Positions 1-64,000 of a stretch of DNA of 64,000 bases are shown piece by piece; within the stretch, counting starts at the first letter, position 1; each line of letters starts with the position of its first letter. The position numbers and the translations under genes were made by a program. The notes under the pieces are model-generated. The model did not search any database. It was not told the origin of the DNA and saw only the letters and a list, made by a program, of their open reading frames with translations. Origin of the DNA: Psychroflexus maritimus (lineage in GTDB: Bacteria > Bacteroidota > Bacteroidia > Flavobacteriales > Flavobacteriaceae); assembly GCF_011089875.1 (NCBI RefSeq), contig NZ_JAANAS010000032.1, positions 1 through 64,000 of the forward strand. Direction: 5' to 3'.

Positions 1-2412
1 TGCTAAATCTTCAAAGTAAGAGATGCTGTAATCTTGGATAGTTTGATTAGGCCCTAAAACTAATTCATTTTGTTGAGTCAGGTCAAAAAATACTTCTCCG
101 TTTTCAAAATTAGATTCACATTCTTCAATATCAGGAATAGGAGTTGTGCCTATTTCTACGTTAAGTAGTTTAATATTAAATGAATATAATTCAGCGCATC
201 CTCCTGTTTCGGGGGTGTTTTGTAGACGAATAAAAATGGTCTGTTCATCAACCCCAAAAGGTAGATTGTAATTTTCTGGGTTTTCAATACTATTAATACC
301 CTCATCAGCATCTGCTTCAGTTAAATAATACGTGGTATTAACATTTTCTGGACTTTCTAAACCTAATGTATTTTCATTATTTTGAGTTAAATCAAAGCTT
401 TGAGAGAAAGTAAAATCGCCACATAATTCAAAATCTTCTACATTACTAGAATCTTCAACCTCAGGACGTTTATATACTTCAACAATCGTGCTACTTGATT
501 CGTTACAGCTGAGGTTGTTGTCTTTGCTTACCGTAACTGTATAAGTACCTTCTTCATCTACCAGTAGTTCTTCTTCTGTTTCTCCTTCAATAACTTCATT
601 GTCTTTAAACCACTGATAGTTTAGATTGTTATAATTAAACCCTTCATCAATAAAAGGAATAATTTCTGATGTTATTGTATTAGAATCTCCTTCACAAAAG
701 CCAAACTCAACTTCGGTTAAAACTTCAAAAGCGTACTCTAACTCAATACTAGATTCTGAAGTTTCTTCTATTACATCACCATTACAGTTAGTGTAAACTA
801 TTTCTGCAGTATAAAAATCTTCATCAATTACAGGAACGTTAATGATTTCTTCATCTGAAAAAAAGTTACCATCTTGGTCAAGCCATTGAAATTCATAATT
901 AGGTTCACCATCTGGCACAAACCTCCATGCTTCATTTTGGGCATTCCATGACCCCAAGTTTCTATTAGGTGGAGCATATCCTTGATTGGCACTATCATTT
1001 TGAATTCCTAATACCGCCAAATCACTATTCCATGAACACCCATTTGGTTTGTTTTCAATATAAAAATCTATTGCATTAGTAGTTTCGTACAAAACAATCA
1101 TAAAAGTTGATTTTTTTTCTGTACATGAAAAAAAAGCTACATCTTTAAAACTTACAACAAATGTTCTACATGGGGCTTCACCTATGATTTCCCAGGCTAT
1201 TTCAGTGTCTGAATTATTCACTGCTGGATTCATGTCATGATTCAACATAATGTTTGCGTCATTCATAGCTTCAACATTGTCTGGAATTGGGTTTGAATCT
1301 TGAAGATCCCATAGGTTAGTTCCAGATGGGTTTTGAAAACTGATAATACCATTAGAACCTACTTTAATTTCGGTTTGCACATCACCAAAATAACAAAAGT
1401 CAAATGGGAGTTGGATGTTAGGGGACCATACATCATCGGTATTTACAGATATAGGGTTAGATAAACCCTCATAAGGAAATGGTGGATTATAATCGATACT
1501 TTCTACTCTATATTGATCTGTTAGTCCTGTTTCTAAAAAATCAGCTTCTATACTTACTGTCTCTGGTTCACCATCATAGCATTCATAATCAATGTTGGTT
1601 GTAGTGATTTCAGTTTCTACATTAGGGCAACCTGAGGGTGCTTCTCCAGCATCAAATGTAACGCTAACATTAGTTTGAACTACTTCTACATTTTCGCAAC
1701 CATTTGCATCAGTAACTGAAAGCGTTACCTGATATTCGCCTAAAGACGCGTAAGTATGTGTGACTACTTGACCAGTAGCAGTATTACCATCACCAAAGTC
1801 CCACTCATAAACTGCTCCTTCTGAAAAATCATCACTAAAATCACCTCCTCCAGTAAAGGTTATTTCTTCAGAAAAACCTGTAATATATGTGTCGTCAGAA
1901 ATTTCGCTTGGCTGTACATCTAAAATTTCAGGAAAAATTATTTGACATGGTACTTGGCAGGAAATGTCTGCTTCAAAGCCTGATTCAAAACCTGGGATTC
2001 CCGCTGAATTTATATCCATTACAATAGTTAAACAACCAGATGAATTAAAGTCTGATGCTACAATACCATCAGAAAGCTCATCGTTAGCATTTAAAGTGCC
2101 TAAAAAACTTCCAATCAGTGGATCATTATCAGGATCATCACCGTCATGAATTTCAAAATAATTACCCGAACTATTATCAATAAAAAAGGTTGTAAATTCT
2201 AAAACTACTCTCAAATCATCTCCATCAGGACATAGTGTAAAAATTTGTTCATTAGGAGTGGTTTCAATTGTTCCTCCTGGGCCTCCACCATTGTCATTCA
2301 ATACCCCATCACAAGTAGTAGCGGTCTCTCCATCTTCAAATGTGAAGTTTTGTGAAAAACCAAATTGTACAAGTAAACTAAAAAATATATAAATGTAATT
2401 TTTATTCATCAT
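1..2412 (-). CDS. Large secreted PKD-domain protein (5' part, runs off the left edge)
   Basis: The reading frame starts at ATG 2412 (a second in-frame ATG is at 2409) and stays open to the window edge, so about 800 residues are visible and the C-terminus is missing. It begins with a short export signal (MNKNYIYIFFSLL, then a Phe-Gly-Phe-Ser-Gln cleavage region). A CUB-like region follows at about residues 25-145. Next is a PKD domain with the WDFGDG core and a THTYASLGEYQVTLSV strand around residues 190-240. Further Ig/PKD-like segments follow, with regularly spaced Cys and the LEYAF/VEVYKRP style linkers typical of flavobacterial T9SS-exported adhesins. A C-terminal type B or gliding-associated sorting domain is expected but lies outside the window. 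The gene begins 2 nt after the stop of the small upstream gene, so the two are co-transcribed. Role: probably a cell-surface or secreted adhesin (inference). Confidence 0.8.
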   Translation of the reverse strand, partial: MMNKNYIYIFFSLLVQFGFSQNFTFEDGETATTCDGVLNDNGGGPGGTIETTPNEQIFTLCPDGDDLRVVLEFTTFFIDNSSGNYFEIHDGDDPDNDPLIGSFLGTLNANDELSDGIVASDFNSSGCLTIVMDINSAGIPGFESGFEADISCQVPCQIIFPEILDVQPSEISDDTYITGFSEEITFTGGGDFSDDFSEGAVYEWDFGDGNTATGQVVTHTYASLGEYQVTLSVTDANGCENVEVVQTNVSVTFDAGEAPSGCPNVETEITTTNIDYECYDGEPETVSIEADFLETGLTDQYRVESIDYNPPFPYEGLSNPISVNTDDVWSPNIQLPFDFCYFGDVQTEIKVGSNGIISFQNPSGTNLWDLQDSNPIPDNVEAMNDANIMLNHDMNPAVNNSDTEIAWEIIGEAPCRTFVVSFKDVAFFSCTEKKSTFMIVLYETTNAIDFYIENKPNGCSWNSDLAVLGIQNDSANQGYAPPNRNLGSWNAQNEAWRFVPDGEPNYEFQWLDQDGNFFSDEEIINVPVIDEDFYTAEIVYTNCNGDVIEETSESSIELEYAFEVLTEVEFGFCEGDSNTITSEIIPFIDEGFNYNNLNYQWFKDNEVIEGETEEELLVDEEGTYTVTVSKDNNLSCNESSSTIVEVYKRPEVEDSSNVEDFELCGDFTFSQSFDLTQNNENTLGLESPENVNTTYYLTEADADEGINSIENPENYNLPFGVDEQTIFIRLQNTPETGGCAELYSFNIKLLNVEIGTTPIPDIEECESNFENGEVFFDLTQQNELVLGPNQTIQDYSISYFEDLA

Positions 2413-2414
2413 TT

Positions 2415-2828
2415 TTATTTGTTTGGTTCTACAATTACTACATAATTGGTATCATCTATGTGAATGATTGTTTTTTCAGTTAGTTGTTCTAATCCATACT
2501 TAAATGGATTAAACTTGGTCGGTAAAAACTTTTCAGTTCTATAGGATTTTTTTGAAATTATAGGATAATCTGAAAGCTTATTTTTAATGTGTTTTGGTGT
2601 TTTCCTATTTTGAACTAAATAAATATTTGTTGTTAAGAACTCTTTCATCTCATCAATTACCTCCGGTTTAGAGGTATAAATTTCTTTGGCTTCATTTCCA
2701 TATCGCTCAGAGAAAAAACTCATTACGTTACTAGTATTTATTTTAATCGCGTTCTTTGGTTGTCCAAAACCAACAAAAACGCTTAAGAATAGAATGATTA
2801 AAAGGCTGTGTTTTGAAAAACATTTCAT
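2415..2828 (-). CDS. Small exported protein, operon partner of the PKD adhesin
   Basis: A 137-residue protein of unknown function. The ATG at 2828 was chosen; the longer reading frame needs a TTG at 2837. Residues 1-22 form a signal peptide (KHS, then a hydrophobic LLIILFLSVFVGFG core, then Gln-Pro). The mature part is basic and mixed alpha/beta, with no motif I can name. The stop codon is 2 nt before the start of the large PKD-domain gene, so the pair forms a transcriptional unit diverging from folE. Coupling to a T9SS-type adhesin suggests a periplasmic or outer-membrane helper role, but that is inference only. Confidence 0.65.
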   Translation of the reverse strand: MKCFSKHSLLIILFLSVFVGFGQPKNAIKINTSNVMSFFSERYGNEAKEIYTSKPEVIDEMKEFLTTNIYLVQNRKTPKHIKNKLSDYPIISKKSYRTEKFLPTKFNPFKYGLEQLTEKTIIHIDDTNYVVIVEPNK

Positions 2829-2944
2829 TGAAAACAAATTTTAAAATTTCGGTATAAAACTATGAATAAAATTTAATATAGTCTTAATATTGCAATTTAA
2901 AATAACTATAACAATTAAATAAGCACTTAGCTATCGAATTAATT

Positions 2945-2952
2945 TATATTTG
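2945..2952 (+). promoter_or_regulatory. Bacteroidota -7 element for folE
   Basis: TATATTTG matches the Bacteroidota sigma-A -7 consensus TAnnTTTG. Transcription would start near 2958, leaving a leader of about 20 nt before ATG 2978. The alternative TTG start at 2966 would lie only about 8 nt inside the transcript, which favours the ATG. Confidence 0.6.
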
Positions 2953-2977
2953 CTGTTAAAAAAAATTGCTAGAAGTT

Positions 2978-3655
2978 ATGGAAATTGATGAAAAATTGAA
3001 AGAAATTGAAGAAATGGGAGATAATCACGTAGGTACTTCTACAAACACTCCAATGAGAGAAAATGCCTTTGAAGTACCAGATGATGAAAAAATGGATAAA
3101 ATTATCCAAAACGTACAAGAAATTATGCACACCTTAGGCTTAGACCTAAATGATGATAGCTTAAGCGGAACGCCTAAACGCGTGGCTAAAATGTACGTGA
3201 AAGAAATATTTTCTGGCTTAGATCCAAAAAACAAGCCCAAAGCCTCTACCTTCGAAAATAAATACAATTACGGAGAAATGCTAGTAGAAAAAAACATTAC
3301 CTTATATTCTACTTGTGAGCACCATCTTTTACCTATTGTTGGTAGAGCACATGTTGCTTATATTTCTAGCGGAAGGGTAATTGGACTTTCTAAAATGAAT
3401 CGTATTGTTGATTATTACGCTAAACGTCCTCAGGTTCAAGAACGCCTTACTATGCAAATTGTAAAAGAATTACAAGAAGCTCTAGGAACAGAAGATGTGG
3501 CCTGTGTTATTGATGCTAAACACCTGTGCGTAAATAGTCGTGGTATTAGAGATATTGAAAGCTCTACGATTACAAGTGAGTTTGGTGGAAAGTTCAAAGA
3601 AAAAGAAACCAAAAAAGAATTTTTAGACTATATTAAACTAGATACTGTTTTTTAA
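2978..3655 (+). CDS. folE: GTP cyclohydrolase I
   Basis: Converts GTP to 7,8-dihydroneopterin triphosphate, the first step of tetrahydrofolate (and pterin) synthesis in the cytoplasm. The 225-residue product carries the family signatures [20 protein letters not shown] and HLCVNSRG. The Cys and His of CEHH and the Cys of HLC are the zinc ligands, so this is the zinc-dependent type I enzyme. The N-terminal ~35 residues are acidic and variable, as is usual. The start is ATG 2978 rather than TTG 2966, judged by the position of the -7 element. cysS follows after 11 nt and yidD 10 nt later, so the three are probably one transcript. Confidence 0.95.
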
Positions 3656-3666
3656 AACAACAAAGA

Positions 3667-5163
<1,497 letters not shown>

Positions 5164-5173
5164 GCCCTTATTC

Positions 5174-5413
5174 ATGTACAAGCTACTGAAGAAATTGATG
5201 GTTTTTGTCATTCGAATTTATCAGTATGCGATTTCGCCTTTTACACCTTCAAGTTGTCGGTTTGCTCCAACCTGCTCTGCTTATAGTGTAGAAGCTATCC
5301 AAAAACACGGACCATTCAAAGGTTTTTGGTTAAGTTTGAAGCGTATTTCTAAATGTCACCCCTGGGGCAGTAGTGGTTACGATCCGGTTCCAGAAGTTGA
5401 AAAAGAAAAATGA
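5174..5413 (+). CDS. yidD: Membrane protein insertion efficiency factor YidD
   Basis: A 79-residue membrane-associated protein that assists YidC-dependent insertion of inner-membrane proteins. The family signature is complete: an amphipathic N-terminal helix, the three conserved Cys ([11 protein letters not shown] and KCHPW) and the ending GGYDPVP-like SSGYDPVPE. It starts at ATG 5174, 10 nt after cysS, and is probably translated from the folE-cysS transcript. In many Bacteroidota this gene lies near lgt, whereas here lgt is about 30 kb away. Confidence 0.95.
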
Positions 5414-5531
5414 TTTTTACTAACTTTGAGATGACTCAATTTGAAGTATAAAACCAGTTTTTTTGAATTTTTTGTAAAGTAAAAAAAAACCTTTTATCGT
5501 GGTAATTTTAACTGATATAAAATACTTCACT

Positions 5532-5539
5532 TATCTTTG
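5532..5539 (+). promoter_or_regulatory. -7 element for the NlpE-like lipoprotein gene
   Basis: TATCTTTG matches TAnnTTTG 15 nt upstream of the ATG at 5554, giving a very short leader. This typical spacing supports the chosen start. Confidence 0.55.
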
Positions 5540-5553
5540 CCCAAAACAAAAAC

Positions 5554-6027
5554 ATGAAAAAAAATAGCTTAGGAATTTTAGTTGTTGCTTTTGCGCTCTC
5601 ATTTTCTTGCAAAGAAACCCCGAAAGAAAACAATCAAGTAAATCAAACTAATAATTCAGTAGAATCGGTAGAAGAATCTTCATCAAATTATAGTGCTAAC
5701 TCTCAAAATTCTTTAGATTGGGGAGGGACTTATCACGGCGAATTACCCTGTGCTAGTTGCGCTTATATTCAAACTTCAATCAGCTTGAATTATGATGAAA
5801 CTTATGTTTTGACTACCATCCACATTGGTAAAGAAGAGGAGATTAAAAACACTAAACGCGGTAATTTCAAGTGGATTGATGGTCAATTTGTTGAACTTCA
5901 GGGTATTCCTGACGGCGAACAAGCAAAACTTTATAAGGTTGAAGAAAATAGATTACGTCAATTGGACCTTGAAGGGAACGTAATTGAAGGTGAATTAGCA
6001 GATAAATACTTGCTTTTTCAAGAGTAA
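5554..6027 (+). CDS. NlpE-like copper-resistance/envelope-stress lipoprotein
   Basis: A 157-residue lipoprotein. The signal peptide ends in a lipobox (Ala-Leu-Ser-Phe-Ser-Cys, Cys20). A low-complexity Asn/Ser/Glu linker covers residues 25-55. The remainder is an NlpE N-terminal beta-barrel domain carrying the diagnostic GTYHGELPCASC with its CxxC pair, then alternating strands ending in KLYKVEENRLRQLD. In E. coli NlpE signals surface and copper stress through Cpx; only the N-terminal domain is present here and no Cpx genes are nearby, so a signalling role cannot be assumed. It has its own promoter. Confidence 0.85.
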   Translation: MKKNSLGILVVAFALSFSCKETPKENNQVNQTNNSVESVEESSSNYSANSQNSLDWGGTYHGELPCASCAYIQTSISLNYDETYVLTTIHIGKEEEIKNTKRGNFKWIDGQFVELQGIPDGEQAKLYKVEENRLRQLDLEGNVIEGELADKYLLFQE

Positions 6028-6076
6028 CCCGCAAAACCTTAGTATTTCTCTATGAAAAAATGAATTCATAAACCTT

Positions 6077-6084
6077 TACATTTG
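6077..6084 (+). promoter_or_regulatory. -7 element for menC
   Basis: TACATTTG matches TAnnTTTG 15 nt upstream of the ATG at 6099 (a second out-of-frame ATG lies at 6095). Confidence 0.5.
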
Positions 6085-6098
6085 TTCAAAATCAATGC

Positions 6099-7157
6099 AT
6101 GAAAGCAAAGTATTCTAAGTACGTTTTAGATTTTAAACGCCCAAGCGGAACTTCAAGAGGAGTTTTAAAAACCAAAGAAACTTGGTTTATTCAGTTGTCT
6201 GAAGGAGCTAATTTTGGCATTGGAGAATGTGGGATTTTACGGGGTCTATCTATTGATGACCGACTTGATTATGAAGAGAAACTTAAGTGGACTTGCGCAC
6301 ATATTCATTTAGGTGAAGCTGAATTACTTGCTCAATTGATTGAATTTCCTTCTATTCAATTTGGCTTAGAAACAGCTTTTCGCTCGTTGAAGGCACATCA
6401 AAAAACAAATGATGCTTTTCAGTTGTTTTCATCAAAATTTTCTGAAAGTAAAGAAGGAATGAAAATTAACGGACTGATCTGGATGGGAGAATTTGAGTTC
6501 ATGAAAGAACAAATTCAAGAAAAAATAAACCAAGGCTTCAGTTGTATAAAAATGAAAATAGGGGCTATTGATTTTGAAAAAGAAATTCAATTATTAAAAC
6601 AAATCAGAACTCATTTTTCAGCTGAAAAAATTGAATTACGGGTAGATGCTAACGGAGCTTTTCATCCTGATGAGGCATTGACGAAAATTCAACAACTAAA
6701 TGAATTCAATTTACATAGCATAGAACAGCCTATTGCTGTTAAGCAGTACCAAGAAATGAAAACATTATGCGCAAAAACTCCATTGCCTATTGCTTTAGAC
6801 GAAGAGCTTATTGGTGTTTTTAATCAGGCGGATAAAAAGCAAATGCTGGATCAAATTCGTCCGCAATTCATCATCCTTAAACCGAGTTTAATTGGAGGTT
6901 TTCAAGGAAGTGAAGAATGGATTAAACTTGCTGAAGAAAGGAATATTGGCTGGTGGATAACAAGCGCTTTAGAAAGTAATATCGGTCTTAATGCAATTGC
7001 TCAATTTACCTATACCAAAAATGTAAGTATGCCTCAAGGACTTGGAACGGGCAGTTTATATACTAATAATTTAGACAGCCCTCTTCAAATTAAAGGCGAA
7101 GAAATTTGGTATCAATCCACTCAAAAATGGATGCCGGTTAATTCGATTTTTAAATGA
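6099..7157 (+). CDS. menC: o-Succinylbenzoate synthase (enolase superfamily)
   Basis: Dehydrates SHCHC to o-succinylbenzoate in menaquinone synthesis. The 352-residue protein has the enolase-superfamily N-cap (FGIGECGILRGLS) and the barrel catalytic set. KMK near residue 150 holds the acid/base Lys. The metal-binding acidic residues are in RVDANG (~183), SIEQP (~211) and ALDEE (~236). The second catalytic Lys is in ILKPS (~263). The GECGILRGLS and SALESNIGLNAIAQ segments fit flavobacterial MenC better than dipeptide epimerases, but a dipeptide epimerase cannot be fully excluded. No other men genes are in the window. Confidence 0.85.
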   Translation: MKAKYSKYVLDFKRPSGTSRGVLKTKETWFIQLSEGANFGIGECGILRGLSIDDRLDYEEKLKWTCAHIHLGEAELLAQLIEFPSIQFGLETAFRSLKAHQKTNDAFQLFSSKFSESKEGMKINGLIWMGEFEFMKEQIQEKINQGFSCIKMKIGAIDFEKEIQLLKQIRTHFSAEKIELRVDANGAFHPDEALTKIQQLNEFNLHSIEQPIAVKQYQEMKTLCAKTPLPIALDEELIGVFNQADKKQMLDQIRPQFIILKPSLIGGFQGSEEWIKLAEERNIGWWITSALESNIGLNAIAQFTYTKNVSMPQGLGTGSLYTNNLDSPLQIKGEEIWYQSTQKWMPVNSIFK

Positions 7158-7214
7158 AATATTCACCTATAATTTTACTTAGCTCCTTCAGGAATTAATC
7201 ATATCTTTCAACTA

Positions 7215-7559
7215 ATGAACTTATTTACAGCATTGACAATTTTTTCAGCATTTTCATTTGTGATTTATGGAGTAAGGTCATTAACTACTGAACACATGAA
7301 GTTAGAGTTTAATCGCTATGGTCTGCAAAAATTTAGAATAGTAGTTGGCTCTTTAGAAATTATAGGAGGCTTAGGTCTTATTGGCGGATTGTATTTTCCA
7401 CCCCTTTATGTAGTGGCTTCCGGAGGATTGTTTTTGCTTATGATGCTAGGAACAGCAACTCGAATTTATATCAAAGATCCATTACCACAGACTTTACCTG
7501 CTTTTATGTTCATGTTGGTCAACGCCTATTTGCTTGGGGTAGCTTTAGATATTTTCTAA
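7215..7559 (+). CDS. DoxX-like small membrane protein
   Basis: A 114-residue integral membrane protein with four predicted helices (about 3-20, 42-62, 65-83, 92-112). The KFRIVVGSLEIIGGLGLIGG segment is typical of the DoxX-like family (PF13564 type). The molecular function of this family is unsettled. The gene begins 58 nt after menC, possibly from its own weak -7 sequence (ATATCTTTC). It converges with the DUF3817 gene: only one base (7560) separates the two stops. Confidence 0.75.
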   Translation: MNLFTALTIFSAFSFVIYGVRSLTTEHMKLEFNRYGLQKFRIVVGSLEIIGGLGLIGGLYFPPLYVVASGGLFLLMMLGTATRIYIKDPLPQTLPAFMFMLVNAYLLGVALDIF

Positions 7560-7560
7560 A

Positions 7561-7848
7561 TTAAACATTTGGCAAATACTTTTTATCAGCGTAAAAAGGA
7601 CCAAAAGGCAAAACCGAACACAGCATAACAATTCCTAAAACTTTGAAAGTCCAATTGAGCTTTTCATACATCCAATAGGCCCCAAACAAATACATAACAA
7701 ATAAAATTCCGTGCGCCATTCCAACTACTCTTACATATTCCGGCATATCCCAAATGTATTTAAGTGGCATAGCAATAAATAATAAAAGTAAAAAAGAAAT
7801 AGCTTCTAAAAAGCTAACAATTTTAAAAATTCTGATACTTGTATTCAT
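7561..7848 (-). CDS. DUF3817 family membrane protein
   Basis: A 95-residue membrane protein with three helices. It has the DUF3817 pattern: RIFKIVSFLEAISFLLLL, a KY..DMPEYVRVVGMAHGILFV core and PFGPFYADKKYL near the end. The family function is unknown. The start is ATG 7848. The longer reading frame would begin at TTG 7869, which overlaps the -7 promoter element at 7867-7874 and so cannot lie in the transcript. Confidence 0.8.
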   Translation of the reverse strand: MNTSIRIFKIVSFLEAISFLLLLFIAMPLKYIWDMPEYVRVVGMAHGILFVMYLFGAYWMYEKLNWTFKVLGIVMLCSVLPFGPFYADKKYLPNV

Positions 7849-7866
7849 AGTAAAGTTTTGAGTTTG

Positions 7867-7874
7867 CAAATTTA
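7867..7874 (-). promoter_or_regulatory. -7 element for the DUF3817 gene
   Basis: On the minus strand this reads TAAATTTG, a TAnnTTTG match followed by GC. Transcription would start near 7860, just ahead of ATG 7848, which decides the start of the DUF3817 gene. Confidence 0.6.
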
Positions 7875-8177
7875 CGGAACAAAGTAAATTTTCAAGAGGT
7901 TTTTACTTCTTTTTCTCATTTTGTACGCAAAGTGATTATCAATTTTAGTAAATTTACCTCTTTAAAATAAATGTTACTCAAATCCTTATTAAAATGAAAC
8001 ATAGATTTTCTATCTTCATTCAATAGGGAATGATTTTTCTGCTTTTCAAAAAAGTAAAATGATGATTGTAGCCATTCTATTTTAGAAATAATAATCAGTA
8101 ATCTTTAAGTATTTCAGTTTTTAGGATTTATTGATTAACTTTTGTAACTGCGATTTAAAGAATTAAAATAAAAACCA
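7875..8177. other. Non-coding stretch between the DUF3817 gene and galE
   Basis: About 300 nt of AT-rich sequence holding the divergent control regions. I see no open frame of note, no clear hairpin and no repeat. A weak -7-like TTAACTTTTG lies near 8137-8146, upstream of galE. Confidence 0.5.
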
Positions 8178-9200
8178 ATGAAAATATTAGTTACAGGTGG
8201 TTTAGGATTTATAGGATCACATACTGTTGTGGCTTTGATTGAAAAAGGCTATGAAGTTTTAATTATTGATAATTTATCAAATTCATCCATCAGTGTTTTA
8301 GAGGGAATAACAAAGATAACTTCAGTAACTCCCAATTTTACTAAATTAGATGTTAGAGATAAAATCAAATTACGTGAGTTTTTTGAAAAAAACCAAGCTA
8401 TACAAGGCGTAATTCATTTTGCAGCTTCTAAGGCGGTAGGCGAGAGTGTTGAGAACCCACTTTTGTATTATGAAAATAACATTAATGCATTAGTTCATTT
8501 ACTTAAAGAGGTTAAAGCATTAGAGCATCAAAATTTTATATTTAGCTCATCGTGTACAGTTTATGGTCAAGCCGATGAGTTACCAATTACAGAAGATGCT
8601 CCGGTAAAACCTGCCGAGTCGCCTTATGGAAACACCAAGCAAATAGGGGAGGAGATCATTAAAGATAGCACTAAAGTTAACCCTGAAATGAAAGCTATTG
8701 CCTTGCGTTATTTTAATCCAATAGGGGCTCATCCTTCTACTGAAATAGGCGAATTACCCATTGGAGTTCCTCAAAATTTAATTCCTTTTATTACACAAAC
8801 CGCCGTTGGAAAAAGAGAAAAGCTTTCGGTTTTTGGAAAGGATTATCCAACCGAAGACGGAACTTGTATTAGAGATTATATTCACGTAGTAGATTTAGCT
8901 GAAGCTCATATTGTTGCTCTAGAACGTTTGATGAAGAATAAAAATAAATCTAATTTTGAAGTGTTTAATTTAGGTACAGGAAAAGGAAATTCGGTTTTAG
9001 AAGTTATCACTACTTTTGAAAAAGTTGCTGCACAAAAACTGGCTTGGCAATTTGCAGACCGAAGACCTGGCGATGTGATTGCCGCCTATGCAGAAACCAC
9101 AAAAGCCAATCAAGAATTGGGCTGGAAAACAAAATACAATCTTGCTGATGCCTTAAAAAGTGCATGGCAATGGGAGTTAAAATTAGCAAATAAAAATTAA
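8178..9200 (+). CDS. galE: UDP-glucose 4-epimerase
   Basis: Interconverts UDP-glucose and UDP-galactose in the cytoplasm, supplying galactose for surface glycans. The 340-residue SDR-family protein opens with the NAD-binding GGLGFIGSH motif. It has the SSSCTVYG active-site Ser region, YGNTK as the catalytic YxxxK, and the galactose-epimerase tail RPGDV, then an E..LGWK pattern. ettA follows after 5 nt, so the two may be cotranscribed although functionally unrelated. Confidence 0.93.
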   Translation: MKILVTGGLGFIGSHTVVALIEKGYEVLIIDNLSNSSISVLEGITKITSVTPNFTKLDVRDKIKLREFFEKNQAIQGVIHFAASKAVGESVENPLLYYENNINALVHLLKEVKALEHQNFIFSSSCTVYGQADELPITEDAPVKPAESPYGNTKQIGEEIIKDSTKVNPEMKAIALRYFNPIGAHPSTEIGELPIGVPQNLIPFITQTAVGKREKLSVFGKDYPTEDGTCIRDYIHVVDLAEAHIVALERLMKNKNKSNFEVFNLGTGKGNSVLEVITTFEKVAAQKLAWQFADRRPGDVIAAYAETTKANQELGWKTKYNLADALKSAWQWELKLANKN

Positions 9201-9205
9201 AAAAA

Positions 9206-10897
9206 ATGGCAGACGATAAGAAGATTATTTTTTCGATGTCGGGAGTAACAAAAACTTTCCCAGGGGCATCAAAACCTGTTTTAAATAATATTCATCTTAG
9301 CTTTTTCTACGGAGCTAAAATAGGAATCCTAGGGCTCAATGGTTCAGGGAAATCTACTTTGATGAAAATTATTGCAGGTAAAGAGACTAACTTTAGAGGT
9401 GACGTTGTGTTTTCCCAGGATTATTCCGTTGGTTTTTTAGCGCAAGAACCCGAATTAGATAATGAAAAAACCGTACTGGAAATCGTAAAAGAAGGAGCAG
9501 CAGAAACGGTGGCTATTCTTGACGAATACAATAAAATTAATGACGATTTTGGATTGCCTGAAGTCTATGAAAATCCAGATAAAATGCAAAAATTGATGGA
9601 TAGACAGGCCGTTTTGCAAGATAAAATTGATGCCACTAACGCTTGGGAACTAGACAATAAGTTAGAATTAGCGATGGACGCCCTAAGAACACCTCCATCC
9701 GATAAAAAAATTGGCGTGCTTTCAGGAGGTGAACGAAGACGAGTAGCCTTGTGTAGATTGTTGCTTCAAGAACCAGATGTGCTTCTTCTAGATGAACCTA
9801 CTAATCATTTAGACGCAGAGTCTGTTCATTGGCTTGAGCATCATCTTCAATCTTATAAAGGAACTGTAATTGCGGTAACTCATGATAGGTATTTCTTAGA
9901 TAATGTGGCAGGCTGGATTTTAGAATTAGACCGGGGCGAAGGCATTCCTTGGAAAGGAAACTATTCTTCATGGTTGGAGCAAAAATCTAAACGTTTAGAA
10001 CAAGAACAAAAACAAGAAAGCAAACGAAAAAAGAACCTTGAACGCGAACTAGAATGGGCAAGGATGTCGCCTAAAGGAAGACAAACTAAACAGAAAGCTA
10101 GGTTGAAGAATTATGACAAATTACTCAACCAAGACCAACAGAAACTAGACGATAATTTAGAAATTTATATTCCTAATGGCCCACGATTAGGAACCAACGT
10201 GATTGATGCCAAAGGTGTAAGCAAGGCTTATGGAGATAAATTATTGTATGACGATTTAAATTTCAGTTTGCCACAAGCAGGTATAGTTGGAATTATTGGT
10301 CCTAACGGAGCAGGTAAAACTACCATTTTTAGAATGATTATGGGCGAAGAACAACCTGATGGAGGAAGTTTTGACGTAGGAGAAACTGCAAAAATTGCTT
10401 ATGTTGATCAAGCACATTCTAATATAAATCCACAAAAAACCATCTGGGAAAATTTTAGTGACGGGCAAGAACTTATTATGATGGGTGGAAGAAAGGTAAA
10501 CTCCAGAGCCTATTTAAGTCGATTTAACTTTAGCGGTAGCGAACAAAATAAAAAAGTAGAAACCCTTTCTGGAGGTGAGCGAAACCGACTTCATTTAGCC
10601 ATGACACTGAAGGAAGAAGGTAACGTATTATTACTGGATGAGCCTACTAATGATTTAGATGTAAATACGCTTCGAGCCTTAGAAGAAGGGCTTGATAATT
10701 TTGCTGGATGTGCTGCAGTAATTTCTCACGACCGTTGGTTCTTAGATCGAATTTGTACACATATTTTAGCCTTTGAAGGCGACTCACAAGTTTATTTCTT
10801 TGAAGGAAGTTTTAGTGATTATGAAGAGAATAAAAAGAAACGATTGGGAGGAGATTTAATGCCTAAACGGATTAAGTATAAAAAGTTAACTCGATAA
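9206..10897 (+). CDS. ettA: Energy-dependent translational throttle protein EttA (ABC-F)
   Basis: ABC-F ATPase that binds the ribosomal E site and gates the first elongation steps according to ADP/ATP ratio. The 563-residue protein has two ABC cassettes. The first has GLNGSGKST, LSGGERRRVAL and LLLDEPTNHLD. The second has GPNGAGKTT, LSGGERNRLHL and LLLDEPTNDLD. They are joined by a charged linker (QEQKQESKRKK, WARMSPKGRQTKQKARL) that is diagnostic of EttA. No membrane segments are present. A terminator follows at 10927. Confidence 0.95.
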   Translation: MADDKKIIFSMSGVTKTFPGASKPVLNNIHLSFFYGAKIGILGLNGSGKSTLMKIIAGKETNFRGDVVFSQDYSVGFLAQEPELDNEKTVLEIVKEGAAETVAILDEYNKINDDFGLPEVYENPDKMQKLMDRQAVLQDKIDATNAWELDNKLELAMDALRTPPSDKKIGVLSGGERRRVALCRLLLQEPDVLLLDEPTNHLDAESVHWLEHHLQSYKGTVIAVTHDRYFLDNVAGWILELDRGEGIPWKGNYSSWLEQKSKRLEQEQKQESKRKKNLERELEWARMSPKGRQTKQKARLKNYDKLLNQDQQKLDDNLEIYIPNGPRLGTNVIDAKGVSKAYGDKLLYDDLNFSLPQAGIVGIIGPNGAGKTTIFRMIMGEEQPDGGSFDVGETAKIAYVDQAHSNINPQKTIWENFSDGQELIMMGGRKVNSRAYLSRFNFSGSEQNKKVETLSGGERNRLHLAMTLKEEGNVLLLDEPTNDLDVNTLRALEEGLDNFAGCAAVISHDRWFLDRICTHILAFEGDSQVYFFEGSFSDYEENKKKRLGGDLMPKRIKYKKLTR

Positions 10898-10926
10898 GAA
10901 CTTCGCTTAATTCTCTAAAATAGTTT

Positions 10927-10969
10927 CAGCCTGACATCAAATTTAAAGTTTGTTAGGCTGTTTTTTTTT
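10927..10969 (+). terminator. Intrinsic terminator of galE-ettA
   Basis: The arms cagcctgaca (10927-10936) and tgttaggctg (10951-10960) pair over 10 bp with one G-T wobble and are followed by nine T residues (10961-10969). Confidence 0.85.
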
Positions 10970-11166
10970 AGACAAGAATGCTTCTTTGACTTTGTTTCAT
11001 AACGAATGACAAGTCTATTTTGAAGGCTAGTGTTTTTCCTGTATATCAGCCTAATTTTGCATTTGTGTTAAACGAAGTATTCTTTAAATCACCTGTTTTT
11101 AATTAAAAAGTAATTAATTCTTCCCTTTAAGATAATACCTTAACATTTTAGATATTTTGAATTTCT

Positions 11167-11174
11167 TATATTTG
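11167..11174 (+). promoter_or_regulatory. -7 element for the secreted endonuclease gene
   Basis: TATATTTG followed by C, 21 nt upstream of ATG 11195; a good TAnnTTTG match. Confidence 0.6.
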
Positions 11175-11194
11175 CAAAATATACCCCTATATTA

Positions 11195-13159
11195 ATGAAA
11201 AATATAATTTTATTGATAGGCCTATTTTTTTATGGCTTTACAAACGCACAGGTTATCATAAACGAAGTAGATGCCGACACACCAGGTATTGACGATATGG
11301 AGTTTATTGAATTAAAAACACCAAATTCTTTCACTGCTTTAGATGGATACGTATTGGTTCATTTCAATGGATCTAACTTTGGAAACAACGAAGTTTATTG
11401 GGCTTTAGATTTAGATGATTTTGAAACTGATGTAAATGGACTTTTTACAATAGGTGGCCCCGAGTTATCACCAGTGCCTAATCATTATATTCCTACTAAT
11501 TCAATTCTTAACGGAAACGCAGCATTTGGAATATACACAGGTTCCTCAGCCGATTTTTCTGAAGGAACTCAAGCTACAACGACAAACTTAATTGACGCAT
11601 TAGTTTATAGTGTAAATAATCCGCCAAGTCAGACCCTTCTTGATTTAATGGGAGAAACAGAACATCTTGACGAAAACCTTAATGGGAGTAAAGATTTTGA
11701 GTCTATACAACGTAATAATGAAGGCGATTGGGTTATAGCTGAACCCACACCAAGAGCCTTAAACGATGGTTCAGGTGTTACACTTAATGGGGTAGCTATT
11801 AAGTTTAATGAAGCTATTATTGAAGAAGGAGATATTATCGAAATAGAATTTGAAACCGATTTTCCCGTTGAAGAAGACTTGGTTATTGATTTTACATTAG
11901 CAAATGATGATTTTATTCAAAATGATTTTGATGGCGAAACAAGTGTAACTATTCCTTTTGGAGAAACTTCAGCTTCAACAACAATTGATATGCTTTTGGA
12001 TAATCAGCCTGAAGATGATGAGTTAATGATTATCTCCATGCTGCCTCTTGACCAAACCACTTACATGAAAAATAATAATAATATTCAAGTATGGGTATTA
12101 GACGCAGATTTTTTTGTTTCTCCTTACGGAACACCTGCAGAACCTACTTATGGTTTAGTTCAAAAAGCTATTCCACAAGGATATTATGATGGTTTGGATG
12201 GAAAATCTGGAGAAGAACTCAAGCAAGCATTAAAAGACATAATAGCTGAAGAAGGCGTAGTAAGAATTCATCCTTATGAAGATGTTTGGGGAATGCTTAA
12301 TGAATTAGATCAAAACCCTAAAAACTCAAATCAAGTATGGCGAATTTACACGGAATCTCCTGAACAAAAATTTTTAAGACAACGAACTTCAAGTGGAGTT
12401 GGAAGATGGAATCGTGAACATGTGTTTCCCCAATCAAGAGGTGGTTTTTCTTCTTATGGTGATTTTGATGATTTTTCTACAGGAATTAATAGTTGGCAAA
12501 TTACCAGTGTTGATTCATTAAGGCATGGCTATTCAGATATTCACTCATTAAGAGTAGCCGATGCTACCGAAAATACTGTGCGTGGGAATAAACATATTGG
12601 TCAATATACTGGTCCTTCAGGAAATCAAGGTAGCTTTTATGGTGATGTCTCGCGTTCTGCTTTTTACATGGCTATGAGGTACAATGGACTTGAACTAGTA
12701 GAAGGTTTTCCTACTGAAACACAAAACGGTCAACTTGGAGATTTAACTACTATGCTAGATTGGCATGAACTAGACCCGCCAGATGATTTTGAAATGAATA
12801 GAAACAACTTAGCTTGGAATTGGCAAAGAAATCGAAATCCATTTATAGATTTACCTGAATTAGTAGATTATGTTTTTGGTGATAAGCAAGACCAAGTATG
12901 GAATAACCCTATGTCTGCCGAAGATTTTAATCAGCAAAGTTTCAGTATTTACCCCAATCCTTCAGCTGATGGAAGATTTTTTATAGAAGGATTAGAAGAA
13001 AAAGCAAATATTCAACTATTTACTATGCAAGGAAAAAGAGTTCATCTGCAAAAAATACAAGCTAATGAAGCTGTTGAATCAAATTTAAGCTCCGGAACAT
13101 ACCTGTTAAAAATTGATACCAAAACATCTTCAAGCTCTACAAGAGTTATAATTAAATAG
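11195..13159 (+). CDS. Secreted endonuclease I with lamin-tail, Calx-beta-like and T9SS sorting domains
   Basis: A 654-residue extracellular nuclease. Signal peptide 1-18. A lamin-tail-like domain at about 20-150 opens with VIINEVDADTPG. A Calx-beta-like region lies at about 195-300. The endonuclease I (EndA/NucM-like, beta-beta-alpha metal) domain is at about 310-560; NREHVFPQSRGG near residue 406 provides the catalytic His, and SDIHSLR and NTVRGNKH are family motifs. The last ~75 residues are a type A T9SS C-terminal domain (FSIYPNPS, then SSGTYLLKI). It should be exported through the outer membrane and degrade extracellular DNA or RNA for nutrients. Monocistronic, with its own promoter and a shared bidirectional terminator. 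Confidence 0.92.
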   Translation: MKNIILLIGLFFYGFTNAQVIINEVDADTPGIDDMEFIELKTPNSFTALDGYVLVHFNGSNFGNNEVYWALDLDDFETDVNGLFTIGGPELSPVPNHYIPTNSILNGNAAFGIYTGSSADFSEGTQATTTNLIDALVYSVNNPPSQTLLDLMGETEHLDENLNGSKDFESIQRNNEGDWVIAEPTPRALNDGSGVTLNGVAIKFNEAIIEEGDIIEIEFETDFPVEEDLVIDFTLANDDFIQNDFDGETSVTIPFGETSASTTIDMLLDNQPEDDELMIISMLPLDQTTYMKNNNNIQVWVLDADFFVSPYGTPAEPTYGLVQKAIPQGYYDGLDGKSGEELKQALKDIIAEEGVVRIHPYEDVWGMLNELDQNPKNSNQVWRIYTESPEQKFLRQRTSSGVGRWNREHVFPQSRGGFSSYGDFDDFSTGINSWQITSVDSLRHGYSDIHSLRVADATENTVRGNKHIGQYTGPSGNQGSFYGDVSRSAFYMAMRYNGLELVEGFPTETQNGQLGDLTTMLDWHELDPPDDFEMNRNNLAWNWQRNRNPFIDLPELVDYVFGDKQDQVWNNPMSAEDFNQQSFSIYPNPSADGRFFIEGLEEKANIQLFTMQGKRVHLQKIQANEAVESNLSSGTYLLKIDTKTSSSSTRVIIK

Positions 13160-13175
13160 CTAGACTTTTTACCTT

Positions 13176-13219
13176 ACAATAAAGCCAAATAAACAAACAA
13201 GTTTATTTGGCTTTATTGT
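13176..13219. terminator. Bidirectional terminator, perfect 19-bp inverted repeat
   Basis: acaataaagccaaataaac (13176-13194) and its exact reverse complement (13201-13219) flank a 6-nt loop. It sits between the convergent endonuclease and OmpA-like genes, so it can stop transcription from both sides. Confidence 0.75.
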
Positions 13220-13264
13220 TAAATGACATCAATTTAATTACTGGGCTTAACTCATTCAAAGAAG

Positions 13265-14485
13265 CTACCTCCTTATAATTAATCTAACCTCTACACGTCT
13301 AGCTTCGGCCAAGGAAGAAGCTTCATTGTCAATTCCTTTGTAATCGGTTAAAATCCGGTTTGGAGAAACCCCTTTATGCATAAGTTGTTTCTTTAATTCG
13401 TGAGCCCGTTTCATTGAAACCTGCTGGTTGTATTCTTTAGCCCCTGTTTTACTAGCAAAACCAGAAATCATCAAGTCAATTTGATCTTCCTTTTTCAGCA
13501 ATTCTTTTAATTCATTAACTAAGCTAGCGTAGTTATCTTTTAGTTCAGTTGAGTTATTATCAAAATAAACAACTTCTTTAAAGCCTTTGTATTTTTCTTT
13601 TAATTCTTTGTATATGCGGTCTCTTTCGTTTTCAATTTGTTCTTTAATAGAAATGGTGTCTGTAAGTTTATTCTGATTTAGTTGAGTTACTCGAGCAGTT
13701 GAATTACTCCCTAAACTGTCTTTATTAATTGAAATAAGTTGATCAATTTTTGCATGAAGCAAATAAACTTGATTCTTTAATCGAATCATTTCTTCATCTA
13801 TTTTTGATCTTGGGCTTGCTTTAATTTGCAGTGAGTCGCTTTGTTGTAATTCAGCTTGCAAGCTGTCTAGGCGAGAAAGCACTTCTTTGTTTTGGGTAGT
13901 ATCAACTGTTGTGCTTCGCTGAACAATAACGCCTTGGGGAGTCCTAATATTTCTTTGTTGTGTTCTTACCACAACTTCATCGCTTTTTCCATTTAAAACC
14001 CTAACTTCTGGCTGTTGTTGCTTTAATTGTTCAATTTCTCTACGTAATACGCTAAACTCTCTTAATAATTCTTGATTTTGATTGGTTTGATTTTCGTTGA
14101 AATTCTCAATAACTTGCAAAAAATCTTTCATTTCTTGAGAATTTAATTGTTTTGCATTTTCCTCAGAAGAAATACTACTTGATCTTAAATTTACTTGATT
14201 TTCATTCGTTTCAATGGTAGAATTTTTTTCTGTTTTTTTTTCGTTCGTTTCAGTTGAAGAAATGCTATAGTTTTCTTTCTCTAAAAGTTGATTTTTCAAT
14301 TTGTCTTCAGAAATTTGAAAGGTATCTATGTTATCAGAGGACCTTGCTTTTTTTAGTTCGTAGAGTTTAATGGCTAGCTCTTGAAGATGTTCTTCAGAAA
14401 TAACCACCTCACCTTCTTCTTGAGCAATCAAAAGCGAGAAAGGTAAAATTATTAATTGTAGAAAGAATGCTACTTTTTTTTTCAT
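13265..14485 (-). CDS. OmpA-family protein with long coiled coil
   Basis: A 406-residue exported protein. The signal peptide is about 1-21 (LQLIILPFSLLIAQ). Residues ~25-300 are a highly charged, Gln/Glu/Lys/Asn-rich, largely coiled-coil region. The C-terminal ~105 residues are an OmpA/MotB peptidoglycan-binding domain: VVYFDNNSTELKDNY, ISGFASKTGAKEYNQQVSMKRA and the closing EARRVEVRLII. There is no N-terminal barrel, so it is a periplasmic tether rather than a porin. It diverges by 104 nt from the giant barrel/coiled-coil gene at 14590, which has a matching charged coiled coil; a joint structural role is inference. Confidence 0.85.
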   Translation of the reverse strand: MKKKVAFFLQLIILPFSLLIAQEEGEVVISEEHLQELAIKLYELKKARSSDNIDTFQISEDKLKNQLLEKENYSISSTETNEKKTEKNSTIETNENQVNLRSSSISSEENAKQLNSQEMKDFLQVIENFNENQTNQNQELLREFSVLRREIEQLKQQQPEVRVLNGKSDEVVVRTQQRNIRTPQGVIVQRSTTVDTTQNKEVLSRLDSLQAELQQSDSLQIKASPRSKIDEEMIRLKNQVYLLHAKIDQLISINKDSLGSNSTARVTQLNQNKLTDTISIKEQIENERDRIYKELKEKYKGFKEVVYFDNNSTELKDNYASLVNELKELLKKEDQIDLMISGFASKTGAKEYNQQVSMKRAHELKKQLMHKGVSPNRILTDYKGIDNEASSLAEARRVEVRLIIRR

Positions 14486-14555
14486 TTTTTTTAATTTTAT
14501 GGCTAAAGTATTAAGTTATTTTTATTTGTTCTGCTTTTTATAGGTAAATTTAATT

Positions 14556-14563
14556 TATTTTTG
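14556..14563 (+). promoter_or_regulatory. -7 element for the 868-aa barrel protein gene
   Basis: TATTTTTG (TAnnTTTG) 27 nt upstream of ATG 14590, inside the 104-nt divergent spacer. Confidence 0.5.
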
Positions 14564-14589
14564 TAATTTAATAATTAAATATTATTTAA

Positions 14590-17196
14590 ATGAAAAAATC
14601 AATACTCTACACAATTTTATTAGTGACTAGCTATAGTTTTTCTCAAATGAAAGACATCAGTTTTACTTTATCTCCAATGGCTGAATACACATGGTGGGAT
14701 GAACAATCTGGATTAGAAGATAATTTATTATATGGAGGGAAAGTGGGTTTTGGCTTTGGACAATACCTCGAGTTGAATGGTATATATATGACTAACAGGA
14801 GCATGAGCACTGATTTTAGTTCTTTTGGAAATGGAATAGATGCCAATTTAATTCCACAAAGAGATGTTCGTGTAGATCAATACGGAGGAGAATTAAAAAT
14901 CAACCTTTCTACCAGTGCAATTTCTCCTTATTTCACTTTAGGAACAGGTATTCAACAACTTCAGCTAGAAGATCAAGAAAAAAACGCACAAATATATGCT
15001 AGTTTTGGTCTAGGCTTGAGACTAGCTTTATCTAAGCGTATTAATTTTTTAATTGAAGGTAGAGCTTTAGGTTTCCAAAATAATTCTGTAACTAATTTGT
15101 TAACCAGTCAGGATAGAGATGATTTAGGTATTTTAGCCAGCAATTATGAGCGTGAAGATCTTTTAAACTTTAGTGCTATTGCTGCTCTTCAAATTTATTT
15201 AGGAGGCAGAAAACCTGGAGAGCTTTCTGATTTAGATCAAGCTTATTTAAATGCGTATAAAAATAACTTTAAAGGATGGTCTTGGATTATAGAGCCAAGT
15301 GTTGCTTATATTGACTTCGACTCAAATTCACTGTACCGAGATACTTATTTAGGAGGGGGATATTTTGGTGTAGATTTTAATGAATATGTTGGGGTAAGGG
15401 CTTACTTTTTTCAATCTATGGAAGACGAAAAATTATCTTTAGACTTTGACCGCATGAATATGTATGGTTTTGAATTTAGGGCAAAACTGAACGATGGTAA
15501 TGGAGTAACCCCTTATTTAATTTTGGGCGGCGGTCAATTGGTAACTCAGTCTAATTACGAAACGAGTATCGCTTCAATTAATGCCCCTAACAGCACTTTT
15601 GCAAATGCAGGTCTTGGTTTAGATATCCCGTTAGGAAAAAACTTTCTGATTACTGGTGGGGTAAGAGCAATGGCTTCTTCAGAAAGAAGTAACGCTAACC
15701 TTTTAGCCCCTGAAGCTCTTCAAACTCACTTGATGTATAATGCAGGGGTGAAATTACAACTGGGTAAAAAGCACAAAATTGATTTAAATGATGAGTTAGA
15801 AGAAACTCCATTAAAAGAAGATGCAACACAGAAAGATACTATAACAAACGATAGCTTAAATAAATACAAGATAGAGAAAGATAGGCTAAATGAAGAAAAA
15901 TTGATGAAGTATGATCCTGTTCAAGATCGTGAAAACTACCGTAAACTTCAACAAATGAAGCTTGATTATAATGAAGAACTGGAAAAAATTGATAAGCAAT
16001 TAGAACGCGCTTACGAACAAAATAACGTAACTAGAGCAGTACAGCTACTAGCAGCAAAAAAGCAAATTGAAGAAGCTTTACGCGATATTGAACGTACTGA
16101 AAAAATGCAAGGTACTTATGGTAAAGAAAACACTAGTGAAGAGTATTTAAAAATGACTCCAGATGAATTTGAGTCCTTAATTGATCGTATCTTACAAGGA
16201 ATTGATGAAAAATACCAAGAGGAAACTAAAGAAAAATCTGTTAAAACTGAAGATAAAGTTTCTGAAAATGTGCTTAATCTTGAAGAACGATTAGCGAAGT
16301 TAGAACAACAACTTGCAGAACGTGATCAAGAGCTTTTAGCAAAACAAAAAGAACTTGATGAAGAGAATCAAGAAAGCAAAGAAAAGGCTAGTAAGGATAC
16401 CTCATCACAAGTGGCTCCTTCAAATCAAGTAAAGACTGATTCTACTCAGCAAAAATCTGAAGCAGATCAAGCCTTTGAGGATGAAATGGAGTCTATTCTG
16501 GAGAAAAAAAACAATGAATTTAAACAACGAGAAAAAGAATTAGATCAACAAATGCAAGAGCTTGATAAAAGAATTAAGGCATTTGATGAAAAGCTAGAAA
16601 AGTCTTCAAAGACAACCACTGAAAAAAAAAGAACAGTGAGTCCTGAAGAAAATAAAACAACTAGCTCTGTAAAAAATAAAACTGATAAAAATGAAAAAGC
16701 AATAGAGTCTTCTTCTAGAAAAGTGATTTTTAACTCTACTATAGAAACGCGTAATAATGTTGGAAGTCAGTTTATTAGTAATGAAAAACCTTCTTGGATG
16801 TGGAGTTTTTTAAAGTATAAAGGGGCTGCAATTTATACAGGATTTAACACTGGAGAACAGACTACTTATAACTTAGGAATTAGAGGATACTATGGGTTGG
16901 GTAACTCGGCATTTGAAGCTGTTCCTGAGCTGTTATTTGGCTTTGGAGATGATGTTGCCTATGGTTCACAACTAAATATAATTTTACCCTTTACCATTAG
17001 TAAAAATAAAGGCTTAAAGGCTTATTTAGGAACCGGTGGAGGAGTTTTACACATCAATAATTCAACAGGAATTAATTACAACTTGTTAGTAGGTTCCTAT
17101 ATCAACTGGGGTAGAGGTAGAATTTTTATTGATTATACGGTAAGAAATACCTTTGATAACAACCACTTTTCTATAGGATATAGATTACCCTTTTAA
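14590..17196 (+). CDS. Multi-barrel outer-membrane-like protein with central coiled coil
   Basis: An 868-residue exported protein with an unusual layout. Signal peptide 1-18. Two successive beta-barrel-like segments follow, about 20-210 and 228-395, each with strands ending in GLGLRLALSKR or GLGLDIPLGK. Then comes a very long charged coiled coil (about 400-690) rich in Glu, Lys and Gln. A third barrel-like segment (about 720-868) ends in an aromatic-terminated strand, SIGYRLPF, as expected for Bam recognition. I cannot name a family. The coiled coil would have to project into the periplasm or outward. It pairs by divergence with an OmpA-like coiled-coil protein, suggesting cell-envelope architecture (inference). 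Confidence 0.7.
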   Translation: MKKSILYTILLVTSYSFSQMKDISFTLSPMAEYTWWDEQSGLEDNLLYGGKVGFGFGQYLELNGIYMTNRSMSTDFSSFGNGIDANLIPQRDVRVDQYGGELKINLSTSAISPYFTLGTGIQQLQLEDQEKNAQIYASFGLGLRLALSKRINFLIEGRALGFQNNSVTNLLTSQDRDDLGILASNYEREDLLNFSAIAALQIYLGGRKPGELSDLDQAYLNAYKNNFKGWSWIIEPSVAYIDFDSNSLYRDTYLGGGYFGVDFNEYVGVRAYFFQSMEDEKLSLDFDRMNMYGFEFRAKLNDGNGVTPYLILGGGQLVTQSNYETSIASINAPNSTFANAGLGLDIPLGKNFLITGGVRAMASSERSNANLLAPEALQTHLMYNAGVKLQLGKKHKIDLNDELEETPLKEDATQKDTITNDSLNKYKIEKDRLNEEKLMKYDPVQDRENYRKLQQMKLDYNEELEKIDKQLERAYEQNNVTRAVQLLAAKKQIEEALRDIERTEKMQGTYGKENTSEEYLKMTPDEFESLIDRILQGIDEKYQEETKEKSVKTEDKVSENVLNLEERLAKLEQQLAERDQELLAKQKELDEENQESKEKASKDTSSQVAPSNQVKTDSTQQKSEADQAFEDEMESILEKKNNEFKQREKELDQQMQELDKRIKAFDEKLEKSSKTTTEKKRTVSPEENKTTSSVKNKTDKNEKAIESSSRKVIFNSTIETRNNVGSQFISNEKPSWMWSFLKYKGAAIYTGFNTGEQTTYNLGIRGYYGLGNSAFEAVPELLFGFGDDVAYGSQLNIILPFTISKNKGLKAYLGTGGGVLHINNSTGINYNLLVGSYINWGRGRIFIDYTVRNTFDNNHFSIGYRLPF

Positions 17197-17205
17197 AATA
17201 AAACG

Positions 17206-17213
17206 TAAATTTG
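17206..17213 (+). promoter_or_regulatory. -7 element for the lipocalin-like lipoprotein gene
   Basis: TAAATTTG followed by C, immediately downstream of the barrel gene and 44 nt before the next ATG; a clean TAnnTTTG match. Confidence 0.6.
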
Positions 17214-17256
17214 CACAATTACAATAACCATAAATAATAAATTAAAAACAAGTAAA

Positions 17257-17685
17257 ATGAAAAATAACTTAATCAAAATTTTAGCCCTAGTATTAGTCAT
17301 AGCCATCACTTCATGCTCAAGCGATGATGATGGGTCAAGTGTATCTCAAGAAAGTAAGGATTTAGTAGGAGTATGGGATGTTGACTTTTTAATTGTAGAT
17401 GGGCAAAATGAATTTAATGTACCTTGTATAGAACAAACTGAGTTTGAATTTAGAAATGATTTGACATACTCTGAACGAAATTTTGATGGAATTGATCCAG
17501 GTGATTGTTCTGTAGCATCAGATGCTAACGGCACTTGGGAAGATATTCAAGAAGGTGTTTTATTATTAAAACCAGCAGGTAATAATCCATCTAAAAGCTA
17601 TACAATTGATTTTTTGCCTAACAACCGAATGGAATTATCTCAATTTGGCTCTTCAAAAGTGAGGATTTTTAAAAGGAAAAATTAG
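17257..17685 (+). CDS. Lipocalin-like lipoprotein
   Basis: A 142-residue lipoprotein with signal peptide and lipobox (Ala-Ile-Thr-Ser-Cys20), followed by the Ser-Ser-Asp-Asp-Asp-Gly spacer common on Bacteroidota surface lipoproteins. The rest fits the lipocalin-like domain: it starts with LVGVWDVDFLIVDG, has a pair of Cys (PCIEQTEFEF and PGDCSVASD) and ends with short strands MELSQFGSSKVRIFKR. The acidic stretch right after the lipidated Cys resembles the Bacteroidota lipoprotein export signal, so surface exposure is likely. The ligand is unknown. Confidence 0.7.
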   Translation: MKNNLIKILALVLVIAITSCSSDDDGSSVSQESKDLVGVWDVDFLIVDGQNEFNVPCIEQTEFEFRNDLTYSERNFDGIDPGDCSVASDANGTWEDIQEGVLLLKPAGNNPSKSYTIDFLPNNRMELSQFGSSKVRIFKRKN

Positions 17686-17706
17686 AATTTTTAAAACCTA
17701 AATACT

Positions 17707-17737
17707 AAACCTGAATTAATCCTAATTCAGGTTTTTT
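17707..17737. terminator. Terminator between convergent lipoprotein and porin genes
   Basis: aaacctgaatta (17707-17718) pairs perfectly with taattcaggttt (17723-17734) across a 4-nt loop and runs into T residues on the plus strand. The porin stop codon lies at its right edge. Confidence 0.8.
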
Positions 17738-18957
17738 TATATCCCCATTTCTACCTGAAATCTCACATAGTACTCATCAAACTTTTCGGCATTAATAGGA
17801 AGAAACTCTCTCCTATTTACTTCAACTTGAATTTTAAACGCATGTTCCCAAAAATAGCGGGTAAGTCCAATAGCTATTTCATTAGAAGAGGGAACAAATT
17901 TTTCTATTTCACTTGCTAGATTTTGCTTAGAATAGCGCGCAATGATTTCATAATTTGAAGGGAAGACATAACTCAATTGAGAATCATAACCCTCACCTAC
18001 CACTATAAATCGTTGATCATTTATATTTTCTGGATTTGACTGAAATACTTCAGGAGAAGTCCTATTCATGTAAGCAAACATACCTGCAAAACCTTGATAT
18101 TTGAACATGACATCTATAAAACCTGACCTGATGGTAGCCGTCTCCCACAAATCAAGTCCAATTTGCCCACGATTTCTCAATGCATTAGAGTTGTAGTGAT
18201 AAGCCCCAGAAAGCATTAATTTAAAACGTTTTTCTCTAAGGATATCACCCTCAAAATACCTTCCATCTTTCTGAAATGTTCCAAAGGGAAATAATTCTGC
18301 TTTCGTAGTTACAGCGCCTCCTGCATCAAATTCATTTGGAAAATTTCTCCCTCTTCCTGAAGAAAACGCAGTTAAAAAATTATACGATAACTTATCTTGA
18401 AAATCTTTTATGTAATGCACTTGAACACCAAAATCACGGTCAATATTAAAACTCGCATTGTTGATGGTTCGGTCTGTAAGTTGAAGGGCTCCCGATGAAT
18501 TTACCCGTTGCCTGTTTCCTGGAAGTTTAGTTTGACCAAAAATGATATTCCAATTTTCATCAGGACGATACATGACAACCGCATCTCTTATAACATTAAA
18601 GCGTTCTTCATTTTCCTGAAATTCTCCTAAATCATCTGAGGTAAAGGACAATTGTATGGCATATAAAAACTTAGGATTACCTAAAAACCCATCAAAACGT
18701 AAGCGGAGGCGTCTAATCTTAGCATCCATTTTATCATAATCTTCCTCAGGTAAGTGATAATAACTGGCTCTATTTTGCATTCTGAAGCGCAAATTCATTT
18801 GAAATACACTATCTTTTGAGGTTACTCCTAAGCCTCTTCCATAATTGTAATAAGGAAGCGAGGATAGACGCAAATCATTTGATAATGAATCTGCTTCTAT
18901 TTGAGCCGTAAGTTGACAACTACATATGAAAATAAAAATTTTTACAATTCGTCTCAT
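17737..18957 (-). CDS. Outer-membrane porin (phosphate-selective porin O/P type)
   Basis: A 406-residue outer-membrane barrel protein. Signal peptide ~1-19. Alternating amphipathic strands follow throughout, with porin O/P features: KIRRLRLRFDGFLGNPKFLYAIQLSF near residue 80, DENWNIIFGQTKLPGNRQR near 140, and a terminal strand YYVRFQVEMGI ending in Ile. The substrate cannot be read from sequence; phosphate is only the family name. It is monocistronic, with a ~390-nt AT-rich upstream region. Confidence 0.8.
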   Translation of the reverse strand: MRRIVKIFIFICSCQLTAQIEADSLSNDLRLSSLPYYNYGRGLGVTSKDSVFQMNLRFRMQNRASYYHLPEEDYDKMDAKIRRLRLRFDGFLGNPKFLYAIQLSFTSDDLGEFQENEERFNVIRDAVVMYRPDENWNIIFGQTKLPGNRQRVNSSGALQLTDRTINNASFNIDRDFGVQVHYIKDFQDKLSYNFLTAFSSGRGRNFPNEFDAGGAVTTKAELFPFGTFQKDGRYFEGDILREKRFKLMLSGAYHYNSNALRNRGQIGLDLWETATIRSGFIDVMFKYQGFAGMFAYMNRTSPEVFQSNPENINDQRFIVVGEGYDSQLSYVFPSNYEIIARYSKQNLASEIEKFVPSSNEIAIGLTRYFWEHAFKIQVEVNRREFLPINAEKFDEYYVRFQVEMGI

Positions 18958-19348
18958 CGTTCAAAAGTAATTCTAAAATTAAGCACCGCAAAAATATTAT
19001 TTTTTTACACCTAAAGATTTATTTTTAAATTATTAATAAACTAATTCACCTAAAAAGCCATAAAGCTACATTAATGTTAACTAATCAATGGTGTTAGAAC
19101 AAAGTAAAAACTCGAAATTTTATCATAAAAACCAATAATAGTTGATGTTTTATAAATCTGTAAGCTCTTTTATTTCTCGAATTTTCACAAAATTTGACTA
19201 AATGTTATAGCTAATTAGAGTTTTCTAGATTGAGATTAACCAGCAAGAATAATGAATTGTATTAAACTTATCAATAACAATGATTAAAAATTAAATGATA
19301 AGCAAATTCTTTTGTATATTTTAGCATATATTATTTAAATCCCGTACA
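18958..19348. other. Non-coding region between porin and dcp
   Basis: About 390 nt of very AT-rich divergent spacer. Apart from a -7-like TATATTTTAG near 19315-19324, just upstream of dcp, I see no hairpin, repeat or reading frame that stands out. Confidence 0.5.
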
Positions 19349-21502
19349 ATGAAAAAATTTATATTAAGTGTCTTGGTAAGCGCTTCCTTGTTAAGTTGCC
19401 AGCAAAACACAGAAAAAGAATTAACGATGAACACAGCGAATCCTTTGCTAAAAACCGAATTTTCAACTCCTTTTGAAGTACCCCCATTCAACGATTTACA
19501 GCCTGCACATTTTGAAGAAGCCATGCTGAAAGGTATGGAGGAACAAAAAGAAGAAATTCAATTAATTATTGATCAGACTGATGCCCCAACATGGAAAAAT
19601 ACGATTCTTCCAATGGAAAATTCAGGCAAGACCTTCGCTAGAGCTAGTCGAATTTTTTATAATCTTAACTCTTCGCATACCAATGATGAAATTCAAGAAA
19701 TAGCCAGAAGTATGTCGGCTGAATCAGCGGCTCATTCTGATTTTATTTATATGAATTTAGAGTTGTTTGAACGCGTTTCTTCTGTTTGGGAGGATAATCA
19801 AGAAAGCTCAGAATTAAGTCCACAGCAGTTTAAAGTCCTTGAAAACACTTACAAACGCTTTGTAAGAAGTGGAGCAGTTTTAGAAAAAGAAGCCCAGGTG
19901 CAACTGGCTGAAATCAATGCCAAAATTGCAGAAATGACCACCCAATTTGGTCAAAATATTCTTTCTGATACAAATGATTTTTCACTTTTAATTGATGATG
20001 AAAAACGGCTTAGCGGTATTCCTGCCTCATTGATTGAAGCGGCCAAGAAACGAGCAAAAGAAAATGATTATGAAACGAAGTGGATGTTTACGCTTCAAAA
20101 TTCGAATGTCATGCCTATCTTAGCTTATGCTGAAGATCGTGAATTGCGAAAAGAAATCTACAAAGCCTACAAAAATAGAGGGAACAACGACAATGACTTC
20201 AATAATTCTCAATTGGCGATTGATTTGGCCAATTTACGCTTAGAAAAAGCTAATTTACTTGGATTTGACACCTATGCAGACTATGCATTAGAAAATACAA
20301 TGGCTAAAGATAGAAACACGGTAGAAGCGTTTCTAGAAAAACTTTGGAAGCCAGCTTTGATTGTTGCTGAAAAAGAACACCAAAATATTGCCCAGCAATT
20401 AGTTCAAGATGGAATTGAAGATGAAGTTCAACCTTGGGATTACAAATTTTACCTTGAACAAATTAAAAAAGATGAATTTGAAATCAATAACCAGGAAGTA
20501 GCTGAATACTTTAGTTTAGCACAAGTACGAGATGGTATTTTTACTGTGACTGATAAACTTTTTGGACTTCAATTTAAAGAGTTAGAAGATGTTCCTGTAT
20601 ATCATGAAGAGGTTAGTGCTTGGGAAGTAACGGAAAAAGATGGTACGCATGTAGGTGTTTTATACATGGATATGCACCCAAGAAGTTCAAAACGCAGTGG
20701 GGCATGGATGACTAGCTTTAGACCGCAGTCTGTAAAAGATGGCGAGCGTTATGCTCCAGTGATTTCAATCAATTGCAATTTTACTGAAGCTACATCAAGC
20801 AAACCTTCCTTGCTTACTTTTGATGAGGTAACAACGTTTTTCCACGAATTTGGACATGCGCTTCACGGACTTCTTTCAAATGTTGAATATGAAAGTTTAG
20901 CGGGTACAAGTGTGCCTAGAGATTTTGTTGAATTGCCTTCTCAAGTAATGGAAAATTGGGCTACCGATCCAGAAGTATTAAAAATGTATGCTTTCCATTA
21001 CGAATCGGGCGAAGTAATTCCTGATGAGTTAATTAACAAACTTGAAGAATTAAGTACTTTTGGTCAAGGTTTTGCTACAACAGAGTATTTAGCTTCTTCG
21101 CTTTTAGATATGAATTATCATACTATAGAAGTTCCTCTTAAGGTAGATGCATCCACATTTGAAGTGGAAACTTTAAATGAAGCAGGTTTACCTTCTTCCA
21201 TTACGGCAAGACATAGTAGTACACATTTTGCCCATATTTTTGCAGGCGGATATTCTGCGGGATACTATTCATACATTTGGTCAGGGGTATTAGATTCGGA
21301 TGCATTTGATCAATTTAAGCAAACTGAATTGTTCAATCAAGAAAAGGCAAAATCCTTTAGAGAAAACATTTTAGAAACTGGCGGCACTGAAGAGCCTATG
21401 GAATTGTACAAGCGTTTTAGAGGTTCTGAGCCAAGTATTGAACCACTTTTAAAGAAAAGAGGTTTGGATGTAGAAAGCTATGATGATGAGTTAAAAGGTT
21501 AG
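19349..21502 (+). CDS. dcp: Peptidyl-dipeptidase Dcp (M3 metallopeptidase), lipoprotein form
   Basis: Zinc peptidase releasing dipeptides from the C-terminus of oligopeptides. The 717-residue protein starts with a signal peptide and lipobox (Ala-Ser-Leu-Leu-Ser-Cys17), so it is membrane-anchored in the periplasm or at the surface rather than cytosolic as in E. coli. The M3 active site FFHEFGHALHG (HEXXH near residue 499) is intact, with the downstream Glu region SLAGTSVPRDFVELPSQ and the substrate-binding region HIFAGGYSAGYYSYIWS typical of Dcp/oligopeptidase A. Monocistronic; followed by a terminator shared with the convergent aminotransferase gene. Confidence 0.93.
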   Translation: MKKFILSVLVSASLLSCQQNTEKELTMNTANPLLKTEFSTPFEVPPFNDLQPAHFEEAMLKGMEEQKEEIQLIIDQTDAPTWKNTILPMENSGKTFARASRIFYNLNSSHTNDEIQEIARSMSAESAAHSDFIYMNLELFERVSSVWEDNQESSELSPQQFKVLENTYKRFVRSGAVLEKEAQVQLAEINAKIAEMTTQFGQNILSDTNDFSLLIDDEKRLSGIPASLIEAAKKRAKENDYETKWMFTLQNSNVMPILAYAEDRELRKEIYKAYKNRGNNDNDFNNSQLAIDLANLRLEKANLLGFDTYADYALENTMAKDRNTVEAFLEKLWKPALIVAEKEHQNIAQQLVQDGIEDEVQPWDYKFYLEQIKKDEFEINNQEVAEYFSLAQVRDGIFTVTDKLFGLQFKELEDVPVYHEEVSAWEVTEKDGTHVGVLYMDMHPRSSKRSGAWMTSFRPQSVKDGERYAPVISINCNFTEATSSKPSLLTFDEVTTFFHEFGHALHGLLSNVEYESLAGTSVPRDFVELPSQVMENWATDPEVLKMYAFHYESGEVIPDELINKLEELSTFGQGFATTEYLASSLLDMNYHTIEVPLKVDASTFEVETLNEAGLPSSITARHSSTHFAHIFAGGYSAGYYSYIWSGVLDSDAFDQFKQTELFNQEKAKSFRENILETGGTEEPMELYKRFRGSEPSIEPLLKKRGLDVESYDDELKG

Positions 21503-21533
21503 TTTTTCTCAGTTTCATAAAAAGCATAAAAAA

Positions 21534-21563
21534 AATCGGTTGAGAAATTCAGCCGATTTTTTT
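21534..21563. terminator. Bidirectional terminator between dcp and the aminotransferase
   Basis: aatcggttga (21534-21543) pairs with tcagccgatt (21549-21558) with one wobble. It is preceded by an A run and followed by a T run, so it can act on both strands. Confidence 0.85.
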
Positions 21564-21582
21564 ATGGAAATTGTTTTGTAGT

Positions 21583-22767
21583 TTAACTGAGTAATTTCTG
21601 AATTCTATCAAAAGCATTTTTAATATCAGCCTCACTGGCGGCATAAGAGATTCTGATACAATCTGGATTGCCAAAGGCTTTTCCTGTTACTGTTGCTACG
21701 TTGGCTTCTTCAAGTAGAAGCATGCTGAAATCTGAAGCATCATGTATCGTTTTTCCTTTGATGGTTTTTCCGAAGTAATGAGCCACATTAGGGAATACAT
21801 AAAAAGCTCCTTCAGGTTCATTACAAGTAAAACCTGGAATTTGATTTACTAAATCTAAAGTAAGTTTTCTTCGCTCTTTAAACTTGTCAATCATGTATTG
21901 TATTTTCTCAACTGGAGCGTCTAAAGCCGCTATCACGGCACGTTGAGCAATACAATTTGCACCACTTGTTACTTGACCTTGTAGTTTTGTGCAAGCTTTG
22001 GCAATGTATTCTGGTGCACCTATAAATCCAATTCGCCAGCCTGTCATAGAAAAGGCTTTTGATACTCCGTTTACAGTTACTGTTCGCTCGTTCATAAAAT
22101 CGATTTGAGCCATAGAGAATTTGTTTCCTGAGAAATTAATGTGTTCGTAAATTTCATCACTTACCACAATAATTTGAGGATGTTTTTTAAGTACCTCTGC
22201 CAATGCTCTTAATTCGTTTTCACTATAAATTGAACCGCTTGGGTTGCAAGGTGATGAATACCAAAGCATTTTTGTTTTAGGTGTAATTGCTTCTTCTAAT
22301 TGCGCTGCAGACATTTTGAAGTCGGTAGCTACACTTGTAGGAACTTCAATGGGTTTTGCTCCGGTAAGCTTTACAATATCTGCATAACTTACCCAATACG
22401 GACAAGGTAAAATAACTTCATCGCCAGGATTTAAAATGGCATTGGCTAAGTTATATAGAGACTGTTTTGCTCCTGTGGAAACAACAATTTGAGATAATTG
22501 ATAATCAAGTTGATTATCTCTCTTGAATTTGTTTTTAATACTTTCCTTAAGCTCTTTGTAACCATCAACTGGAGTGTAAGAATGATAATCTGCGTTAATG
22601 GCTTCAATTGCTGCATTTTTTATAAAATCAGGTGTAGTAAAGTCGGGTTCACCTAAACTCAAACCAATAATATCTTTACCTGCTTCTTTTAATTCTCGCG
22701 CTTTTGCTGCCATGGCTAAGGTTGCCGAAGTTTGCAATCGGTTAACCTGATCAGAAAGTTGGTTCAT
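21583..22767 (-). CDS. Pyridoxal-phosphate aminotransferase (aspartate aminotransferase type)
   Basis: A 394-residue fold-type I aminotransferase of the I-gamma subgroup, probably using aspartate/2-oxoglutarate. Motifs include GLSLGEPDFTTP near the N-terminus (substrate carboxylate region), STGAKQSLYN (PLP phosphate), YSSPCNPSGSIYS, VVSDEIYEHI (Asp and Tyr contacting the cofactor) and NGVSKAFSMTGWRIG with the Schiff-base Lys near residue 236. CIRISYAAS near the end contains the conserved Arg. The exact substrate (aspartate, or prephenate in the bifunctional relatives) cannot be told. It lies 14 nt downstream of the desaturase gene, which reads the same way. Confidence 0.88.
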   Translation of the reverse strand: MNQLSDQVNRLQTSATLAMAAKARELKEAGKDIIGLSLGEPDFTTPDFIKNAAIEAINADYHSYTPVDGYKELKESIKNKFKRDNQLDYQLSQIVVSTGAKQSLYNLANAILNPGDEVILPCPYWVSYADIVKLTGAKPIEVPTSVATDFKMSAAQLEEAITPKTKMLWYSSPCNPSGSIYSENELRALAEVLKKHPQIIVVSDEIYEHINFSGNKFSMAQIDFMNERTVTVNGVSKAFSMTGWRIGFIGAPEYIAKACTKLQGQVTSGANCIAQRAVIAALDAPVEKIQYMIDKFKERRKLTLDLVNQIPGFTCNEPEGAFYVFPNVAHYFGKTIKGKTIHDASDFSMLLLEEANVATVTGKAFGNPDCIRISYAASEADIKNAFDRIQKLLS

Positions 22768-22781
22768 TGAAAATCTATTTT

Positions 22782-23876
22782 TTAAGTTAATTGAGGTTGC
22801 CTTCCTAATTCTTTAAGGTGTTTAAAATGAGAGATAATTGCCTTTCGGGTAGATTGATATTCTTTGTAAGGTAAATCAAATTCAGCAGTTGTTCTCTTCA
22901 CTATTTCTCTAATTTTTGAGTAGTGAATATGACTGATATTTGGAAAAATATGATGTTCTACTTGGTGATTAAGGCCCCCAGCAAACCAATTCATAAACTT
23001 ATTTTCAGTAGAAAAATTACTTGTTGTAAATAATTGATGCGTTACCCAAGAGTGCGCAAGTTTTCCTTCTTCATCTGGCAAAGGCATTTCAGTATCTTCA
23101 ACTACATGAGCAAGCTGAAATATAATGCTTAATATTAGGCCTGCGGTATAATGCATCATTAAAAAACCAAGAACAATAACCCACCAACTAACATCTGTAA
23201 ATACAATAGGCAGTACAATCCAAATAGCTACATAGGCAATTTTTGCTAAAACAACAGTTGACCATTGCTTTAGTGGACTTGGAAGTTTACCGTAAGATAA
23301 TTTCTTTTTTAGATAGCGTTTGGATTGTTTAAAATCGGTAGTAATAGCCCAATTGATAGTAAGTAGTCCATACAAAAACACAGAATAAATATGTTGAAAT
23401 TTATGGAATTTGCGCCACTGACTTTCTTGTGAAAATCGTATAATTCTTCCCGCTTCTAAATCTTCATCATGTCCGTGAATATTAGTATAAGTATGGTGTA
23501 ACACATTGTGTTGAACCTGCCAATTGTAAACATTTCCAGCAAGCAAATAAATGCTAGCACCCATTAATTTATTAATCCAATTGTATTTAGAATAAGTACC
23601 GTGGTTTCCATCATGCATTACGTTCATACCTACGCCAGCCATTCCAACTCCCATAACAATAAATAAGGATAATTTAACCAAAACAGGCCAGGAAGTAGCT
23701 ATGATAAAATACATAGGAACTAAAAGCAATGAGAACATTATACCTGTTTTTAGGTATAATTTCCAATTACCATTTTTTGAAATATTATTTTCTTTAAAGT
23801 ATTCGTTTACACGTTTGTTAAGGGTTCTTACAAAATCTCTTGAATGTTTTCTAGAAAACCTAATTTGATTTGACAT
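22782..23876 (-). CDS. Membrane fatty acid desaturase
   Basis: A 364-residue integral membrane di-iron desaturase introducing a double bond into acyl chains. The three histidine boxes are intact: HDGNH (with HGTYS), HNVLHH and the third box HQVEHH in GGLNHQVEHHIFP, where Gln replaces the first His as in front-end and linoleoyl-type desaturases. There is no cytochrome b5 domain. About four hydrophobic helices surround the boxes (e.g. residues 45-85 and 205-255). Likely role: membrane fluidity or polyunsaturated lipid formation; regioselectivity is unknown. A TATTTTTG -7 element lies upstream. Confidence 0.9.
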   Translation of the reverse strand: MSNQIRFSRKHSRDFVRTLNKRVNEYFKENNISKNGNWKLYLKTGIMFSLLLVPMYFIIATSWPVLVKLSLFIVMGVGMAGVGMNVMHDGNHGTYSKYNWINKLMGASIYLLAGNVYNWQVQHNVLHHTYTNIHGHDEDLEAGRIIRFSQESQWRKFHKFQHIYSVFLYGLLTINWAITTDFKQSKRYLKKKLSYGKLPSPLKQWSTVVLAKIAYVAIWIVLPIVFTDVSWWVIVLGFLMMHYTAGLILSIIFQLAHVVEDTEMPLPDEEGKLAHSWVTHQLFTTSNFSTENKFMNWFAGGLNHQVEHHIFPNISHIHYSKIREIVKRTTAEFDLPYKEYQSTRKAIISHFKHLKELGRQPQLT

Positions 23877-23896
23877 ATATAAAATTCAATTTGAAA

Positions 23897-23904
23897 CAAA
23901 AATA
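23897..23904 (-). promoter_or_regulatory. -7 element for the desaturase gene
   Basis: On the minus strand TATTTTTG, about 20 nt ahead of the ATG at 23876; matches TAnnTTTG. Confidence 0.5.
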
Positions 23905-23967
23905 AGCTTTAAAGTTCAACTAAATTAATTTTTTATGTGAAAGTTTAATTTAACTGACAATCATTAG

Positions 23968-23975
23968 TATTTTTG
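23968..23975 (+). promoter_or_regulatory. -7 element for rsmG-tlpA
   Basis: TATTTTTG followed by C, only 14 nt before the GTG start at 23989. The predicted transcript start (about 23982) leaves almost no leader. Confidence 0.6.
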
Positions 23976-23988
23976 CAAATAAAAAAGA

Positions 23989-24612
23989 GTGGATCAAATT
24001 AATCACTACTTCCCAAGTTTAACCGAAGATCAGATTCAAAAAATTAGACAAATAGCTGATTTGTATAAAGATTGGAATCAAAAAATAAATGTTGTTTCTA
24101 GAAAAGATATTGATGAAATATACACTAGGCATGTACTTCACTCCCTAGCCATAGCTAAGATACTTCAGTTTAATCCGGGTACTAAAGTTTTAGACGTAGG
24201 AACAGGTGGCGGTTTTCCAGGAATTCCTTTAGCTATTATGTTTCCAGAAGTTCATTTTACTTTAATTGATAGTATTGGGAAAAAAATTAAAGTTGTAGAT
24301 GAAGTAGTAGAAGGTTTACAACTTCAAAATGTTAAAAGTGTAAATGACCGTGTTGAAAACTTAGACAATCAATTTGATTTTATTGTGAGTAGAGCTGTGG
24401 CCGCTATGCCTACTTTTACACATTGGGTGAAGGGGAAAATTAAACCAAAATCATCACATTCTGTAAAAAATGGAATTCTTTATTTGAAAGGAGGCGATTT
24501 AACAGAAGAGCTTCAAGGATATAAAACAGCTGAAATTTTCCCTATTCAGAATTATTTTGAAGATGAATTTTTTGAAACCAAAAAAGTGGTTTATTTACCA
24601 AGAAAAAGATAA
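23989..24612 (+). CDS. rsmG: 16S rRNA (guanine527-N7)-methyltransferase
   Basis: S-adenosylmethionine-dependent methylation of 16S rRNA G527. The 207-residue protein starts at GTG 23989; no in-frame ATG precedes the conserved N-terminal region. The SAM-binding loop VLDVGTGGGFPGIPLAI is at about residues 65-80. WNQKINVVSRKD and the IYTRHVLHSLAI segment are family signatures, and FDFIVSRAVAAMP is the motif IV region. Its stop overlaps the start of the TlpA-like gene (TAATG), showing translational coupling. Confidence 0.95.
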   Translation: MDQINHYFPSLTEDQIQKIRQIADLYKDWNQKINVVSRKDIDEIYTRHVLHSLAIAKILQFNPGTKVLDVGTGGGFPGIPLAIMFPEVHFTLIDSIGKKIKVVDEVVEGLQLQNVKSVNDRVENLDNQFDFIVSRAVAAMPTFTHWVKGKIKPKSSHSVKNGILYLKGGDLTEELQGYKTAEIFPIQNYFEDEFFETKKVVYLPRKR

Positions 24613-25199
24613 TGGGAAAAAGTAAAGATTTTGATTTAAAGAAATGGTTCAAAAAACATTGGAGCAATTTATTGTTTGCTATTTTTTTAATTTTGATGCT
24701 TATACCAGCTACAAGAACGCCTATTCAGGTTACAGTTAATAGAGTTTTTTCATTTTCTCCATCCATTATTTCGGAAGATAAACAAGAGATTTTAAATACT
24801 TTTGAATGGCAATTGATTGATTTAGAAGGGAATGAAATTAACCTGAGTAATTCTAAAAATGAAGTGATTCTCATTAATGTTTGGGCTACTTGGTGTCCGC
24901 CGTGTATTGCTGAAATGCCATCGTTACAGGAACTTTACAACGATTATAAAGATCAAGTTGATTTTTATTTTATAGCCAATGATAAGCCTGAGGCAGTTAA
25001 GAAGTTTCTTGCCAAACACAAGTATAACTTCCCTGTATTTATGCAAGCCTCTAACGCGCCAAATCAATTACAATCTAATTCCTTACCTACCACTTTTTTA
25101 ATAGATCAACAGGGAAATATTTTGGTCGATAAAACCGGAGCTGCCAATTGGAATTCAAGCAGCTTTAGAGCAAAACTAGATGATTTACTAAATCGGTGA
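24612..25199 (+). CDS. TlpA-like membrane-anchored thioredoxin
   Basis: A 195-residue periplasmic thiol-disulfide oxidoreductase held by one N-terminal membrane helix (about residues 17-33, LLFAIFLILMLIPA). The thioredoxin-like domain covers about 70-195. The active site WATWCPPC is at about 92-99, and the cis-Pro is in NSLPTTFLID. It probably keeps periplasmic Cys reduced, for example for cytochrome c maturation, but no ccm genes are nearby. The ATG overlaps the rsmG stop by one base. Confidence 0.9.
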   Translation: MGKSKDFDLKKWFKKHWSNLLFAIFLILMLIPATRTPIQVTVNRVFSFSPSIISEDKQEILNTFEWQLIDLEGNEINLSNSKNEVILINVWATWCPPCIAEMPSLQELYNDYKDQVDFYFIANDKPEAVKKFLAKHKYNFPVFMQASNAPNQLQSNSLPTTFLIDQQGNILVDKTGAANWNSSSFRAKLDDLLNR

Positions 25200-25561
25200 T
25201 TTATAGATTGCTGTTTAAAACTGATTAATCTATTACATTCAACAAGGACTTTCATTTACTGCGTTAATTTACATCACGATAGCTAAGGCTATGCTTTAAA
25301 AATTTTCTTTTAACTGAATACCCTTATTGATTTTTACATTGTGATTTTAATCGAACTTAGGTTAATAAAAAAAGATAACTTCTGTTTTTGCTAATAAAGT
25401 TAGAAAAAATCGGTGTACCCACTTTATTAAACTATTTTTTCTAAATTGCAATGGCCAATGGCGAAGCTTCTTATTTGATTTGTTTATAAATTAAACCAAT
25501 TAGCCTTAGACTTTTATTATAAACTTATTAAATTTGCTTCTTATAATTAGAAAAAACTTAA
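25200..25561. other. Non-coding region upstream of the sugar-lipid operon
   Basis: About 360 nt, AT-rich. It holds the operon promoter (25529-25536) at its right end. I see no terminator with a T tract, no repeats and no structured leader. Confidence 0.5.
25529..25536 (+). promoter_or_regulatory. -7 element of the four-gene sugar-lipid operon
   Basis: TAAATTTG followed by C (TAnnTTTG), 26 nt upstream of the GTG start at 25562. Confidence 0.6.
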
Positions 25562-26518
25562 GTGAAGGTATTAATTACAGGCGTTGCAGGTTTTATAGGT
25601 TCTCATATGGCAGAATGCCTTCATAGTAAGGGTTTTCAAGTAGAAGGCATTGATGATTTTAATACTTACTATTCTAGCAAGCTAAAACACATCAATGCAG
25701 AAGAATTAAAATTTTCGGGTATAAAAATCTGGGAAGGTGATTTAACACAGGCTTCGCTTTATCATAAATTAGCTAAAGACTTTGATTTTATTATACACTT
25801 TGCAGCACAACCAGGAATTGCTGCCACAAGCAGCTTTGAAAGTTACCTGCAAAAAAATGTAGTAGCTACACAAAGGTTACTTCAGTTTGCTAAACAACAA
25901 ACTCATTTAAAGCAGTTCATAAATATAGCCACTTCCTCTATTTATGGTAAATTTGCCACACAATCTGAAGATGCAGCACCGGCGCCAACTTCTCATTATG
26001 GTGTTACCAAACTTGCTGCTGAACAATTGGTTTTAGCTGAACATAGACTTGGGAATCTAAAGGCATGTTCTCTTCGATTATACTCGGTTTATGGGCCTAG
26101 AGAAAGGCCCGATAAACTTTACACCAAATTAATGGCTGCCGGAGTTCATGATGAAAAATTTCCACTATTTGAAGGGAGTAAACTTCACAGGCGGAGTTTT
26201 ACTTATGTTTCTGATATTGTTGATGGTATTTTTTTATGTATAGAAGAACATAGTCAAACTTACGGAGAAATAATAAACCTTGGAAGCCCAGAACAACGCA
26301 CCACAGAAGAAGGAATTCTCACTGTTGAAAAATTACTAAATAAGCCAATTGAAATTAAGGTATTGCCTCCAAGAAATGCCGATCAACAAGAAACTGTTGC
26401 AAAAATCAACAAAGCCAAAATCTTGTTAGGCTACCAACCTAAAACAAGTTTGGAGATAGGTTTACAAAAGCAATTAAACTGGTATAAAGATTTAATTAAA
26501 AAGCATGGAAGAATATAA
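25562..26518 (+). CDS. NAD-dependent nucleotide-sugar epimerase/dehydratase
   Basis: A 318-residue extended SDR enzyme acting on a nucleotide sugar in the cytoplasm; it most resembles UDP-glucuronate 4-epimerases. GTG start at 25562. It shows the NAD-binding GVAGFIGSH, the IHFAAQPGI region, the Ser of IATSSIYG, the catalytic YGVTK, and the RLYSVYGPRERPD and RRSFTYVSDIV segments typical of this subgroup. It overlaps the following GT2 gene by 14 nt, so the enzyme probably makes the sugar donor for that transferase. The exact sugar is not determinable. Confidence 0.85.
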   Translation: MKVLITGVAGFIGSHMAECLHSKGFQVEGIDDFNTYYSSKLKHINAEELKFSGIKIWEGDLTQASLYHKLAKDFDFIIHFAAQPGIAATSSFESYLQKNVVATQRLLQFAKQQTHLKQFINIATSSIYGKFATQSEDAAPAPTSHYGVTKLAAEQLVLAEHRLGNLKACSLRLYSVYGPRERPDKLYTKLMAAGVHDEKFPLFEGSKLHRRSFTYVSDIVDGIFLCIEEHSQTYGEIINLGSPEQRTTEEGILTVEKLLNKPIEIKVLPPRNADQQETVAKINKAKILLGYQPKTSLEIGLQKQLNWYKDLIKKHGRI

Positions 26519-27227
26519 ATTGACTATTGTAATTCCGGTTTATAACGAATACGACAACTTAAACCGACTTACAAAAACTTTTAAAAATTATCTTCAAAAT
26601 CCTACTTTGGCAAGCAAGGTGCTATTTGTGAACGATGGTTCTAAAGATAATAGCCTAGAACTAATCAAAGAAATTTGTGCAGAAGACCCAAGATTTACTT
26701 TTTTGAATTTTACTCAAAACTTTGGATTAAGTGCAGCCATTAAAGCAGGTTTTGACCATGTTGATACACCTTATACAGGCTACATAGATGCAGATTTACA
26801 AACCGACCCAGAGGAGTTCAACTTACTAGCTAAATTTGTTGACGAGTATCACTTGGTAACCGGAAATAGAAATAAGGATAGAAAGGATAGTTTTGTGAAA
26901 AACACGAGTTCTAAAATAGCTAACGGCATACGAAGACTCTTTACAAAAGACGGCATGGATGACACAGGTTGCCCGTTAAAAATTATCCATACTTCCTATG
27001 CTCAAAAAATTCCAATGTTTAAAGGTTTACATCGTTTTTTACCAGCAATGATATTGTTGCAAAATGGAAAAATTAAACAAGTTGATGTAAAGCATTTCCC
27101 AAGAATAGCAGGACAAGCCAACTTCGGACTCCTCAACCGTCTTGTTGGACCACTAATGGATTGTTTTGCCTATCTGTGGATGAAAAAAAAATACATTAAC
27201 TATCAAGTAAAAGATAAAAATTGTTGA
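26505..27227 (+). CDS. Family 2 glycosyltransferase (polyprenyl-phosphate type)
   Basis: A 240-residue GT-A fold transferase that moves a sugar from a nucleotide to a polyprenyl-phosphate carrier in related DPM1/ArnC/GtrB proteins. Motifs: TIVIPVYNEYDNL, VNDGSKDNS and the metal-binding DADLQTDP (DxD). DTGCPLKI and FLPAMILLQNG are also shared with ArnC-like enzymes. Unlike ArnC it has no clear C-terminal pair of membrane helices (the tail is one short hydrophobic stretch); the next gene supplies a membrane partner. It overlaps the epimerase by 14 nt and the LAB_N gene by 7 nt. Confidence 0.88.
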   Translation: MEEYKLTIVIPVYNEYDNLNRLTKTFKNYLQNPTLASKVLFVNDGSKDNSLELIKEICAEDPRFTFLNFTQNFGLSAAIKAGFDHVDTPYTGYIDADLQTDPEEFNLLAKFVDEYHLVTGNRNKDRKDSFVKNTSSKIANGIRRLFTKDGMDDTGCPLKIIHTSYAQKIPMFKGLHRFLPAMILLQNGKIKQVDVKHFPRIAGQANFGLLNRLVGPLMDCFAYLWMKKKYINYQVKDKNC

Positions 27228-27838
27228 ATAGCTGGATTGTTTATAGCATAGGTTTTGTTGCGCAGTTATTATTTTCTGCTAGAACCCTATACCAGTGGCT
27301 TTCTTCAGAAAAAAAGAAAACAGTTGTTGCACCTAGATATTTCTGGCAAATAAGTCTTTTTGCTTCGTTCCTGTTATTTGCTTATGGTTATCTTAGAAAC
27401 GATTTCGCTATCATGCTAGGTCAATCATTAACTTATTTCATTTACATAAGAAATATTCAGCTGGAAAAACAATGGCATAAATTTCCACTATTTGCTAGAA
27501 TTTTTCTTCTTGTTTTTCCATTATTAGTGGGCTTGTTTTATTTTAATAACAATAGAATAGACACTTATTACCTCTTCAATAAAGAAGAAATCTCTACATT
27601 TCTTTTGATTTTAGGAGTTTTAAGTCAGCTGTTATTTGTTTCTCGATTTATTTATCAATGGATTTACTCAGAACGAAGAAAACTTTCTAGCTTGCCTAAA
27701 GGCTTTTGGGTTATTAGCCTAGCAGGTGCAAGTCTTATTCTCCTTTATGGAATACTTCGAAAAGACCCCGTTTTAATTGCTGGTCATAGCTTTGGGCTAT
27801 TTGTTTATCTACGCAATTTAATTTTACTTAAAAAATAG
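27221..27838 (+). CDS. Tandem LAB_N (lipid A biosynthesis N-terminal-like) membrane protein
   Basis: A 205-residue membrane protein made of two copies of a ~90-residue module, each with about three helices. Copy 1 has ARTLYQWLSSEKKK, then YFWQIS, YGYLRND and YIRNIQL. Copy 2 has SRFIYQWIYSERRK, then GFWVIS, YGILRKD and YLRNLIL. The shared Gln-Trp-x-x-Ser-Glu-(K/R)-(K/R)-K and Tyr-Gly-x-Leu-Arg signatures are those of the LAB_N domain found at the front of some lipid A disaccharide synthases. It starts at TTG 27221 (or 27224), overlapping the GT2 stop. Its place between a lipid-linked transferase and an ArnT-like enzyme suggests a flippase or scaffold role (inference). Confidence 0.8.
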   Translation: MLNSWIVYSIGFVAQLLFSARTLYQWLSSEKKKTVVAPRYFWQISLFASFLLFAYGYLRNDFAIMLGQSLTYFIYIRNIQLEKQWHKFPLFARIFLLVFPLLVGLFYFNNNRIDTYYLFNKEEISTFLLILGVLSQLLFVSRFIYQWIYSERRKLSSLPKGFWVISLAGASLILLYGILRKDPVLIAGHSFGLFVYLRNLILLKK

Positions 27839-27842
27839 ATTG

Positions 27843-29459
27843 ATGAATTTTATTTTCAAACATCCATTAGTAAGCTTATTCATTTTTTGTTTGCTTTCGT
27901 TTTTTATGTACCTCAACCTTATGCCTGTTTCAATCATGGAAGCACGTAACTTTCTTGTTACTCGTGAAATGTTGTTGGACGGAAATTGGTTCCTTACTAC
28001 CATGAACGGTCTTCCTAGGTATGAAAAACCTCCATTACCTGCTTGGATAACTTCACTTTTTGTTCAAGGAAACATAGATAACGTATTTTGGTACCGATTA
28101 CCTACATCTATTATGAGTAGCTTAGGAGTGTTTCTCTTTTATTTCCTAACAAAAACCTTGACTCAAAACAAGAGGTTAAGCTTGGTTAGCGCCCTTGTTT
28201 TAGGATCTTCTTTTTATTATTATTCTATTCAATTAGAAGCTCCTTCAGATATGTTTACCCATGTTTTTATGCTAGTAGGTATTTTGTTTTTAATCAAACT
28301 ATTTAGTAAAAAGACTAATTTTTTAATCTACTTCACAATAAGTGCTCTTGGTATTGCTGCATCAATTCTTAGCAAAGGTCCTGTGAGTTTGTATGCTTTA
28401 TTTTTACCTTTTCTCCTGGCCTACATTATTGTTTATCGACTAAAGCTTAAACAATCATTTTACTTAGTTGGCGCATTAATTGCAGGTATTGCTATAGGAG
28501 GTTCATGGTATTTGTACGTTAGATACGCTGATGCAGAGGCCTTTTTAGAAGTAGCTTCTCGTGAGTCTGGCAATTGGACAAGCTACAATGTTAGGCCATT
28601 TTATTATTATTGGAGTTTTTTCATACAGTCTGGAATTTGGACAATTCCTGCCTTACTTAGTTTATTTTACCCTTATTATAAAAACAAAGTTTACCACAAA
28701 AAAACCTATTTATTTTCTTGGTTATGGACTATTATTGCTCTTATCCTCTTAAGTCTTATTCCAGAGAAAAAGTCCCGCTATCTTGTACCTGTTTTATTTC
28801 CATTAGCTTTAACTACAGCTCAATTTATCTATTATCAGTGGAAACAACTTAAACACGACAAACTTAGTAGAATTAGTGTTTATTTTCACTACGTTTTGCT
28901 TCTAATTATTTGTGCAGCAACGCTTGTCGTTCCTTTTTTTCTCAAAGGACACAGCAGTACCTTTTGGATTTGGTACATTCTGCTTGCAGCGGGTGGTATT
29001 GGGATAGGTGTTTTTATAACTCGACATTTAGTGCATAAAAAATTTCGTCTGCTTTTTTTGGGAAATATTTTTTTAATTTTCCTTTTTACATGCATTGGAA
29101 ACTATGGTTTTTCATTTTCATTCAATCAATTAAACCATCCCCCAGTATCAGAAATAAGCACGGTGTTAAAAGATGAAAAAGTATTTTATTTTGAAGAAAT
29201 TCGTCCAGAAATTATATGGGAAACACAAACCAAGAGTACTATTTTTTCAATTGAAAACCCTCCAAGTTTAAATCAGTTTTTAGTTATAGTAACCGAGAGC
29301 AATAAGCCATCTTTTTTAGAAAATCTTCCTAGTGAATTGATTGTTGAAAAAACGAAAACCTTTGAAAGTAGTTATATCAACAACAAAAGGAATATAAGAA
29401 ATAAACACAACTTTATTCATCATGTATATTTAGTTTCTAATCCCAAATTAAAAAATTAA
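27843..29459 (+). CDS. ArnT-like family 39 glycosyltransferase
   Basis: A 538-residue polytopic GT-C transferase expected to take a sugar from a polyprenyl-phosphate donor on the periplasmic face and attach it to lipid A or another acceptor. ATG 27843 is preferred over TTG 27840. The N-terminal helix is followed by a first periplasmic loop with the acidic pair region MEARNFLVTREML, and RYEKPPLPAW matches the PMT_2/ArnT signature. There are around ten to twelve helices to about residue 430, then a short soluble tail. Last gene of the operon, 4 nt after the LAB_N stop. The acceptor is unknown; lipid A is the best guess. Confidence 0.85.
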   Translation: MNFIFKHPLVSLFIFCLLSFFMYLNLMPVSIMEARNFLVTREMLLDGNWFLTTMNGLPRYEKPPLPAWITSLFVQGNIDNVFWYRLPTSIMSSLGVFLFYFLTKTLTQNKRLSLVSALVLGSSFYYYSIQLEAPSDMFTHVFMLVGILFLIKLFSKKTNFLIYFTISALGIAASILSKGPVSLYALFLPFLLAYIIVYRLKLKQSFYLVGALIAGIAIGGSWYLYVRYADAEAFLEVASRESGNWTSYNVRPFYYYWSFFIQSGIWTIPALLSLFYPYYKNKVYHKKTYLFSWLWTIIALILLSLIPEKKSRYLVPVLFPLALTTAQFIYYQWKQLKHDKLSRISVYFHYVLLLIICAATLVVPFFLKGHSSTFWIWYILLAAGGIGIGVFITRHLVHKKFRLLFLGNIFLIFLFTCIGNYGFSFSFNQLNHPPVSEISTVLKDEKVFYFEEIRPEIIWETQTKSTIFSIENPPSLNQFLVIVTESNKPSFLENLPSELIVEKTKTFESSYINNKRNIRNKHNFIHHVYLVSNPKLKN

Positions 29460-29601
29460 TCTAACTATGTCCATATACTAGTTATTTCAAATGATAAATA
29501 GTGTTATTTCTTGATACTTCATTTAAACTTTACATCAACTCTTAGCAGAATTAAAGTTAGTTTTATTGACTAAGTACTACAAGCCTATGATTCCTGTAAT
29601 T

Positions 29602-30420
29602 CTAATTAGTTTCCAATTGAATCCAGATCGGCAAGTGATCTGAAATTTTTCTGGCTAATTTGATGTCATCAAAATCCTTATAAAAACGAACAATACCTTG
29701 GTCTAGGATTTTGATTTTGTTCTGCGGAAAAATAAAGTGGTCATAAACTTTAGACAAGCAGTCACCTTCTTTTTGAGTATCACATTTCATTTTGAGTGAA
29801 GTCTTTTCGCCCTTAAAAGCCAACGCATACCCCATTTTTTTCAAGGGATTAAAAACAGTATGGTGGTCAACTAAATTGAAATCACCCATAAACACTAAAG
29901 TTTCATTAGGGTATAAACTAGGATAATTTTTGAAGTGTTTAACTTCACCTTCAGGTTGTTTTTTTGTGGGAACTGCATGAAAATTAAACAAGGTAATTTG
30001 TTCATTTTCAACTAAAAAACGAATAACATAAGGTTCGCGTTCAATCTCATTTACATAATTTTGATCCAAAAAAGCCTTTCCCTGAAGCTTTACTTTACTT
30101 GTTTTCCAAAGGTAGGCATAGCGTTCACTGCTGTAAGGAGAACTTTGAGTAGGAAGACTAATTTTATAGTCCCATTTACTTCCTTTTCTATTTAATTCAT
30201 CAGCCAATTGAGCTACCGCCTGAGCACCACCATCTCCGGCAACCACTTCTTGAATAGCAATAACATCAAAGTCTCTAAGCACTTCAGCCATATAAGCAAT
30301 GTTATTTTTGCTTTTAGATTTTCCTAAATGTTGAATATTCCAAGAAGCTAAATTTAGTTGAGCAATTCCTAGTTGAAAGCTTAGAAAAACTAAGCTTAAT
30401 GTGATAAATTTTAGTTTCAT
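29602..30420 (-). CDS. Secreted endonuclease/exonuclease/phosphatase family protein
   Basis: A 272-residue exported protein of the DNase I-like superfamily. Signal peptide 1-20. Catalytic motifs are intact: the Asn of ASWNIQHLG, the metal-binding Glu in VIAIQEV, the central FNFHAVPTKK, FMGDFNLVDHH with the Asp-x-Asn pair, and the C-terminal SDHLPIW with the catalytic Asp-His. It probably degrades extracellular DNA, although lipid or sugar phosphate substrates cannot be excluded. Monocistronic. Confidence 0.88.
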   Translation of the reverse strand: MKLKFITLSLVFLSFQLGIAQLNLASWNIQHLGKSKSKNNIAYMAEVLRDFDVIAIQEVVAGDGGAQAVAQLADELNRKGSKWDYKISLPTQSSPYSSERYAYLWKTSKVKLQGKAFLDQNYVNEIEREPYVIRFLVENEQITLFNFHAVPTKKQPEGEVKHFKNYPSLYPNETLVFMGDFNLVDHHTVFNPLKKMGYALAFKGEKTSLKMKCDTQKEGDCLSKVYDHFIFPQNKIKILDQGIVRFYKDFDDIKLARKISDHLPIWIQLETN

Positions 30421-30799
30421 ATTTTTATTTTTGCTTTAGGTAAGTGATCAATTCAATTGGGTTTCTTCAGTCTGATTGCTTGGTTCTTTCCATTAAACCA
30501 AAGGCAATTATCTTATGCAATAATAAGCTTTATTGATTAATTTTTAAGTAGCTTAATAACGACTTTTAATTTTAATGTATGAAATAATCATCAAAATTTG
30601 TGTTTAGGTGAGTTTAAAGAACCAACTGATTTAGGATTTTTTTCTCATACCATCCTTATCATTTGAATCAAAATAGCTAATATTGTAATGATTTAATCAA
30701 ATAATTAAAACTTAAGCTTCTTTATCTAATCTGGTTAGATTTGCTGATGAGGGTTGGGCTTCATTTGAAAAAAAAATATTGTTTACAAATTATATTTAT
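30421..30799. other. Non-coding left boundary of the toxin-antitoxin island
   Basis: About 380 nt of AT-rich sequence between the nuclease gene and the first antitoxin promoter. A small palindrome-like aatctggttagatt lies around 30727-30741. No repeat-family copy and no reading frame is seen. Confidence 0.45.
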
Positions 30800-30807
30800 T
30801 ATTTTTG
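30800..30807 (+). promoter_or_regulatory. -7 element for the first antitoxin
   Basis: TATTTTTG, with a TTG-containing -33 region (30779-30781) 21 nt upstream; a good Bacteroidota promoter 18 nt before ATG 30825. Confidence 0.6.
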
Positions 30808-30824
30808 AAATATAAATTAAACCT

Positions 30825-31046
30825 ATGGATATTCAAGCTGAAAAAATACAACTTGCTAAACTTTTATTAGAAACAGAAAACTTGAATATTATCAAATCTG
30901 TAAAAAAGATTTTTAAGCAAAACAAGGTATTTGATTTTTGGGATGAACTTTCGCCTGAGCAAAAAAAAGAGATTGAAAAAGCATCAATTGAAATTGAGAA
31001 TGGAGAAATTGTCGATTATGATTCTTTTATGCAAAAACATAGATAA
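30825..31046 (+). CDS. Antitoxin of a RelE/ParE-type module (toxin broken)
   Basis: A 73-residue acidic/helical protein with the shape of small antitoxins that precede RelE/ParE toxins: an N-terminal IQAEKIQLAKLLLETEN helix, then FWDELSPEQKKEIEKASIEIENGE and the toxin-binding tail VDYDSFMQKHR. It directly abuts the degenerate toxin sequence at 31047. With its toxin disrupted it is a solitary antitoxin, perhaps kept as an autoregulator or anti-addiction factor (inference). Confidence 0.7.
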   Translation: MDIQAEKIQLAKLLLETENLNIIKSVKKIFKQNKVFDFWDELSPEQKKEIEKASIEIENGEIVDYDSFMQKHR

Positions 31047-31350
31047 GTGAAAAGAAAAGTTGTAATCGCAAAAACTGCTGAAAAAAAAGTTAGAAAAACT
31101 TTTTGAATATCTTACAGAATAGTGGTCTGGAAAAATAAAAATTGAATTTATTCAAAAGCTTGCCCACAACATTGAAATAATAAGAAATCAGCCTGAGATT
31201 TTTCCTGAATCTAAGAAAGGAAAAAAACTAAGGCGTTGTGTTGTAACTAAACAAACGACACTTTATTATAGGTTTAATTCCAAACGAATAAATGTTGTAA
31301 CGATTTTTGATACCAGACAAAATCCGAATAAATTAGAGTCAGAAATATAA
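31047..31350 (+). pseudogene. RelE/ParE-type toxin pseudogene
   Basis: Starts at GTG 31047 directly after the antitoxin stop (VKRKVVIAKTAEKKV) and then leaves frame at an eight-A run (31081-31088), giving an early TGA. Reading on in the +1 frame restores a RelE/ParE-like body (LEKLFEYLTE, then IKIEFIQKLAHNIEIIRNQP, KGKKLRRCVVTK, TLYYRFNSKRINVVTIFDTRQNP) to TAA 31348-31350, interrupted by one in-frame TAG at 31120-31122. Removing one A from the run restores the frame, leaving only that TAG. Two lesions make it non-functional. Confidence 0.8.
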
Positions 31351-31354
31351 AACT

Positions 31355-31493
31355 GCACACAACAGCGCATAACAAAAATGGCGAATTTATTGCTGAAACG
31401 GGAGTTTTGTGTATTTTTAGAAACTTAAAGTTTAACCGAAAAACTTGCGCATTTTAAGTCGCCACTTATGTTATGCACGAACCGTCGTTGGCA
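31355..31493. repeat. Island repeat copy 1 (about 140 bp, imperfect palindrome)
   Basis: Outer arms GCATAACAAAAATGGCGA (31367-31384) and TCGCCACTTATGTTATGC (31459-31476) pair at 16 of 18 positions. The centre has TATTTTTAGAAA (31412-31423) and a TTTAACCGAAAAACTT hairpin segment. Flanking CAAC (31360-31363) and CGTTGGCAA (31485-31493) echo one another, with extra unpaired bases in the right arm. Other copies: 33159-33302, 34030-34160, 34900-34990 (partial) and 54597-54735. Confidence 0.75.
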
Positions 31494-31521
31494 ATAATTT
31501 GGAAGTGATTCGTTTTTGATG

Positions 31522-31529
31522 TATATTTG
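31522..31529 (+). promoter_or_regulatory. -7 element of the ParDE-type module
   Basis: TATATTTG followed by C, 17 nt before ATG 31547. Confidence 0.6.
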
Positions 31530-31546
31530 CACCAAAGAATAAAATT

Positions 31547-31786
31547 ATGTCAAGACAAAGTATATCATTTACCGAACTGAATGACGAATGGCTGAAAGCG
31601 CAAGTGAATAAAAATGAATATTCAAGTAAAAGCGAATTGGTAAACGATTTGATAAGACAAGCCAGAAAACAACAAATCCAAATTGATTGGGTTCGAGCCA
31701 AACTTGATAAAGCTGAAAAAAGCGGATTTACTAAAGATAATAAAAACGAAATTTTAGCTCAATCAAAGACCTTCTTGAATGGCTAA
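31547..31786 (+). CDS. ParD-like antitoxin
   Basis: A 79-residue ribbon-helix-helix type antitoxin. MSRQSISFTELNDEWLKAQV and SSKSELVNDLIRQAR fit the DNA-binding beta strand and helices of ParD/CC2985 proteins. The C-terminal part (IDWVRAKLDKAEKSGFT, ending in LNG) is the toxin-wrapping tail. It has its own promoter and overlaps the toxin gene by 8 nt, the classical antitoxin-first order. Confidence 0.88.
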   Translation: MSRQSISFTELNDEWLKAQVNKNEYSSKSELVNDLIRQARKQQIQIDWVRAKLDKAEKSGFTKDNKNEILAQSKTFLNG

Positions 31787-32066
31787 ATACAGATTAAGTA
31801 ACGAAGCTAAAAACGATTTAATACGAATTCATCAATATGGAGTTGAAAAATTCGGAATGACTCAAGCGGATAAGTATTTTGAATCGTTTTTTGAATATTT
31901 CGACATTATTGCCCAAAGACCTTTTTCATTTGAACCAGTTGACTACATAAAAAATGACTACAGGCGCTGTGTTTGTGGAATTGACAGCATTTATTTTAAA
32001 GTAAATGAAGATATTGTAGAAATAATGGCAATTGTCGGAAGACAAGATTTGAATAAAAAACTGTAA
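31779..32066 (+). CDS. ParE/RelE-family toxin
   Basis: A 95-residue toxin of the RelE/ParE superfamily. Family pattern: YRLSNEAKNDLIRIHQYGVEKFG at the N-terminus, FFEYFDIIAQRPFSFEPVDYIKNDYRRCVCGID in the middle and a closing EIMAIVGRQD strand. The ParE subgroup (gyrase poison) is the likeliest given the ParD partner, but mRNA interferase activity cannot be excluded. The reading frame is intact. It starts inside the antitoxin gene, so the pair is translationally coupled. Confidence 0.88.
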   Translation: MAKYRLSNEAKNDLIRIHQYGVEKFGMTQADKYFESFFEYFDIIAQRPFSFEPVDYIKNDYRRCVCGIDSIYFKVNEDIVEIMAIVGRQDLNKKL

Positions 32067-32476
32067 ACTGAATTAATAAAAACTGTTGCAAACAGCTAAG
32101 TTTTCGTTGCGTCCGCAGGACGGATCCCGAGTAATTCGGGAAAAACAATGTTGAACTGAACCCTTCGATTCAGCAAAAAATCTAGTAAAAAATCATCAAC
32201 TGGGAATGTCGTTTTTTGGATGCACTATTTTGAGTGGCTATGCTGAGTGTTTTGTTTTTTTACATATTTCTTCTTAATTTTAGCTAAAATGATTACTGTT
32301 GTAGTGAATTAATCAAACTTAAAACAAAAGAACTTGTGAATATTAAAACTATTAGTAAGATAAATAAGTCAGAGTTTGGGATATATACGAGTTGTGTGTA
32401 ATGCACGAAAATCCTATTAAAAATAAAATTGTTTCCTAAAAAAGAAACACATATCTTTGCCAAAACAACTGATTGA
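32067..32476. other. Non-coding segment with small hairpins inside the toxin-antitoxin island
   Basis: About 410 nt. It contains two compact palindromes, GTCCGCAGGAC (32111-32121) and TCCCGA/TCGGGA arms (32125-32141). The left end (tgcaaacagc) and right end (gtaatgcacgaaaatcc, from 32399) vaguely resemble the ends of the island repeat, so it may be a repeat split by an insertion. The HigB promoter TATCTTTG is at 32452-32459. Confidence 0.4.
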
Positions 32477-32815
32477 ATGAATCAAAAATTTAAGGTTGAG
32501 TTGATGGACGAAGTTGATGAGTTCTTAAACGAACTGAACGAAAAGGCTCGGAAGAAAATAATTTACAATATGCGGAAAGCTCAAGTAATAAATGACAGTG
32601 AACTTTTCAAAAAGCTAGATGACAATGTTTGGGAATTTAGAACTCTTCACAATAAGACCTACTACCGACTTTTTGCTTTCTGGGATAAAACCGACAAAAC
32701 TGAGACTGTTGTTGTTTCTACTCATGGTATCGAAAAGAAAACGGCTAAAACACCGCCTAAAGAAATTAAAAAGACTGAACGGATTATGAAACAATATTTT
32801 GACTCTAAAAAATAA
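32477..32815 (+). CDS. HigB-type (Gp49-like RelE superfamily) toxin
   Basis: A 112-residue toxin of the phage-derived Gp49-like/HigB group. VELMDEVDEFLNELNEKARKKIIYNMRKAQ is the N-terminal helix pair. WEFRTLHNKTYYRLFAFWDK is the conserved beta core with Arg residues expected to contact RNA. VVSTHGIEKKTAKTPPKEI, then ERIMKQYF, completes the domain. The frame is intact. Toxin-first order, with the antitoxin 4 nt downstream, is typical of HigBA. It has its own promoter (32452-32459). Confidence 0.88.
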   Translation: MNQKFKVELMDEVDEFLNELNEKARKKIIYNMRKAQVINDSELFKKLDDNVWEFRTLHNKTYYRLFAFWDKTDKTETVVVSTHGIEKKTAKTPPKEIKKTERIMKQYFDSKK

Positions 32816-32819
32816 TATT

Positions 32820-33149
32820 ATGAACAATAAAAAAATTAAAACAAAAAGCTTAGACGAAATTACCGATAAATATATTGGCGAGATCGGAACACCAGAAAGA
32901 GACGAATTTGAAAACGAATTACGTCTTGATTTGATTGGACAAGCAATAAAAAAAGCTCGAAAGGAAAGAAAGCTAACTCAGGCTCAACTCGGAAAATTAG
33001 TTGGAGTTCAAAAAGCACAGATTTCAAAAATCGAGAACAATTTAACGGATGCCCGATTTGAAACAATTTTAAAAGTATTTAGAGCACTTAACGCAAAAAT
33101 CAATTTCAACGTTGAACTGCTGAATCAAAACTTGAACGTAGCAAGCTGA
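32820..33149 (+). CDS. HigA-type XRE antitoxin
   Basis: A 109-residue antitoxin with a helix-turn-helix XRE domain at about 40-95: LIGQAIKKARKERKLTQAQL, then VGVQKAQISKIENN (recognition helix) and ARFETILKVFRALNAKI. The N-terminal 35 residues (KSLDEITDKYIGEIGTPERDEFE) are the toxin-binding part. The start is ATG 32820; a longer frame would require TTG 32799 inside the toxin gene. It likely represses its own operon. Confidence 0.88.
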   Translation: MNNKKIKTKSLDEITDKYIGEIGTPERDEFENELRLDLIGQAIKKARKERKLTQAQLGKLVGVQKAQISKIENNLTDARFETILKVFRALNAKINFNVELLNQNLNVAS

Positions 33150-33158
33150 AAAAAGCAC

Positions 33159-33302
33159 TACACACAACAATATGTATCTTCAATGGCGAAATTTGGTGCT
33201 CAACCGAAAAAGTTTGGGATTTTTAGAAAATTAAAACCTTAACCGAATGGAAAGTGCATGTTAAGTCGCCACTTCTGTTATGCGCAGACTCCCGTTGGCA
33301 AA
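33159..33302. repeat. Island repeat copy 2
   Basis: Starts tacacacaac and ends cccgttggcaa, with AATGGCGAA (33182-33190), ATTTTTAGAAA (33219-33229), CTTAACCGAA and the right arm GTCGCCACTTCTGTTATGC matching copy 1. About 145 bp, between the first HigBA module and the second. Confidence 0.7.
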
Positions 33303-33372
33303 CATTTAAATCTGACAAATAGTTTACAATTAACGAAACTTTTTATATCTTTGAATCGTAATAATAAAATGA

Positions 33373-33729
33373 ATGATAAAACGATTTGAAACAAGACTTT
33401 TGAAACAAGACTTTTGAAACAAGACTTTTGAATTTGTTCAAAAGCAAGACTTAAAAGTTAGAAAGAAAATATTTCAGAATATAAGAAGAGCCGAACAACA
33501 TTCCGACCCGAAATTCTTCAAAAAATTGACAAATGAAATTTGGGAATTTAGAACATTATATTCAGGAATCCAATACAGACTTTTAGCCTTTTGGGACAAA
33601 GAAGACAAATCCGAAACTCTTGTTTTTGCTACACACGGAATTGTTAAGAAAACAAGTAAAGTGGACAAAAAAGAAATTGATAAAGCCGATAAGATTAGAG
33701 CGAATTATCTAAAAAACAAAAAGAAATGA
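33373..33729 (+). pseudogene. HigB-type toxin disrupted by a 14-bp tandem repeat
   Basis: Homologous to the toxin at 32477, with the same core (EIWEFRTLYSGIQYRLLAFWDK, then FATHGIVKKTSKVDKKEI). From ATG 33373 (MIKRFETRLLKQDF) the frame hits TGA at 33415-33417, because the 14-mer gaaacaagactttt is present three times (33388-33429). Beyond it the same frame continues through VQKQDLKVRKKIFQNIRRAEQ to the stop at 33727-33729. The only later start is TTG 33526, giving 67 residues without the N-terminal helices. Its promoter TATCTTTG (33346-33353) is intact. Probably inactive. Confidence 0.75.
33388..33429. repeat. Three tandem copies of a 14-bp unit
   Basis: Unit gaaacaagactttt at 33388-33401, 33402-33415 and 33416-33429, all identical, inside the 5' end of the second HigB-type toxin gene. 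By hand translation, one, two or four copies do not restore the frame from ATG 33373. Confidence 0.9.
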
Positions 33730-34013
33730 AAAGTTACAAATTAGACGAAGCAGAAGACCTTTTGATAGGAGAGAAAGGAACGAAAGAAAGAGACGAATAT
33801 GAATTTGAGCTTAAACTTGAACTCATAGGCGATATGATTAAAACTGCCAGAAGAAAAAGAAAACTGACACAGGAACAATTGGGCGAACTGGTTGGTGTTA
33901 AAAAAGCTCAAATTTCGAGACTTGAAAATAGTACTGGAAATGTGACTTTTGAGACTGTAATGCGAATTTTCAATGCTTTGGGAGCAAAATTGAATTTAAA
34001 CTTACAACTCTAA
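33726..34013 (+). CDS. HigA-type XRE antitoxin (partner toxin disrupted)
   Basis: A 95-residue antitoxin close to the one at 32820: KLDEAEDLLIGEKGTKERDEYEFELKLELIGDMI at the front, then a helix-turn-helix (KRKLTQEQLGELVGVKKAQISRLEN and VTFETVMRIFNALGAKL). It overlaps the toxin stop by 4 nt (ATGA). The frame is intact although the toxin upstream is broken, as expected if an antitoxin is retained while the toxin decays. Confidence 0.87.
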   Translation: MKSYKLDEAEDLLIGEKGTKERDEYEFELKLELIGDMIKTARRKRKLTQEQLGELVGVKKAQISRLENSTGNVTFETVMRIFNALGAKLNLNLQL

Positions 34014-34029
34014 ATAAATAAACGATTTT

Positions 34030-34160
34030 CCAACAGCGCATAACAAAAATGGCGAGATTTATAATTGAAACGAAAATTTTGGTATTTTTAGAAAGTAAAA
34101 GTTTAACCGAAACTTTCATGTATTTTTAGCCCCCACTAACCATACACAAACCTTTGCCCA
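34030..34160. repeat. Island repeat copy 3
   Basis: CCAACAGCGCATAACAAAA (34030-34048), then ATGGCGAGA, TATTTTTAGAAA (34083-34094) and GTTTAACCGAAACTTT are nearly identical to copy 1. The right arm has diverged (CCCCCACTAACCATACAC) and ends with cctttgcccataatgct. That end is an inverted match (13 of 14) to agcactatgggcaa at 34899-34912, at the other end of the third HigBA unit. Confidence 0.7.
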
Positions 34161-34232
34161 TAATGCTGAAAAAACCGAAAAGTTATCATAATGGTAATTT
34201 TTTTGATCATATTTGCATCAAAAAAGTTTATA

Positions 34233-34526
34233 TTGAAAATATTTTCGAGGGGAACATTACGAGATTTTTGGGAAAAACACGGTGATTGTGAATTTCAACT
34301 TAAAGCTTGGTATCGTGAAACCGAGAAATCAAATTGGAAAACGATTAACGAATTGAAATCTGAATACCCAAATGCAAGTATTTTAAAAGATAATCGAATT
34401 GTATTCAACATCAAAGGTAATGACTATCGACTGATTGTAAAATTCAACTTTGAATATCAACTTGCTTGGATTCGATTCATTGGAACATACGCAGAATACG
34501 ATAACATTAACCCAAACGAGATTTAA
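34233..34526 (+). CDS. HigB-family toxin
   Basis: A 98-residue mRNA-interferase-type toxin of the true HigB family: LKIFSRGTLRDFWEKHGDCEFQLKAWYRE, then NWKTINELKSEYPNASILKDNRIVFNIKGNDYRLIVKFNF and IRFIGTYAEYD. The start chosen is TTG 34233, which aligns with the family N-terminus (M-K/R-I-F-S). The longer frame from 34191 would begin upstream of the near-consensus -7 element CATATTTG (34208-34215). The antitoxin follows after one base. Confidence 0.85.
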   Translation: MKIFSRGTLRDFWEKHGDCEFQLKAWYRETEKSNWKTINELKSEYPNASILKDNRIVFNIKGNDYRLIVKFNFEYQLAWIRFIGTYAEYDNINPNEI

Positions 34527-34527
34527 A

Positions 34528-34884
34528 ATGGAAATAAAACCTATAAGAAACGAAGCTGACTACAAAAATGCTCTTGAACGTTTGGAAGTGATTTTTGATG
34601 CAAAACGTGGAACAAAAGAAGGCGATGAACTCGAAATTTTGTCGATTTTGATAGATAACTATGAAAGTGAAAACTACCCAATCGAAATGCCCGATCCCAT
34701 ATCAGCAATTAATTTCAGAATGGAACAAATGGGTCTGAAACAAAAAGACTTGGTGGAAATGATTGGCTATAAAAGTCGAGTGAGTGAAATAATGAATAAA
34801 AAGCGAAAATTGACTTTGGATATGATTCGAAAATTAAATACGAGTTTAAAAATTCCTACTGAAGTTTTAATTCAGGATTACTAA
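34528..34884 (+). CDS. HigA-family antitoxin
   Basis: A 118-residue antitoxin with ATG 34528 one base after the toxin stop. The N-terminal ~55 residues (IRNEADYKNALERLEVIFDAKRGTKEGDELEIL) are the HigA signature. The XRE domain at about 65-115 contains MEQMGLKQKDLVEMIG and SRVSEIMNKKRKLTLDMIRKL. It should bind DNA and repress the pair. A longer frame from 34450 overlaps the toxin and is not needed. Confidence 0.88.
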   Translation: MEIKPIRNEADYKNALERLEVIFDAKRGTKEGDELEILSILIDNYESENYPIEMPDPISAINFRMEQMGLKQKDLVEMIGYKSRVSEIMNKKRKLTLDMIRKLNTSLKIPTEVLIQDY

Positions 34885-34899
34885 CAAATTTACTGAAAG

Positions 34900-34990
34900 C
34901 ACTATGGGCAACAGCGTATATAGCGGTATAAGTGTCAAACCCAAAGTTTTTGTATTTTTAGAAACGTAATACATACAAATCTTAGTTCAA
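34900..34990. repeat. Island repeat copy 4 (partial)
   Basis: gggcaacagcgtatatagcgg, then tgtcaaacccaaagtttttg and TATTTTTAGAAA (34953-34964) followed by a diverged right half. It closes the third HigBA unit. Confidence 0.55.
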
Positions 34991-35055
34991 ATTTGTAATT
35001 TCCTCTCACTCTCTAATAATCATGAAATAATACTCAAGCATACTCATTAAATTTT

Positions 35056-35063
35056 TATATTTG
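35056..35063 (+). promoter_or_regulatory. -7 element for lgt
   Basis: TATATTTG (TAnnTTTG) 25 nt upstream of ATG 35088. Confidence 0.55.
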
Positions 35064-35087
35064 TCGAAATTAGAAAAAAATAAATAG

Positions 35088-35921
35088 ATGCTTCACGCAA
35101 TACAGTGGGATCCTTCCGTAGGAATTGAACTAGGTTTTATTACTTTAAGGTATTATAGTTTAATGTTTTTAATTGCTTTTGGAAGTGGTTTTTACATCAC
35201 CAAAAAAATCTATAAAAACGAATCTATTCCCGAAGAAAAATTAGACAGTCTTTTTATGTATGTGGTAATTGGTACGCTTCTTGGCGCAAGACTTGGTCAT
35301 GTTATTTTTTACCAGGCAGAACTTTTTACTCAAGACCCACTTTCTGTATTTTTACCCTTTAGCTTTGTGCCAGAATTTGAATTTACTGGTTTTCAGGGTT
35401 TAGCTAGCCACGGTGCCACCATCGGAATTTTTATTTCGGCTTATTTATACTCCAAAAAAATATTGAAAAAACACGTGTTTTGGATTTTAGACCGAATTGT
35501 ACTACCTGTTTCGTTTGGAGCTATTTTTGTTAGAATTGGTAACTTTATGAATTCTGAAATTATTGGGAAACCTACTAACTCAGATTTTGGGGTGGTTTTT
35601 GTTCAATTAGGCGAAGATTTTGCCAGACATCCTTCACAATTGTATGAGTCGGCTTGCTACGCCATTTTATTTGTTTTACTAAGTGTGCTTTACTGGAAAA
35701 CCAATATCCGAAAAAAACTAGGAATGCTATTTGGCCTTTTCTTTGTTATTCTTTGGATCATCAGATTTGTGGTAGAATACTCCAAAGAACCTCAAGTAGC
35801 AGAACGTGCCGATTGGCTCTTTAATACTGGGCAATTGCTAAGCATTCCCTTTATTATTATTGGCCTTGGCGTTATGTATTGGTCCAAAAAAAATGCGCAA
35901 AAACAAGTTGACCAAGCTTAA
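35088..35921 (+). CDS. lgt: Prolipoprotein diacylglyceryl transferase
   Basis: Inner-membrane enzyme adding diacylglycerol from phosphatidylglycerol to the lipobox Cys of prolipoproteins, the first step of lipoprotein maturation. The 277-residue protein has about seven helices. The signatures are present: LGARLGHVIFY, GLASHGATIGIF (the His-Gly motif), FVRIGNFMNSEIIG (Lgt signature) and HPSQLYESACY. It marks the return to core genes after the toxin-antitoxin island and has its own promoter. Confidence 0.95.
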   Translation: MLHAIQWDPSVGIELGFITLRYYSLMFLIAFGSGFYITKKIYKNESIPEEKLDSLFMYVVIGTLLGARLGHVIFYQAELFTQDPLSVFLPFSFVPEFEFTGFQGLASHGATIGIFISAYLYSKKILKKHVFWILDRIVLPVSFGAIFVRIGNFMNSEIIGKPTNSDFGVVFVQLGEDFARHPSQLYESACYAILFVLLSVLYWKTNIRKKLGMLFGLFFVILWIIRFVVEYSKEPQVAERADWLFNTGQLLSIPFIIIGLGVMYWSKKNAQKQVDQA

Positions 35922-35945
35922 AATCATGGCTTAAATTAAGTTAGT

Positions 35946-37619
35946 GTGCCTGCATTAAATGCTTTTCATAAATTGCCTGAAGTAAGTCCAAAGGAGTTGC
36001 CTGAGCGTTTTACGTTTCCATTTTTTTACCAACCTCACCCATTAAGTGTTTTGGCTTCAAATCAATTAATGCATTACTTAAAAAATCAAAATGATTTCAT
36101 TTATGATTTTGGTTTTAAAAAAGGTTCTCAACAAGTAGGTAAAATGTTTGGCGTGTTGGTGGTTCAAAATACGAACACCAATGAAATTGGATTTTTAGCC
36201 GCTTTTTCTGGAAAGTTAGCCGACTCTAATCAACATGATTATTTTGTGCCTCCCGTTTTTGATTTGTTAGATGAAAATAATTTTTTTAAAGCTGAAGAAG
36301 CTAAAATTAACGCATTACATAATGACTATGAAGTCTTTTTGAATTCAGACGAGTATAAACTAACTTTAGCTAAGCTGAAAGAAGTTGAAGATAAAGCAAA
36401 ATCCGATTTAAAAAGTCACAAACAACTTGAAAAAGAAGCCAAAAAACAACGCGACCTCAAACGTAAATTAGCAGAAAATACCATTGAAAAGTCCAATTTT
36501 GAGACGTTATTAAAAGAACTTGCTGAAGAAAGTAAGTCGCTAAGCATACTTTATAAGAAAAAACGAAAATACTGGAACTATCAAATTGAAGCCGCCCAAA
36601 AAGAAGTTGATTATAGTTTAGCAAAGCAATCTGATTTTAAAGAGCAGCTTCAACAAAAATCTTCCTCATTGCAACAACGTATTTTTAAAAACTACCGATT
36701 TTTAAATGCTAAAGGCGAAGTTAAAGATGCCTTAACTATTTTCAATCCACATCAACCTCCCGCTGGCACAGGCGAATGTGCTGCTCCAAAATTACTGCAG
36801 TACGCTTATTTACATAATTTGAAACCCATTGCCATGGCCGAATTCTGGTATGGAAAATCCCTAAAATCACAAATTAGAAAGCATGGCGAATTCTACCCCG
36901 CTTGTCGTTCTAAATGTGAACCTTTGCTTGCCCACATGCTTCAAGGTTTGGAAGTAGAAGAAAATCCGATTGAAGCTAGTTTACTGGGAAGAAAGAAAAT
37001 ACAACTTATTTTTGAAGATGAGTATTTAGCGGTGATTCTTAAACCCCACGAACTTCTTTCTGTACCTGGCAAGCGAACCAAGTTTTCAGTATTAACTCAA
37101 TTGCAAGAATTATATCCAAATGCTTCAGGTCCTCTATTAGTGCATCGCCTGGATATGTCCACATCGGGAATTATGCTCATGGCAAAATCGGATGCTATTC
37201 ACAAGCAACTACAAGCTCAGTTTATTCAACGGAAAGTAAAAAAAACTTATCAAGCTTTGTTGGAGGGAGAGCTTCAAGAAAACGAAGGCGAAATTCAACT
37301 TCCATTACGTGTAGATTTAGACAACAGACCACATCAAATGGTTTGTAATAAGCATGGAAAACCAGCTCATACAAAATGGAAGAAAATCAGAGTTAAAGCG
37401 GGAAAAACTTTAGTTGAATTTTACCCCATTACAGGAAGAACCCATCAATTAAGAGTTCATGCAGCTCACCCTTTAGGCTTAAATTGTCCAATTTTAGGCG
37501 ATGACTTGTACGGCAGTCCCGCTAACCGACTTTATTTACATGCTTACACTTTAGGATTCACGCATCCCGTTACCAACGAAAAATTAGTTTTTAAGGAACC
37601 AGTTGATTTTGTTAATTAG
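35946..37619 (+). CDS. RluA-family pseudouridine synthase with long N-terminal extension
   Basis: A 557-residue protein from GTG 35946, 25 nt after lgt. The last ~210 residues are a complete RluA-type catalytic domain: LLSVPGKRTKFSV, HRLDMSTSGIMLMAK with the catalytic Asp, and GRTHQLRVHAAHP. No S4 domain is seen. The first ~330 residues form an extension with a charged coiled coil (about 135-235) and a conserved segment (GTGECAAPKLLQYAYLHNLKP and YPACRSKCEPLLAHML) found in the long form of this family. The target RNA position is unknown. Confidence 0.85.
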   Translation: MPALNAFHKLPEVSPKELPERFTFPFFYQPHPLSVLASNQLMHYLKNQNDFIYDFGFKKGSQQVGKMFGVLVVQNTNTNEIGFLAAFSGKLADSNQHDYFVPPVFDLLDENNFFKAEEAKINALHNDYEVFLNSDEYKLTLAKLKEVEDKAKSDLKSHKQLEKEAKKQRDLKRKLAENTIEKSNFETLLKELAEESKSLSILYKKKRKYWNYQIEAAQKEVDYSLAKQSDFKEQLQQKSSSLQQRIFKNYRFLNAKGEVKDALTIFNPHQPPAGTGECAAPKLLQYAYLHNLKPIAMAEFWYGKSLKSQIRKHGEFYPACRSKCEPLLAHMLQGLEVEENPIEASLLGRKKIQLIFEDEYLAVILKPHELLSVPGKRTKFSVLTQLQELYPNASGPLLVHRLDMSTSGIMLMAKSDAIHKQLQAQFIQRKVKKTYQALLEGELQENEGEIQLPLRVDLDNRPHQMVCNKHGKPAHTKWKKIRVKAGKTLVEFYPITGRTHQLRVHAAHPLGLNCPILGDDLYGSPANRLYLHAYTLGFTHPVTNEKLVFKEPVDFVN

Positions 37620-37927
37620 CTAACTAAACTGATTATTTAAATGTACGCAGTGTAAAAATTATTCAAAAATTTGAATATTTCACGGGACAAGAAGGAGTCT
37701 GATTTTTCTTGATTTCACCCTTTAACCTGTTAAATAAAACTATTGTTTTAGGCTTATGCCTATTTCACAGGGTTTACCCTGATAAATAATGCAAAGCATA
37801 TTTAATAGGGTTGAGGGTAGGGATAAAACATCAAGAAATTCTAAGAAAACTTATTTTTGTTGTGTACTAATGCAGATTATATAAAAACATAACTTCTTTT
37901 TGTAACTTTACAATATTTAAAACTAGT
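37620..37927. other. Non-coding region with a multi-hairpin element
   Basis: About 310 nt between the RluA-type gene and the KilA-N gene. The middle (37705-37838) is a folded element described separately. Near the right end TAACTTTAC resembles a weak -7 element for the KilA-N gene. No reading frame. Confidence 0.5.
37705..37838. repeat. Multi-arm palindromic element
   Basis: Closing arms TTTCTTGAT (37705-37713) and ATCAAGAAA (37830-37838). They are extended by an imperfect pairing of the CACCC-TTTAACCTGTTAAAT side with the TTTAATAGGGTTGAGGG side. Inside are three short perfect hairpins: AGGC/GCCT (37750-37761), CAGGG/CCCTG (37768-37781) and ATGC/GCAT (37789-37799). It could be a structured RNA or a REP-like mobile DNA element. 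Confidence 0.6.
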
Positions 37928-38761
37928 ATGACTAAAAGCAGAAAACTAAATATTAAAGAGTCAACTATTAAAGTAATCAATCACAATAAAATAGATTACA
38001 TAAGTCTGACTGATATGACAGCTTCTTTAAGAGAGGGTAGTGGACTTATAGGGAAATGGGTTACCAATAAGAATACTTTAGAATACCTAGGTGTTTGGGA
38101 AAAAATAAACAACCCAAATTTTAATTACCCCGAATTCAGGGTAATTACACAAGAAGCTGGTGTGAATAGATTTATAATGTCTGTAGGTCAGTGGATTGAA
38201 CGAACTAATGCTGATGGTATGCTTGTTAAAGCTGGTCGTTATGGGGGTACTTATGCTCACAAAGATATTGCATTTCATTTTGCAATGTGGCTAAGTCCAG
38301 AATTTCAAATTTATTTAGTAAAGGAATTTCAACGACTAAAAGATGATGAAAACGACCGATTAAAATTAGAATGGAACCTGCTACGAACTTTAGCTAAAGT
38401 AAATTACAAAATTCACACAGATGCAATTAAACAAAATTTGATACCAAGTAAAGTAACAAAAAAACAGACAAGCTTTGTTTATGCAGATGAAGCTGATTTA
38501 TTAAATGTAGCACTCTTTGGATTAACAGCAAGAGAGTGGAGAAACAAAAACCCCAATAAAAGTGGAAATATTAGAGATTATGCTACATTAGAGCAATTAG
38601 TTGTTTTGAGTAATATGGAAAGTATTAATGCTTTGCTCATAGAACAAGGATTAAATAAAGATCGACGACTTATTGAACTCAACAAAGTAGCTATAACTCA
38701 AATGAAATCATTACTCAACAATAAATCGATTAAAAAAATAAATGATGAGAAAAATAAATGA
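37928..38761 (+). CDS. KilA-N domain protein
   Basis: A 277-residue protein with a KilA-N DNA-binding domain at about residues 12-125: INHNKIDYISLTDMTAS, then WVTNKNTLEYLGVWEK, GRYGGTYAHKDIAFHFAMWLSPEFQIYLVKEFQRLK. This domain is common in phage and large-virus proteins. The C-terminal half (NKNPNKSGNIRDYAT, LVVLSNMESINALLIEQGL) matches the stand-alone bacterial KilA-N proteins. No phage genes surround it. The stop lies inside a 16-bp tandem duplication (38734-38765), which changed the last residues only slightly. Function unknown. Confidence 0.82.
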   Translation: MTKSRKLNIKESTIKVINHNKIDYISLTDMTASLREGSGLIGKWVTNKNTLEYLGVWEKINNPNFNYPEFRVITQEAGVNRFIMSVGQWIERTNADGMLVKAGRYGGTYAHKDIAFHFAMWLSPEFQIYLVKEFQRLKDDENDRLKLEWNLLRTLAKVNYKIHTDAIKQNLIPSKVTKKQTSFVYADEADLLNVALFGLTAREWRNKNPNKSGNIRDYATLEQLVVLSNMESINALLIEQGLNKDRRLIELNKVAITQMKSLLNNKSIKKINDEKNK

Positions 38762-38765
38762 TGAG
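38734..38765. repeat. 16-bp tandem duplication at the KilA-N gene stop
   Basis: aaaaataaatgatgag occurs at 38734-38749 and again at 38750-38765. The stop TGA (38759-38761) falls in the second copy; 16 bp is not a multiple of three, so the duplication shifted the terminal codons. Confidence 0.85.
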
Positions 38766-38909
38766 AAAAAATGATTTTTTTAGTATTTTTCACAAATGCT
38801 AAATTTATCCTATCGGGTATTTTTTGTTCTAGAAACTCAAAACTCTTTACACTAAACCCCTTTTAAACGATTTTTAGATTAATTTTAGCTACTAATTGAG
38901 TGTATTAAA

Positions 38910-38917
38910 TATATTTG
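38910..38917 (+). promoter_or_regulatory. -7 element for smpB
   Basis: TATATTTG followed by C, 20 nt upstream of ATG 38937. Confidence 0.6.
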
Positions 38918-38936
38918 CAATAGAGACATAAAGTTA

Positions 38937-39398
38937 ATGGGAAAAAACAAAATTAATATTCAGAACAGAAAAGCAAAATTTCAGTATGAATTTTTAGATA
39001 AATATCAGGCTGGAATTGTGTTGAAGGGTACTGAAATAAAATCCATTAGAGATGGGAAAGCTAATATTGCTGAAAGTTTTTGTGAATTCAATGAAAAAGG
39101 AGAATTGTTTGTGATTAATATGCATATTGAAGAATATTCACACGCAACCCATTTTAACCATCAACCTAAAAGTGAACGCAAGCTTTTACTTCAGAAAAAT
39201 GAATTAAAAAAACTTCATAAGGAAGTTAAAAATACTGGGTTAACCATTATTCCGCTTAGGCTTTTTATGAATGAAAGAGGTTTGGCAAAATTAAAAATAG
39301 CCTTAGCAAAAGGGAAAAAACTATACGATAAACGAGAAACTATTAAATCTAGAGAAACCAAAAGAAAACTATATCGAATCAAGAAAGCTTATGGATAA
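38937..39398 (+). CDS. smpB: SsrA-binding protein SmpB
   Basis: Partner of tmRNA in rescuing stalled ribosomes. The 153-residue protein has the OB-fold signatures INIQNRKAKFQYEFLDKYQAGIVLKGTEIKSIRDGKANI, the HxxH-containing EEYSHATHFNHQP, and the basic C-terminal tail (KLYDKRETIKSRETKRKLYRIKK) that enters the decoding site. It overlaps the following DUF5686 gene by 8 nt, so the two are co-transcribed. tmRNA itself is not in the window. Confidence 0.96.
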   Translation: MGKNKINIQNRKAKFQYEFLDKYQAGIVLKGTEIKSIRDGKANIAESFCEFNEKGELFVINMHIEEYSHATHFNHQPKSERKLLLQKNELKKLHKEVKNTGLTIIPLRLFMNERGLAKLKIALAKGKKLYDKRETIKSRETKRKLYRIKKAYG

Positions 39399-41886
39399 TT
39401 TTAAAAAACTTCATCTCATTACATTTTTAATCTTCACCTCTTTTTTAACTGCTCAAGTTACAGGCGTAGTTAAAGACGAAAACGGAGAAGCCTTAGCTGA
39501 TGTAAATATTTATTTCGAAAGTTCAACACAAGGAACAACCTCTAATTCTAAGGGGAAATTTGAAATTCAGCAGAAAACAGAAAGCCAACAAGCGGTGTTG
39601 GTTTTTCAGTATTTAGGGTTTAAAACACAAAAAGTAAATTTAGACTTTACTGCTGAAATTAAGCCTTTAGAAATTGTACTTTTAGAAGAAGAATACAGCT
39701 TGGAAGATGTGGTAATTACCGAAAACGACGAAGATCCTGCACTTGCAGTTATTCGAAGAGCTATTAAGAACAGAAAAGAAAATAGAGCTAAAATTGAAGC
39801 TTTTGAAGCCGATTTCTATTCAAAAGCGCTTTGGGAAGCCAAAGATGTGCCAGAAAAAATAATGGGGCAGGAGGTAGGCGATTTTGATGGCGCCTTAGAT
39901 TCAACTAGAAGCGGTGTGATTTATTTAAGTGAGACGGTTTCAAAAATTAAATTTAAGGCCCCCAGTGATTTTTATGAATATATAGAAGCTTCAAAAGTAA
40001 GCGGTGATGACAACGGCTTCAGCTGGAATAATGCAGAAGATTTTAATAATTCATTTTACAACAATACCGTCTATTTCAATGTAGAAATGATTTCGCCAAT
40101 AGCAAATTACGCTTTTAATTATTACGATTATCGATTAGATGGTGTTTTTTATAGTGATTTTGGACATTTAGTGAATAGAATAGAGGTCATTTCTAAGCGA
40201 GAAAATGATCGTACTTTTGATGGATTTGTCTATATTGTTGAAGACACAGGCGAATTGTTTGGTGTTGAATTAAGCACCAACGGAAAGCGAACACAAATAC
40301 CTCCTTTAGAAAAAATAACGTTTGTCCAGAATTTTAATTTTGATGAAACAAGAGAATTATTTTATGTTAAAACACAAAGCTTCAATTTTAAATGGATGAT
40401 TTTTGGTTTTGGAGGCGAAGGGAAATTTATTGGTTATTATAATAATTACAATTTTAATCCAGATTTTAAGGCGAAAACCTTCACTAATGAAATTATTACT
40501 TTTGCTGAAAATGCAAACAAAAAAGACAGTTTGTTTTGGGAGCAAAATAGACCAATACCTTTAGTAAATCTTGAAGTTGAAGATTACCAAAAAAAGGATA
40601 GTATTCAAGAACTTAGGCAATCGAAAACATACCTAGATTCAATTGATGCGGAAGATAATAAGTTTAGGGTGTTTGATGTAATTACCGGCTATTCTTGGAA
40701 GAATTCTTACAAGAAACGTTCCGCAGGTTACGGCGGTTTAATTGGTGGAATTAATTTTAATACAGTGCAAGGATGGAATGTGAAAACCGATTTTTACTAC
40801 CGGCAAAAAGATGAACAAAACTCTTTCCGTGAGTTTTGGGATTTAACCGCTAACGTAAATTACGGTTTTTCTGATGAGCAACTAAGAGGAAGCTTAAATT
40901 TTAGAAAACGATTTAATTTTTTTTCTAAGTCTTACCTAAGTTTTTCAGCAGGTTTGGAAGCTAAACAAATTAATAATACCAATCCAATTTCAGAGCGTAT
41001 TGCTACGGTAGCGGCTACTTTTGCTGAACGAAATTTTTTGAAGTTATATGATCAATTGTATGCAAGGGCCTATTACAGTCAAGAAATTTTAAATGGCTTA
41101 AATGCTAGTATTTCTTTGGCGGCCGAAAAAAGAACTCCTTTACTTAACTCTACTACTTCGACGGTTTGGGTGAGTAAAAGCCCAGGTTTTTCAAGCAACG
41201 ACCCGTTTTTTCCTGAAGATGAAACAAGCCTTTCTTTTGAAGAACATCAAATGTTTGTTTCTCAATTAAACCTAAGGTATAATTTTGGTCAGAAGTACAT
41301 TTCTAGACCTGACGGAAAATATACCATCAACAATAATAAATTTCCAACCTTGTATTTGACTTACAGAAAAGGATTTGGTTCAGATGTTAGTGAATACGAC
41401 TTTGACCGTTTAAGTTTTAGTGTCAATCAAAATGTGAATTTAAAGAATGTGGGTAATTTAGCTTATAGTGTAAACACCGGAACTTTTTTTGGTAATGATG
41501 CAATGGCATTGGTAGATTTTAAGCATTTTGCAGGTAATGAAACTTATGTAGGAACAACTTCTAACTACATCAATCGTTTTAATTTATTGGGGTATTACGA
41601 TTATTCTACTACTGAAGATTATATGCACGCACATATTGAGCACAATTTTAAAGGTTGGATTCTCAATAAAATACCTTTAATTAATAAGCTTAATTACAAT
41701 TTGATTGTTGGCGCAAAAACCCTACAAGTTAATCATAGGGATTCTTACAATGAGCTCTCTATTGGTATTGATAACTTAGGTTTTGGGAAGTTTAGATTTT
41801 TACGTTTAGACTATGTGAAACCTTACCAAAATGGCTGGCAAAGTGGAGGTGTTATTTTTGGACTTAAATTTTTAAATTTATTGTAA
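39391..41886 (+). CDS. DUF5686 outer-membrane protein with carboxypeptidase-regulatory-like domain
   Basis: An 831-residue exported protein. Signal peptide ~1-21. A CarboxypepD_reg-like beta sandwich at about 23-105 (VTGVVKDENGEALADVNIYFESSTQGT, then EIVLLEEEYSLEDVVIT) is the plug-like module of many Bacteroidota outer-membrane proteins. The rest is the DUF5686 region: a soluble part, then from about residue 430 a series of barrel strands ending LRLDYVKPYQNGW and VIFGLKFLNLL. It is not a full TonB-dependent receptor (no plug/TonB box seen). The substrate is unknown. Confidence 0.83.
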   Translation: MDNFKKLHLITFLIFTSFLTAQVTGVVKDENGEALADVNIYFESSTQGTTSNSKGKFEIQQKTESQQAVLVFQYLGFKTQKVNLDFTAEIKPLEIVLLEEEYSLEDVVITENDEDPALAVIRRAIKNRKENRAKIEAFEADFYSKALWEAKDVPEKIMGQEVGDFDGALDSTRSGVIYLSETVSKIKFKAPSDFYEYIEASKVSGDDNGFSWNNAEDFNNSFYNNTVYFNVEMISPIANYAFNYYDYRLDGVFYSDFGHLVNRIEVISKRENDRTFDGFVYIVEDTGELFGVELSTNGKRTQIPPLEKITFVQNFNFDETRELFYVKTQSFNFKWMIFGFGGEGKFIGYYNNYNFNPDFKAKTFTNEIITFAENANKKDSLFWEQNRPIPLVNLEVEDYQKKDSIQELRQSKTYLDSIDAEDNKFRVFDVITGYSWKNSYKKRSAGYGGLIGGINFNTVQGWNVKTDFYYRQKDEQNSFREFWDLTANVNYGFSDEQLRGSLNFRKRFNFFSKSYLSFSAGLEAKQINNTNPISERIATVAATFAERNFLKLYDQLYARAYYSQEILNGLNASISLAAEKRTPLLNSTTSTVWVSKSPGFSSNDPFFPEDETSLSFEEHQMFVSQLNLRYNFGQKYISRPDGKYTINNNKFPTLYLTYRKGFGSDVSEYDFDRLSFSVNQNVNLKNVGNLAYSVNTGTFFGNDAMALVDFKHFAGNETYVGTTSNYINRFNLLGYYDYSTTEDYMHAHIEHNFKGWILNKIPLINKLNYNLIVGAKTLQVNHRDSYNELSIGIDNLGFGKFRFLRLDYVKPYQNGWQSGGVIFGLKFLNLL

Positions 41887-42013
41887 AGAGGTATCAAAAT
41901 TTAAATTAGAAAATCAATTAGCATTCATTTTTTTTTATCCAAGTTATTTCATACACGCTAACGTAAGAAGTCGATTTTTTTTATAGTAGAAGTGTGTTTC
42001 ACAATCGATTTAT

Positions 42014-42769
42014 TTACTTAAATATTTTCTTTTTTCTTAATTCGAAGTTTTGACCAAGGTACACTTTTCTCACCATTTGGTCTTCTGCTAGTTCTTCAGG
42101 TTTTCCATGTTTTAAAATTTTACCTTCAAACATGAGGTAAGTTCGGTCTGTAATAGCTAATGTTTCTTGCACGTTGTGGTCGGTGATTAAAATTCCAATG
42201 TTTTTATCTTTTAATTGAGCTACAATTTTTTGGATGTCTTCAACAGCTACTGGGTCAACTCCCGCAAAGGGTTCATCAAGAAGAATAAAGTTAGGGTCTG
42301 TTGCTAAGGCTCTAGCAATTTCAGTTCGTCGTCTTTCTCCACCAGAAAGTAAATCACCTCGATTATTTCTAATATGACCTAAACCAAACTCATCAATTAA
42401 ACTTTCCATTTTCATTTGGCGTTCTTTTTTAGAAAGTTTGGTTAATTCAAGAACACTCATGATATTTTCTTCGATGCTCATTTTTCTAAAAATAGAAGCT
42501 TCTTGGGCCAAATAACCAATTCCATTTTGGGCGCGTTTGTACATAGCATATTTGGTAATATCGGTTTGATTGAGATTAATATGCCCTCGTGTAGGTTTAA
42601 CCAATCCTACAATCATATAAAAACTGGTTGTCTTTCCGGCTCCGTTAGGCCCAAGAAGTCCAACAATTTCGCCTTGATTAACTTCAAGCGAAATTCCTTT
42701 CACAACTTCAACTCCTTTATAGGCTTTAACCAAATTATTAGCGCTAAGCTTTAGGTTTTCTTTATTCAT
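42014..42769 (-). CDS. lptB: LPS export ABC transporter ATPase LptB
   Basis: A 251-residue ATPase driving lipopolysaccharide extraction from the inner membrane. Walker A GPNGAGKTT, Q-loop ASIFRKMSIEENIM, signature LSGGERRRTEIARAL and Walker B FILLDEPFAGVDP are all present. IQKIVAQLKDKNIGILITDHNV is the LptB-type D/H-loop region. It overlaps the upstream carboxymuconolactone-decarboxylase-like gene by 8 nt and ends the kdsD-tatC-CMD-lptB operon. Confidence 0.95.
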   Translation of the reverse strand: MNKENLKLSANNLVKAYKGVEVVKGISLEVNQGEIVGLLGPNGAGKTTSFYMIVGLVKPTRGHINLNQTDITKYAMYKRAQNGIGYLAQEASIFRKMSIEENIMSVLELTKLSKKERQMKMESLIDEFGLGHIRNNRGDLLSGGERRRTEIARALATDPNFILLDEPFAGVDPVAVEDIQKIVAQLKDKNIGILITDHNVQETLAITDRTYLMFEGKILKHGKPEELAEDQMVRKVYLGQNFELRKKKIFK

Positions 42770-43121
42770 TCTTACCGTATTTTTCTTCTACTGCATCCCA
42801 ATATTCATAAGCCCTTCTAAGGTGAGGAATAACAATAGTGCCACCCACTAAAGTCCCAATACTAAGTGCTTCAACCACTTGAGCTTTAGTATAACCTTCT
42901 TTATGCGAAGATTCTAAGTGATATTTTACACAATCGTCGCAACGCAATACTAAGGAAGCCACAAGTCCTAAAAGTTCTTTAGTTTTTTTATCTAACGCAC
43001 CTTCAGCAAAAGAATTGGTGTCTAAGTTAAAAATTCTTTTTAAAACGCGGTTATTATCATTAATAATTTTATCGTTCATTTTAGCCCTGTAGGCTTCAAA
43101 TTCATCTACTTGATCAATCAT
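42762..43121 (-). CDS. Carboxymuconolactone decarboxylase/AhpD-like protein
   Basis: A 119-residue helical protein of the CMD/AhpD superfamily. The active-site motif CDDCVKYHLESSHKEG (Cys-x-x-Cys followed by His) fits the alkylhydroperoxidase-type proton relay and disulfide chemistry. EALSIGTLVGGTIVIPHLRRAYEYWD is the C-terminal helix. It probably takes part in peroxide defence, although the substrate is not known. One base separates it from tatC and it overlaps lptB by 8 nt. Confidence 0.85.
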   Translation of the reverse strand: MIDQVDEFEAYRAKMNDKIINDNNRVLKRIFNLDTNSFAEGALDKKTKELLGLVASLVLRCDDCVKYHLESSHKEGYTKAQVVEALSIGTLVGGTIVIPHLRRAYEYWDAVEEKYGKNE

Positions 43122-43122
43122 T

Positions 43123-43962
43123 TTAGTTTATTTTTCTTTCTTTTTCTTTTTTCTTCTGATTTTTTACAACAACTTTAGAGATGAAGATACTTATTTCATA
43201 AAGGACAAGTACAGGTATAGTTACAATGATTTGGCTAGCTACATCTGGAGGTGTAATAATTGCTGAAAATATGAGAATTAAAACAATTGCGTATTTCCTG
43301 TTTTCTTTTAAAAATTGAGGAGTAACTAAGCCTAATTTACTTAGGAAGTAAATTAGAATTGGTAGTTCAAAAATTAAACCTGAAGCTAAGACACAGGCCC
43401 TTAACAAACCGATATAACTTCCTAAATCAAAGTCGTTGAATACTATATTACTTACTTGGTAAGAACCTAAAAACCGAATGGAAAGCGGTGATATTATGTA
43501 GTATCCAAATAAAACGCCTGTAAAAAACAACAAAGAACCTGCAAGAATAAACCATTTGGCGTTTTTCTTTTCTTCCTCATACAAACCCGGTGATAGAAAT
43601 TTCCAGAATTCGTAAATTACATAGGGAAATGAAACGATAAATCCAGCGGTAATTGCGGTCCAAATATGAGCGCTAAATTGTCCGGCCATTACTCTACTCT
43701 GAATTCTAAAAGGGATTTCAGAAAGACAAAAACTTTCGTCAAATCCAGCCCATTGTGATATGTCACACAACACCCGATAAGTCCAAAAATCTATTTCTAC
43801 TGGTCCAAAAATAAGCGTGTCAAAAATGAATGACTTGGCCAAAAAAGCAATTGTACCTGCAATTAAAATAGCCAAGCTAGAACGAATTAAATGCCACCTT
43901 AAGTCCTCAAGATGATCTAGGAAAGACATTTCGTTGGGATGTTTTTTATCTTTTCTTGCCAT
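43123..43962 (-). CDS. tatC: Sec-independent protein translocase TatC
   Basis: A 279-residue inner-membrane receptor for twin-arginine signal peptides. MSFLDHLEDLRWHLIRS is the conserved N-terminal motif, the FWKFLSPGLYEEEKKNAKWFI segment contains the conserved Glu-Lys loop, and six helices follow the family layout. It overlaps kdsD by one base. No tatA gene is seen in the window. Confidence 0.95.
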   Translation of the reverse strand: MARKDKKHPNEMSFLDHLEDLRWHLIRSSLAILIAGTIAFLAKSFIFDTLIFGPVEIDFWTYRVLCDISQWAGFDESFCLSEIPFRIQSRVMAGQFSAHIWTAITAGFIVSFPYVIYEFWKFLSPGLYEEEKKNAKWFILAGSLLFFTGVLFGYYIISPLSIRFLGSYQVSNIVFNDFDLGSYIGLLRACVLASGLIFELPILIYFLSKLGLVTPQFLKENRKYAIVLILIFSAIITPPDVASQIIVTIPVLVLYEISIFISKVVVKNQKKKEKERKIN

Positions 43963-44924
43963 TAAATAATACCTTCTTTAATCAGGTTATGTATGTGAAC
44001 CACGCCTGCATACTTCTTATTTTCAATTGCTAATACTTGAGAAATATCATTGGTTTCCATTAATTCCAAGGCTTTAACAGCTAAGGATTGGTTATCAATA
44101 GTTTTTGGATTTTCACTCATGATGTCAATTGCTTTTAATGAGCTAAAATTGGTTGTGGTTGACAACATTCGTCTAATATCTCCATCGGTAATGATTCCTA
44201 TTACTTGATCATTTTCAATAACAGCGGTAGCCCCTAGCATGTTTTCAGAAATTGTTACAATTACTTCTTGCATACTGGCTTGAGGGGTTACTTGGGGTTT
44301 CAGGTTGTTTGTAGTTAAATCATTTACCTTTAGATAAAGTGTTTTACCTAAAGCACCGCCAGGATGAAATTTAGCAAAATCCTGACTAGAAAACCCTTTC
44401 ATTTTTAAAAGACATACAGCTAACGCATCACCAATCACTAATTGAGCGGTAGTGCTTGTAGTAGGAGCTAGATTATTAGGACAAGCTTCTTTTTCAACAA
44501 AAGCGTTTAGCACGTAATTGGCTTGTTTTCCTAAATAAGAATCTTTATTTCCAGTGATAGCTATTAATTTATTTTTAAAGTTTTTGATTAAGGGAACAAG
44601 TACTTTGATTTCGGGGGTATTTCCACTTTTAGAAATACAAATAACAATATCATCTTTTAAAATCGTTCCTAAATCGCCATGAATCGCATCGGCTGCATGC
44701 ATAAAAATAGCAGGTGTACCTGTAGAATTCATAGTAGCAACAATTTTAGTTGCTATAATGGCGCTTTTTCCAATCCCGGTAATTACCACACGTCCTTTAG
44801 AATGATATATTTCGTTTACAGCTGCTGCAAAATTAGCGTCCACTAGACTTTCAAGAACCGCTATAGACTTAGCTTGAGTAGCTATAGTTGATTTTGCTAG
44901 TGCTAAAATTTTCTCTTCTTCCAT
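43962..44924 (-). CDS. kdsD: Arabinose-5-phosphate isomerase (KpsF/GutQ family)
   Basis: Converts ribulose 5-phosphate to arabinose 5-phosphate for Kdo synthesis, feeding LPS. The 320-residue protein has an N-terminal SIS domain (about 30-170; RVVITGIGKSAIIATKIVATMNSTG and ISKSGNTPEI). A pair of CBS domains follows (about 200-320; QASMQEVIVTISENMLGATAV, IITDGDIRRML and DISQVLAIENKKYAGVVHIHNL). It is the first gene of the minus-strand operon ending in lptB, linking Kdo synthesis with LPS export. Confidence 0.92.
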   Translation of the reverse strand: MEEEKILALAKSTIATQAKSIAVLESLVDANFAAAVNEIYHSKGRVVITGIGKSAIIATKIVATMNSTGTPAIFMHAADAIHGDLGTILKDDIVICISKSGNTPEIKVLVPLIKNFKNKLIAITGNKDSYLGKQANYVLNAFVEKEACPNNLAPTTSTTAQLVIGDALAVCLLKMKGFSSQDFAKFHPGGALGKTLYLKVNDLTTNNLKPQVTPQASMQEVIVTISENMLGATAVIENDQVIGIITDGDIRRMLSTTTNFSSLKAIDIMSENPKTIDNQSLAVKALELMETNDISQVLAIENKKYAGVVHIHNLIKEGII

Positions 44925-45011
44925 AAAATATTAATTTCGCATTTGCGTAATTTAAAATAATGCGTATATTTAGAGTTGCAAATGTAATTAATTCTAAACA
45001 TTAAAAATAAA

Positions 45012-47195
45012 TTGGCACAAATCAATTTACACAAAGAACTCAAGAAGTATTTTGGCTTTGATGAGTTCAAAGGTTTACAGGAAGAAGTAATAAAAAGCAT
45101 AGTAAAGAACAATGATACTTTTGTTATTATGCCCACTGGCGGAGGAAAATCCTTGTGTTATCAACTCCCCGCTTTAATAAAAGACGGAACAGCTATTGTA
45201 GTTTCTCCTTTAATTGCCTTAATGAAAAACCAGGTAGATGTAATAAGGAGCATATCAGACCATGAAGGTGTTGCTCATGTACTCAATTCTTCTTTGAATA
45301 AAACGCAAGTTAAGCAAGTTAAAAGCGATATAGAAAGCGGAATTACAAAGTTACTTTACGTAGCTCCAGAATCTTTAACAAAAGAAGAGTATGTTGATTT
45401 TTTAAAGCAACAAGAAATCTCCTTTTTAGCTATTGATGAAGCCCACTGTATTTCTGAATGGGGCCACGATTTTAGACCAGAATACAGAAATCTAAGAAAA
45501 ATAATAGGTAGAATTGGTGATAATATACCTATTATTGGACTCACAGCAACCGCTACTCCTAAGGTTCAAGAAGATATTATCAAAAACCTTGGAATGAAAA
45601 ATGCCAATACGTTTAAAGCTTCTTTTAACCGCCCTAATTTATATTATGAAATTAGACCTAAAACTGCTAATGTAGATATAGACATCATAAAGTTTGTGAA
45701 ACAAAATAGTGGGAAAAGCGGAATTATTTATTGTTTGAGCCGGAAGCGTGTTGAAGAACTTGCGCAAACCTTACAAGTTAATGGTGTAGATGCAATTCCT
45801 TATCACGCTGGATTAGACGCTAAAACAAGAGCAAAACATCAAGATATGTTTTTGATGGAGGATGCTCATGTTGTGGTTGCCACAATTGCTTTTGGAATGG
45901 GAATTGATAAGCCAGACGTTCGTTTTGTGATTCATAATGATATACCTAAAAGTATTGAGAGTTATTATCAAGAAACTGGTAGAGCAGGAAGAGATGGAGG
46001 AGAAGGCCATTGTTTAGCTTATTATTCGTATAAAGATGTTGAAAAATTAGAAAAGTTTATGAGTGGTAAACCACTCGCTGAACAAGAAGTAGGACATGCT
46101 CTTTTACAAGAAATTGTTGCTTTTGCTGAAAGTTCTATTTCTAGAAGAAAGTTTATACTTCATTATTTTGGAGAAGAGTTTGATAACGAAACCGGCGAAG
46201 GTGGTGATATGGACGATAATGCACGTTATCCAAAAAAACAAAAAGAAGCTAAAGATGATGTAATTTTATTAATTAACGCAGTTAATGAAACTGGCGAAAT
46301 TTATAAAAGCAAAGAATTAGTCAATACCATAATTGGAAAGGTAAACGCCTTGATAAAGGCCCACAAAGCCAACGAAAAAGAAATTTTTGGTAAGGGAAAA
46401 GACCAACCTAAAGAATATTGGATGGCTTTAAGTCGTCAAGTTATTGTTGCTGGCCTGTTGAAAAAAGAAATAGAATCTTACGGTGTTTTAAAAATAACTG
46501 AAAAAGGACATAAGTTTTTAGAACATCCCACTTCATTTATGATGACCGAAGACCATAGCTTTCATGAAAATCAAGCACCAGTAGCAACAAATACAGGAGG
46601 TGGTACAGACCCTCAGCTGTTAAAAATGCTCAAAAGTTTAAGAAAGCAAGTGGCCAGCCAAAAAAGTGTGCCTCCTTTTGTGGTTTTTCAAGATCCTTCG
46701 TTAGAAGATATGGCTTTAAAATACCCAATATCTATTGAAGAATTAGTAAACATACATGGAGTAGGTGAGAGTAAAGCTAGAAAATTTGGTAAAAAGTTTA
46801 TTGAGCTAATCAATACCTATGTAAAAGAAAATGAAATTATGCGTGCAGAAGACCTAGTAGTAAAATCTACTGGTGCTAATTCTTCACTGAAACTTTACAT
46901 TATTCAAAATGTTGACAGAAAGCTACCGCTAAATGATATTGCCGATGGAAAAGGAATGTCCATGACCGAATTTATTGATGAAATGGAAGCTATTGTATAT
47001 TCAGGCACTAAATTAAATATTAATTATTGGATTGACGATGTGTTGGATGAAGATCAACAAGAAGAAATACACGAGTATTTTTTAGATGCAGAATCAGATA
47101 GTATCAATGAGGCTTTAGAAGAATTTGATGGCGATTATGATGAGGAGGAATTAAGATTGTATCGATTAAAATTCATTAGCGAAGTAGCTAACTAA
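45012..47195 (+). CDS. recQ: ATP-dependent DNA helicase RecQ
   Basis: A 727-residue 3'-5' helicase in recombination repair. It starts at TTG 45012. Walker A MPTGGGKSLCYQLP, the DEAH-type box AIDEAHCISEWGHDFRPEYR (RecQ aromatic loop) and motif VI QETGRAGRDGG are intact. The zinc and winged-helix region follows, then an HRDC domain (PPFVVFQDPSLEDMALKYP, then VHGVGESKARKFG-like IHGVGESKARKFG). The acidic C-terminal ~110 residues form the extra domain seen in Bacteroidota RecQ. It diverges from kdsD by 87 nt. Confidence 0.94.
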   Translation: MAQINLHKELKKYFGFDEFKGLQEEVIKSIVKNNDTFVIMPTGGGKSLCYQLPALIKDGTAIVVSPLIALMKNQVDVIRSISDHEGVAHVLNSSLNKTQVKQVKSDIESGITKLLYVAPESLTKEEYVDFLKQQEISFLAIDEAHCISEWGHDFRPEYRNLRKIIGRIGDNIPIIGLTATATPKVQEDIIKNLGMKNANTFKASFNRPNLYYEIRPKTANVDIDIIKFVKQNSGKSGIIYCLSRKRVEELAQTLQVNGVDAIPYHAGLDAKTRAKHQDMFLMEDAHVVVATIAFGMGIDKPDVRFVIHNDIPKSIESYYQETGRAGRDGGEGHCLAYYSYKDVEKLEKFMSGKPLAEQEVGHALLQEIVAFAESSISRRKFILHYFGEEFDNETGEGGDMDDNARYPKKQKEAKDDVILLINAVNETGEIYKSKELVNTIIGKVNALIKAHKANEKEIFGKGKDQPKEYWMALSRQVIVAGLLKKEIESYGVLKITEKGHKFLEHPTSFMMTEDHSFHENQAPVATNTGGGTDPQLLKMLKSLRKQVASQKSVPPFVVFQDPSLEDMALKYPISIEELVNIHGVGESKARKFGKKFIELINTYVKENEIMRAEDLVVKSTGANSSLKLYIIQNVDRKLPLNDIADGKGMSMTEFIDEMEAIVYSGTKLNINYWIDDVLDEDQQEEIHEYFLDAESDSINEALEEFDGDYDEEELRLYRLKFISEVAN

Positions 47196-47308
47196 TTAAG
47201 CTCATTCATTTGTACTATTTATTTTTTAAACAGATTCATTTATAATCTTTCGCATTTACAATCGTTTTTATTATGTCAAATTATTCAATTTAGGTTAAAA
47301 ATAAACTC

Positions 47309-50300
47309 ATGAAACTACATATTTTTAAGATTTGTACCCTTGTATTACTTTTTGGAAACCTACTAACGGCACAACAATCTGAATCAAACCTTAGCGAGAT
47401 TTCAGACTTTCAAAGAGGTTTAGAATTATACAATAAAGAACAGTATTTGGCTGCTCAAAAATTATTTAAAGAAGTTCAACTTAAAACTTCAAAGCACCAA
47501 CTTAAATCGAATGCAGAGTTTTATGAAGCACAATCAATGCTAAAGCTTAATCATCCAAAAGCCGCTTTAGTAATGGAGCAATTTATTCGAGAAAATCCTA
47601 CAAGTAATAAACGTAACAATGCAATTTACGCCTTAGGAAACTATTATTTTTTGCAATCGGACTTTAAAAAGGCAAGACGCTATTTTGCTTCAACCGACAC
47701 TTATTTACTAGCACGTGAAGAAAAAGTAGCCTATAATTTTCAATATGGTTACACACTTTTTAAAACGGGTAGCGAAGATAAAGCCGAAAACTTTTTAAAA
47801 CGTGTTAGTAAAAATAAAGAATACGCTAATCAAGCCAATTATTACTTAGGTTTTATAGCTTACGAAAACAATGATTATAAAGCTGCAGAAAGTTATTTTG
47901 AGGCTACCGATTTAGATCAAGTGAGCAAAAACACTTCTTATGTTCAGGCAGACATGAAATTTAAAAAAGGGAATTTTCAAGAAGCCATAGATTTAGCTTC
48001 AACTTATCTTGAACAAGCTAACCCAAGAGAACGCAGCGATTTAAATAAAATTATTGGAGAGAGTCATTTCAACTTAAAACAATACAACGAAGCTATTCCT
48101 TATTTAAATGAATATAAAGGAGAACGCGGAAAATGGAACAATACAGATTATTACCAACTTGGATTTGCTTACTTCAAGCAAAATGATTTTGAAAAAGCAA
48201 TTTCTGAATTTAATAAGATTTTAGGAGGTGATAATGAAATAGCACAAAATGCTTATTATCACTTGGGGAAATCGTATTTAGAATTAGAGAAAAATAATCA
48301 GGCTCTTAATGCATTTAAAAATGCTTATGAGATGGATTTTAATGAAAAAATAAAAAGAGAATCCCACCTTAATTACGCTAAATTAAGCTATCAAGTAGGA
48401 AATCCTTACACAAGCGTGCATGAAGTATTAATAAGTTTTATGGAAGCCTATCCAGAAGCTGATGAAATCGAAGACTTAGGAGAGCTTTTAATTGACGCTT
48501 ACATCAGTGCAAAAAATTATGAAAGCGCTATTCAACTTTTGGAAGGAAGCACAGATTATAATGACAAAGTAGCTTATCAAAAAGTAACCTACTTATATGC
48601 AGTTGAACTTTTTAAAGACGACTTGTTAAGCGATGCTAAAATCTATTTTGACAAATCGTTAAGCCAGCGTTTAGAAGCAACATACACAGCAAAAGCTACC
48701 TATTGGAAAGCGGAGGTTGATTATTTAAAAGCTGATTACAAAGAGGCTATTATTGGTTTTAAAGAATTTGAAAGGATGAATGCTTCAAAAAATACGAATG
48801 AGTTTAAACATATTGATTATAATCTTGGCTATAGTTATTTTAAGAATAAAAATTATGCCAAAGCTCAAGTCCATTTTGATAGATTTTCTAAACAAAAATC
48901 TACCAAAGCCATGAATTATGATGCTTATGTTCGACTTGGTGATAGCTATTTTGGACAAGGTAAATATTGGCCTGCCATGGAATCTTATAATGAAGCATTA
49001 GCTATTGGTTCGCCAAAAAGTGATTACGCATTCTACCAAAAGGCTTATTCTTACGGATTTGTTGATCGAAATAATAAAAAGATTAAAGAGCTAACTAATT
49101 TTGTTAATCAATTTCCTAAATCACAGTACCTAGATAATGCTTATTACGAGCTAGGAAATACTTATGTTGCAGAAAACCAAGATCAAAAAGGCTTACAGGC
49201 TTATCAAAACTTAATTACGAAATTACCTAACTCAAGACTTTTGCCTAGGGCTTTATCTAAACAAGGATTAATTCATTATAATAATAATCAGTATGACAAG
49301 GCTTTATCTAAACTAAAATTATTGGTAGAAGACCATCCAGAATCAGAACAAGCTACTCAGGCGGTTAATACTGTTCGTTTGATTTACATAGATATGGATC
49401 AACCAGAACTTTATGCCACTTGGGTTAATGATTTAGATTTTATTGAAGTGGAAGATGCCGACTTAGATAACACTACTTTTGAAGCTGCTGAAAATTCATT
49501 TTTAAATGGAAATAGTGATCGTGCTATCTCAGGGTTTAAAAAGTATTTAAATCAGTTTCCTAAAGGAATTCATTCCTTGAAATCAAATTTCTACTTAGCT
49601 CAGTTGCTATATAATGCAGATCAAAAAGACGAAAGTTTACCTTATTATAAAAATGTTTATGAGGCTTCTTTCAACGAATTTTCTGAACAAAGCATGAATA
49701 GACTTGCTCAAATATATCTAGGAAATGACAATTACCAAGAAGCAATTCCTGTTCTTGAAAAACTAGAACAAAATGCAGAGTTTAAGCAAAACATTGTTTT
49801 TGCCAAAACTAATTTAATGAAAGCTTATTATTCAACCGAAGATTTCAATAAGACGCTAGATTATGCCGATCAAGTTTTAGTTATGAGTGGAGTAGAAGAA
49901 CGTGCCTTAAACGATGCGCGCATTTTTAAAGCCCGAGCAGCCATGGCTACTGAAGATTTTTCAACAGCAAGAAAAGCCTATCAGTTGGTTTTTGAAAATG
50001 CCTCAGGAAGCCGAGCTGCAGAAGCTCTTTACTACGAATCTTTTTTTCAACACAAAGAAGGGAACTACGAAGATTCGAATGAAAGCATCCAACTCTTAAC
50101 TAAAGATTTTTCGAGGTATCGCGAATTTGCATTTAAATCGCTTGTGCTTTGGGCAAAGAATTTCCGTGCCTTAGATGATGCTTTTCAAGCCAATTATATT
50201 CTTGAAAACGTAATTAAAAATGCTTCAAAATATCCAGAAATTGTTCAAGAAGCAGAAAAAGAACTAGCTGAATTGAATAACGAGCAATCTAAAACAAACG

Positions 50301-50368
50301 CCTCTTTAGAAACTGAAGCTAATGATGCAGAGAAAGTTGAAGGAAATAAAGATACTAATGACGAATAA
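47309..50368 (+). CDS. Large exported tetratricopeptide-repeat protein
   Basis: A 1019-residue protein. Signal peptide ~1-21 (TLVLLFGNLLTAQ). Nearly the whole chain then consists of TPR-like helix pairs, e.g. FQRGLELYNKEQYLAAQKLFKEV, YYLGFIAYENNDYKAAESYFE, YYQLGFAYFKQNDFEKAISEFNKI and YYELGNTYVAENQDQKGLQAYQNL. It has an acidic tail. TPR arrays of this length in the periplasm or outer membrane usually hold protein assemblies. It lies downstream of recQ with its own intergenic gap (113 nt). Specific partners are unknown. Confidence 0.85.
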   Translation: MKLHIFKICTLVLLFGNLLTAQQSESNLSEISDFQRGLELYNKEQYLAAQKLFKEVQLKTSKHQLKSNAEFYEAQSMLKLNHPKAALVMEQFIRENPTSNKRNNAIYALGNYYFLQSDFKKARRYFASTDTYLLAREEKVAYNFQYGYTLFKTGSEDKAENFLKRVSKNKEYANQANYYLGFIAYENNDYKAAESYFEATDLDQVSKNTSYVQADMKFKKGNFQEAIDLASTYLEQANPRERSDLNKIIGESHFNLKQYNEAIPYLNEYKGERGKWNNTDYYQLGFAYFKQNDFEKAISEFNKILGGDNEIAQNAYYHLGKSYLELEKNNQALNAFKNAYEMDFNEKIKRESHLNYAKLSYQVGNPYTSVHEVLISFMEAYPEADEIEDLGELLIDAYISAKNYESAIQLLEGSTDYNDKVAYQKVTYLYAVELFKDDLLSDAKIYFDKSLSQRLEATYTAKATYWKAEVDYLKADYKEAIIGFKEFERMNASKNTNEFKHIDYNLGYSYFKNKNYAKAQVHFDRFSKQKSTKAMNYDAYVRLGDSYFGQGKYWPAMESYNEALAIGSPKSDYAFYQKAYSYGFVDRNNKKIKELTNFVNQFPKSQYLDNAYYELGNTYVAENQDQKGLQAYQNLITKLPNSRLLPRALSKQGLIHYNNNQYDKALSKLKLLVEDHPESEQATQAVNTVRLIYIDMDQPELYATWVNDLDFIEVEDADLDNTTFEAAENSFLNGNSDRAISGFKKYLNQFPKGIHSLKSNFYLAQLLYNADQKDESLPYYKNVYEASFNEFSEQSMNRLAQIYLGNDNYQEAIPVLEKLEQNAEFKQNIVFAKTNLMKAYYSTEDFNKTLDYADQVLVMSGVEERALNDARIFKARAAMATEDFSTARKAYQLVFENASGSRAAEALYYESFFQHKEGNYEDSNESIQLLTKDFSRYREFAFKSLVLWAKNFRALDDAFQANYILENVIKNASKYPEIVQEAEKELAELNNEQSKTNASLETEANDAEKVEGNKDTNDE

Positions 50369-50549
50369 CTATCACATCAGATAAACCAATTAGTTTAATT
50401 TGCGCTTTTTTGGAACTGTATTTTGTTTGATTTTTTCCTATGAGTACTTAGATGTTGTGATACTAATAACTGGTATAAATATAAGTTGATAAAAATGTAA
50501 AACTGAAATTATAAGAACTATAGTTTTAATTTTCAATAAAATTAGAAAA
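50369..50549. other. Non-coding left edge of the restriction-modification island
   Basis: About 180 nt of AT-rich sequence with no clear promoter or terminator. It precedes the antitoxin-like fragment at 50550. Confidence 0.4.
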
Positions 50550-50661
50550 ATGCGCAGTTTAACAATTTTAAATAAAATATTAGACCGGTATTTTGGTTAT
50601 TTAAAAATCCTTGACAATACAACTAAAAAGAATTTAATAATAAAGTTGACAAAATCTTTAG
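50550..50661 (+). pseudogene. Possible 5' fragment of a small antitoxin gene
   Basis: The open frame from ATG 50550 begins RSLTILNKILDRYFGYLKILD and NTTKKNLIIKLTKSL. This resembles, from memory, the N-terminus of small Bacteroidota antitoxins found ahead of PIN-domain toxins. After about residue 37 the similarity stops abruptly and the frame runs into the hairpin sequence at 50693. No toxin follows; the restriction-modification gene does. It is best read as a remnant cut by the arrival of the island (inference). Confidence 0.45.
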
Positions 50662-50692
50662 TTCTCTGCAAGCTGAAACCAGCCGCACGAAT

Positions 50693-50770
50693 AGCACATT
50701 TGGTTTTTCCCAACGCTACATCCAATGCTTAAAAAACCAAATTAGCTGTTTTGCCTTTGCGCTGAATGAA
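50693..50770. repeat. Hairpin upstream of the IIG gene with 11-bp direct repeat
   Basis: agcacatttggttttt (50693-50708) pairs with aaaaaccaaattagct (50732-50747) at 14 of 16 positions. CGCTGAATGAA follows at 50760-50770 and occurs again at 54558-54568, on the other side of the restriction-modification gene and likewise just after a hairpin. Confidence 0.6.
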
Positions 50771-50809
50771 AAATACTATATTGTGAAAGAAAAAAACAAC
50801 AATTCATAA

Positions 50810-53800
50810 ATGCAAATATTTCAAAAATCTGTAATTCAAAAACACGTCAATAATCTTGATAAAGAGAAAGTTGATAAAGCTTTCGATATATTTCAGGAGA
50901 ATTATAATCAAGCGAAAATTGAGCAAATAAAAACGCTGAAAGAAGAAGAATATCAAGATGGATTTTTTAGAGACATTTTTGTTGATGTTTTAGGTTACAC
51001 ACTTCGACCAGATGAAAACTTTAATTTACAGCGTGAATATAAAAACCAATCTGATGGAAAAAAAGCGGATGGAGCGATTCTAAAAGATGAAAATGCAATT
51101 GCAGTTATTGAGTTAAAATCAACCAAAACAAAGGATTTAACTAAAATCACTCAACAAGCTTTTAACTATAAAAACAATCAACCAGATTGTAAATTCATTA
51201 TTACTTCAAACTTTCAAAAACTTCGATTTTACATTGATTATTCTAACGAATACGAAGAGTTTGATTTGTTTGCAATGGAACGTGAAAAATTCAATCTGTT
51301 GTATTTAATACTTCACAAAGACAGTATTTTTAAGGGTTTACCAATTCAACTTAAAAAAGAAACTCAATTTCATGAGAAAGAAGTTTCAGAAGAACTTTAT
51401 AAAGACTATTCAAATTTTAAAAGCAAACTTTTTGACAACCTAATCTTAAATCATCCAGAAGAAGATAAGTTGTTGCTTTTCAAAAAATCTCAAAAACTTT
51501 TAGACCGTTTTTTATTCATTCTTTTTGCAGAAGATAGCGGATTGCTACCGCCAAATTCAATTCCAAGAATGATAAAGCGTTATGAAATTTTAAAGGAAGA
51601 AGACGCTTATAAACCAATTTACGAGATTTTTAAACAGTATTTTGGTTATATGAATATTGGCAGAAAAGGTAAAAAGGAAACTGACGATATTCCAGCTTAT
51701 AATGGTGGTTTATTCTACGAAGACAAAACATTAAACGACTTTAAAATTGATGATGAAGTTTTAATAGATGATTTAAAAAAGCTTTCAACATACGATTTTA
51801 ATTCTGAAGTGGATGTCAATATTTTAGGACAGATTTTTGAACATTCACTTAACGAAATAGAAGAAGTTACAGCAGAAATTGAAGGCATAATTTCTGACCA
51901 AAAACGCAGCAAACGAAAAAAAGACGGTGTTTTTTACACACCGAAATATATCACCACTTACATAGTTACTAACACCATAGGAAAACTTTGTATTGATAAG
52001 AAAAAAGAACTTGATATTGAAGAAATTGAATTTGACAATACATTTTTAAAAGCTGATAAATCCTTAAGCGTAAAAGGTGGAAAACTTTATAAGAAATTAA
52101 CTACTTATAAAACTTGGCTAACCGAGTTAAAAATAATTGATCCAGCATGTGGAAGTGGTGCATTTTTAAATCAAGCTTTAAATTTCCTTATCGAAGAACA
52201 TGAAAAAATAGATGATATTATTGCAGAGCTAACAAACTCAACTTTTCGTCTCTTTGATACAGATAAAAACATTCTAGAAAACAATCTTTTTGGAGTAGAT
52301 ATAAATGAAGAAAGTGTTGAAATTGCTCAGCTTTCACTTTGGTTAAGAACAGCAAAAAAAGATCGCAAACTTTCTAAATTAAACAATAATATAAAATGCG
52401 GGAATTCACTTTTACAGTCTGATTTTGATTGGTATAAAAAATTTCCACAGGTTTTTAAAGAAAAAAACAAAAAACTATATCATATTACAACAGCAATTCA
52501 CGATAGTCGAACCTCCAAAAGGATGATAGACTATAAAGTGCGACAAAAAAGAGAAATGGGTACAAACCCATACCCGAACATCATTTATTTCACAAAAGAA
52601 GAAGATTTAATCATTACAGAGACTATTGCAGATATTGTAAATAAAGACCATTTAAAACTTGTGGCATTTAATATCTGCGCCGATCATATGCATCTATTAA
52701 TCGCTTGTGATATAAATGAAGTCGCATCCATCATGCAAAAAATAAAATCTATCACTGCAAAGCGTGTAAATGATGCAAGGTACTTTACAAGGGGTCATGA
52801 ACCCTTGCAGAAAAGTCATGACCCCTTGCATAATAAAGAAAAAAATCGCAAACCTGTATGGCAGCAAAAATACAGTGCTCCTAAAGAAATAAAGAGTGAA
52901 GAACAATTACAAAACACAATTACCTACATACAAAACAACAGAACTAAACATCAATTACCACAACACGATGAGAAGATAGAACATATCATAGACAAAATGT
53001 GTTGTTCTATTGATGAAGCTCTTGAGCCTGAATTTACAGGCGGTTTTGACGTGGTTATTGGAAATCCGCCATACATAAAAGAATATACCAATAAACAAGC
53101 TTTTGATGGTTTACGGGATTTACCTTCCTACCAAGGTAAAATGGATTTATGGTATATGTTTGGTGATTTAGCGTTAGACATTGTGAAAAAAGATTATGGT
53201 TTGATTGGCTACATTGCGCCAAATAATTGGATTACCAATGATGGCGCATCAAAGTTTAGAAATATTGTACTTAACAAAGGTAAGATTACTGAATTTATAG
53301 ATTTTGGAGATTTTAAAGTGTTTGATTCGGCAGGAATTCAGACAATGATTTACATAATGCAACGCTCTGATAATAATAAAAACTACAATTTTAATTTCTC
53401 GAAAGTAATTGACAGCAAAATAAAACACGAAGATGCGCAATTGTTTTTAGAGAAAGTTGCTGATGACAAATACGAATATTTTAATTCTAACATCATCAAA
53501 GAAGAATTGATAAACCAACCAATTACTTTTATAAATGCAGAACTCAATTTGATAATTGAGAAAATAAAGAATAAAGAAAATTTCAATTTAGAATCTAAAG
53601 AAATTGCTTCAGGTATTGACTTATTGCAAGATTTCGTTAATAAGAAACATAAAGAGGTACTTGAAAATGTAGAAGTTGGAGACGGTATTTTTAATTTAAG
53701 CCAGTCGGAATATGATAATTTGAATCTTTCCATAAATGAAAAAGATTTAATAAAACCATTTTATACCACGAGCGAATTACAACAATACTATGGTAATCCA

Positions 53801-54466
53801 AAAAATAGGCTTTGGATTATTTACACAGATTCAAGCTTTAAGGACGAAGAAAAAATACTTCCCTTTCCAAATATTAAAGGACATTTAGATAAGTTCTTGG
53901 ACGTATTTACTTCTGTTAACAAACCCTACGGTTTGCACCGTTCAAGAGACGAAAAGTATTTTAAAGGAGAAAAGATTTTTTCATTAAGAAAGTGTTCAGT
54001 TCGCCCAAGATTTACATATACCAATTTTGACGCATACGTCAACAGAACTTTTATGGTGATTAAAACCGACAGAATTAACCAAAAATATTTGACGGGAATT
54101 TTAAACTCAAATTTGATAGCATTTTGGTTAAAGTATAAAGGAAAAATGCAAGGCAACAATTACCAAATTGATAAAACACCTTTAGAAAATTTACCTTTAA
54201 TAAATCCGAATAAAGAAGTTCAAGAAAAAATTACCGATTTAGTTTCAAGTATTATTTCAAACACTCAAAAAAGTTCAGATTATCAAGAATTGTTAGACAA
54301 AGCAAAAAAGGATAACAATTTTGACAGAGAAATACAATTAACAAAAGAATTGGAGCAATTTTCAAAAGATATAAAACAAGCCGAAAGTAAAATCAATTCA
54401 ATCATCTTTGAACTTTACGAATTAAATCCAACTGAGATTTCAACGATTGAGAAAAATATTAACTGA
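50810..54466 (+). CDS. Type IIG restriction-modification enzyme with inserted RAYT-like (HUH) domain
   Basis: A 1218-residue single-chain restriction enzyme and adenine methyltransferase. Residues ~1-190 carry a PD-(D/E)xK nuclease site (Asp87, Glu101-Leu-Lys103 in AVIELKST). The helical region to ~370 precedes methyltransferase motif I DPACGSGAF (~444). Motif IV NPPY is at 752-755, with TaqI/Eco57I-type target recognition towards the C-terminus. Between FPQVFKEKNKK (~550) and FTGGFDVVIGNPPY an extra ~190 residues resemble a REP-associated tyrosine transposase: LYHITTAIHDSR (~556), the HUH motif His626-Met-His628 in ADHMHLLIA, and Tyr706 in TYIQNNR. No separate specificity or restriction gene is present. 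Recognition sequence unknown. Confidence 0.85.
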   Translation: MQIFQKSVIQKHVNNLDKEKVDKAFDIFQENYNQAKIEQIKTLKEEEYQDGFFRDIFVDVLGYTLRPDENFNLQREYKNQSDGKKADGAILKDENAIAVIELKSTKTKDLTKITQQAFNYKNNQPDCKFIITSNFQKLRFYIDYSNEYEEFDLFAMEREKFNLLYLILHKDSIFKGLPIQLKKETQFHEKEVSEELYKDYSNFKSKLFDNLILNHPEEDKLLLFKKSQKLLDRFLFILFAEDSGLLPPNSIPRMIKRYEILKEEDAYKPIYEIFKQYFGYMNIGRKGKKETDDIPAYNGGLFYEDKTLNDFKIDDEVLIDDLKKLSTYDFNSEVDVNILGQIFEHSLNEIEEVTAEIEGIISDQKRSKRKKDGVFYTPKYITTYIVTNTIGKLCIDKKKELDIEEIEFDNTFLKADKSLSVKGGKLYKKLTTYKTWLTELKIIDPACGSGAFLNQALNFLIEEHEKIDDIIAELTNSTFRLFDTDKNILENNLFGVDINEESVEIAQLSLWLRTAKKDRKLSKLNNNIKCGNSLLQSDFDWYKKFPQVFKEKNKKLYHITTAIHDSRTSKRMIDYKVRQKREMGTNPYPNIIYFTKEEDLIITETIADIVNKDHLKLVAFNICADHMHLLIACDINEVASIMQKIKSITAKRVNDARYFTRGHEPLQKSHDPLHNKEKNRKPVWQQKYSAPKEIKSEEQLQNTITYIQNNRTKHQLPQHDEKIEHIIDKMCCSIDEALEPEFTGGFDVVIGNPPYIKEYTNKQAFDGLRDLPSYQGKMDLWYMFGDLALDIVKKDYGLIGYIAPNNWITNDGASKFRNIVLNKGKITEFIDFGDFKVFDSAGIQTMIYIMQRSDNNKNYNFNFSKVIDSKIKHEDAQLFLEKVADDKYEYFNSNIIKEELINQPITFINAELNLIIEKIKNKENFNLESKEIASGIDLLQDFVNKKHKEVLENVEVGDGIFNLSQSEYDNLNLSINEKDLIKPFYTTSELQQYYGNPKNRLWIIYTDSSFKDEEKILPFPNIKGHLDKFLDVFTSVNKPYGLHRSRDEKYFKGEKIFSLRKCSVRPRFTYTNFDAYVNRTFMVIKTDRINQKYLTGILNSNLIAFWLKYKGKMQGNNYQIDKTPLENLPLINPNKEVQEKITDLVSSIISNTQKSSDYQELLDKAKKDNNFDREIQLTKELEQFSKDIKQAESKINSIIFELYELNPTEISTIEKNIN
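52788..52828. repeat. Perfect 13-bp inverted repeat inside the RAYT-like coding segment
   Basis: CAAGGGGTCATGA (52788-52800) and TCATGACCCCTTG (52816-52828) are exact reverse complements around a 15-nt spacer. The first arm also forms its own near-palindrome with CCCTTG at 52802-52807. It is translated as RGHEPLQKSHDPLH, a small in-frame repeat. Confidence 0.9.
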
Positions 54467-54596
54467 CGAAAGCCAACGCTCAAAGCCATACACATATGCA
54501 ATTCGCACCAGCCAACCCACAAGCCCAAAATTGCAAATAAGTATGTCTTTCTGCCCACGCTGAATGAATAGCAGAACCTTAAAAAGCTAGCAGAGA
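54467..54596. repeat. Hairpin and direct repeat downstream of the IIG gene
   Basis: Starts right after the stop codon. acacatatgcaatt (54490-54503) pairs, with one interruption, with aattgcaaataagtatgt (54529-54546). The 11-bp CGCTGAATGAA (54558-54568) repeats the copy at 50760. Between the arms is the spaced gccaacccacaagccc segment. Confidence 0.55.
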
Positions 54597-54735
54597 ATAG
54601 CGACTAACAAAAATGGCGAGCTTTGTAGCTGTAACGATTCCGAAGCTTTGGAAGTGTATTTTTAGAAACTTAATGTATAACCGAAAACTTACGCATCTTA
54701 AGTTGTCACTTATGCTTTCTTCAAGCCGTTCTACT
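54597..54735. repeat. Island repeat copy 5, downstream of the IIG gene
   Basis: atagcgactaacaaaaatggcgag (from 54597), TATTTTTAGAAA (54657-54668), the TATAACCGAAAACTT segment and the right arm TTAAGTTGTCACTTATGC match copies 1-3 found 20 kb away among the toxin-antitoxin genes. Confidence 0.7.
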
Positions 54736-54884
54736 GAACTATCGAGAACATGATTTTTGATATCAAATCTTGTTGTCGATAGATTTTTTTTAAATTAAAT
54801 TACATCAACACTTTTTTTGATGATGCAAATGGGGTTAATTTTTCAGAAAACTTCATTTAAGAATTTGATAAACTCTATCATTGC
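54736..54884. other. Non-coding right edge of the restriction-modification island
   Basis: About 150 nt, AT-rich, between the repeat and the stop of the convergent AI-2E-family gene. No T-tract terminator is evident. Confidence 0.4.
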
Positions 54885-55916
54885 CTATAAACTCACTTGC
54901 GTATATTCATTTTTGTAAATTTTCACAATAATCAAAAATATAGAAATCAATAATGGACCAAAGATTAACCCAATAAATCCAAATAGTGGAATTCCAATGA
55001 TTACGCCTATAAACGTAATTAATGGATGTTCATTAGCCATTCTTTTTAAAATATAAAGTCTAAATAAATTATCTGATGAGTTTACAATGATAAGTCCGTA
55101 GAGAGCAAGTCCAATGGCGGCTCCAGTAGCACCATCTGCCCAAAGAATGATGCAGGCTGGTATAATTCCAGAAATAGTTCCCACAAACGGAATAATAGAT
55201 AAAACAGCTGTAATAACAAACCAAAACCAAGCATCTTCAACACCAAATATCCAAAAGCCAATAAGAGCCACAACACCTTGAAGAAAGGCAACTAATGGAA
55301 TACCAACAGCATTGGCTTTTACCTTTTCAATAACTTCTTTACCCAACAACTGCTGATTTGTTTTACTTAATGGCGTATAAGTAAATAAGGATTGCTTCAT
55401 GTTTTTTTGATTAATCAACATAAAAAACAATATAAAATACATGATACTTAATGCAATAAAAACATCAAAAGTTCCAGTGGCTAAACCTTGTAAACCACTA
55501 GAAACAAAATCGGCAACTGCGCTAGAATCTATATTGTCTGAAATATTTGCAGCTAAATCAAAACCGTATTTTGTCTTTAAATTTTCAAGTTGTATTTTTA
55601 GTGCTTCAACAGTTTCTTCAGAATTTCTAACTGTTTTTCCTATTTTTGTACTTAGCATATATACTACCAAAAACAAGGGAATGATAATTATCAGTGTAGA
55701 TATCAAAATAAAGGTTGATGAAACAATGTTTCTATTCCACCCTTTATTTAATAGTCTTTGTGCGGGTTTTTTAAATAACACGTAAATAGTTAGTGCGCCT
55801 AAAACACCAGACAAATAGGGCAGTAGTTTGTCAATAATTACTCCCCCTATTAAAAAAATACAAATAAGAATAAAAATTTGTCTAATTACATTAGGGTGTA
55901 TTTGGTTGGTTTTCAT
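54885..55916 (-). CDS. AI-2E family transporter
   Basis: A 343-residue membrane protein of the AI-2E/PerM exporter family, with about eight helices. Characteristic parts: a paired N-terminal helix region (LIGGVIIDKLLPYLSGVLGALTIYVLF), FPKKP-like LFKKPAQRLLNKGW, the long periplasmic segment (about 75-140), AVLSIIPFVGTISGIIPACIILW and GVIIGIPLFGFIGLIFGPLL. The transported compound is unknown for most members. It lies 14 nt downstream of the VOC-family gene. Confidence 0.88.
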   Translation of the reverse strand: MKTNQIHPNVIRQIFILICIFLIGGVIIDKLLPYLSGVLGALTIYVLFKKPAQRLLNKGWNRNIVSSTFILISTLIIIIPLFLVVYMLSTKIGKTVRNSEETVEALKIQLENLKTKYGFDLAANISDNIDSSAVADFVSSGLQGLATGTFDVFIALSIMYFILFFMLINQKNMKQSLFTYTPLSKTNQQLLGKEVIEKVKANAVGIPLVAFLQGVVALIGFWIFGVEDAWFWFVITAVLSIIPFVGTISGIIPACIILWADGATGAAIGLALYGLIIVNSSDNLFRLYILKRMANEHPLITFIGVIIGIPLFGFIGLIFGPLLISIFLIIVKIYKNEYTQVSL

Positions 55917-55930
55917 AACAATAATTAATT

Positions 55931-56347
55931 CTAAGGTTTAAAAATTTCGTTTTTATTTTTGAAGGCTTTAAATTCTAAGGCGTTTCCACTTGGATCTAGA
56001 AAAAACATTGTGGCTTGTTCGCCTGCTAAGTTTTTAAACCTTATATAAGGTTCTATTTCAAACTGTACTTTCTTTTTCTTCAAATTTTTGGCAAAGCTAT
56101 GAAAAAACTTCCATTCTAAAATAACTCCAAAATGAGGAACAGGAACTTGGTTTCCATCAACTTCATTAAAATGCTTTTTTGTTTTATTTTTTGATTCATG
56201 AAGTACTAATTGATGAACAAAAAAATTAAGGTCAACCCAATGAGCTGATTTTCTCCCTTCTTTACAATCAAGTATTTCCGTATAAAACAATCTTGATTCT
56301 TCAAGTTCATTTACAGGAATGGCTAAATGAAACGCTGGCAACTGCAT
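55931..56347 (-). CDS. VOC (glyoxalase/dioxygenase-fold) family protein
   Basis: A 138-residue protein with the paired beta-alpha-beta-beta-beta modules of the vicinal-oxygen-chelate fold: FHLAIPVNELEESRLFYTEILDCKEGR at the start and ATMFFLDPSGNALEFKAFK at the end. Candidate metal ligands are His7 and a late Glu. The substrate is unknown. It is the first gene of a two-gene unit with the AI-2E-family transporter. Confidence 0.87.
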   Translation of the reverse strand: MQLPAFHLAIPVNELEESRLFYTEILDCKEGRKSAHWVDLNFFVHQLVLHESKNKTKKHFNEVDGNQVPVPHFGVILEWKFFHSFAKNLKKKKVQFEIEPYIRFKNLAGEQATMFFLDPSGNALEFKAFKNKNEIFKP

Positions 56348-56545
56348 AACTTTTTTTAAAGCTAAAATACATATTTAATTGCTTTTTTTATTTTTTGTGA
56401 ACGCTAGTTTTATTGCTTTTTTAATTCAAATTATTTCATCTTTAATTAGATGGTAGAAATAAGAAATCTTCAATCTAAATGGTTAAATATTAGTCAATGA
56501 CTTAAGCTCTAGCAGAGAAATCATTTTCTTTGTAAAAAAAAGCTT

Positions 56546-56956
56546 ATGCCTAAGAAAAAACCAGATCAAGTTGTGTTTAATGAAAAGGAGAACAAGTATA
56601 ACGCTAGTTTACTTCCTTATGCAACTAATACTGGCGCTCCTAAAATTGAAGCCACCGATGTTACCGCATGGAAAAACAGCAACATAAGTAAAGTCAACCA
56701 TCAAATTAAAACAAAATTTGAAGCACTTAAAAAAGAATATGAAAATTTGATGGAACAATATGAGTATAACAATTTAGTTTACCAAGCCAATTACAGTTTT
56801 GAACCTATTGTAGGTCAGGTATATTTTCTTTATGAATCCTCTAAAAAAGGACTTTTTCTTTCCCTCATTTCTCCTGAAGAATGTAATTTTGATTATAGAG
56901 GTAGCTTTCAATTGAATGAGGATAAAATGTGGATAAGAGCTGACAAGGAGGGTTAA
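56546..56956 (+). CDS. DUF2452 family protein
   Basis: A 136-residue cytoplasmic protein of unknown function. It shows the DUF2452 pattern: KPDQVVFNEKENKYNASLLPYATNTGAPKIEATDVTAWK, then FEPIVGQVYFLYESSKKGLFLSLISPEEC and MWIRADKEG at the end. Monocistronic, with flanking gaps of about 200 nt that hold nothing I can name. Confidence 0.8.
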   Translation: MPKKKPDQVVFNEKENKYNASLLPYATNTGAPKIEATDVTAWKNSNISKVNHQIKTKFEALKKEYENLMEQYEYNNLVYQANYSFEPIVGQVYFLYESSKKGLFLSLISPEECNFDYRGSFQLNEDKMWIRADKEG

Positions 56957-57176
56957 TTTTTTATTGAATTCCAAAGAAATCAATTAGCTAGCTAATAAAC
57001 CAAAAAAAGTAGTAACTTCGCCAAAAATTAGAAACACTAATTTATTTCTTTTTCTTTCCTACATCGAAGTTGTTCAACTTCAGATTAATTTTAAAGTTTA
57101 AGAATTCTAATAGATTATACTACCCACAAGACCGGGGTTATATTTTCTTTAATTATAGGTCTTAAACAAAATTACA

Positions 57177-58400
57177 ATGAAATTTACAGATTTAAATTTA
57201 ATACCGCCTATTCTGGAGGCTTTAAAAACACAGGGCTATACACAGCCAACTCCCATTCAAGAACAAACTATCCTACCAGCCTTAGAAGGAAAGGATGTAT
57301 TAGGTTGTGCGCAAACGGGAACCGGAAAAACTGCAGCTTTTGCTATTCCTGTTATTCAGCAATTAATACAAAAACCATTACATCATTCAGGAAAACGACC
57401 GATTAGGAGCTTAATTTTAACCCCAACACGAGAACTTGCCATCCAAATTGCAGAAAGTTTTGAAAACTATGGAGCCAATACTCAACTTAAATACAAAGTA
57501 ATTTTTGGAGGAGTAAGTCAACACGGACAAGTAAAAGCGCTTCAATCTGGAGTAGATGTTTTAATAGCGACCCCTGGAAGATTATTAGATTTGATGCAAC
57601 AGAAATATGTGCAACTTCATCAACTTGAGTACTTTGTTTTAGATGAAGCAGACCGAATGTTAGACATGGGGTTTTTGAATGATGTGAAAAAAGTGATAGC
57701 TAAAATTCCTAAGAAAAGACAATCTTTATTTTTTTCAGCTACTATGCCAAAGGATATTGTAAAACTAGCCAACACCATTTTAATTGACCCTATAAAGGTT
57801 GAAGTTACTCCAGTTTCAAGTACGGCAAATACCATACAACAGTTTGTTTATTTTGTAGATAAAGGGAATAAGAAAAGCTTATTAAAAGAAGTTTTAGAAG
57901 ATAATCAAATTGACCGTGTTTTAGTTTTTACAAGAACTAAGCACGGAGCCAATAAAGTGGTGAAAGATTTGAATAAAGATGGAACAACGGCTTTAGCTAT
58001 TCATGGTAACAAATCTCAAAATGCCCGTCAAAAAGCATTGAGTAGTTTTAAAGCCAATGAAACTCGTGTTCTTGTGGCTACAGATATTGCTGCTAGAGGA
58101 ATAGATATTGACGACTTAACCCACGTTATTAACTTTGAACTACCAAATATAGCTGAATCTTATGTTCACCGAATAGGAAGAACCGGAAGAGCAGGTGCAG
58201 ACGGTACCGCTATTGCTTTTTGTGATGCTGAAGAAAAAGCTTATTTAAAGGATATTCAGAAATTAATTGGAAAATCAATTCCTGTTCTAGAAAACAAAAA
58301 CTTTCCGTTAGTTAATCATCATGTGGAGAAGAAGAAACCACAGCAAAAACCTAAGGGGAGGAGGAATTCAAACTCTAGAAACAAAGGATTTAAGCGTTAA
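57177..58400 (+). CDS. DEAD-box RNA helicase (RhlE type)
   Basis: A 407-residue ATP-dependent RNA helicase. Q motif YTQPTPIQEQ, motif I AQTGTGKTAA, Ia PTRELAIQI, Ib TPGRL, II DEAD, III SAT, and motif VI HRIGRTGRAGADG are all intact. A short basic tail (KKPQQKPKGRRNSNSRNKGFKR) replaces the long RNA-binding tails of some relatives. Role: ribosome assembly or mRNA unwinding, often in the cold; the specific target is not determinable. A tRNA gene follows. Confidence 0.92.
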   Translation: MKFTDLNLIPPILEALKTQGYTQPTPIQEQTILPALEGKDVLGCAQTGTGKTAAFAIPVIQQLIQKPLHHSGKRPIRSLILTPTRELAIQIAESFENYGANTQLKYKVIFGGVSQHGQVKALQSGVDVLIATPGRLLDLMQQKYVQLHQLEYFVLDEADRMLDMGFLNDVKKVIAKIPKKRQSLFFSATMPKDIVKLANTILIDPIKVEVTPVSSTANTIQQFVYFVDKGNKKSLLKEVLEDNQIDRVLVFTRTKHGANKVVKDLNKDGTTALAIHGNKSQNARQKALSSFKANETRVLVATDIAARGIDIDDLTHVINFELPNIAESYVHRIGRTGRAGADGTAIAFCDAEEKAYLKDIQKLIGKSIPVLENKNFPLVNHHVEKKKPQQKPKGRRNSNSRNKGFKR

Positions 58401-58428
58401 TTTACTTGTATTCAGTTAGTTGATGTTC

Positions 58429-58458
58429 TTTTGAATCTATTGGTTTTGAATCTATTGG
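58429..58458. repeat. 15-bp tandem duplication before tRNA-Gly
   Basis: TTTTGAATCTATTGG at 58429-58443 and again at 58444-58458, in the gap between the helicase gene and the tRNA promoter. Confidence 0.9.
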
Positions 58459-58495
58459 TTTTTATATTTTTTTTGAAATTAAAAATAATTTAATG

Positions 58496-58503
58496 TATAT
58501 TTG
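58496..58503 (+). promoter_or_regulatory. -7 element for tRNA-Gly
   Basis: TATATTTG followed by C, 10 nt upstream of the mature 5' end at 58514. Confidence 0.65.
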
Positions 58504-58513
58504 CCAATAACAT

Positions 58514-58586
58514 GCGGGAGTAGCTCAGTTGGTAGAGCGTCAGCCTTCCAAGCTGAATGTCGCCGGTTCGAACCCGGTCTCCCGCT
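58514..58586 (+). tRNA. tRNA-Gly (anticodon UCC)
   Basis: A 73-nt cloverleaf. The acceptor arm GCGGGAG pairs with CTCCCGC (58579-58585), with T as discriminator base. The D arm is GCTC-AGTTGGTA-GAGC. The anticodon stem TCAGC/GCTGA encloses the loop CTTCCAA with anticodon TCC. The T arm CCGGTTCGAACCCGG is standard. CCA is not encoded, as usual in this phylum. No integrated element is seen at its 3' end. Confidence 0.97.
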
Positions 58587-58768
58587 CTAATTAAACCGCT
58601 ATTTTTTTTAAAATTTCTAGCAATTTTATTTATCTACTTTAAACTAATCTAGGTTAAATTTAACTCATTTACTTTTTTAAATTTTACAAAGACACTTCTA
58701 ATTTTAAATTCAATTATTTTACAGCTTTTTGTTTGTAATAAATTATCTTTGAAGACTAAGCAAAATTT

Positions 58769-59281
58769 ATGGCATTAATTAAAAAAGTACTGGACAAAGA
58801 GCCAGTGATTGGAGAAGAGTGTTTTTTAGCTGAAAATGCTACCGTCATCGGTAATGTTTCTTTAGGACAAAAATGTAGTGTTTGGTTTAACGCCGTGATT
58901 AGAGGCGACGTCAATTCGATTGAAATTGGTGATTTTGTAAATATACAAGACCAAGTTATGATTCATTGTACGTATGAAAAAGCTGCAACAAAAATCGGAA
59001 ATCAGGTTTCTATTGGGCATCGAGCAATTATTCATGGTTGCGAAATCCAAGATCATGTGTTAATTGGAATGGGAGCAATTATAATGGATGGCGTAGTAAT
59101 AGAAGAAGGAAGTATAGTTGCCGCTGGCGCCGTAGTGCTTGAAAATACTCGCATTGAAAAAGGGAGCATCTATGCAGGAATTCCTGCTAAAAAAGTAAAA
59201 TCAGTAAGTCCAGAATTAATGCAAAACGAAGTTCAACGTATTGCAGAAGCTTATGTTACTTATTCTAGTTGGTATAAATAG
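58769..59281 (+). CDS. Gamma carbonic anhydrase-family protein
   Basis: A 170-residue left-handed beta-helix protein of the gamma-CA/YrdA family. Hexapeptide repeats run through most of the chain (ENATVIGNVSLGQKCSVWFNAVIRGD, then NIQDQVMIHC, IGNQVSIGHRAIIHGCEI and IGMGAIIMDGVVIEEGSIVAAG). Zinc-ligand His candidates are in MIHC, IGHRA and IIHGC. It may hydrate CO2, but many YrdA-like members lack strong activity. Monocistronic. Confidence 0.9.
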   Translation: MALIKKVLDKEPVIGEECFLAENATVIGNVSLGQKCSVWFNAVIRGDVNSIEIGDFVNIQDQVMIHCTYEKAATKIGNQVSIGHRAIIHGCEIQDHVLIGMGAIIMDGVVIEEGSIVAAGAVVLENTRIEKGSIYAGIPAKKVKSVSPELMQNEVQRIAEAYVTYSSWYK

Positions 59282-59328
59282 TAGCTTTAATTCGCTAAAA
59301 AAAAAATAGGAAAATTAACTTCATAGCA

Positions 59329-60315
59329 TCAACTGTCTCTTCTTAAAAAATCTGAGACTAGATAGCTTAAAGCTTTTCCAAGTTGAGGATTGTTTGTTGC
59401 GTCTGCTTCACAAATGTGCAAATACTTTACGGTTTCTTTTCTTACTAGTTTTAAAAAGCTCCTCATTTCACCTAAACTAAAGCCTGATGGTGTTTTAGCT
59501 GAAGAATTAAAATTAGCAATTGCATCACAATCAATTTCTAAACCAAAGTCATTTTTTACAAAATTAACTCCCGATTTTAATTTCACTAACATATCTATAC
59601 TAGATAAGTGAACTAAGTCCTCGTAAAGCTGAAAATCAATATTTTTTTTGTTTTCAATTTCATCTAAAATGTATTGTGGAGTATAGTTTTTGTGAATACC
59701 AAACATAAAGTAGTAGTTCAAATAGCCTTTTTCTATAGCGTAGCTAAATCCATTACCGGAATGCCTATAATTAGTTGTTCTTAAGTCGGTGTGTGCATCA
59801 ATATTAATAACATTAATCATTTTTTCAGTCGCTAAGAAGCAACCTTGAATTAGTCCTAAAGCATTATTATGCCCACCACCAATAGCTAAAGGAAAATGAC
59901 CTTCTTCTTTAATTTTTTTAACCACTTCAGTAACTTTAAGGTCAATTTCTTCAACCCATTTTCCTAATTGCAAAAAACCTTCGGGTTCATGTAAAGCTAA
60001 GTTTTCAGCCTTATTTTGTTGTTCACTACAATCAATATATCCTAGAATGGCAATTTTTGTTTGGTTGTTATAGTCATTAAATTGAATATTTAAAAAGGCT
60101 TTTAAAAATTCATTCCAGGTCTTTTTTGCCCCAGGCACACCATAGTTTCCTCTAATTCCTACGTCTTCTGGAATACCAAATAAAATATGGTAATCTTCAA
60201 GTTCTTCTAATTCATCAAGATGCTGAATGATTTTTATTTTTTGACCTAGCTTTACTTCACCAGATCGGTACTTTACAAGATTGTCTATATCTTCTTTTGA
60301 ATAATAATGAATCAT
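59329..60315 (-). CDS. hutG: Formimidoylglutamase
   Basis: A 328-residue ureohydrolase that cleaves formimidoylglutamate to glutamate and formamide in histidine breakdown. Metal-binding motifs: GGGHNNALG, NIDAHTDLR and EIDCDAIA (di-manganese site). The C-terminal HICEADA fits the arginase/agmatinase fold. Directly downstream (3 nt) of hutI, which supports the histidine-utilisation assignment over arginase or agmatinase. hutH and hutU are not in the window. Confidence 0.9.
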   Translation of the reverse strand: MIHYYSKEDIDNLVKYRSGEVKLGQKIKIIQHLDELEELEDYHILFGIPEDVGIRGNYGVPGAKKTWNEFLKAFLNIQFNDYNNQTKIAILGYIDCSEQQNKAENLALHEPEGFLQLGKWVEEIDLKVTEVVKKIKEEGHFPLAIGGGHNNALGLIQGCFLATEKMINVINIDAHTDLRTTNYRHSGNGFSYAIEKGYLNYYFMFGIHKNYTPQYILDEIENKKNIDFQLYEDLVHLSSIDMLVKLKSGVNFVKNDFGLEIDCDAIANFNSSAKTPSGFSLGEMRSFLKLVRKETVKYLHICEADATNNPQLGKALSYLVSDFLRRDS

Positions 60316-60318
60316 AGT

Positions 60319-61560
60319 TTAGGGGTTGATTTGTGGTTCTCCTTGAATATATACTTCTTCTATATGATTATTACCAAAGGAATAAGGCAAAAACGAATAC
60401 GAAGGAATTTCCTGTGTAAGAATTAAATTAGCTAATTTTCCTTTAGTTATGCTGCCCACTTTATGCTCTAATTCAATAGCATAGGCGGCATTTATTGTTG
60501 CTGCATTAATAGCTTCTTCTGGTGTCATATTCATTTTGATACACGCCAAAGATACAATTAAGTTCATGTTTCCGTTTGGGGTACTTCCTGGATTATAATC
60601 TGTAGCTAAAACCAAAGGAAGTTGAGCTTCCAAAATTTTTCTTGCTGGAGTGTAAGGAATACTTAAAAAAAGTGAGCAAGAAGGTAGGGCTACAGGAATA
60701 GTGTTACTTTTTTGTAAATCTTTTAAATCTTTTTCAGTTAAAACCTCAAGGTGATCTACACTTAAAGCTTGGTTTTGTACAGCTTTTTCTATCCCACCGA
60801 TAGAGTTAAACTGATTAACGTGAATTTTCGATTTTAAACCATACTTTTTACCAGCTTGCATAATTAACTCGGTATCGTTTAAATCAAAATAGCCTTGCTC
60901 ACAAAAAATGTCAATGTATTCAGCAAGATTTTGTTCGGCTACTTTAGGAAGCATGTCATTGATAATGTGTTGAATATAAGCAGATTTATCTCCTTTATAT
61001 GCTAAGGGAACGGCATGCGCACCCAAAAATGTTTTTTTGATAGGAAGTTTATATTTATTGCCTAACTTTTTAGCAACTTTGAGCATTTTCAATTCGGCTT
61101 CAATGGTAAGACCGTAACCTGATTTTATTTCAATGGCTCCAGTTCCCATTTTAATAACTTCTTGAAGTCGCTTTTCACTTTGTTTAAAAAGCTCTTCTTC
61201 AGTAGTTTCTTGAAGTTTTTTAGCAGAATTTAAAATACCACCACCACGCTTGGCAATTTCTTCGTAGCTCAGTCCATTTATTCGATCTACAAACTCGTTT
61301 TCTCTATTGCCAGCATAAATTAGATGTGTGTGCGAGTCAATCCAAGTTGGAAGAATTATTTTTCCTTTGGCATCAACTTTTTTAAGCTTAAGATGCAAAG
61401 GGCAAGAGCTCATTTCTCCAAAATCAGCAATCTTTCCATTTTCAACTAATAACCACGCATTTTCAATACAGGGTAAGACTTTCATCTCACTGCCCTTAAG
61501 TAGCTTGTTTTCAGATCTTACTTGTAAAAGTGATTGAATATTATAAAAAAGTAAATTCAT
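60319..61560 (-). CDS. hutI: Imidazolonepropionase
   Basis: A 413-residue amidohydrolase converting imidazolonepropionate to formimidoylglutamate in histidine degradation. SHTHLIYAGNRENEFVDRI has the HxH metal motif and family Arg. SGYGLTIEAELKMLKVAK, FLGAHAVP, KIHVNQFNSIGG (metal His), DHLEVL and ATDYNPGSTPNGNM (catalytic Asp) follow in the expected order. It starts the hutI-hutG unit. Confidence 0.94.
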   Translation of the reverse strand: MNLLFYNIQSLLQVRSENKLLKGSEMKVLPCIENAWLLVENGKIADFGEMSSCPLHLKLKKVDAKGKIILPTWIDSHTHLIYAGNRENEFVDRINGLSYEEIAKRGGGILNSAKKLQETTEEELFKQSEKRLQEVIKMGTGAIEIKSGYGLTIEAELKMLKVAKKLGNKYKLPIKKTFLGAHAVPLAYKGDKSAYIQHIINDMLPKVAEQNLAEYIDIFCEQGYFDLNDTELIMQAGKKYGLKSKIHVNQFNSIGGIEKAVQNQALSVDHLEVLTEKDLKDLQKSNTIPVALPSCSLFLSIPYTPARKILEAQLPLVLATDYNPGSTPNGNMNLIVSLACIKMNMTPEEAINAATINAAYAIELEHKVGSITKGKLANLILTQEIPSYSFLPYSFGNNHIEEVYIQGEPQINP

Positions 61561-61948
61561 TGTTAAGTTTTACTATGAGCTTATAGTTCAAATCTACATT
61601 TTTTTTAGAAAACGCATAAGGAAATAATAAAACTATTTAATTGAATGCATCGGGATATTGAAAATCATTGAGAATAATTCCTCAGCTTCACTAACAAGAA
61701 TTAGTCTCAACTTGATAAAGCTTTTATTTAGAATCAGAATTTGTCTCTTCAATATTCTTCAAAATTTAGCTAATTGTATTCTTATTTTGCTTGAACTAAA
61801 AACAGGTTTATATGCTTTCGGGTGAGATGTTAAATCTGTTTTTTAATCACTTTTTGCATTTCGCTTCAATGATTTATTTCTTTTAATTAGGGCACTTTAC
61901 AGAGTTTTAAAAAATATTTTTTCTTATTTTAGTGTCAAATTTCATCCC
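61561..61948. other. Non-coding region between hutI and radC
   Basis: About 390 nt of AT-rich divergent spacer holding both promoters. A -7-like sequence (TATTTTAGTG, near 61925-61934) lies just before radC. No repeat, hairpin or reading frame stands out. Confidence 0.5.
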
Positions 61949-62650
61949 ATGGAAAAATCAAAAGAAAAGTTTAGCATTAAACAATGGTCAGAAAATGATA
62001 GACCTAGAGAAAAACTTCTTAATAAAGGAAGAAATTCTTTGAGTGACGGAGAGTTATTAGCTATTTTGATTGGTTCTGGAAACAGAAAGGAAAGTGCAGT
62101 TGATTTGTGTAAGCGAATTTTAAACGAGCATAACAACAAACTTTCCGAAATCTCTAAATTAAATGTAGAGCAGCTTCAAAATTATGTAGGTATAGGCGAA
62201 GCTAAAGCAATTAGTATTATTGCTGCCTTAGAAATTGGTAAAAGAAGACGTTTAGAAGAAGCGCTTAGCCTTGATAAAATTAAGTCGAGTAGAGATGTTT
62301 TTGAATTAATGCATCCAGTTTTAGGTGATTTAGGCCATGAAGAATTTTGGATTTTATTACTCAATAATTCAAATAAGGTGATGGGAAAACATTCCTTAAG
62401 TAAGGGCGGAATTACTGGAACAGTAGTAGATGCAAGGTTGGTTTTTAAAAAAGCAATAGAAAAAGCTGCAGTAGCTTTAATTCTTGTTCATAATCACCCT
62501 TCAGGAGCATTATATCCTTCTAATGCAGACATTAACCTCACTAAATCGCTTAAAGCTGCAGGAGAAATTCTTCAAATAAAAATATTAGACCACCTAATAA
62601 TCACTCAGCAGAGTTATTACTCATTTGCAGATGAAGGCAATGTAATTTAA
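61949..62650 (+). CDS. radC: RadC family protein
   Basis: A 233-residue protein with an N-terminal helix-hairpin-helix region (about 20-95; NDRPREKLLNKGRNSLSDGELLAILIGSG and LQNYVGIGEAKAISIIAALEIG). The JAB/MPN metal-binding domain is C-terminal (LVHNHPSGALYPSNADINLTKSL, ending DHLIITQQSYYSFADEG), with the EN...HxH...D metal set. Despite the historical name, its role in repair is unproven; RadC proteins are also often carried by mobile elements. Here it is in a core context. Confidence 0.93.
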   Translation: MEKSKEKFSIKQWSENDRPREKLLNKGRNSLSDGELLAILIGSGNRKESAVDLCKRILNEHNNKLSEISKLNVEQLQNYVGIGEAKAISIIAALEIGKRRRLEEALSLDKIKSSRDVFELMHPVLGDLGHEEFWILLLNNSNKVMGKHSLSKGGITGTVVDARLVFKKAIEKAAVALILVHNHPSGALYPSNADINLTKSLKAAGEILQIKILDHLIITQQSYYSFADEGNVI

Positions 62651-62747
62651 AATAAAATTAATAGTTACTTATTAAACCTTGTTTAAAACTCATTGATCAA
62701 TTTTTATAAGTTTGTATTTTTTAGTTAAAGCCTAAGTTAAACAATGG

Positions 62748-62755
62748 TATTTTTG
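62748..62755 (+). promoter_or_regulatory. -7 element for the right-edge gene
   Basis: TATTTTTG (TAnnTTTG), 25 nt upstream of ATG 62781. Confidence 0.5.
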
Positions 62756-62780
62756 TAATTTTACCAATTATTTATTGGAT

Positions 62781-64000
62781 ATGCCCATTAATCAAATCTT
62801 AGTTTTTACCCCTCAACTTAATAGTAGAATTCAATATACTTTTGATCATTTACTTCATCAAGTTTTGGGTTTTGAGCTTCAATATACCTACAAAATAGAA
62901 GAATTTGTTGCTTATGATGGTCCTAAGTTTTCTTACGGAAAAAATCCTTTAGGAGGCGAATTGTTTGTAGAAGAATTTGGACTTCTAAATGAGCATGGTT
63001 TTGAAGATATAGATATTAATGTTTCAGATTGGGGAGGTTTACCTTGCTTTTTTCGAGTTTCTGAACAAAGTGAAGTAGAATTTGATTTCTTTTCTGCAAC
63101 TTTTTATTTAATTTCAAGGTATGAGGAATATCAACCTTATGTAAAAGATGATGATGAAGGTTTTCCTATTGAAGAAAGCTTAGCCTTTAAAAATGGTTTT
63201 TTACACTTGCCTCTAGTCGATTTATACGCGCATAAATTTTTTAAAATTCTGAAAAATAAATTTGAAGTTTTAAAATTGCCTAAAAAACTTTCTAAAACAA
63301 ATATTATATTTGCTGTTGAAAGCGCTTTTGCTTACCAGGAGAAGAGTTTTTTCAGACAAGTTGGCGGAGCTTTTTATGACTTGTATCATTTAAATGTGAA
63401 TAAACTTTGGGAAAGAATTCAAGTTAACTTTAAATTTAAAAAAGACCCTTATAATGTATTTGAAGAGCTGAGAAAGTTAAAAAACAAGAGCGAATATAAA
63501 TTTATATTTTTATTTCAATTGAGTGATTTTTCTGTTAAAAATCGAAATATTAATCATAACAAAAGAACTTATCAACACCTAATTAAATCAGTTGGTGATC
63601 ATTTTACAACGGGTATGCTAATTGGTTATGATGCACTAAAACAAGCAGCGATTTTAATAGAAGAAAAAAAACGCTGGGAAGGTATAGCCAAAGTAGATTT
63701 AAAGGTTACAGGAAATAAAAAATACAGTCTAAATTTTCCTGACGCCTATATTAACTTAGGAAAAATGGGAGTAAAATCAGATTATTCTTTAGGCTACCCT
63801 AAGCATATTGGTTTTCGAGCTAGCACTAGTACCGCATTTAAGTTTTATGATCTTGATTTAGAGCAAGCAACTCCATTAACCATTCACCCTTGTGTTTTTA
63901 ATTCTGAGATATTACAGCATCAAGAACTTGAACAAGTAAAACATCAATTATACATGTTGAGAAAAAGTAGTAAAAAAGTAAGAGGAGAATTTAATTTATT
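62781..64000 (+). CDS. DUF7033/polysaccharide-deacetylase-like protein (3' end cut by window)
   Basis: The frame from ATG 62781 stays open for about 406 codons to the right edge. The N-terminal part (PINQILVFTPQLNSRIQYTFDHLLHQVLGFELQYT, YDGPKFSYGKNPLGGELFVEEFGLL and FDFFSATFYLISRYEEYQPY) matches the DUF7033 region that precedes polysaccharide-deacetylase-like domains in flavobacteria. Downstream segments such as FLFQLSDFSVKNRN and GYPKHIGFRASTSTAFKFYDLDLEQATPLTIHPC belong to that NodB-like fold, without the usual Asp/His metal set in the visible part. Probably cell-surface glycan related. Incomplete. Confidence 0.72.
   Translation, partial: MPINQILVFTPQLNSRIQYTFDHLLHQVLGFELQYTYKIEEFVAYDGPKFSYGKNPLGGELFVEEFGLLNEHGFEDIDINVSDWGGLPCFFRVSEQSEVEFDFFSATFYLISRYEEYQPYVKDDDEGFPIEESLAFKNGFLHLPLVDLYAHKFFKILKNKFEVLKLPKKLSKTNIIFAVESAFAYQEKSFFRQVGGAFYDLYHLNVNKLWERIQVNFKFKKDPYNVFEELRKLKNKSEYKFIFLFQLSDFSVKNRNINHNKRTYQHLIKSVGDHFTTGMLIGYDALKQAAILIEEKKRWEGIAKVDLKVTGNKKYSLNFPDAYINLGKMGVKSDYSLGYPKHIGFRASTSTAFKFYDLDLEQATPLTIHPCVFNSEILQHQELEQVKHQLYMLRKSSKKVRGEFNL

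Follow-up and report, generated by a model that had tools for sequence, protein, structure and literature searches.

A REP-transposase-like HUH domain within a Type IIG restriction enzyme and its association with in-frame palindromes

Introduction

Stand-alone TnpA-REP (RAYT) proteins of subclass 2.4 of the TnpA-Y1 family are common in Bacteroidetes. They have a conserved W and a variable linker between HUH and Tyr, in which REPs are already known to lie without disrupting the frame (PMC6006769). The role of RAYT nucleases and the reason for their retention by the host are unsettled. The survey of TnpA-Y1 proteins from which these descriptions come excluded proteins that were longer than expected, taking them for fusions or wrong annotations (PMC6006769). 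Palindromes in frame within coding sequence are also known as Rickettsia in-frame palindromic elements and intragenic REPs, where they occur across various genes (PMC3733652), whereas those described below are tied to genes with a REP-type nuclease domain.

Here we describe a RAYT-like domain fused at a single site to an enzyme of known job. Since the domain is present in some and absent from other matching enzymes, and the gene that encodes it also holds its candidate substrates, tests with clean controls are possible. We did not find an HUH/Type IIG fusion in the literature searched; beyond PMC6006769 and PMC3733652 this was limited to titles and abstract openings, and a mention in a full text is possible. 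The case also demonstrates that restriction enzymes can carry a second DNA-processing domain. What is new is an association of GC-rich in-frame palindromes with the domain-bearing genes.

Results

A Type IIG gene with an internal domain

The window (the whole 64,000-nucleotide stretch of Psychroflexus maritimus DNA analysed) contains an open reading frame of 1218 codons without a break. Its main features outside the inserted domain are as follows.

50810..54466, + strand: gene for a 1218-aa Type IIG restriction enzyme-methyltransferase that contains the HUH domain
51062..51118, + strand: putative PD-(D/E)xK nuclease motif KADGAILKDENAIAVIELK, residues 85-103
52139..52159, + strand: methyltransferase motif I, DPACGSG, residues 444-450, with N6_Mtase and MmeI_Mtase matches
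53054..53074, + strand: methyltransferase motif IV, VIGNPPY, residues 749-755
53936..54199, + strand: TaqI_C specificity domain match, residues 1043-1130 (Pfam TaqI_C, E 3.9e-12)

The product matches PADLOC REase_MTase_IIG (PDLC03609, E 5e-195) and the Pfam families Eco57I, N6_Mtase, TaqI_C and MmeI_hel, by which nuclease, methyltransferase and specificity parts form a single chain. The nuclease part has the weakest basis, namely KADGAILKDENAIAVIELK, which we take to be the PD-(D/E)xK motif, and a match of residues 56-147 to Pfam HSDR_N_2 that reaches 21.8 bits, under the cut-off of 25. The full predicted model of the enzyme matches CamA, PglX, MmeI, BpuSI and DrdV. We regard it as a complete Type IIG enzyme, its methylation and cleavage activities being inferred from sequence alone. 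A prior sequence-only reading had claimed a continuous 1218-aa frame with motif I near residue 444 and motif IV near residue 752, and this held. Outside residues 551-742 the architecture is that of Type IIG enzymes of the Eco57I, MmeI and BpuSI kind and of the PDLC03609 group; the relatives compared that lack the segment have no HUH domain, whereas the window enzyme has one.

Residues 551-742 form a Y1 HUH domain, probably of REP-transposase type

The segment between motifs I and IV is a Y1 HUH domain, with a fold predicted by a model.

52460..53035, + strand: inserted HUH (Y1) domain, residues 551-742 (Y1_Tnp match, predicted fold, missing in relatives)
52475..52525, + strand: conserved first block LYHITTAIHDSRTSKRM, residues 556-572
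52685..52693, + strand: HUH motif H626-M-H628, within DHMH
52856..52876, + strand: block VWQQKYS with W684, which corresponds to the W conserved in TnpA-REP
52925..52951, + strand: YIQNNRTKH, with Y706 as candidate nucleophile and N710 as candidate metal ligand

Pfam Y1_Tnp matches the domain at E 1.3e-8 with 35.4 bits, above its cut-off of 23, and NCBIfam REP_Tyr_transpos does so at E 2e-12, yet under its 80-bit cut-off; the two were also the top families when the insert alone was the query. Among PDB chains, a single-sequence search gave only weak IS200 matches (E 0.1-0.9) behind an unrelated bacterioferritin (0.038); with a profile of 11 rows, IS200/IS605 transposases came up at E values from 1e-5 to 3e-3, and TnpA-REP came up at 0.14. 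With the predicted domain model, the top 30 Foldseek rows were all Y1 HUH transposases. The predicted fold aligned with TnpA-REP bound to its REP hairpin (4er8) at Z 11.5 (120 residues, rmsd 2.5) and with the IS200/IS605 TnpA of IS608 and ISDra2 at Z 10.8-11.5, the best unrelated row reaching Z 7.7.

The catalytic residues are conserved. DHxH is present in 23 of 23 domain-bearing rows, and Tyr with Asn at +4 in all 21 of these that reach so far; the residue after this Asn is R in 20 and H in one, and the Pro of Y-x3-NP was absent throughout. In the LYHITTAIHDSRTSKRM block, H, H, S, R, S and R are invariant across the 11 rows of alignment A1. W684 was equated with the conserved W of TnpA-REP by the order of motifs (PMC6006769). 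The sequence-only reading had proposed an insertion of about 190 residues with His-x-His at 626-628 and Tyr706, of the HUH/REP-transposase family, which a missing HUH fold or an ordinary linker would have refuted. The residues are in place, the family is supported by the Y1_Tnp match and the predicted fold, and neither refutation materialized: the comparison with TnpA-REP and IS200 structures found the HUH fold, HxH and Tyr are conserved, and the closest relatives lack the segment.

The domain shares with TnpA-REP subclass 2.4 the HUH, the conserved W, Tyr with Asn at +4, a variable linker and in-frame palindromes in that linker. It differs in that TnpA-REP proteins are stand-alone, with subclass medians of 148-325 aa, and carry the motifs NH[IFV]H and YIxNNP (PMC6006769), whereas here the domain sits in a 1218-aa enzyme and has DHxH and Y-x3-NR. 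The fold, the HUH and the single Tyr are shared with IS200/IS605 TnpA (IS608, ISDra2). These, however, have Gln four residues after Tyr (PMC6006769) and work on hairpins located at the ends of the element, whereas here the residue is Asn and no fixed ends were found. Because of the Asn and the in-frame palindromes, we consider the kinship likely to be closer to REP-associated transposases than to IS200 elements.

The dN/dS of the insert was 0.06-0.19 in seven of eight pairs, the eighth being saturated. These values are rough because several pairs approach saturation at synonymous sites; purifying selection on the insert is nevertheless likely. They bear on the possibility that the domain is a dead passenger, an inert leftover tolerated by the enzyme whose palindromes are neutral or merely mRNA hairpins. 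The host enzyme is indeed fully formed without the domain, but the low dN/dS, and the fact that H, H, Y and N are never lost in rows reaching them, make this very unlikely.

The domain is patchily present among matching enzymes

We compared 23 enzymes with the HUH domain at the same site to 42 close relatives without it, some of the latter being identical or near copies. Distant relatives (e.g. L026, L027, L029, L065-L093, L095-L116) were excluded from the 42 because their N-terminal parts align poorly. In the close-relative search, loci were fetched for 30 matches, though 46 genomes matched. Several MAG genes are truncated by contig ends; L182 covers only the 5' half of a gene whose frame is broken, and L178 has no in-frame 3' part.

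Eight loci (six distinct sequences) without the segment are 84-85% identical to the window enzyme over residues 1-550 and resume at 743-744, which makes it an insertion by comparison with the closest relatives. Pairs in which only one enzyme has the domain match in both halves (N/C identity 86/95, 86/78, 83/79 and 79/84%). These near-matching enzymes support the claim of the sequence-only reading that the host tolerates the insertion. They disfavour its suggestion of target scanning, because the L042 enzyme, whose C-terminal half is 95% identical, does without the domain. The specificity of the host enzyme is thus probably independent of the domain; its dispensability in the cell is inferred. 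Where the pattern could be matched, domain-free relatives have a GNSL-to-GFD spacing of 18 or 25 residues; exceptions are L056 and L059 with 95, where another insert occupies this site, L089 with 34 and the distant L075 and L085 with 136, and in many distant rows the pattern was unmatchable. With such short spacings in relatives and a fold of its own in the insert, we rejected an ordinary variable linker.

On the host tree, domain presence requires 14 changes, and on the insert tree, which omits the short L053 and L182 and six poorly matching solo rows, the inserts appear to form one lineage. Identity profiles suggest how the domain moves. The window gene and L042 are about 80% identical until ~180 nt past the insert and 97-100% thereafter; the L053/L054 pair has an upstream identity of 88-98% but only 78% over the 90 nt that adjoin the insert; in L186/L031 it stays high (93%) up to the insert edge. 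The window/L042 breakpoint is close to the conserved sequence of motif IV, a place in which ordinary recombination is expected too. Domain-bearing genes are mosaics, and domain-free genes are part of the same mosaic family. The profiles suggest that the domain is exchanged by recombination.

Self-mobilisation, another suggestion of the sequence-only reading, was not shown, and recombination fits at least as well. A self-mobile element, domain and hairpin ends jumping as single-stranded DNA into one Type IIG site in the manner of IS200/IS605, would account for the single insertion site, the many apparent gains and losses, the hairpins in or near the insert and the L186/L031 profile. Against it, the palindromes have no fixed positions at the insert ends and the L053/L054 fall fits a recombination tract better than a clean jump; we hold it very unlikely. 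Precise transposition had initially been preferred from the window/L042 comparison but ranks second, given the recombination tracts that the profiles of some pairs reveal. No phage, plasmid or viral relatives of the insert were found at the limits applied. Alternatively, the HUH might nick palindromes in its own gene and so stimulate recognition-domain swaps among Type IIG genes. The mosaicism of domain-bearing genes, including the window/L042 profile, speaks for such diversification. However, domain-free genes belong to the same family with no comparison of swap rates, and the breakpoint near motif IV is where ordinary recombination would also fall; we regard this as unlikely.

GC-rich in-frame palindromes accompany the domain

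The linker of the window gene contains a repeat.

52788..52828, + strand: inverted repeat in the HUH-Tyr linker, with two perfect 13-nt arms (52788-52800 and 52816-52828) separated by 15 nt

Arms of 13 nt were equalled in one of 300 synonymous shuffles, but this repeat is imperfect and fails the stricter palindrome criterion (arms ≥9, loop ≤4), which was tightened after examples had been viewed. By the strict criterion, perfect GC-rich in-frame palindromes occur in 21/23 domain-bearing genes versus 3/42 without the domain (Fisher p 7e-12). In 10 tree-independent pairs, a mean of 7.0 agreed, 0.1 opposed and 2.9 tied (median p 0.016, range 0.016-0.070). In the inserts, 16 palindromes were counted over 18 genes, versus a mean of 0.6 in synonymous shuffles; the 89 domain-free relatives in this analysis included distant ones. 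A palindrome lies between HuH and Y in 10 of 18 rows, and 25 of the 39 palindromes of domain-bearing genes fall within the insert, at scattered positions. They are translated in two frames, and in L062 in a third; hence it is the DNA that is kept, and a peptide motif (KGxxPL, RGxxPL) was rejected. Among 43 palindromes inside genes, none has the GT[AG]G foot that marks the class 2 REPs of TnpA-REP (PMC6006769; flanks not included for other REP types).

The pattern CAAGGRG-N2-8-CYCCTTG gave 25 matches in 17 domain-bearing genomes versus one for the reversed control; 16 were inside the domain-bearing gene, two downstream of one and seven elsewhere. Across 199 family genomes it matched 29 times, against 16 for the reversed control; the matches fell in 25 genomes, three of which are known to have the domain. 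Copies of GACGGGTTAACCCGTC are scattered through two genomes with the domain, G681 and G683, which have 10 and 8; the ten copies inspected all lie outside long frames, and in the 10-copy genome the known domain-bearing gene carries a different palindrome. The idea that the palindromes are private to the gene was thus partly wrong. Other Y1 genes were present in four of four genomes checked, and another nuclease may therefore move some palindromes. As a candidate repeat of the window's genome, AAGGGG-N2-12-CCCCTT was discarded (one match elsewhere, reversed control 4). Three domain-free genes carry palindromes, and a domain-bearing gene was found in only one of their three genomes.

A probable captured REP-processing nuclease

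Since REPs lie in frame between HuH and Tyr in subclass 2.4, the domain resembles a captured REP-processing nuclease. Our main reading (probability about 0.6) is that it is a captured, intact TnpA-REP (RAYT) type nuclease acting on its own palindromes; nuclease activity and substrate are inferred. It would be a single-strand DNA nuclease set as a separate domain just ahead of the motif IV strand. Its probable substrates would be the REP-like palindromes in frame in its own gene, mostly within the stretch that encodes the domain, together with intergenic ones in some genomes. The two histidines and N710 would hold a metal ion, and Y706 would cut a single strand at the hairpin foot and may rejoin it. 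Through such cutting and rejoining, palindromes would multiply and be retained in loops that accept them without loss of frame, and the domain would travel with recombining restriction genes, exchanged across conserved flanks. Counting against this reading are the missing GT[AG]G foot, the R or H in place of Pro after the Asn, the dispersed GACGGGTTAACCCGTC copies together with other Y1 genes in the genomes checked, the palindromes of three domain-free genes, the imperfect repeat of the window gene and the tightening of the palindrome criteria after examples had been viewed. Any benefit is inferred; the domain and hairpins suggest, as a possibility, a selfish or regulatory DNA module inside an anti-phage enzyme. 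Both the palindromes and the existence of a family go beyond what the sequence-only reading had claimed.

A second capture in HmaB

A separate Y1 HUH domain sits inside the defence methyltransferase HmaB. This capture is independent of that in Type IIG enzymes, and captures of this kind have occurred at least twice in defence methyltransferases. A bolder reading, which we put forward with rather less confidence than its opposite, is that an active HUH nuclease, embedded in Type IIG enzymes and by a separate event in HmaB, all of them anti-phage methyltransferases, seeds hairpins in host and sister frames and spreads with recognition-domain exchange. If true, it would be a protein-embedded counterpart of the REPtron or of a homing element. 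HmaB also bears on a role in defence, in which the HUH domain would nick single-stranded or hairpin phage and plasmid DNA as a second nuclease of the restriction enzyme. This is favoured by the intact catalytic residues, purifying selection and a second capture in an anti-phage methyltransferase. We consider it unlikely, given enzymes that match in both halves without the domain, the 14 presence changes on the host tree and a concentration of palindromes in the domain's own gene that a phage-directed role leaves unexplained. The HmaB gene with the HUH capture also has in-frame repeats.

A Type IIG enzyme with an HUH domain inside its methyltransferase

The gene that carries the domain is open without break over 1218 codons:

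50810-54466 (+), Type IIG restriction enzyme-methyltransferase with an inserted Y1 HUH segment (residues 551-742)

PADLOC assigns the protein to a Type IIG group (PDLC03609, E 5e-195), positions 1-554 of the 1066 in the model aligning to residues 1-550, and further Pfam matches are to Eco57I, N6_Mtase, MmeI_hel and TaqI_C. Pfam Y1_Tnp matches residues 594-709 with 35.4 bits, over the curated cut-off of 23; the NCBIfam REP-associated transposase model matches residues 601-718 (E 2e-12) but falls short of its cut-off. Another Type IIG gene of this PADLOC group is present elsewhere in the window's genome (G000:C63:1768-3426), with 56% identity to residues 1-549.

The sequence-only reading had inferred a REP-associated transposase fold from motifs in the insert, and the predicted structure agrees with it. 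An AlphaFold2 model of the insert, built on an alignment of the window protein and eight relatives (A2), has a mean pLDDT of 79.8; 94 of its 207 residues score at least 90. IS200/IS605 or TnpA-REP proteins fill the first 30 Foldseek rows, and VIA-align gives this predicted model a Z of 11.5 with both IS608 TnpA (6fi8) and TnpA-REP with a bound REP hairpin (4er8), the top unrelated row reaching 7.7. When residues 19-1218 were modeled (pLDDT 82.5, pTM 0.65), the domain lay between the IKCGNS strand and the motif IV strand, and the remainder matched CamA, PglX, MmeI, BpuSI and DrdV. By motif position, N710 is the counterpart of N119 of E. coli TnpA-REP, a metal ligand (PMC6006769).

The domain is conserved where present and absent from near relatives

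An HUH domain occupies the same Type IIG site in 8 of 79 loci from a public-genome scan, in 5 of 30 loci fetched after searching 299 genomes from the window's family, and, in a long frame, in 6 of 395 genomes across the phylum (the last two counts include the window's). With further genes added to these scans, 23 domain-bearing enzymes were assembled. Those with a taxon label are from Bacteroidota, save L055 (Chlorobiota), and the remaining records came mostly from the window's phylum. DHxH is found in all 23, and the tyrosine with an asparagine at +4 in all 21 that reach that far; in the window protein these are H626 and H628, Y706 and N710. The dN/dS of the insert was 0.06-0.19 in seven of eight pairs and the eighth was saturated; synonymous sites were close to saturation in several pairs. 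Genome G684 holds two domain-bearing Type IIG genes (L055 and L184) whose palindrome sequences differ.

Eight domain-free loci (L009, L010, L041-L046) are 84-85% identical to the window protein over residues 1-550, and their alignment picks up at 743-744; among them, L009/L045 and L010/L044 are identical rows in the host tree. Of these, L042 (N 86%, C 95%) is the nearest by C-terminal half. Two other loci, L056 and L059, have an insert of another kind, about 70 residues long, at the same site.

The domain appears to have been captured once and then exchanged

On a host tree built by a quick method from 64 rows over residues 20-545, domain presence required 14 changes, at least 10 of them on well-supported branches. 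Such counts cannot show whether the domain was gained or lost. When 76 Y1 sequences were placed in a tree, two changes separated the 21 IIG inserts from the rest; supported branches force only one, because L181 is unplaced. Therefore, the simplest reading is that the domain was captured once and exchanged afterwards. Recombination that exchanged the domain can be inferred from the identity profiles. In 90-nt blocks upstream of the insert, the window gene and L042 share 73-87% identity; past it, identity is 77-86% in the first 180 nt and 97-100% beyond. The pair L053/L054 is 88-98% identical upstream, dropping to 78% in the final 90 nt before the insert; the pair L186/L031, in contrast, keeps 93% all the way to it.

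Most domain-bearing genes contain in-frame palindromes

Perfect palindromes came to light on scanning the inserts. With arms ≥8 and loops of 2-12, 18 inserts (9.7 kb) contained 16 palindromes; 200 synonymous shuffles gave a mean of 0.6 and never more than 4. The host parts of the same genes (49.9 kb) had 10, and 89 domain-free genes (290 kb) had 11. With the final criterion (arms ≥9, loops ≤4), which was made stricter only after examples were known, palindromes were present in 21/23 domain-bearing genes (39 sites, 75.7 kb) versus 3/42 domain-free genes (4 sites, 128 kb; p 7e-12). Over ten tree-independent pairs, a mean of 7.0 supported the link between palindrome and domain, 0.1 opposed it and 2.9 were ties (median p 0.016, range 0.016-0.070). 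Within the domain-bearing genes, 25 sites fall inside the insert and 14 elsewhere. Two domain-bearing genes have no palindrome by this criterion. One is L053, which a contig end truncates; the other is the window gene, where the arms (52788-52828) are 13 nt long and separated by 15 nt. Arms reach 13 in 1 of 300 synonymous shuffles.

A common form is CAAGGGG-N6-CCCCTTG, the N6 being mostly symmetric and varying from gene to gene, and 31 of the 43 palindromes under the final criterion have a GGGG or GGAG stem. Among domain-free genes, L051 has its palindrome at residue 98, where its sequence exceeds that of its relatives by 21 nt, and its genome also has a domain-bearing gene with the identical palindrome; for the other two, L059 and L060, no match to the insert turned up in their genomes.

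A CAAGGRG pattern had 25 matches in 17 domain-bearing genomes versus one for the reversed control. Sixteen lie inside the domain-bearing gene (for one of them this gene is frame-broken and the match falls in its 3' half), one is ≤70 nt from a stop codon, one is about 1.2 kb beyond the end of a frame lacking its 3' part, and seven are elsewhere in the genome. Across 199 family genomes there were 29 matches in 25 genomes, with 16 for the reversed control. The palindrome GACGGGTTAACCCGTC places inside the domain-bearing gene in 3/3 cases in genome G698 and 2/3 in G679, and is dispersed in G681 (10) and G683 (8), ten inspected copies being outside long frames. From this dispersal and the matches elsewhere in the genomes we infer that the palindromes are REP-like sequences, sometimes genome-wide; other Y1 genes in those genomes could play a part. 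One Y1 locus, L261, is surrounded by several AATCCTCCAGATTT-type palindromes in a REPtron-like arrangement.

Intragenic REPs have been described (PMC3733652), and Quentin et al. 2018 (PMC6006769) report that members of TnpA-REP subclass 2.4 have REPs between HuH and Y that leave the frame intact. The REPs of that subclass carry GT[AG]G, whereas none of our 43 palindromes does. Unexpectedly long proteins were left aside in the same study as fusions or errors, and the literature that we searched, mostly at listing level, yielded no report of an HUH domain in a restriction enzyme.

The account that we favor, with a probability of roughly 0.6, is that of a captured REP-type nuclease, intact in sequence, which would act on palindromes that it keeps near itself; their cutting is an inference. 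In this account the domain would also be dispensable for the specificity of the host enzyme, a point that rests on sequence alone.

A second capture by the HmaB methyltransferase

Another defence methyltransferase, in genome G339, also contains an HUH domain:

L223 438-4301, G339:C1 (-), HmaB (DUF1156) defence methyltransferase with HUH domain (PADLOC, Y1_Tnp)

This 1288-aa protein scores 1041 bits in PADLOC, and an HmaA helicase gene adjoins. Y1_Tnp matches residues 308-385, between DPFAGGG and TDPPY, which we take to be motifs I and IV. In the 76-sequence Y1 tree its HUH part clusters with stand-alone RAYTs, away from the IIG inserts, and appears to be an independent, second capture. The gene contains five in-frame 39-nt repeats, 82-100% alike. 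A Meiothermus plasmid carries an HmaB relative of 957 codons, matched in two pieces (78% covered). On a Candidatus Chlorohelix plasmid (L243, 2782-6379), a stand-alone transposase gene lies immediately upstream of a DUF1156 methyltransferase gene. Locus L224 (1190-2707) joins Y1_Tnp, HTH and SelR (methionine sulfoxide reductase) domains in one 506-aa frame.
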